Source: a virus
Virus record (IMG/VR): IMGVR_UViG_3300032116_001206
Span: 1-25,360 of that record
DNA: 25,360 nt
Direction: 5' to 3' (one strand)
Both the position numbers and the translations under genes were made by a program. Positions 1 through 25,360 of this stretch are shown one piece after another (positions within the stretch are counted from its first letter, which is position 1; each line of letters begins with the position of its first letter). Below the pieces are notes generated by a model, which had not been told where the DNA came from, made no database searches, and was given only the letters and a program-made list of their open reading frames with translations.

Positions 1-95
1 TAACAAAATCAAACGGACTTAAAAACTTAGCAGAAAATAATCCAGATGTTGAAAAGACATTAACAGATATTTTTAACGCATTTAATCAAGATTAA
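1..95 (+). CDS. 3' end of an unidentified gene (partial)
   Basis: An open frame (codons starting at base 3) enters from the left edge and ends at TAA 93-95, giving about 30 residues ending in NAFNQD. It is polar and probably helical. The next start codon follows two bases after the stop, so the two genes are very likely co-transcribed. Too little is present to name a function. Confidence 0.6.
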   Translation, partial: TKSNGLKNLAENNPDVEKTLTDIFNAFNQD

Positions 96-97
96 TC

Positions 98-394
98 ATG
101 TTAATAACATTTATAATACTATTTATATTAGCAGTTGGAGGAATAGGGTATTTAGGATATCGAGCTTATTATCTGGCAGGAATACTTGCCGATGCCCAGG
201 AATATATAGAAGGATTAGAAGTAACTAATCAGTACATGTATACAAAAATATTAGAATCATATAATATTATGCAACAAATTGACCGATTAGGAGCATTTGA
301 AGCAGAAGATGAAGCTGGTACTACATTTCAACTATTAAACGAAGTAATCACAGAACTAAAAGAACAATTCGATGGCCAGGAAGAAGAAAAGTAA
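98..394 (+). CDS. Small single-pass membrane protein, function unknown
   Basis: This is a 98-residue protein with one strongly hydrophobic N-terminal helix (about residues 2-27, rich in I, L, F and G), followed by a charged, mostly helical region that ends in a run of glutamates. The likely topology is an inner-membrane anchor with a soluble helical tail. The N-terminal helix has no lipobox or clear signal peptidase site, so it looks like an anchor rather than a cleaved signal. The gene begins 2 bases after the upstream stop and overlaps the sigma-factor gene by 23 bases, so translation is probably coupled. It resembles the small inner-membrane proteins scattered through T4-like genomes, but I do not recognise a family. 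A spanin or holin role is possible but unsupported. Confidence 0.7.
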   Translation: MLITFIILFILAVGGIGYLGYRAYYLAGILADAQEYIEGLEVTNQYMYTKILESYNIMQQIDRLGAFEAEDEAGTTFQLLNEVITELKEQFDGQEEEK

Positions 395-1067
395 CGTTTA
401 TTTTACAAAAATAACCGACATTGCAATATCAGCATATAATATGTCAGATAGCACTGTTAAGCGAGAAAAAATATATCGTAGATTTATTTATCCGGCATTC
501 ATGAAACTTGCAGAAAATCTGATAAACAAAGTGAAACCAACATACATTGATTCTACATTTACAGATTTACAAACTGATTTAGTTACATATCTAACAGAAA
601 GACTTAATCGTTTTAATCCAGACAATGGAAAAGCATATTCATATTATACTAGAACATCATTTAACTATTTAATTGCAGAAAATCAAAAAGCATATTCTAA
701 ACTAAAAGCAGATACACAAGAAATTGATATAGACGAACAAAGAAACATTATAACTGAAATACATAATGATGAAATGCAAGAAACATTGCAATATTTCATG
801 GATTCATACATTGAGTATTGTTATGATAATTTGAACTATATCTTTAACAATTCTACGGATATACATGTAGCTGATTCTATTCTTCATATTTTTGAAACCA
901 GAGAAAACATTGAAGACTTCAATAAAAAAGCACTATATATCTTTATTCGTGAACGAACTGGTTTAGAAACCACTAACATTACACGTGTAATTAAAGTACT
1001 AAAACAAATATACGACGAAAAATTTCAGCAATATGCACGTACGAACTTCGTAAATCTCCCATTTTAA
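372..1067 (+). CDS. gp55: gp55-like sigma factor for late transcription
   Basis: This 231-residue protein starts with a basic stretch (ARKKK). Residues about 38-120 look like a minimal sigma region 2: a helical segment beginning EKIYRRFIYPAFMKLAE, then DLQTDLVTYLTERLNRF, then NGKAYSYYTRTSFNYLIAEN. T4 gp55 has the same pattern (a helix, an FD..K..NPHAY-like motif, then an aromatic helix followed by basic residues). In T4, gp55 redirects host RNA polymerase to short TATAAATA late promoters, working with gp33 and the sliding clamp. No region 4 is visible, which also fits gp55. The C-terminal half is acidic/aromatic and unassigned. It overlaps the preceding gene by 23 bases and is followed by the first of several recurrent late-promoter-like boxes (1067-1080). 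The assignment rests on pattern recognition only. A different small sigma-like regulator is the main alternative. Confidence 0.68.
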   Translation: MARKKKSNVYFTKITDIAISAYNMSDSTVKREKIYRRFIYPAFMKLAENLINKVKPTYIDSTFTDLQTDLVTYLTERLNRFNPDNGKAYSYYTRTSFNYLIAENQKAYSKLKADTQEIDIDEQRNIITEIHNDEMQETLQYFMDSYIEYCYDNLNYIFNNSTDIHVADSILHIFETRENIEDFNKKALYIFIRERTGLETTNITRVIKVLKQIYDEKFQQYARTNFVNLPF

Positions 1068-1080
1068 TATTTATTATTAA
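1067..1080 (+). promoter_or_regulatory. Late-promoter-like box before gene 1093
   Basis: ATATTTATT at 1067-1075 followed by ATTAA lies directly after the stop of the sigma gene. It differs by one base from the 9-base core ATATTTATA found in other gaps. It starts 26 bases before ATG 1093, the same spacing as at 16081 and 23032. AAAGGA at 1079-1084 could serve as the ribosome-binding site. Confidence 0.5.
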
Positions 1081-1092
1081 AGGATTTACGTT

Positions 1093-1527
1093 ATGGATAA
1101 AAATGATGAACTATTCAAAGGTACGACATTTTCGGACCTAATGTCCGATGTTTATCATAATTCTAAAAAGAAAGATCGACAGATCAATCAATTAATTGCT
1201 CAGTTACAGCCATTAATTAGAAATGCATCTGACGCTACTATTATTGTACCGCTTATTAAAGAGTATCTAGATGTAGCTGTTAAGAATGATGATCATCTAG
1301 TTAAATTAACTGCGATTGTGCAACGATTTATTTCTACTAAACAAACAATTGCCGGCACTGACGGTCTTTTATCTGATGAAGAAAAAGAGCAATTGCTTAA
1401 AGCAGCTCAATCTACTTTAACAAGTGAACTAGAAGATGAATTAGAAAGAATTGTAGATGATGAATCTGTATTACTACAAAAACTTGCTGCAACTAAACAA
1501 AAGTTGGAAAAGGATGTGAATGAGTGA
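1093..1527 (+). CDS. Helical acidic protein of unknown function
   Basis: This 144-residue protein is predicted by eye to be almost entirely helical and charged, with no cysteine and no membrane segment. It has an N-terminal region (ELFKGTTFSDLMSDVYHN), a central amphipathic part, and an acidic C-terminal coiled-coil-like region after about residue 90 (SELEDELERIVDDES). It is the first gene behind a late-promoter-like box, with AAAGGA upstream of ATG, and it overlaps the spike gene by 8 bases. Size, helicity and position next to structural genes would fit a small terminase subunit, a late co-activator or a tail-assembly factor. I see no diagnostic motif for any of these and leave it unnamed. 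Confidence 0.8.
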   Translation: MDKNDELFKGTTFSDLMSDVYHNSKKKDRQINQLIAQLQPLIRNASDATIIVPLIKEYLDVAVKNDDHLVKLTAIVQRFISTKQTIAGTDGLLSDEEKEQLLKAAQSTLTSELEDELERIVDDESVLLQKLAATKQKLEKDVNE

Positions 1528-2524
1528 TATACATTTTCATATTGGTGAAGTAATTGCAGATCCAACTGTTAAAACATATGATTACTCTGACAAAAACAAT
1601 TTTGAAATTTTTGTTAAAACATACACTGAATTTTATAATCAGCAGGAAATACGGGCAATACCTTTAAGTTCTAACATTAAAGATATACCTAGAGTCGGAG
1701 AGCATGTTTTACTTGTACAAGGATTATCTGCAGAAAATAATTCACAAACTATATATCCACAATGGTATTATGTAGCATCATTTTCATTGATGTCAGATGT
1801 CAATAGCAATTTCCTGCAGGGAGTAGTTAATCCATTACCTACATATAAACAACCATCATCATTTCAAGAACGTGAAGTTTCTTTCTTACAACCATATGAA
1901 GGAGATATTTTATTCGAAGGTAGGTTTAGTAATACTATTAGATTAGGTAGTACTGTAGTAGGAGGACAGTATCAAAATCAACCAAATTGGCGTGGTAATG
2001 TTAATGGCGATCCTATAATTATATTATCCAATGGTACAATCTATAAAAAAGATTCTTATGTAGTTGAAAATGTAGAAACAGATCAATCATCTTTATATTT
2101 AACTAGCACACAGAATATTCCTAATTTATTACTAGGAACTAAAAATGAAAGAAATCCGTTAAATTGCTTTCTACCTGCAGAATCTAAGTATTCTAAATCA
2201 CAATTTATCGGAGTAGCAGACCGTATTATATTAAAAGCAAAAACTGATATTGCTGTTATAGATGCCCCGGTTGGCATTGTTTTAAACAGTACCGGGCAAA
2301 TTAAACTAGGGAACGATGAAGCTGATCAAAGTATGGTTCATGGTGATGTTTTGTTAAACATACTTCAATTATTAATTACTCAGATATTATCTGGTGTACA
2401 AATTGGAGATACTTATGCAGCCTCTGGAGGATATTCTAATGGAGGTACCTATGCACAACGAGCTCAATCACTTTTATCAGAATTGTTAAGCTCTACATAT
2501 TTTATTAAGAAAAATACATATTAA
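1520..2524 (+). CDS. gp5-like baseplate hub/central spike protein (no lysozyme domain)
   Basis: This 334-residue virion protein contains an OB-fold-like segment around residues 118-175, with LQPYEGDILFEGRFSNTIRL followed by GNVNGDPIIILSNG. That signature is characteristic of gp5/VgrG-type spike proteins of marine T4-like phages. Toward the C-terminus (about 232-285), alternating beta segments (RIILKAKTDIAVIDA, GIVLNSTGQIKLG) resemble the beginning of a spike beta-prism, then a helical end. T4 gp5 is 575 residues and carries a lysozyme domain. None is visible here, so cell-wall cutting must come from elsewhere or be absent. The start overlaps the upstream stop by 8 bases and has AAGGA about 8 bases upstream. 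Its location ahead of gp25 and gp6 supports a baseplate-centre role. I am confident of the spike class, less of exact gp5 orthology. Confidence 0.7.
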   Translation: MSDIHFHIGEVIADPTVKTYDYSDKNNFEIFVKTYTEFYNQQEIRAIPLSSNIKDIPRVGEHVLLVQGLSAENNSQTIYPQWYYVASFSLMSDVNSNFLQGVVNPLPTYKQPSSFQEREVSFLQPYEGDILFEGRFSNTIRLGSTVVGGQYQNQPNWRGNVNGDPIIILSNGTIYKKDSYVVENVETDQSSLYLTSTQNIPNLLLGTKNERNPLNCFLPAESKYSKSQFIGVADRIILKAKTDIAVIDAPVGIVLNSTGQIKLGNDEADQSMVHGDVLLNILQLLITQILSGVQIGDTYAASGGYSNGGTYAQRAQSLLSELLSSTYFIKKNTY

Positions 2525-2532
2525 GGCGAGTT

Positions 2533-3375
2533 ATGGCTTCTATAGTACCACCTTTAGATTTTGTACCAAAATTACCAGGTAAAAGTGTCGACTTATTATC
2601 AGATTTATTAAATAGACAGTTAGACCAGTTAACTGAAATTGCATCACAAACTGTGCAAGATTCTGTAAAACTACCTACCGATTGTAATTGTGATGATCCC
2701 CGTGTTAAAAAAATAAAACAACAACTAACTGATGTTCAGAAACAAATAACTGATATACAGAATACCGTTCCAAAAATACAACAAACGGTCGATTCAGTTA
2801 AACAAGTAGTAAATACTGCACAAAGTATTAAAGCTGCTATTTCTATAGCACAGCTATCAAATCCAGTTACGGCCCCATTATTTATTGCACAACAATTAAT
2901 GGCTATTCAAGATGCTACAATTGTTAATGCAATTTCATCATTGAATCAGTTTGCTACATTACCGCAACAATTAACTGACAGATTACAAACAGTTGTTACA
3001 CCGTTATTATCTGCAGTTGGAAAAGTTTCAAATGTATGTAACGGGGATGTTGAAACATTAACAGTTCCTGAATCATTGACAAGACTGGCAACAACAGATA
3101 ATGATTATAATGATATTGCTAGCACAGATTTTTACAATGAATTAAATGTTGCAGATTCTGATTTATCTAGTAGATCGGAAAAAATTGGTTCATTGCTTCG
3201 GCAACAACGCAATTTGTTAGATTCATTGCAAGAAGCTCCGAGCCAAGTTTATAAACAAGAAGGACCTCCGCCTAATGAATTAGGTAAACCTGGTGATTAT
3301 TATATAAACCTAACAACTAATCAGATTTATGGTCCTAAAATTTCAATTGACGATTGGGGAACACCCGTAAATTAA
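2533..3375 (+). CDS. Coiled-coil virion protein with C-terminal GDYY...YGPK motif
   Basis: In this 280-residue protein, residues about 56-100 form a heptad-rich coiled coil with many V, I and Q residues (KKIKQQLTDVQKQITDIQ). An A/L/I-rich helical region follows (about 100-170). It has a CNC pair near residue 52. The last 40 residues hold NELGKPGDYYINLTTNQIYG, then a PK and a WG. This short module (GD-Y-x-N/D, T, YGP, WG) recurs at the ends of phage tail/fibre proteins and some bacterial surface proteins. The position between spike and gp25 points to a baseplate or tail-tube-associated part. The coiled coil suggests an oligomer, and it is much too short for a normal tape measure. The start follows the previous stop by 8 bases, with TAAGG upstream. 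The function is otherwise unrecognised. Confidence 0.75.
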   Translation: MASIVPPLDFVPKLPGKSVDLLSDLLNRQLDQLTEIASQTVQDSVKLPTDCNCDDPRVKKIKQQLTDVQKQITDIQNTVPKIQQTVDSVKQVVNTAQSIKAAISIAQLSNPVTAPLFIAQQLMAIQDATIVNAISSLNQFATLPQQLTDRLQTVVTPLLSAVGKVSNVCNGDVETLTVPESLTRLATTDNDYNDIASTDFYNELNVADSDLSSRSEKIGSLLRQQRNLLDSLQEAPSQVYKQEGPPPNELGKPGDYYINLTTNQIYGPKISIDDWGTPVN

Positions 3376-3383
3376 TATTTACA

Positions 3384-3397
3384 ATATTTATATAAAA
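3384..3397 (+). promoter_or_regulatory. Late-promoter-like box before gene 3406
   Basis: ATATTTATATAAAA lies in the 30-base gap between stop 3375 and ATG 3406, 22 bases from the start. The same 14 bases occur at 11912 and 23032. The core reads TATAAATAT on the other strand, which contains the T4 late box. The inner TTTATATAAA is a perfect palindrome. Confidence 0.6.
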
Positions 3398-3405
3398 ATG
3401 ATAAT

Positions 3406-3906
3406 ATGGATTCAAAAACACTTATAAAAGCACTTAAAGTAGCAGTGCGCGAAGTTATTAAAGAAGAATTAACTGAGATTCTTCGCGAAGGGTTACAATC
3501 TACTATTACGGAAATAAAACATACCCAACCAAAGCAACGTGCGATACAAAAATCAGCACCTTCTGTTACTAAAAAAAATAAACCAATGTTTGAAGAAAAC
3601 CGATGGGCAGCTGTGTTGAATGACACAGATCCATTAGTTGAAAATGGGCCATTAGTTATGAACAGTTTCAAGGATATGATGCAGGAAGGTATGGATGAAA
3701 TTCGTATGACATCTAAAGATGCCGCTGGATTTGGTAATATGCGACAGAATATGAAATCTGCATTAGGATTAGCACCAGAGGCGCCACAAGTAATGGAAGA
3801 CCCGGAAACTGGTAAGGTTTATGATGTAGCACCAGAAGTTCAACAAGCAATGACACGTGATTATTCTGCTTTAATGAAAGCCATGAATAAGAAGAAAGGA
3901 CATTAA
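3406..3906 (+). CDS. Helical protein of unknown function, probably virion or assembly
   Basis: This 166-residue protein opens with a long amphipathic helix (KALKVAVREVIKEELTEILR, about residues 8-28). A basic, probably flexible linker (about 38-60, KQRAIQKSAPSVTKKNKP) follows, then a methionine-rich helical middle and a basic C-terminus (KAMNKKKGH). It has no cysteine, signal or membrane segment. The gene sits behind a late-promoter-like box and its stop overlaps the gp25 start (TAATG), so it is translated with the baseplate wedge genes. T4 has gp53 in a comparable part of its baseplate cluster, but I see no LysM-like gp53 features, so I do not assign that. A chaperone or small scaffold-like role is possible but unsupported. 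Confidence 0.75.
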   Translation: MDSKTLIKALKVAVREVIKEELTEILREGLQSTITEIKHTQPKQRAIQKSAPSVTKKNKPMFEENRWAAVLNDTDPLVENGPLVMNSFKDMMQEGMDEIRMTSKDAAGFGNMRQNMKSALGLAPEAPQVMEDPETGKVYDVAPEVQQAMTRDYSALMKAMNKKKGH

Positions 3907-4379
3907 TGCCATATCAAGTATTAGGCGTAAATAATACTACTGGAATTGATACTGCTTTAGGTATCACATTGCCGTTTATTGGGCCTAATGGCACATTTTT
4001 ATCTTCTACATATACTACGATAGATCAAGCTATATCTAATTTAAAAAACTTACTGTTAACAGTTAAAGGCGAACGAGTACAGCAACCAAAATTTGGAACT
4101 GATCTTGTTAGATTGTTATTTGAACCAAATACCGATGTTATTAAACAAAATATCGGAGATGTGATTACACAACCAGTAAATTATTGGTTACCATATATTA
4201 ATATAATAGAAATAAAAACTATAACAGCAGAAGAAGATCCTAATTTAGATCATAATATATCTGTAACAATAACATTTCAGGTTATTGATTATACCAAAGA
4301 TGAAAATTTAGCTGCTATTACATTAAATGTTTCAAATAATCAATTATCAATAACGGATTCAATGGTAAATGGAAACTAA
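3906..4379 (+). CDS. gp25: Baseplate wedge subunit, gp25/GPW family
   Basis: This 157-residue protein carries the hallmark of the gp25/GPW family (a lysozyme-like fold without known enzymatic need) at about residues 39-75: IDQAISNLKNLLLTVKGER, then QPKFGTDLVRLLFEP. The downstream region matches the family's helix and beta-sheet core (YWLPYINIIEIKTI, then alternating beta strands to about 145). In contractile tails gp25 nucleates sheath assembly at the baseplate and contacts gp6 and gp53. An N-terminal extension of about 35 residues is longer than in T4 gp25 (132 residues in total). It overlaps the upstream gene by one base and the gp6 gene by 11 bases. That gp25-gp6 adjacency is typical of myoviruses and supports both calls. 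Confidence 0.92.
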   Translation: MPYQVLGVNNTTGIDTALGITLPFIGPNGTFLSSTYTTIDQAISNLKNLLLTVKGERVQQPKFGTDLVRLLFEPNTDVIKQNIGDVITQPVNYWLPYINIIEIKTITAEEDPNLDHNISVTITFQVIDYTKDENLAAITLNVSNNQLSITDSMVNGN

Positions 4380-6249
4380 AAAAGATATATCATATTTAGG
4401 TAGAGACTTTGGACAATTTAGAAAAAATCTAATTGACTTTACCAAACAGTATTTTCCACAAACATACACTGATTTTAATGAATCATCTCCAGGTATGGTA
4501 TTCATTGAAATGGCAGCGTATGTTGGGGATGTATTATCATATTATGTTGATAATAATTTGCGAGAATCTTTTTTAGAACAAGCATCTGAACCTTCTAATG
4601 TATATGATATTGCAAAATCATTGGGTTATACTCCTAATAACGTTGTACCAGCTTATGTAACATTAGATATTTTTCAATTGGTACCTTCTACCGGCACTGG
4701 GACTAATGTAAAACCAGATTATGATTATGCATTATCAGTTAAACCTGGTATGCGTATAAAACAATCAAATGGTTCAGCAATTTTCAGAACTTTAGACAGT
4801 GTAAATTTTAATTTTTCATCATCAGTAGATCCTACCGAAGTTACTATATATGAAAGTGATGACACTACTAAATTGCCTACATATTACTTACTAAAAAAAC
4901 AAGTACGTGCAGTATCTGGTGATGTTCGTGTTGGATCTTATACATTTGCTGATCCAGTTGCATACGATAAAATTGTGTTGCCGGAAACAAATATTATAGA
5001 AATTTTATCTATTACTGAATCAGATGGAGATAATTGGTATCAAGTTCCATATTTAGCACAGGATACTATTTTCGAATCAGTTCCAAATTTAGCAGAAAAT
5101 GATCCAGATTTATCACAATATCGGTCATCGTCCCCTAGTTTATTGAAATTAAGAAAAACTGCTAAACGTTATATTACTAGATTACGCAGTGATAGTAAAT
5201 TAGAAATTCAGTTCGGATCTGGAGTATCTGATAATAACGATGAAGAAATTATTCCTAACCCAGATAACGTTGGTAATGGTTTAGCAGGATTTCGTAGAGA
5301 AGTAGATATCGATATCGATCCATCTAACTTTTTATATACAAGAACATATGGTCAATCACCGTCGAATACTACATTAACAGTTACGTATACTGTAGGAAAT
5401 GGTATATCTGACAATGTTCCAGCAAATACATTGACTGAAATTAATTTTATTGAATATAGTGATGATGTTAACGCAACTACCAATACCGGTTTAGTTAATT
5501 TTGTAAAAACTACAGTAGCTGTTAATAATCCAAATCCAGCAGCTGGAGCTAAAACAGCAGATACACTGCAAGATATAAAAAATAATGCATTAGCAAATTT
5601 TGCTACACAGAATCGATTGGTTACGCGCGAAGATTACATAATACGAGCATATTCTATGCCAGCTAAATACGGCAGTGTATCAAAAGCGTATATAGTACCG
5701 GATGATCAGTTATCTCAGCAAGACTATGAACAAACTAGAATTCCTAATCCATTGGCAATGAACATGTATGTTTTAGGTTTCAATGAATCTAAACAGCTAG
5801 TAGAATTAAATCAGGCAATTAAAGAAAATTTAAAAACATATCTAAACTATTACAGAATATTAACTGATGCAATAAATATTAAAGATGCATTTATTATTAA
5901 TATTGGTATAGATTTTGAAATTTCAATTCTGCCAAATTATAATAGCAATGAAGTATTACTTCTTTGTGTCAATGCATTAAAATCATTATTTGATGTTGAT
6001 AAATGGCAAATTAATCAGCCTATAATAAAATCGGATATAACAACTACATTAGCTAATACGCGAGGTGTACAATCTGTAGTTGGTGTTGGATTTAAAAATC
6101 TATATGATTCTAACTTTGGTTATTCAGGCAATGTTTACGACCTATCAACTGCTACGAAAAATGGAGTTATATATCCATCATTAGATCCTAGTATTTTTGA
6201 AATTAAATTTCCAAATCGCGATATTAGAGGGCGTGTAGTAAATTATTAA
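4369..6249 (+). CDS. gp6: Baseplate wedge protein gp6 (baseplate J-like)
   Basis: At 626 residues it is close to T4 gp6 (660). The N-terminus (about 8-75) carries the gp6/J-like start, YLGRDFGQFRKNLIDFTKQY, followed by SSPGMVFIEMAAYVGDVLSY and FLEQASEPSNVYDIAKSLGY. The middle holds long beta-rich stretches. The C-terminal half carries the J-like feature of an RLVTREDYIIRAYSMPAKYG segment (about 418-440) followed by alternating helices and strands. gp6 dimers form the ring that joins baseplate wedges and drives the change that starts sheath contraction. The start overlaps gp25 by 11 bases. The next gene begins 9 bases after the stop, with AAAGG as a ribosome-binding site. Confidence 0.9.
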   Translation: METKKDISYLGRDFGQFRKNLIDFTKQYFPQTYTDFNESSPGMVFIEMAAYVGDVLSYYVDNNLRESFLEQASEPSNVYDIAKSLGYTPNNVVPAYVTLDIFQLVPSTGTGTNVKPDYDYALSVKPGMRIKQSNGSAIFRTLDSVNFNFSSSVDPTEVTIYESDDTTKLPTYYLLKKQVRAVSGDVRVGSYTFADPVAYDKIVLPETNIIEILSITESDGDNWYQVPYLAQDTIFESVPNLAENDPDLSQYRSSSPSLLKLRKTAKRYITRLRSDSKLEIQFGSGVSDNNDEEIIPNPDNVGNGLAGFRREVDIDIDPSNFLYTRTYGQSPSNTTLTVTYTVGNGISDNVPANTLTEINFIEYSDDVNATTNTGLVNFVKTTVAVNNPNPAAGAKTADTLQDIKNNALANFATQNRLVTREDYIIRAYSMPAKYGSVSKAYIVPDDQLSQQDYEQTRIPNPLAMNMYVLGFNESKQLVELNQAIKENLKTYLNYYRILTDAINIKDAFIINIGIDFEISILPNYNSNEVLLLCVNALKSLFDVDKWQINQPIIKSDITTTLANTRGVQSVVGVGFKNLYDSNFGYSGNVYDLSTATKNGVIYPSLDPSIFEIKFPNRDIRGRVVNY

Positions 6250-6258
6250 AGGTAATTC

Positions 6259-7377
6259 ATGTTTAGAATATTTTATGCAGAAAAAGATGCTACTTTATAT
6301 GAAGCATATCCAGATTATAATACCGGACTAGATGAGGTATTAGAAATTGGAAAACGTTTAAATAATGAAGGAGACACTTTACTTAAGTCTCGTGCATTAC
6401 TTAAATTTGATATGTCAGAAATTTCTGCATCACTATCTAAGTACAGTAAAACAGTTAATGATTGTAAATTCGTATTGCAAGTATATACATCTCATGCAAA
6501 AAATTTACCATCTGAGTATTCAATATATGCAAAACTCGTTGGAGAAAATTGGGTAAATGGTACTGGATATTTGTCTAGTTTAACAACAGATGGTGCAACA
6601 TGGAGCGGGTCACAATCCGGATCTGCTTGGATATCATCGAGTCAACAAGTACAAGTTGGATCGAGCACATTGTATATATCCGGATCTGGTGCTGGCGGTT
6701 CATGGATGTATCAATCAGCATCGGGTGGTAGTACTGCTGGACTTATTTCATCTGAATCATTTTCATATCGAGTAACTGATATTAATATGAATGTTACAGA
6801 TGCCGTAAAAGTTTGGTTAAGTGGTAGTGGTGGTGCTACAATTCCTAATTATGGTTTTCTGTTACAATTTGCTGATAGTGATGAATCAGATACGGCAAAG
6901 GCCGGATATATTAGATATTTTAGTAGAGATACTCATACTATATATGTGCCTAAAATACTAATGTATTGGGATAACAGCACATTTACAACAGGATCGTTAA
7001 CTGCTGCTAATCTAGAGTCATACACAATATACACCCAAATAAAACCAGAATATAAAGATACTGAGATTGCGAAGATTAGAATCTATGCACGGGATAAGTA
7101 TCCCAGAAAATCTCCTACTAATTTATTTCCAATAGAAACAGTAAAATATCTACCTACTACTACATATTATGCAGTTTTCGATGCACAGACAGACGAAGCC
7201 ATAATTCCATATGATGATATTTATAATAAAGTTAGTTGTGATAGTACTAGCAATTTTATCTACATTGATATGAATAGTTTTATGCCAGAACGATACTATC
7301 GTTTAGAGTTTAAAATTGTAGATGGAATTACTGAACAGTACAGTGACAACAAAATTTATTTTAAAGTAGTTAGATAA
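6259..7377 (+). CDS. DNRLRE-domain virion protein between gp6 and gp7-like genes
   Basis: This is a 372-residue protein. Residues about 1-240 fit the DNRLRE-type beta-sandwich found in secreted or surface carbohydrate-associated proteins: EKDATLYEAYPDYNTGLDEV, then SRALLKFDMSEIS, then a central strand region, then VTDAVKVWLSGSG and NYGFLLQFADSDE, closing with RYFSRDTHTIYVPKILMYW. An S/G-rich insertion (about 105-165, including GSGAGGS) interrupts the domain. The last 125 residues form a second beta-rich domain. Its place inside the baseplate operon (9 bases after gp6, stop overlapping the next start as TAATG) suggests an exposed adhesin-like decoration of the wedge. That would be an uncommon use of this domain. 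The domain call is by pattern only, and the function is inferred. Confidence 0.72.
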   Translation: MFRIFYAEKDATLYEAYPDYNTGLDEVLEIGKRLNNEGDTLLKSRALLKFDMSEISASLSKYSKTVNDCKFVLQVYTSHAKNLPSEYSIYAKLVGENWVNGTGYLSSLTTDGATWSGSQSGSAWISSSQQVQVGSSTLYISGSGAGGSWMYQSASGGSTAGLISSESFSYRVTDINMNVTDAVKVWLSGSGGATIPNYGFLLQFADSDESDTAKAGYIRYFSRDTHTIYVPKILMYWDNSTFTTGSLTAANLESYTIYTQIKPEYKDTEIAKIRIYARDKYPRKSPTNLFPIETVKYLPTTTYYAVFDAQTDEAIIPYDDIYNKVSCDSTSNFIYIDMNSFMPERYYRLEFKIVDGITEQYSDNKIYFKVVR

Positions 7378-8315
7378 TGGCTCGAAATGTAAAACCAGAT
7401 ATTGATCAAACATCTGTAAACTCAAATGAAAATCTAGTAGTTACTGGAAATAGAATTCCGGGTCGATTAGACACTGTTGCTATGCAACAACAGGCAAAAT
7501 ATCGATCAGCTGGTTTAACATATATTTCAAATGATACTGATATCGTTCCTCGCGATGAAGCCGGTAACGTTACTTTGCAGGAAGGTGCAGAAAGCAATCC
7601 ATTATTAATTATTGATCCCGTTACAGAGAAAGTAACAACTACATCAATGTTGCGAGTATTAGATACTAGATTTCAATATTATAAATTTCCTGTACAAGTT
7701 ATATCTTCTGGAAGTTTGGATCTAAATATAGATTTGAATCTAAACCAAACTGTAGAACAAGATATTATATATGCTAGATATAAACCATCAGAAGATAGAA
7801 TTATTGCTACTGAAAACTCTGGTATTTTAATGGATACTGTAGTAGAGGGTGTATTACAACAAAATGTTAACGCATATACTATAACTAAAGATATTAAAAA
7901 TCTAAATCGTGATTTGAGATTCCGTATCAAAATTAAACATTCATACGGATTAGGAAATCCTCCAACTAACGGTACTGTATATTTTTATCTATATAAGAAT
8001 GGACCAGAAATGCCAGAGGTTGATCGAACATTTAACAAAACTATTAGTGGAGTCGATGCATATGCAAATATTTTAAATTACGGCACTCCGCAATTTAGTG
8101 ATGATGGATATGGAGAAATTTATCCAACAACATCACAAGAATTATTTCTAGATTTACTTATACCTGCAGATTTATATGATATTGGAGATACATTTGGAAT
8201 AGGGGCTGAATCTGGCCAAGTGAATTTACATACAATTGAAGCAGCACAAACATATTGGGTAATTACAGATGCAACGAAAACCGTAGATCTATGGAATCAA
8301 CCAATTGAAGAATAA
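7377..8315 (+). CDS. Virion structural protein, unrecognised
   Basis: This 312-residue protein shares TAATG with the upstream gene and lies 2 bases before the giant wedge gene, so it belongs to the same translation unit. The N-terminal about 90 residues are polar and extended. The rest is beta-rich with many D, N, Y and T residues (VISSGSLDLNIDLNLNQT, RFRIKIKHSYG, YFYLYKNGPEMPEVDR). It has no cysteines, signal or membrane segment. The composition is that of a trimeric or sandwich-forming tail component. T4 has gp8 in a comparable genomic neighbourhood, but I see no convincing gp8 motif. It is confidently a gene, with unknown identity. Confidence 0.8.
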   Translation: MARNVKPDIDQTSVNSNENLVVTGNRIPGRLDTVAMQQQAKYRSAGLTYISNDTDIVPRDEAGNVTLQEGAESNPLLIIDPVTEKVTTTSMLRVLDTRFQYYKFPVQVISSGSLDLNIDLNLNQTVEQDIIYARYKPSEDRIIATENSGILMDTVVEGVLQQNVNAYTITKDIKNLNRDLRFRIKIKHSYGLGNPPTNGTVYFYLYKNGPEMPEVDRTFNKTISGVDAYANILNYGTPQFSDDGYGEIYPTTSQELFLDLLIPADLYDIGDTFGIGAESGQVNLHTIEAAQTYWVITDATKTVDLWNQPIEE

Positions 8316-8317
8316 TC

Positions 8318-11300
8318 ATGTTGACGAATTATAAAAATATCGAACAAATTCAAACTGCTGAAAAATCTATATCAGCTGACCGTATTGATAAAACTAAAAC
8401 AGAATTTTTTAGTTATGATCCAGTACGAGTTATACCAGTACCAGATATTTTAAAACAAGATGATTATAATAAAATTGAGTTTCATGTATATGCTGGTGAT
8501 ACATGGATTACTGGAAATCATTCAATACAATTAGAATCTAAAATACCAGAATATCGAAGTACTGATACAAATGGTATAATAACTTTACCAAATGCCCCTG
8601 TTGCTATTAATTTATATAAAGAATTTGAAAATTTAAAATTAACATCTGGCAATTTTAGATTTGTTATTAATTTCTTTAAGAATTTAATAGGAAATTACGA
8701 ACGACAACATTTACGAATTGATGAAATTTCACCAGATCGAACTGAGATACGGCTTCGTGCCATTGATTCTGACGATCCGGAATTTTTACGTCAAATAACA
8801 AATTTTATTTCTACTGTAAATCAAACGGGAGATAGATTTTATAAACCATATGTTTTAAATTTTAGTAGAAACCAAACGATATTATTTGTTAATAGTGTTG
8901 TTATTGGCGATTTTGTTTATGTTAAATTGTATCAGCCACTACCTGAAACGATAGATGTTGATTTTAAATGTTGGATAACCGAAGAATTAAAATCACCATA
9001 TGTTGATAAAGTAGCAATTGCAGCTTTAGTAGCACAACAAAATTTTCGTAATTTAGCCAATCCAAATTGGTATGCAAATTCAGCATATAATACATCTACG
9101 GAAACTGGGTTACAAGCTTGGACTGACTTATTAGGCTCGAGTGTACAAACATCGCAACAAATTGTTGATGCATATTTTTCTGGAAGCTTAAGTGGTGTTA
9201 AACTAAACATAGATTATTCAGATTTTAATAATTTTATTTTCTATAGTTCAGCAACTGAACGACTAGAAAATTTTAAATATAAACTAGAATTAATTGAATA
9301 CTATACATCGCAAAGCTCTGTAGTTTCACAATTATCTGGAAGTGTAGCAACTACAAATGTAGCTGATTATACTACTAGTAAAACTAATTTAATTAGTGGA
9401 TTTGATGGATTCGAACAGTATCTATATTATCAATCATCATCAAAGATTACTACATTTGAAATACCAACCGAAACACCGACGGTACCGGCATTAACAGGAA
9501 GTTATGTTTCACCAGTTCCAAAAACTAATTCATCGATACCATATTCATTAGTAGCAGTATCATCGAGTCAATTCAATACATGGTATGATAATTTATATGC
9601 ATCAGCATCATTATATGATTCATTAAATTTTAATTCATTACTTTATACAGTACCTGAATTTATTAAATTAGACCGTAATAATGAAGGGATAAGTTCATTT
9701 GTTAACATGTTAGGACATCATTATGACATACTTTATATGTATGTTAATCATATGTCTAAAATTTATAAACGTGAAGAAAATCCAAAATTAGGAATGCCAA
9801 ATGAGTTGTTATATTCAGTCGCAAAACAGTTTGGATGGAATTTAACAGATGGAAATCAGTCTCAAGAATTATGGAAATATGTTTTAGGTACTGATGAAGC
9901 AGGAATCCCATTAACAGGCTCAAATACCGTAGGAGATCCTTCAGTACCGGGACGTGATATGACATATACCATATGGCGTCGCATCGTTAATAACTTGCCG
10001 TTATTATTAAAATCTAAAGGAACGAAACGAAGCATACAAGCGTTATTATCATGTTATGGTATTCCGCAATCCATGATTAGTATCAATGAATATGGAGGAC
10101 CTAGATTAGACAGAGCTCCCGTATATGAAAAATTAAATTTTGATTATGCATTAGATTTAATTGGAACTACTACTGGTACGGTAACTACGAATTACTCTGA
10201 ATCAATTAATACTGTAGAGCTTCGTTTTCGAACTGACAACGTAATAACTAATCCTACGATGTCAGGTACTATGAATTTATTTTCAGTAGGTTCTAATGCA
10301 GTAACAATTGATTATACAAGTGGTACATTAGGTACTATTTTAATTAATGGAACCGGTTCAGCAAATATTGAAATGTTTGATGGTGGTTGGTTAACAGCGA
10401 TGTTAAGAACTACCGGATCTAAATTAGAAGTTGTAGCTAAACGATCAAAATACGGTAAAATTGTTGCTGCAGTATCAGCATCAGCAACTGCATCGTTTGA
10501 TTATTCGGGGTCTGTTGTATTAGGAGGTACTAGCTCTGGCGCAACTCGTTTAGAAGGCCAGCTTCAGGAATTAAGAATATGGTCAAGTAGTTTATCAGAT
10601 TCTGTATTTAATAATCATGTTAAAGCCCCATCAGCATATAATGGAAATGTAGATGCATATAATGAATTAGTTTTTAGAGTTCCATTAACGCAAAAAATTA
10701 ATCATACATTAACCGGATCATTATCCGGAGTACAGCCTAAATCATCTAGTATATCAGCATCATTTACCGGATGGTCAACATCTACACCATATGATTCGAT
10801 TGAAGAAACATATTATTATGATGCTCCTTCATTAGGCGCCGGTACATATGATGATAATAAAATTCGTTTAGAAGACAATGAATTAATCGGAACATTGGAT
10901 GTTAAAACTAGAGCCGAACGTAGTCAGTTTGATAAAGCTCCATTAGATAGTAAAAAACTAGGAGTATATTTTTCGCCACAAACAATGATTGATGAAGATA
11001 TCATTGCACAATATGGATATATTAGTTTAGATGAATATATTGGAGATCCTGGCGAATCTGATTCAAAATCATATCCGAGATTAATACAAAAAGCTCAGGA
11101 ATATTGGAAAAAATATGCTAATAAAAATGATATCAATTCATATATAAAAATATTTTCTTTATTTGATTTAGCATTTTTTAAACAATTAGAACAACTGTTA
11201 CCAGCCCGTACTGATAAATTAACAGGTGTATTAATTCAACCAAATTTGTTTGAACGTAGCAAAGATAAAATATTACCTGTTATACAAAGATTTGATTCTG

Positions 11301-11893
11301 CATTTTCTTCTAGTTTACAAAATATATCACCAACAGCATCTGGAGATTACGTAGCTTATACCGGAAGTATTGAGAATCGTATCTTAACTTTAACTGCAAA
11401 TGACGATGATCAATGGCAAGGATATTTAACTGCATCTCAGTCGGAAAAATATGACGGATTCCCATATGCATATGATTATTTACTAAGATCTGGTAGCACG
11501 TGGATAACTGCATCTACTCCATATTGGATTAGTGAAGCTACTGGTTCTGCAATAGTTTCTAGTATCAAATCGGAATACAGATTCGTATCCGGTACTGTGG
11601 ATTATGTAGTTGAGGATGCTACAGGGGTTGTATATGGGGTAGGAACATATGGTACTAGTAGTTATGCAACATTAACATACGGATTATCTGGTAGTTTTGC
11701 TGAAGTACAAGATTATATACCTACTGGAATTGCAAATCACAGATTCGAAGGATCGAAATTAAATTCTCCAGGGTTCAATATAAATTCCACACAAACTACA
11801 GATGGGGGGCCGGTTGTTGAATGGAGAACTACTAATCCAAATCAATTAATTTATCAAACTGCAGGTGAACAAGGTTCATTTGTTTTAGTTTAA
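8318..11893 (+). CDS. Giant gp7-like baseplate wedge protein with embedded LamG-like domain
   Basis: This 1191-residue protein (T4 gp7 is 1032) contains, at about 464-600, the core of gp7/P2-gpI-like wedge proteins: LGHHYDILYMYVNHMSKIYK, KQFGWNLTDG, then IWRRIVNNLPLLLKSKGTKR followed by SIQALLSCYGIP (from residue 568). These helices bind gp6-type wedges in contractile tails. Right behind them (about 633-765) comes a concanavalin/LamG-like sandwich, recognised from VELRFRTDNV, a GGWLTAMLRTTGSKLEVVAK strand pair and a closing QLQELRIWSSSLSD. A second helical region follows (about 905-985, YWKKYANKNDINSYIKIFSL), then a beta-rich S/T/G/Y C-terminus. The insertion of a sugar-binding-type fold into a wedge protein is notable. 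The first 450 residues are unassigned. Order (gp25, gp6, ..., this gene) supports gp7 equivalence. Confidence 0.75.
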   Translation: MLTNYKNIEQIQTAEKSISADRIDKTKTEFFSYDPVRVIPVPDILKQDDYNKIEFHVYAGDTWITGNHSIQLESKIPEYRSTDTNGIITLPNAPVAINLYKEFENLKLTSGNFRFVINFFKNLIGNYERQHLRIDEISPDRTEIRLRAIDSDDPEFLRQITNFISTVNQTGDRFYKPYVLNFSRNQTILFVNSVVIGDFVYVKLYQPLPETIDVDFKCWITEELKSPYVDKVAIAALVAQQNFRNLANPNWYANSAYNTSTETGLQAWTDLLGSSVQTSQQIVDAYFSGSLSGVKLNIDYSDFNNFIFYSSATERLENFKYKLELIEYYTSQSSVVSQLSGSVATTNVADYTTSKTNLISGFDGFEQYLYYQSSSKITTFEIPTETPTVPALTGSYVSPVPKTNSSIPYSLVAVSSSQFNTWYDNLYASASLYDSLNFNSLLYTVPEFIKLDRNNEGISSFVNMLGHHYDILYMYVNHMSKIYKREENPKLGMPNELLYSVAKQFGWNLTDGNQSQELWKYVLGTDEAGIPLTGSNTVGDPSVPGRDMTYTIWRRIVNNLPLLLKSKGTKRSIQALLSCYGIPQSMISINEYGGPRLDRAPVYEKLNFDYALDLIGTTTGTVTTNYSESINTVELRFRTDNVITNPTMSGTMNLFSVGSNAVTIDYTSGTLGTILINGTGSANIEMFDGGWLTAMLRTTGSKLEVVAKRSKYGKIVAAVSASATASFDYSGSVVLGGTSSGATRLEGQLQELRIWSSSLSDSVFNNHVKAPSAYNGNVDAYNELVFRVPLTQKINHTLTGSLSGVQPKSSSISASFTGWSTSTPYDSIEETYYYDAPSLGAGTYDDNKIRLEDNELIGTLDVKTRAERSQFDKAPLDSKKLGVYFSPQTMIDEDIIAQYGYISLDEYIGDPGESDSKSYPRLIQKAQEYWKKYANKNDINSYIKIFSLFDLAFFKQLEQLLPARTDKLTGVLIQPNLFERSKDKILPVIQRFDSAFSSSLQNISPTASGDYVAYTGSIENRILTLTANDDDQWQGYLTASQSEKYDGFPYAYDYLLRSGSTWITASTPYWISEATGSAIVSSIKSEYRFVSGTVDYVVEDATGVVYGVGTYGTSSYATLTYGLSGSFAEVQDYIPTGIANHRFEGSKLNSPGFNINSTQTTDGGPVVEWRTTNPNQLIYQTAGEQGSFVLV

Positions 11894-11911
11894 CCAAAAT
11901 TGATAGTATGT

Positions 11912-11925
11912 ATATTTATATAAAA
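11912..11925 (+). promoter_or_regulatory. Late-promoter-like box before gene 11941
   Basis: ATATTTATATAAAA in the 47-base gap after the wedge gene is identical over 14 bases to the boxes at 3384 and 23032. It starts 29 bases before ATG 11941. AATAAGG follows it and may act as a ribosome-binding region, though it sits about 11 bases from the start. Confidence 0.6.
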
Positions 11926-11940
11926 TAAGGTTAAAACAAT

Positions 11941-12591
11941 ATGGGATACTTAGATAATACGAGCGTAACGGTTGATGCAATTTTAACATTAAAAGGCCGA
12001 GAATTACTTGCTAAAGGTGGAAATGCATTTAGCATTACACAGTTTGCAGTTGGTGATGATGAAATTGATTACTCATTATGGAATCCAGACCATCCATTAG
12101 GAACAAATTATTATGGCACTATTATTGAAAATATGCCAATAACAGAAGCAATTCCTGATGAAACTCAGGCATTAAAATATAAACTTATTACATTGCCAAA
12201 ACAAACAACTAATATACCAGTAATTACTGTAGGTAATACAAATATTATACTGGTAGCACCTGGTGACAGTGCGATTATTGCCCCTAATACAAGCAACTTC
12301 CAAGGAGGAAATGCAAATCTAGGATACACAGCTATTCTTTCTGATTCAACAGTAGCAGATATTCAAGTTACTAGAGCATTGCAAAATTCTATACTTCCAA
12401 CAACTCCTAGATTTATCGGAGATAATGAAGATGCACAAAGTGTGGCTGTAGCTGGATTTGAATTTAAAATTGTTGCAAAAACACAAATGATTGAAGATAA
12501 AACTGCTACTATTACTATTATAGCAAATGAAACAGGTGGTAGTGTAACAATTAATTTAACTGTTAATAAAGCAACTACTGCTACTATTTAA
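11941..12591 (+). CDS. Virion structural protein with MGYLDNTSVT...GRELLAKG signature
   Basis: This is a 216-residue protein. The first 80 residues (MGYLDNTSVTVDAILTLKGR, then FAVGDDEIDYSLWNP, then NMPITEAIPDETQALKYKL) resemble a family I associate with structural gene blocks of marine T4-like phages, where it is usually labelled only structural protein. The last about 80 residues look like an Ig-type beta sandwich (GFEFKIVAKTQMI, ATITIIANETGGSVTINL). It is the first gene behind a strong late-promoter-like box, and the next gene starts 12 bases after its stop, so it is likely made late and abundantly. The precise place in the virion is unknown. No cysteines, signal or membrane helix are visible. 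Confidence 0.75.
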   Translation: MGYLDNTSVTVDAILTLKGRELLAKGGNAFSITQFAVGDDEIDYSLWNPDHPLGTNYYGTIIENMPITEAIPDETQALKYKLITLPKQTTNIPVITVGNTNIILVAPGDSAIIAPNTSNFQGGNANLGYTAILSDSTVADIQVTRALQNSILPTTPRFIGDNEDAQSVAVAGFEFKIVAKTQMIEDKTATITIIANETGGSVTINLTVNKATTATI

Positions 12592-12603
12592 TAGACGTAA
12601 GAT

Positions 12604-13872
12604 ATGAACATGAAAACATCAATTGAATTATTGAAACAACGACCCAGAATAGGTCAACGTCCGGATGCCGATCAGCAACGATCAAATGTACCACCTCGTG
12701 GTGCGGCCGCAGCTGTGATTAATGAACAAGTCCAACAATTAGCTCAACAGTTAGCTAATCAAATGGTTGCAGAAATGCAACAAAGTCAGATCATTTCTAG
12801 AAATGGTCGCGTATTTACTAAATTTGATGCTGTAAATGATATTGTAGCTAATCAGACTGAAGTTGTTACTGCGGGGTTGTGGAGTGATAATCTTGCTAGT
12901 TTAACTACATATTTTACTTCGTCAACACAAACTACTTCGCAACGTCGTTATTATGTAGATGTATATCAAGATACCTCAACTGCTGATGGTGCGGCAGTAC
13001 AATTTTCTTTAGCTTTCGGTCATGCTTTAGGTAGCGGATCTGATTCCCAAGGACAACTTAATGATTCACCTAGTAAAGCAGTTTATTCACAGTATCGTCA
13101 GTTACTTCTTAATCCTACAGATACTAGATTTACAACAGCTGGATCAGGAAGCACAGACTATATTTATGTAGTTAACTTTAAAAGAAACCGTTTAAAAGAA
13201 CGTTTAGATGCTGGTAATTTTGAATTACCACTTCGATTAATTTCTGGATCTAGGCCTACGAATGCAACTGGTAGTGTTGCTGTATCTGGGTCTACGATTG
13301 TAACACTTATTGATGATTCTAGCATCGCAGATCCGACGTTTAAAGGAGCTGGTAAAGTTTATAATATCGTATCTGGTTCTATTGATGGTGGAGTACATAA
13401 TCCATCTGCGCCGATATATTATGGATTAGCTTATCCGGATTACGGTACATTGGTACTAGATGGTAAAATGTTAGACCAACAATTAAATTTCCAAACCGTA
13501 ACTGGTTCAAGTGTCGAAGGAAATAATCATTTTGCACTGTACCATTCCATATCGGGATCTGCTTTATTGACTAATCCATCGACTTCTGATCCATATGGAT
13601 TCCAAGCAAGAAATTCTGAAAAAGTTACAAGTACACATTACTTTGTACGAATTAAAAATGCAGAATATAACTTTTCAAATAATCCTTCATATGTAACAGG
13701 AAGCGTTGGTCAAATTGCTCAATCAACATTTATAGGCGATCCTAAAACATACATAACAACCGTAGGATTGTATAACGAACGTCAGGAATTATTAGCTGTA
13801 GCTAAATTGAGTAAACCATTACTAAAATCATTCCAGCGTGAAGCATTGATTCGTGTTAAATTAGATTTCTAA
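12604..13872 (+). CDS. Tail/baseplate structural protein sharing its C-terminal domain with the next gene
   Basis: This is a 422-residue protein. Residues 1-65 are Q/A-rich and helical (VQQLAQQLANQMVAEMQQ), followed by a beta-rich, S/G/T-rich body. The last about 43 residues (from 380: PKTYITTVGLYNERQELLAV, then AKLSKPL and LIRVKLDF) match the end of the protein encoded at 13934. The shared ending suggests a common docking or trimerisation module. ATG 12604 is used here; a second ATG two codons on (12610) is equally possible. A strong intrinsic terminator follows at 13891-13926. It is probably a baseplate-peripheral or fibre-attachment protein, though no named family is recognised. Confidence 0.75.
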   Translation: MNMKTSIELLKQRPRIGQRPDADQQRSNVPPRGAAAAVINEQVQQLAQQLANQMVAEMQQSQIISRNGRVFTKFDAVNDIVANQTEVVTAGLWSDNLASLTTYFTSSTQTTSQRRYYVDVYQDTSTADGAAVQFSLAFGHALGSGSDSQGQLNDSPSKAVYSQYRQLLLNPTDTRFTTAGSGSTDYIYVVNFKRNRLKERLDAGNFELPLRLISGSRPTNATGSVAVSGSTIVTLIDDSSIADPTFKGAGKVYNIVSGSIDGGVHNPSAPIYYGLAYPDYGTLVLDGKMLDQQLNFQTVTGSSVEGNNHFALYHSISGSALLTNPSTSDPYGFQARNSEKVTSTHYFVRIKNAEYNFSNNPSYVTGSVGQIAQSTFIGDPKTYITTVGLYNERQELLAVAKLSKPLLKSFQREALIRVKLDF

Positions 13873-13890
13873 AAAATAACTAGATTTAAG

Positions 13891-13926
13891 CCCTGTTATA
13901 TTTATTATAAATGTAGCAGGGTTTTT
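13891..13926 (+). terminator. Strong intrinsic terminator with promoter-like box in its stem
   Basis: CCCTGTTA at 13891-13898 pairs with TAGCAGGG at 13914-13921. The inner bases TATTTA and TAAATG also pair, giving a stem of about 14 base pairs (two G.U pairs) around a 3-base loop, followed by TTTTT at 13922-13926. It sits 18 bases after stop 13872 and 7 bases before ATG 13934. The inner arm contains ATATTTATT (13898-13906), one base off the late-promoter-like core. Confidence 0.85.
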
Positions 13927-13933
13927 ACTGAAT

Positions 13934-15508
13934 ATGGCAGAATCTAGAATAACATCCGAACAAGATACATATCAAGGCATATATCCATCAGTTTTTAAAA
14001 AAATTGATGCTGCTGATGTTATGGTTAATTCATTTCCTGCTTATAAATCATGGACATTTACTTCCGGGAGTGCTACTTCAAGTTGTTTACCATTAATTGG
14101 AATATATACAGACACTACTACTTTGCCAGCAATTGGATCTGAATTAACATTTAATGATGTAAAAAACATTGATGAAAGTTTGCAATCAGTAACATATTTT
14201 TCGATTAACCATTTGTTTTATAAATGGAAATCCCAACCATTAAATACATTTGGTCCAACTGATTTGAATCGAACAAAAAAAACATTATATCAATCGGCGT
14301 CTATTTTTTCAATACCACAAGTAAAAATAGGCGAATCTATAAAACCAGCATCATTTACATATACTGGATCTGTAAATTTAGCATCGGACCGATATGGCAA
14401 TTTATATGACACTGCATTTAATACATCATCGATTATTTCTGACATTAAATGGTATGACGGATTTAATGAATATTTTGATACATCTAGATTAACATATGAA
14501 AATCAAAATATAGAATTCATACCCGGCGTACCTACTACCAATGGATCACAGTTATCAATTGGATATGCAGCAAAGTTTAATGGTAACGGATATATGTCAT
14601 CTAATATTACTGGAAATTATGACAGAGATCATGATTATTCCATATCATTTTTTATTTCAGCATCAAATACTGGGACTAGCAACCAATTAATTTTAGCAAA
14701 AGCATCTAGTAGTTTAACTCCAACATATCCTTTTAAAATTGAATTAAGTGGTAGTAAACAAATAATTTTTACAGTAGGTGGTAGTACACAATTTTCTACT
14801 AGTATAACATCATCGATAATTGTTACCGGTTCGTGGAGACATGTTGTATGTCAAAAATCTGGTAGTAATATTCAAATGTATATAAATAATAATCTACATG
14901 CATCTGCATCAAGTGTGTTATTAGAAAATACATTATCACCATTTACTGCATCTGCTAGAATTAATAACACAGATCCATTATATATAGGTGGTTTTAATAC
15001 CCAAAGTTCTAATCTCTACGGCGTTCTAGATGAATTAAGGATTTTTAATAAGTCACTTACAACTAGCAATATAAGTGCGTTATCGGATCGTACGGAAGGA
15101 GGAACATTTTTACAAACTGCTAATGTAGGTAATGTTTTTAGTAAACAAGGTTTAGTTGTAGTATCATCTCCAGATTATCGGTATCATTCAGTATTAAACA
15201 CTGCATATACTGCTAGTTATAAAAGCACTGTTACTATACATGAATTTAGTACAATAGCAAAATTAGATTCTGGTGATTTTAATATGTCAACAAATTTAAC
15301 ATTAACAAAGGATGATGACACTACATATCATAGTTTTGTTAGTGGTAGTGATTTTGCTCCATATATAACAACTATTGGTTTGTATAATGATTCAGGAGAG
15401 TTATTAGCAATTGGAAAATTAGCACAACCTATTCGAAAAAGAAATGATGTTGATATGAATTTTCTAATACGTATAGATTTAGATAAAAATATTTCGTTTA
15501 AAGGTTAA
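13934..15508 (+). CDS. LamG-domain virion protein (probable receptor-binding/adhesin component)
   Basis: This is a 524-residue protein. Residues about 205-385 form a recognisable LamG/concanavalin-like domain: YAAKFNGNGYMSSNITGNYD, DYSISFFIS, then GSWRHVVCQKSGSNIQMYIN, then PLYIGGF and VLDELRIFNKSL. Such sandwiches commonly bind glycans or proteins. The N-terminal 200 residues are beta-rich, with SYQSAS-like polar stretches. The C-terminus (from about 476, PYITTIGLYNDSGELLAIGK) matches the end of the protein encoded at 12604. The gene lies immediately downstream of a strong terminator with only 7 bases between the T-tract and ATG and no clear ribosome-binding site, so its expression is probably through read-through or an overlapping promoter. 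The kinase-like gene follows after 2 bases. Confidence 0.78.
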   Translation: MAESRITSEQDTYQGIYPSVFKKIDAADVMVNSFPAYKSWTFTSGSATSSCLPLIGIYTDTTTLPAIGSELTFNDVKNIDESLQSVTYFSINHLFYKWKSQPLNTFGPTDLNRTKKTLYQSASIFSIPQVKIGESIKPASFTYTGSVNLASDRYGNLYDTAFNTSSIISDIKWYDGFNEYFDTSRLTYENQNIEFIPGVPTTNGSQLSIGYAAKFNGNGYMSSNITGNYDRDHDYSISFFISASNTGTSNQLILAKASSSLTPTYPFKIELSGSKQIIFTVGGSTQFSTSITSSIIVTGSWRHVVCQKSGSNIQMYINNNLHASASSVLLENTLSPFTASARINNTDPLYIGGFNTQSSNLYGVLDELRIFNKSLTTSNISALSDRTEGGTFLQTANVGNVFSKQGLVVVSSPDYRYHSVLNTAYTASYKSTVTIHEFSTIAKLDSGDFNMSTNLTLTKDDDTTYHSFVSGSDFAPYITTIGLYNDSGELLAIGKLAQPIRKRNDVDMNFLIRIDLDKNISFKG

Positions 15509-15510
15509 AT

Positions 15511-16077
15511 ATGATTCGTTTAAAACAACTTCTTTTTGAAATGACCGATCAAGAATTAAATAAGATCGGCAGAAATATCGAGAGTAACCAATTTCGCTTC
15601 GTCGGTCAAGGTGATAATGGTCGAGTATATAAATTAAATGATAAAGATTTAGTTTTTAAAATGACAACGAGTATAGACGAAATAGAAGTTGCTAAAAAAA
15701 TTCAAAATAAAATTTCAGAATATTCTACATTTATTCCCGTATACTATGTTGGAGATTTACGTGGCGTGCAAGCAGTATATGAAGATGTTATCATAATGTC
15801 AAATGCTGATAAATTGCCTGCTAATTTAAAACGAGGTATCGATCGTGTTGTCGAAAAATATCAACAATATTCATATGAGCAAGGTGGGGAAGTTTCTTTG
15901 TTTGATTTTGTTGATGCAGTTAAATTAAAACGTATTGACCCGGTCATTATAAATTTTATTAATGCATTAAGATCTGATATAAATAAAATAGGCATACCGG
16001 ACTTAGATTTAGATTTAGATTTTAAATCTAGTAACATCATGATATGGAACGGAAATTTAGTAATGGTTGATTGGTAA
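15511..16077 (+). CDS. Compact protein-kinase-like protein ending at its VDW motif
   Basis: This 188-residue protein has kinase-fold landmarks in the right order: a glycine-rich loop G32-Q-G34-D-N-G37 (FVGQGDNGRVYKL), a VxK-type lysine (LVFK, K50), a helix-C glutamate (E57 or E59), a hinge-like YEDVIIM, then a catalytic-loop aspartate with +5 asparagine (D170-FKSS-N175) and a metal-binding aspartate in VDW (D187). The chain stops one residue after D187, so there is no activation segment or C-terminal helical lobe. That is much shorter than normal kinases (about 250 or more residues) and closer to aminoglycoside-phosphotransferase or Kae1-associated minimal kinases. The first ten residues (MIRLKQLLFE) resemble the T4 capsid-targeting peptide in length and in ending LxE. 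It could phosphorylate host or virion proteins or act as a pseudokinase. Activity is not proven by the sequence. Confidence 0.7.
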   Translation: MIRLKQLLFEMTDQELNKIGRNIESNQFRFVGQGDNGRVYKLNDKDLVFKMTTSIDEIEVAKKIQNKISEYSTFIPVYYVGDLRGVQAVYEDVIIMSNADKLPANLKRGIDRVVEKYQQYSYEQGGEVSLFDFVDAVKLKRIDPVIINFINALRSDINKIGIPDLDLDLDFKSSNIMIWNGNLVMVDW

Positions 16078-16080
16078 ACA

Positions 16081-16094
16081 ATATTTATATTAAA
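16081..16094 (+). promoter_or_regulatory. Late-promoter-like box before gene 16107
   Basis: ATATTTATATTAAA lies 3 bases after the kinase stop. It differs by one base from the 14-base box at 3384, 11912 and 23032 and starts 26 bases before ATG 16107. This spacing helps decide the gene start: the longer reading from TTG 16071 would place the box inside the coding region. Confidence 0.55.
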
Positions 16095-16106
16095 GAAACT
16101 ATTGAT

Positions 16107-17489
16107 ATGAGTAAAAAATTAGATCAGATAATACGAACAATAATGATGGAACAGATACGGCCTATTTCTGTATTAGAACCAGATCGTTTAGATAGTAAAG
16201 GTGAAAATTTTATAAAAACACAACTATGTCCAATAATTGGAGTTAAACCTGGTTTAGTATCTAGAATGTATGAAATTTATGGATTTTATATTAATATTAA
16301 AGAAAGAGGAGGATTCCCAAAAATACCAGGCGCAGAAATAGTAACACCGGAACAAAATGAAAATGAATTATTTGAATCAGTGTTAGAATATATCAATGGA
16401 AGTAAATTGTCAGGCGTATGGGGTAAAAATCGTACACCAGATTGGTATTGGTTTATTACAAGAGATTTAAACATTACGAAAAGGGATATTCCAATGATCG
16501 ATAAAGATAAAAATCCTGGCACTCCTAATGTACCAAATAAAAATTTTAAACCGAAACAAGAACGTTTTATTGCAAAGTATAAATATCAATGTATATACGT
16601 AAAAACAGATTTAATTCCAACAAGTATGCGGAGTAAAATTAGTAGTAGTACAAGTGGATATATACGTACGTTAACTAAAGGAGCAATGGTTTTTGATATA
16701 GAAAAACTACAATCAACGGACTGGATACCGAAACAAAAAACTGGAAGTGGTGGTGTCGATCCTACTGACCCAATGTATGGGCAGACAAACATACCATATA
16801 CAGAATTAACGTTTGGTTCTACTGATATACTTGTTAAACAGCTATCTCGTGTATTAAACATGCAATTCTTTACCGATCAACCATATTCAATTGAAACAAA
16901 TTTAGCTAAATTTGGTTGTGCACATCGAGAACTTCTTAAAGCATATCAAAAACAAAATGGATTAGCAATTACCGGAGAATATGATAAAGCTACTAGGCAA
17001 AATTTTCAAGTTGTTAAAGACCAATATGCTCAGAAAAATAAGGAGTATGATGGTGTACAATGGAATACGATGTTAAACACAGACCAACTACAACAATTGG
17101 TTGCTAATATACAAGCTTGTCAAATAGAAAACCGAGAATCGAGTATACCAACTGATCAAATAACAGTTCCAGAAGGTGGGTTTAAGGCTGGTGTAACAGT
17201 AGATGATGTTAATTTTTATGCTGTACAGAAATTAATGTTATCTGCAATAGAAAAAGTAGGCGGATCTAAAACTGAAACGTATAAGAATCTCAAAACTGCT
17301 TTAGATAATGAAACAAAACGAGGTGATTATTGGAAAGATCCGAAAAATAACGGAGCTACTCAATTAGCAGTTAAATTTCTAAAACACCCGAGTATTGCCG
17401 TAAAATTTCCAAATCTGGCATACCCAGATCAAGATAGTAATGTAGTTAAAAGTGATTTTGTTAAAATACTTCAAAATTTTGTAAAATAA
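16107..17489 (+). CDS. Unknown protein with a peptidoglycan-binding-like segment
   Basis: From ATG 16107 this is a 460-residue protein. A longer frame starts at TTG 16071, but that start overlaps the kinase gene and a promoter-like box. It begins MSKKLDQIIRTIMMEQIRPI, an amphipathic helix like those opening neighbouring proteins. Residues about 270-305 (KAYQKQNGLAITGEYDKATR) match the pattern of the small three-helix peptidoglycan-binding domain (LQ..LGL.VTG.YD..T...V). The rest is soluble, with Cys at only a few positions and no membrane segment. A lytic catalytic domain is not evident: I see no lysozyme ExxxxxxxxDxxT, amidase zinc or NlpC motif. It could be a cell-wall-docking virion or lysis accessory protein. 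The function is unassigned. Confidence 0.72.
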   Translation: MSKKLDQIIRTIMMEQIRPISVLEPDRLDSKGENFIKTQLCPIIGVKPGLVSRMYEIYGFYINIKERGGFPKIPGAEIVTPEQNENELFESVLEYINGSKLSGVWGKNRTPDWYWFITRDLNITKRDIPMIDKDKNPGTPNVPNKNFKPKQERFIAKYKYQCIYVKTDLIPTSMRSKISSSTSGYIRTLTKGAMVFDIEKLQSTDWIPKQKTGSGGVDPTDPMYGQTNIPYTELTFGSTDILVKQLSRVLNMQFFTDQPYSIETNLAKFGCAHRELLKAYQKQNGLAITGEYDKATRQNFQVVKDQYAQKNKEYDGVQWNTMLNTDQLQQLVANIQACQIENRESSIPTDQITVPEGGFKAGVTVDDVNFYAVQKLMLSAIEKVGGSKTETYKNLKTALDNETKRGDYWKDPKNNGATQLAVKFLKHPSIAVKFPNLAYPDQDSNVVKSDFVKILQNFVK

Positions 17490-17503
17490 TTAGGATATTT
17501 ATA

Positions 17504-18289
17504 ATGAAAATAATACAAGAACAGGGACAGGAAATCGATTTTGATGCTATCGAACAAGATATAAGGTCATCTACACCTACAACAACCAAAAAGCCGGTAA
17601 ATACTAATGTTAACAAAGGTGGCGGAACTGGCAGTAATAAAGGTGATACTAACACAACAGACAATACTGATACAAAAAAAGATAGTAAAATAGATGCAAC
17701 GGAAGAGGAACGTAAAATAGCTGGGCGGTCGGAATATATAGGCGAATATATATTAAATGCAATTTCATTTTTCGAAAATATTGGTCCATTAACTGTTTTA
17801 TATGATATACCGGAAGATCGTGTTGCTAAAATAATTTCAAGACGTTTAGCTGGTAGTCGGTCTCAATGTACATGGGCAGATTGGATAATACGTTTAGCTA
17901 ACTCAAATTCTCCTACTAGTAACTCAGCACGAAAGTATCCGAAACAATATGGATATGTACTAACACAGAATGGTAAAACTAGTGCTACATTGGATTATTT
18001 ACGAAATATTCCAAAACATCCATCTTTAATAACATTAAATGATTTAGTTAATCCAGCTAAGGATTTAGGTGATTATCTAGGAGTTGATGACGTATCTGAT
18101 ACATATGGAAAAACAATTCGAAACAGTTTACGTCTAGATGGAAAATTTACATTTAAAACTGAAGATAACACTGTTATTAGTTCTAAGTTTAACTATCCAG
18201 CCTGGCCACCAACAATGGAAAAAATTGTATTAGCATTATATACAACTAGTGCATATGGTTCACCTAAGAAACAATATAAAATATACTAA
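17504..18289 (+). CDS. Unknown protein with N-terminal low-complexity linker
   Basis: This is a 261-residue protein. A short helical start (MKIIQEQGQEIDFDAIEQDI) leads into a T/N/G/D/K-rich linker (about 24-68, with VNKGGGTGSNKGD), then a folded helical region from about residue 70 (YIGEYILNAISFFENIGPL, RVAKIISRRLAGSRSQCTW). The C-terminus is basic/aromatic (KKQYKIY). The linker suggests two parts held flexibly. The ATG directly follows ATATTTATA at 17495-17503. If that box were a promoter, its transcripts would miss or barely include the start codon, so expression probably comes from 16081. The stop shares a base with the endonuclease start (TAATG). No family is recognised. Confidence 0.72.
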   Translation: MKIIQEQGQEIDFDAIEQDIRSSTPTTTKKPVNTNVNKGGGTGSNKGDTNTTDNTDTKKDSKIDATEEERKIAGRSEYIGEYILNAISFFENIGPLTVLYDIPEDRVAKIISRRLAGSRSQCTWADWIIRLANSNSPTSNSARKYPKQYGYVLTQNGKTSATLDYLRNIPKHPSLITLNDLVNPAKDLGDYLGVDDVSDTYGKTIRNSLRLDGKFTFKTEDNTVISSKFNYPAWPPTMEKIVLALYTTSAYGSPKKQYKIY

Positions 18290-18771
18290 TGGCAAAAAAT
18301 CATTGGCATGGAGCTGCGAATAGTAAACGAGCAGCTGCATATAAATACGGTTATAAATCAGGATTAGAACATACAGTTGCTGATCAGATTAAATCTGCAG
18401 AATATCCTTTGAATTATGAAACAGAAACATTAAATTATATAGTACCAGAACGTAAAGCAAAATATACTCCAGATTTTGTTTTTGTTAAGAAAAATGGTGA
18501 TTTAATGTTTATAGAAACAAAAGGACGATGGACTAGTGCGGACCGTTTAAAAATGAAACATGTATTGGCATCAAATCCTGGAATTGATATACGTATGGTA
18601 TTTCAAGCTCCTGCTCAAAAAATTTCAAAAAACAGTAAAACAACTTATGAATCTTATGCAAATAAATTAGGTATTAATTATGTTGCAAAGAAACAAATTC
18701 CAGAAGAATGGTTATCGGAATGTTTGCGCACCGGTGAAGAAGTTGTTAATGTTAAAAAGTTTTTTACGTAA
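18289..18771 (+). CDS. T7-type endonuclease I (Holliday-junction resolvase)
   Basis: This 160-residue protein aligns by eye along its length with T7 gp3 (149 residues). Landmarks are KSGLEHTVADQI (E27 equals the T7 catalytic E20), KYTPDFVFVKKNGDLMFIET followed by KGRW (D62, E76, K78: the PD-D/ExK site), then DIRMVFQAPAQKISKNSKTT and YESYANKLGINYVAKKQIPE with EW. The enzyme cuts four-way and branched DNA as a domain-swapped dimer. It resolves recombination intermediates before packaging and, in T7, helps break down host DNA. T4 itself uses an unrelated endonuclease VII (gp49), so this phage has the T7-style solution beside T4-style structural genes. All four catalytic residues are present. It lies in the group that leads into primase and the nuclease/ATPase fusion. 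Confidence 0.95.
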   Translation: MAKNHWHGAANSKRAAAYKYGYKSGLEHTVADQIKSAEYPLNYETETLNYIVPERKAKYTPDFVFVKKNGDLMFIETKGRWTSADRLKMKHVLASNPGIDIRMVFQAPAQKISKNSKTTYESYANKLGINYVAKKQIPEEWLSECLRTGEEVVNVKKFFT

Positions 18772-18795
18772 ACATTTGAAATGTGAAATTTTTTT
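18772..18795 (+). terminator. Weak terminator-like hairpin after the endonuclease gene
   Basis: ACATTTGAAATGT at 18772-18784 forms a 5-base-pair stem (ACATT/AATGT) with a 3-base loop, then GAAA and seven T (18789-18795). The stem is short and purely AT-rich apart from one G-C pair, so efficiency should be low. It begins immediately after the stop codon. Confidence 0.4.
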
Positions 18796-18804
18796 AATAC
18801 ATTC

Positions 18805-18896
18805 AATGTAAGTTAATAGTATATTAATTTAATGATTGATTCAGTACTGAATCGATCGTTAGACCAGAAATGTAATGTATGTGTCTAACTTATATT
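18805..18896 (+). other. Structured-RNA-like element upstream of primase
   Basis: An outer helix joins AATGTAAGTTA (18805-18815) with TAACTTATATT (18886-18896), 11 pairs including one G.U. Inside is a 16-base-pair hairpin, arms 18828-18843 and 18848-18863, with loop GTAC, centred on the perfect palindrome GATTCAGTACTGAATC (18838-18853). All three deviations from perfect pairing are T-to-G, i.e. G.U pairs in the + strand transcript. GTTAGAC (18858-18864) can alternatively pair with GTCTAAC (18883-18889), which would break both the hairpin base and the outer helix. This is consistent with a folded leader or small RNA, or with an origin-like hairpin. No T-run follows. Confidence 0.45.
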
Positions 18897-18902
18897 ATTA
18901 TT

Positions 18903-18922
18903 TATTAATATATTAATATATT
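18903..18922. repeat. AT-only tandem repeat TATTAATA x2.5
   Basis: TATTAATA at 18903-18910 is repeated exactly at 18911-18918 and begins a third copy (TATT, 18919-18922). It lies 34 bases before the primase start, in the only long non-coding gap (18772-18956). It may be an easily melted segment or an operator for this transcription unit. Chance is possible in such AT-rich DNA. Confidence 0.5.
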
Positions 18923-18956
18923 GGATGATTACTGAAAATTCATTATATTATAATTA

Positions 18957-19901
18957 ATGAAAAATCTAAAGTTATTGCAATTATTAGAATCGGTTTTAGG
19001 TAAAGGTAAACCTACATCCGGCGATAACATAGCATTTTTTTCTCCGTTTATTTCACACTATAAACCAAAGCTTGAAATAAATATTCAAACAAATCATGCT
19101 GGTGAAAACGTTTGGCATTGTTGGATATCAGATAAAAAAGGTCGTTCGATTACATCTTTGTTTAAGCAATTAAATTTAGGCAAAGAAAAGTTTGAACAAC
19201 TTAACCGTATCATAGAAAATACTAAGTATCGACAATATACACAAGTAAAACAAGAAACACCAACAATTCAATTGCCAGATGATTATCGGCCTCTGTGGAT
19301 AAAAAAGAATACTCCTGATTACAGAAACGCAATACATTATTTAACTAATCGTGGTATTACGATATTTGATATTATTAAATACCGAATTGGATATTGCGAG
19401 TCCGGTGAGTATTCTGGTAAAATTGTGATTCCTAGTTACGATGCTAACGGTCAATTGAATTATTTTGTAAGTCGAGCATTTTATAAATCAGACACTCAAA
19501 AACATAAGAATCCAAAGATATCCAAAGACATTATTGGTTTTGAAATGTTTATTAATTGGGCAGAACCAATTATACTATGCGAAGGAGCTTTCGATGCAAT
19601 TGCAATTAAACGCAATGCAATTCCGTTATTTGGTAAAATAATTCAGCCAGCACTTCAACGAAGAATTGTAGAAGAACGAGTTAAAAATGTATACATTTGT
19701 CTAGACCCGGATGCTTTAAAAAAAGCAGTGCAAATTGCAGAAAGATTCATGGCAGAAGGGTTAAATGTTTACTTCATAGAATTAAAAGATTCTGACGCGT
19801 CAGAATTAGGATTCCAAGAAATTACAAAAATAATCGCAGATACTGATGTGTTAACATTTGAACGGTTAATGCAATTAAAAATGGATATGATATGGATATA
19901 A
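18957..19901 (+). CDS. gp61: DNA primase, TOPRIM type (gp61-like), with degraded zinc ribbon
   Basis: This 314-residue protein is close in size to T4 gp61 (342). The N-terminal part (about 25-70: FFSPFISHYKPKLEINI, then VWHCWISDKKGRSITSLF) matches the zinc-ribbon region of phage primases, in which CxxC...CxxC would fall at 29/32 and 55/58. Here these are S29, I32, C55 and S58, so only one ligand remains. The TOPRIM core follows: IILCEGAFDAIAIKRNAIPL (about residue 203, with the catalytic glutamate) and NVYICLDPDALKKAV (the D-x-D motif). The enzyme would make RNA primers for the lagging strand with a gp41-type helicase. It overlaps the next gene by 10 bases, so the two are translationally coupled. 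The start follows a 185-base non-coding region. Confidence 0.82.
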   Translation: MKNLKLLQLLESVLGKGKPTSGDNIAFFSPFISHYKPKLEINIQTNHAGENVWHCWISDKKGRSITSLFKQLNLGKEKFEQLNRIIENTKYRQYTQVKQETPTIQLPDDYRPLWIKKNTPDYRNAIHYLTNRGITIFDIIKYRIGYCESGEYSGKIVIPSYDANGQLNYFVSRAFYKSDTQKHKNPKISKDIIGFEMFINWAEPIILCEGAFDAIAIKRNAIPLFGKIIQPALQRRIVEERVKNVYICLDPDALKKAVQIAERFMAEGLNVYFIELKDSDASELGFQEITKIIADTDVLTFERLMQLKMDMIWI

Positions 19902-22900
19902 AACATATTGATACAGGTTTGGAATGGATAGATAAAATTTATCATATTTCTGATGTGCACATTCGTACATTGAAACGGCATCGTGAATACCGAGAAGTGT
20001 TTCGCAATTTATTCGATCATATTGCATTTGACTGTACTGGTAATAGCATAGCAGTTGTTACTGGAGATATCGTGCATAGCAAACTAGATATGTCACCGGA
20101 ATTAATTGATATATTAGTAGAATTTTTTGATGGGTTCATGATTCCTACCGTTGTTATTTTAGGCAACCACGACATGAATCTGAACAACATGCATCGCACA
20201 GATGCAATTAGTCCAATTATCAATGTTATTAAGAATCCTAACATTATTTTTATTCGCGATAATGGATTATTTGAAATAGGCAATGTGGTATTCAATCATA
20301 TGGCAGTTGATACTCCACCTTCTGAATATATACGAGCCGACCAATTCACTGCTGCATACAAAATAGCGTTGCATCATGGAGCTGTTAACACTGCAAAAAC
20401 TGATATCGGATATCAAATATCAAATGAACATGTAGGTGTTGAATTGTTTGACGGGCATGACATCACGTTGTTAGGAGATATACATAAACCAGCTCAATTC
20501 TTAAATGATGCTAAGACTGTTGCATATCCTGGTTCACTGATTCAACAAAATCATGGAGAAGCATTAGACCATGGAATTTTAGTATGGGACTTGCCTTGTC
20601 GTGAAGCTAAATTTGTGCAAATACATAATGATTATGGATATGTAACTTTAGAATGCGAAGGCACTAAAATTATTAATGCTCCGCACCGAATTCCAAATAA
20701 ACCTAGGATCCGTATTAAATTTAATAATACCGATGCTGCGGATATGAAAAAGCTAATTGCTACGATTCGTAAAAAATATGATGTGCAAGACATCACAATT
20801 CAACGAAACACAAATTCAGCATCTACATCGGCAACTTCATCGTTTACAATTGGCAATGTACGTGATGTTGAATATCAGAATACATTGATTACAGATTTTA
20901 TCGCAGTTAATTTTCCACAAGCAACACCAGAAGAAACAGATGCAATACGTCACATCAATCGCACAGTTAATTCTAAACTACCTGCAGTAGAATCAGTACG
21001 GCATATGACTTGGCATCCTATTCAATTTGAATTTGATAACATGTTTTCATACGGAGAAGGTAACATCATTAACTTCGAAAATATGCAGGATGTGCATGGC
21101 TTATTTGCTGCAAACACATCAGGTAAATCTTCATTATTAGATGCAATAACATATACTATTTTTGATAAATGTAGCAAAACTGGTAAAGCTCATGAAGTAT
21201 TAAACAACAAAAAAGCATCATTCAGAGGTAAATTTGTGTTTGAAATGAATGGTGTTATATACACTATTGAACGAACTGGCATCAAACAAAAAAATGGTCA
21301 TGTTAAAGTTTTAGTAGATTTTTACACTGAAACGGAAAACTTGAATGGAGAAGAACGAAGTGATACAAATAAATCAATTCGTAGATATTTAGGAACATAT
21401 GATGATTTTATTTTAACGGCATTTTCTTTGCAAGCCGATAACAATAATTTTATTGAAAAGTCACAACGAGAACGTAAAGATCTTCTTTCACAGTTTTTAG
21501 ATATTACGGTGTTTGAACAGCTATATCAATTAGCATCTGATGAAATTAAAGAAACGGCTGGTAAATTAAAAGAATACAAAAAAACAGATTTTGCAGAAAT
21601 AATTGTTAGTGCGGATAATATTATAACAACAAATCAACAAACTATATTTGATTTAGAACAGCAAGAAAATAATTGTCAAGAATCTAGAAATCAGTTGCAA
21701 GAACAAATAGTATCATTAATTGAAACAAAATTACCAACTACATATAACGGACCGGATATTACAAAATTACAAAAACAAGAAACCAATTTAACTGAAAAAA
21801 TTAACGAATTACAATTTGATATCGATCAATCGGAGCAAACTCTTGAAGAATTAAAAACAGATCGAGACACGATAAAAAATGACATTCGTAATTATGATGA
21901 ACCTGAATTATTAGAACAATTAGACCAATTAAAAATTTTCAACAACAATCTCATTCGAATTGAAAATGACATTGACAAACAACAAGGAGTTGTAAATGCT
22001 AAACAAGAAAAAATTGAGCATCTTGCCGAACATGAATATGATCCGCAATGTGAATACTGTGCATCTAACGTTTTCGTACAAAATGCAATCGAAGCGCAAA
22101 ATACAATTGATCAAGACAGAAACATATTAAACGAGTTGCAACGGGTTAAACAGGATATTGTAGCAGAAATTTCTTTATTACAACAATATGAACAACGATA
22201 TTCTGAATTAGTTTCATTAAAAACGGATCTACAAAACAAACAAAGTTCAATTGAAAAATTAGAATTGCAACTTCAAATTGCAGAAAATGAACTGCAGACA
22301 AAGGAATCTGAACTAGAAACATGTTTAGAGCGGCAAGAATCATTTCGTGGAAATGCGACAGCAATAATTCATAATCAAAGTGTAGATTTAAAAATTGCAA
22401 CTTGTAAACAAAGTATCGAATCTTGTTCGGCAGAAATAAAATCTACACAGGACACAATTAAATCTTTGTTTGGAGCAATTGAGGTTGCTAAAACTACGAA
22501 ATCAAATGCAATTACTCAGTTAGATGCATATAAAAAATTAGAAACAGAATACAAAGCATATGAATATTATTTGCAAACTGTTAAGCGTGATGGCATACCG
22601 TATGAGCTAATTGCCAAGGCAATGCCAAAGATTGAAACTGAAATAAACAATGTGCTTAATCAGGTTGTTGATTTTAATATGGTGCTTCAGAGTGATGGTA
22701 AAAACATTAATGGATATATCATATACAATGAAGATAATTTTTGGCCATTAGAATTAACAAGCGGGATGGAACGTTTTATTTCATCGTTAGCAATACGTAT
22801 TGCACTTATCAATGTGTCTGCATTGCCTCGTCCTAATTTTATTGCAATCGATGAAGGCTGGGGTTCATTGGATGCTGAACATATTTCTGCTGTAGTTAAT

Positions 22901-23032
22901 TTATTTGATTATTTACGAACTAAATTCGATTTTTCAATCATCGTATCTCATGTTGATTCTATGCGAGATATGGTTGATAATTTAATTGAAGTGAATAAAA
23001 TTGACGGATTTAGTGAGATCTGTCATACCTGA
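19892..23032 (+). CDS. gp47-gp46: Fused Mre11/SbcD (gp47) nuclease - Rad50/SbcC (gp46) ATPase
   Basis: This is one frame of 1046 residues. Residues about 15-275 are a calcineurin-type phosphoesterase: SDVH (D21, H23), GD at 58-59, GNHD at 91-94, an ALHHG motif and GDIHKPA. A capping region (about 255-310) and helices (326-371) lead into the Rad50-like part from 372: FEFDNMFSYGEGNIINF, Walker A AANTSGKSS (K412), long coiled coils, zinc hook CEYC (C720, C723), second coil, signature LTSGMERFISSLAIR, Walker B/D-loop FIAIDEGWGSLD and H-loop IIVSH. In T4 these are separate genes 47 and 46, which together resect DNA ends for recombination-dependent replication. Here the interacting pair is covalently joined. 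Walker A has Ala instead of its first Gly, and the signature has Met for the second Gly. It overlaps primase by 10 bases. Confidence 0.93.
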   Translation: MDIKHIDTGLEWIDKIYHISDVHIRTLKRHREYREVFRNLFDHIAFDCTGNSIAVVTGDIVHSKLDMSPELIDILVEFFDGFMIPTVVILGNHDMNLNNMHRTDAISPIINVIKNPNIIFIRDNGLFEIGNVVFNHMAVDTPPSEYIRADQFTAAYKIALHHGAVNTAKTDIGYQISNEHVGVELFDGHDITLLGDIHKPAQFLNDAKTVAYPGSLIQQNHGEALDHGILVWDLPCREAKFVQIHNDYGYVTLECEGTKIINAPHRIPNKPRIRIKFNNTDAADMKKLIATIRKKYDVQDITIQRNTNSASTSATSSFTIGNVRDVEYQNTLITDFIAVNFPQATPEETDAIRHINRTVNSKLPAVESVRHMTWHPIQFEFDNMFSYGEGNIINFENMQDVHGLFAANTSGKSSLLDAITYTIFDKCSKTGKAHEVLNNKKASFRGKFVFEMNGVIYTIERTGIKQKNGHVKVLVDFYTETENLNGEERSDTNKSIRRYLGTYDDFILTAFSLQADNNNFIEKSQRERKDLLSQFLDITVFEQLYQLASDEIKETAGKLKEYKKTDFAEIIVSADNIITTNQQTIFDLEQQENNCQESRNQLQEQIVSLIETKLPTTYNGPDITKLQKQETNLTEKINELQFDIDQSEQTLEELKTDRDTIKNDIRNYDEPELLEQLDQLKIFNNNLIRIENDIDKQQGVVNAKQEKIEHLAEHEYDPQCEYCASNVFVQNAIEAQNTIDQDRNILNELQRVKQDIVAEISLLQQYEQRYSELVSLKTDLQNKQSSIEKLELQLQIAENELQTKESELETCLERQESFRGNATAIIHNQSVDLKIATCKQSIESCSAEIKSTQDTIKSLFGAIEVAKTTKSNAITQLDAYKKLETEYKAYEYYLQTVKRDGIPYELIAKAMPKIETEINNVLNQVVDFNMVLQSDGKNINGYIIYNEDNFWPLELTSGMERFISSLAIRIALINVSALPRPNFIAIDEGWGSLDAEHISAVVNLFDYLRTKFDFSIIVSHVDSMRDMVDNLIEVNKIDGFSEICHT

Positions 23033-23045
23033 TATTTATATAAAA
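23032..23045 (+). promoter_or_regulatory. Late-promoter-like box before the terminal fibre gene
   Basis: ATATTTATATAAAA, identical over 14 bases to 3384 and 11912, begins at the last base of the preceding stop codon and starts 27 bases before ATG 23059. It is enclosed by the inverted repeat CTGATAT (23029-23035) / ATATCAG (23048-23054), which could form a 7-base-pair stem. It marks the switch from replication genes back to structural genes. Confidence 0.6.
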
Positions 23046-23058
23046 AGATATCAGTAGG

Positions 23059-25360
23059 ATGAAAAGAAAAGAAGCGGTCTATAAAGGGTTACAATTTATC
23101 GATGTCTGGTTCACTGATACCTCATTAACTTCACCAGAATATTTTCAGATATCTGAGTTTCCAAACAGATTAACTGCTGGTAAAAACTTGTTTAAGTTTC
23201 GAGGTCATCCTACTAATTTACGTCCCGGTAGTTATTTAAACATTGAAGTTTTAGATTATAACGGCGATCCAATATATCATGCAGTTGTCAATTACATCGA
23301 TGAAGATAAGTCTCGGGTAGTTGCAATTTATATTTATGAAGAAACTTCTCCCGGTGACTGTGTAATAACATTGACTGGTGAAGCAATTAATGCTCCAGCA
23401 GAATGGCAGGGTAAATCAAATGTTAAATGGAGTAGAACTGTACCAGTTAATCCTAACGTATCAAACATATCTGAAATTATATTTGAACAATCTCCGGAAC
23501 TAGTAATTACCGAACAAGTAGGAGTTCAATTAAATCGTACCTATTCTGGTTCGCAACAATTCCCAACATATAGTACTGGCACTGTAAAATATTTTTTATA
23601 TAACAATCAACCAGCTGTAGAGTTAACGGGTGGTGTATTTACATCAGATATGTCAACTGGCACGATAACAGTAACAACGCCAGTTAATCCTACGCCTACG
23701 CCAGCATATCCTATATCTACAACAGAATATGTATCTACTATAAAAAAGATATTAAACCCTACGATAGCATTGTTAGACACTGAATATACGGCGTATAGTA
23801 GCCAAAGTATTTCATTGCATACGTATTCAAATTTTGATGCTTCTACTTATAGTTTAACATATGAAGCTACTCCTACGTATACAGCAACCCAAAATTCAGA
23901 ATCATTTGCATTAGTTCAAATCAAAGATCTTAATCCGGCTACTGGAGATGTTTCCCGAGTTAAATTGTTTATGAACAATAACGGTACGGTTGGAACATGG
24001 GAATTGTTAAATGACGTTGAATTGGAAGAAACGGAAATATTTGTAACAAATACTGCATCATTATTTCCGGATCAAAGCATTGGTTCATTTGTAACCCAAA
24101 GCACAATTAACACATATTGGAATGCCGTAGCTTATAACGGTAGAAACACAATAACATCCCCAACATTAACATGGACTACACAATCTTTAAACAATTCCAT
24201 GTTGATACAAAATAATGCAGATATATCAGCACAAAGTGCAGTTAGCATAGCAAAAATTAATTCAGCATATCAAGGATATTTTATTGCAGATTCTGAGTAT
24301 AAAATAACAATAGATGCCATAGGAACAGTCTCCGGATCTGGTACACCAAAATTATCTTTGTATTTATCTGGAAGTGCATTTGATTATGATTCTACCGATT
24401 ATTTTAACCAAGAGCTACCTGTTAAATTAGGAAAACGTATTGGTGAATTGCAAGTAACTGGGGACTCACAAAGATTTGATGATATAGTTTTTAATTTCGA
24501 AACAGACCGAGAAGGATATGCAGTACTGTTGTTAGTAGTAGAATCTGGCACATGGCAAGTATCTGATATTCGAACAACTACGGATAATGACGCCGGATAT
24601 TCTCCTAACTATACCAGACTACGAACCTTAGTACCAACTGCACATAAATCTGAAAATCAATTAACATTTAAAACTGAATATTACAATGTTAATGGAGAAA
24701 AAAGCAAACAGATTAGTTATGTGTACAATAAAAATTGGGAAGGAGGTAATCGTTATGTAGATGGAGATTATTCCATGCTTACCGGTTCATTGTATGTTGC
24801 TGATTCTCTATCTACAGGAGTAGCAATATCTGGATATAAAAATACCGGATATGTTAGATCCCTAGGATATGAAGGATTTGCTGCCGGCTTTCCTGGATTC
24901 TTAATGTGGTCTGGATCTGCATTATCTGGGTCAGCCGGAACTAAAGGCGGAGTACCATATAGCGGTGTTGGATTGGAATTATATGGTGATGCAAACAATT
25001 ATTTTAGATTTGCAACTAATCCTTCTGAATTAGATGTACATACAGAAACATTCTTTCTAGGAGATCCGACATCACAATACATTTCTGGCAGTAACGGTAA
25101 CATGGAAATATCATCAAGTGGATTTTATTTAACTGCAAACGGTGATGTTACGGCATCTGCATTTTTAGCTGTAAATTTGGGTACGATATTATTTGACTCA
25201 AACAATCAATATACTGATGGATTAAATGTCGGCCGAGTTGTTTATTTTGATCAAAATGAATATACTTTTAATTTAGCTAATCTGTCAGGAAGTTCTCCAG
25301 TATTACCTACATTTACAACAAGCTCTATATTATCAGGTCCATCATTTCAAGCATTTATTT
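23059..25360 (+). CDS. Large fibre/adhesin-like virion protein (partial, runs off right edge)
   Basis: From ATG 23059 the frame stays open to the window end (767 complete codons, no stop). The N-terminus (MKRKEAVYKGLQFIDVWFTD) leads into a beta-rich body with Ig-like stretches and proline/threonine-rich linkers (VNPTPTPAYPISTTEY, about residue 210). From about 590 onward it becomes fibre-like: GYKNTGYVRSLGYEGF, S/G-rich GSALSGSAG, and at about 665-700 FFLGDPTSQYISGSNGNMEI followed by an S/G and NG-D turn pattern. This FLG...YISGxNG...ISS signature is common in long tail-fibre and host-recognition proteins of T4-like marine phages. AGTAGG just upstream of ATG may be a weak ribosome-binding site, and a strong late-promoter-like box precedes it. 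It is probably a host-binding fibre or baseplate-fibre connector. The C-terminus is not visible. Confidence 0.75.
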   Translation, partial: MKRKEAVYKGLQFIDVWFTDTSLTSPEYFQISEFPNRLTAGKNLFKFRGHPTNLRPGSYLNIEVLDYNGDPIYHAVVNYIDEDKSRVVAIYIYEETSPGDCVITLTGEAINAPAEWQGKSNVKWSRTVPVNPNVSNISEIIFEQSPELVITEQVGVQLNRTYSGSQQFPTYSTGTVKYFLYNNQPAVELTGGVFTSDMSTGTITVTTPVNPTPTPAYPISTTEYVSTIKKILNPTIALLDTEYTAYSSQSISLHTYSNFDASTYSLTYEATPTYTATQNSESFALVQIKDLNPATGDVSRVKLFMNNNGTVGTWELLNDVELEETEIFVTNTASLFPDQSIGSFVTQSTINTYWNAVAYNGRNTITSPTLTWTTQSLNNSMLIQNNADISAQSAVSIAKINSAYQGYFIADSEYKITIDAIGTVSGSGTPKLSLYLSGSAFDYDSTDYFNQELPVKLGKRIGELQVTGDSQRFDDIVFNFETDREGYAVLLLVVESGTWQVSDIRTTTDNDAGYSPNYTRLRTLVPTAHKSENQLTFKTEYYNVNGEKSKQISYVYNKNWEGGNRYVDGDYSMLTGSLYVADSLSTGVAISGYKNTGYVRSLGYEGFAAGFPGFLMWSGSALSGSAGTKGGVPYSGVGLELYGDANNYFRFATNPSELDVHTETFFLGDPTSQYISGSNGNMEISSSGFYLTANGDVTASAFLAVNLGTILFDSNNQYTDGLNVGRVVYFDQNEYTFNLANLSGSSPVLPTFTTSSILSGPSFQAFI

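Follow-up and report, generated by a model that had tools for sequence, protein, structure and literature searches.

A probable single-chain Mre11-Rad50 end-processing machine of the R555 kind in a tailed phage

The window, i.e., the whole stretch of 25,360 nucleotides analyzed here, is a 25-kb fragment of a phage genome, and one open frame of 1046 aa at positions 19892-23032 of its plus strand very probably encodes the machine with which a tailed phage processes DNA ends, a natural fusion of Mre11 and Rad50 (SbcD and SbcC) in a single chain and of the same kind as the Mimivirus protein R555. The Mre11-type nuclease, which processes DNA breaks, and its Rad50-type ATPase partner are normally two separate proteins. 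Here, an SbcD/Mre11-type nuclease is followed in the same chain by a capping domain, a helix-loop-helix segment (HLH), and a complete zinc-hook Rad50/SbcC ATPase (Table 1). That nuclease and ATPase are fused in one frame, as the initial annotation had claimed, is borne out by the open frame itself, by the Pfam matches, and by the relatives of the protein. Pfam matches above the cut-off are Metallophos at residues 15-200 and AAA_23 at residues 382-610; a match of SMC_N at residues 781-1036 is below the cut-off. Among the PHROG families, an SbcC-like one was matched from residue 286 on, and a phmmer search against solved structures matched Rad50 and SbcC. The nuclease-first arrangement in a single polypeptide, with an SbcD-like Metallophos domain and a Rad50/SbcC ATPase, is that of the R555 kind.

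The search of viral-contig proteins yielded 191 relatives, and all of the best 80 that were kept (80/80) span the Mre11/Rad50 junction in one open frame. An intact junction was also observed in 34 more distant loci, found with the Mel-JY01 protein as a query (20), with a query from a 735-kb phage (10), or on cellular-genome contigs (4). In total, 114 related loci including the best 80 of 191, approximately 22-97% identical, contain the junction in one frame. Splitting of close relatives at this point, named in advance by the initial annotation as the observation that would count against a fusion, was looked for and seen in 0/80 and 0/34 loci. The median dN/dS values over 1308 pairs are 0.13 for Mre11, 0.10 for residues 321-373, and 0.23 for Rad50, all of them rough, as dS is near saturation; on this comparison of sequences, purifying selection acts on the joint as well as on both halves. 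An artefact of assembly or sequencing, that is, a missed stop or a frameshift merging two adjacent genes, is known to happen: Listeria phage LMTA-57 has one annotated fused protein where near-identical relatives have two genes, and the match is one base shorter, which is the appearance of an artefactual fusion. For the window this explanation was rejected and retains practically no probability, as the junction is uninterrupted in 114 loci and in a cultured phage whose genome is complete, dN/dS is about 0.1 across the joint, and the joint length is constant.

Table 1. Features of the fusion gene and its upstream neighbors (window coordinates)
Feature	Position	Strand	Evidence
T7-type endonuclease I (PF05367, phrog_945)	18289..18771	+	Profile matches
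DNA primase (DnaG-like, phrog_47), directly upstream of the fusion	18957..19901	+	Stop overlaps the fusion start by 10 bases
Single-chain Mre11/SbcD-Rad50/SbcC fusion, 1046 aa	19892..23032	+	Open frame; Pfam and PHROG matches; 114 loci with intact junction
Calcineurin-like nuclease domain, residues 13-245	19928..20626	+	Pfam, family alignment, AlphaFold2 model, 7dog match
Capping domain, residues 248-306	20633..20809	+	Predicted strands and one helix; inside the 7dog match
Flexible linker from capping domain to HLH, residues 307-325	20810..20866	+	Low pLDDT; majority fraction 0.66
Helix-loop-helix, presumed Rad50-binding element of Mre11, residues 326-360	20867..20971	+	Predicted helices, conservation, dN/dS, geometry of PMC3175470
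Fusion joint, residues 361-372, constant length	20972..21007	+	Majority fraction 0.905
Rad50 ATPase N-lobe, residues 373-540; Walker A at 21107-21130	21008..21511	+	Pfam, motifs, SbcC/Rad50 structure matches
Coiled coils, residues 541-719 and 725-897; zinc hook C720-E-Y-C723 at 22049-22060	21512..22582	+	Predicted long helices; hook conserved
Rad50 ATPase C-lobe: signature TSGME (22757-22771), Walker B, D-loop, H1020	22583..23029	+	Motifs, structure matches

An AlphaFold2 model was built from 43 sequences (mean pLDDT 83.7; pTM 0.45, the low value being expected for a protein with long coils). Residues 12-305 of the model align with S. aureus SbcD (7dog, nuclease plus capping domain) at Z 24.6 and rmsd 3.2 (VIA-align, 270 aligned). 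The motifs D21-x-H23, G58-D59, G91-N-H-D94, H162, and G195-D-I-H198 were found, and all metal-ligand positions as well as the catalytic His are filled by His, Asp, or Asn (D21, H23, D59, N92, H93, H162, D196, H198). The full phosphoesterase set described previously is present as far as the motifs are concerned, with the correction that the fourth is GDIH rather than the usual GH-x-H, the metal-binding His being replaced by Asp196. T4 gp47/gp46, SPO1 gp21.3/gp21.9, and E. coli SbcD/SbcC comprise the same nuclease and ATPase domains, but, unlike the window protein, they are encoded by two genes and have the canonical H-x-H motif.

Both D196 and H62 are common to all 68 aligned family members (68/68), and the R555 nuclease has been described with the same two changes, Asp at the place of Pfu His206 and His where the third Asp of DXH..GDXXD would be (PMC3175470). 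The nuclease half might be regarded as a degenerate structural module of a protein that is mainly an ATPase or a DNA-end tether, because Asp stands in for the metal-binding His of GHxH, and residue 62, an Asp in E. coli and T4, is His. We consider this improbable, since nearly all aligned members keep the catalytic His93 and the remaining ligand positions, and the Asp recurs in 22/24 sampled fused proteins of two separate clades and also in R555 (PMC3175470). None of the six split comparators (T4, SPO1, A511, phiM12, Moorella phage, and E. coli) has it, all of them retaining His; as the sample consists of few and related proteins, the count is a lead only. Because of the recurrence in both fused clades and in R555, the Asp is probably a working metal ligand. 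Within the nuclease near residue 215, the frame of one locus (L107) is interrupted, at a place other than the junction, and another (LR756508) carries an insert, for which no Rfam family was found. Two further cellular-genome loci (L122, L123), besides the four with an intact junction, were matched over the nuclease half only.

The segment between the two enzymatic halves consists of three parts. The linker between the capping domain and the HLH contains the lowest pLDDT of the model (residues 307-318) and is variable (66% conserved). It is followed by two helices at residues 326-340 and 346-360 (majority fraction 0.86) and then by the 12-residue joint, which is about 90% conserved, unvaried in length in 67 members, and non-helical in the model. 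Hence, the region 326-371, previously described as helical, is so in its two predicted helices and not in the joint. The suggestion that the contact helices of Mre11 became the linker needs a similar adjustment: the helices apparently persist as an HLH before the ATPase, and a separate short joint comes after them. Position and predicted helices, rather than sequence, are the grounds for assigning the HLH, and a sequence search of this segment alone against solved structures found no solved relative. Retention of a capping domain (248-306) and an HLH (326-360), followed by a joint of only some 9-12 residues (361-372), is a feature of the R555 kind, for which the same HLH-linker geometry has been proposed (PMC3175470). 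In the T. maritima complex, the distance from the Mre11 C-terminus to the Rad50 N-terminus was computed as approximately 28 A, corresponding to 9-12 residues (PMC3175470), and the 12 residues of the joint fit this range. From this we infer that the HLH would dock on the coil base of its own chain.

The earlier claim of a complete SMC-like ATPase with zinc hook, signature, Walker B, and H-loop holds for every motif. The bipartite head with its coils contains Walker A (AANTSGKS, residues 406-413), the CxxC hook, the signature (residues 956-960), Walker B (IAIDE, up to E988), and the H-loop His (H1020), as in Rad50/SbcC proteins. The signature is a variant, TSGME versus LSGGQ/E. Together with Asp196, it suggests that the activity or its control may differ in this protein. 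The model matches E. coli SbcC (7yzo; Z 30.3, rmsd 3.5, 345 aligned) from residue 374 and Rad50 (3av0; Z 29.9, rmsd 4.8, 355 aligned) from residue 372. As residue 1 of the solved chains aligns to these very residues, the second half begins at the start point of a free Rad50.

Codon 372 of the window is ATG, precisely at this start point, and the gene could in principle yield two products, the full-length fusion and a separate Rad50 translated from an internal start. We regard this as very unlikely and reject it as a conserved feature, since Met372 is present in only 33/68 aligned members, Thr being found in 28, and no Shine-Dalgarno-like sequence precedes the codon in the window. A separate Rad50 encoded elsewhere in the genome was rejected as well: in 11 long related records, among them the complete 190-kb genome of Microcystis phage Mel-JY01, the only one whose completeness is known, there is no second Rad50 but one AAA_23 match per record, and this is always the fusion. 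Additional Metallophos matches, in frames of 185-247 aa, were observed in 2/7 records.

The genomic context is conserved. The primase is directly upstream of the fusion in 77/77 loci with enough flank, with an overlap of a few bases in 75, and the T7-type endonuclease I is found in 62/63 loci with enough flank. Genes resembling R555 have been described on aquatic scaffolds together with genes for a phage primase and a T7-type endonuclease (PMC3175470), and the window shares these neighbors. Since the remainder of the window contains a baseplate wedge and other structural genes, its source is probably a contractile-tailed phage. A RecA-family recombinase, present in 6/7 long records, fits recombination-dependent replication.

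Taken as a single-chain end-processing machine, the protein would function as follows. The SbcD-type nuclease retains its capping domain and, apparently, its Rad50-binding HLH, and the conserved 12-residue segment joining the HLH to the first ATPase strand ties the nuclease permanently to its own ATPase. Two chains would most likely dimerize through the nuclease, the ATP-engaged heads, and the zinc hook, giving the usual M2R2 assembly in the form of a homodimer. Accommodating this, the 1:1 pre-assembled complex envisaged by the initial annotation stands as the ratio within each chain, and the active form is likely the homodimer, because an M2R2 assembly takes two nucleases together with two Rad50 heads. 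ATP-driven head closure would gate DNA ends or hairpins into the nuclease. The phage would probably use the machine as T4 uses gp46/gp47, in end resection for RecA/UvsX-type strand invasion and recombination-dependent replication, and perhaps host or damaged DNA is processed too. In recombination-dependent replication, the protein likely resects ends or cleaves hairpins.

Fusions of this kind are not new. Mre11/Rad50 fusions were reported for Mimivirus R555 and 12 others, including one from Bacillus phage 0305phi8-36 (Yoshida, Claverie & Ogata, 2011; PMC3175470). Both the kind of fusion and the mechanistic idea were thus already published in 2011, and the window protein is a further member; the remark that no well-studied phage example was known is superseded by this report and by the cultured phages listed below. 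In the open-licence literature, no papers on Mel-JY01 or later work centered on phage Mre11/Rad50 fusions were found beyond PMC3175470. R555 and other giant-virus fusions resemble the window protein in domain order, capping and HLH segment, short joint, and both nuclease substitutions; compared with R555 (1351 aa), the window protein is about 300 residues shorter and is encoded in a tailed-phage genome, and its host is therefore prokaryotic. In BFVD, the model is matched best by long proteins of the giant viruses Tupanvirus, Harvfovirus, Catovirus, and Terrestrivirus, annotated as DNA repair exonucleases or hydrolases (approximately 19-24% identity).

The search for the same domain order in phage proteins, proposed at the outset, revealed fusions in several cultured phages: Microcystis Mel-JY01, Cobetia Carin-5, Rhizobium RHph_TM2_3B, Vibrio 1.031.O, Thermus phiLo, and Acinetobacter Ab1-TPeters, and further Sphingomonas PAU, Tenacibaculum PTm1, and Chryseobacterium MA9V-1. 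Large phages and giant viruses commonly carry such fusions. The Mel-JY01 fusion (WWT39521.1, ‘AAA domain containing protein’) is 41% identical over the full length and has a primase and an endonuclease upstream; the latter is annotated as a GIY-YIG endonuclease where the window has endonuclease I, and it is otherwise of the same kind. Carin-5, RHph_TM, 1.031.O, phiLo, and Ab1-TPeters also have Mre11-Rad50 in one protein and form a second, distinct fused clade with the canonical LSGGQ and, in 4/5 cases, a pre-ATPase segment about half as long. The best tree of the sampled phage proteins, from which R555 is absent, contains these two fused clades and needs two state changes, and a single origin for the fused proteins of this sample is not rejected (p-AU 0.247). 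A more specific reading, possible but rather doubtful, is that the fused clade is permanently docked and differently regulated, in that the joint would lock the HLH to the head, the Asp ligand and TSGME would alter ATP gating, and the fusion and the active-site change would have co-evolved, possibly more than once.

The fusion is commoner in phages than the one phage example published in 2011 would suggest, and at least two clades of phages have it as their standing form. For structural studies of the gating of Mre11 by Rad50, a protein of about 1050 residues that holds both partners in one chain, linked by a short and fixed joint, would be convenient, since its stoichiometry is fixed. Current annotation usually reads ‘SbcC-like’, ‘SbcD-like’, ‘endonuclease subunit’, or ‘metallo-phosphoesterase’, and the fusion stays hidden. 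The phrog_77 and phrog_100 models have 967 and 989 positions, and the split SPO1 subunits match only the later and the earlier part; model lengths and these partial matches suggest that fused members are already within both families.

The fourth nuclease motif of the fusion reads GDIH in place of GHxH, so that Asp196 occupies the position of a metal-ligand His. The alignment holds 24 fused proteins of phages, which belong to two clades (the close relatives of the window fusion and a second clade from Cobetia, Rhizobium, Vibrio, Thermus, and Acinetobacter phages); 22 of them carry this Asp, but none of the six split comparators (T4, SPO1, A511, phiM12, a Moorella phage, and E. coli) does. Judged from these sequences, the substitution may reflect either shared descent or a linkage to the fusion itself. 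The ABC signature of the ATPase half also deviates, being TSGME instead of LSGGQ/E, and does not vary within the window clade or among that clade's closest relatives.

Features of the window and of related loci
Sequence	Position	Feature
Window	13934-15508	concanavalin-like Laminin_G_3 domain encoded by a 524-aa ORF
Window	20474-20485	GDIH motif
Window	22757-22771	TSGME signature
LR756508.1 (484-kb phage)	about 5600-6670	insert of ~1 kb in the orthologous fusion
Yersinia phage YerA41	1405-4442	fusion broken inside Rad50
KJ591605.1 (Listeria phage LMTA-57)	61005-61904	annotated fusion

The LR756508.1 orthologue is interrupted directly after its GDIH motif. The insert contains, in a different frame, a 305-aa ORF matching a TnsA-like endonuclease; no Rfam intron family was matched in an Rfam search. 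The arrangement resembles a mobile intron that encodes a homing endonuclease and sits at the active-site codons.

In YerA41, the first gene (827 aa) encodes the nuclease, N-lobe, and coils, and the next one (185 aa), overlapping it by 4 bases, the C-lobe. The LMTA-57 gene is the sole one annotated as fused, versus about 50 near-identical split relatives, and its match is one base shorter than theirs; this fusion is probably false, produced by a sequencing error. A fusion with 46% identity is located on contig CALBOT010000005.1 of an archaeal (Nitrosopelagicus) MAG, probably a mis-binned phage contig, or else a hint of an archaeal host.

Finally, the Laminin_G_3 protein, encoded amid structural genes, is possibly involved in host adhesion.
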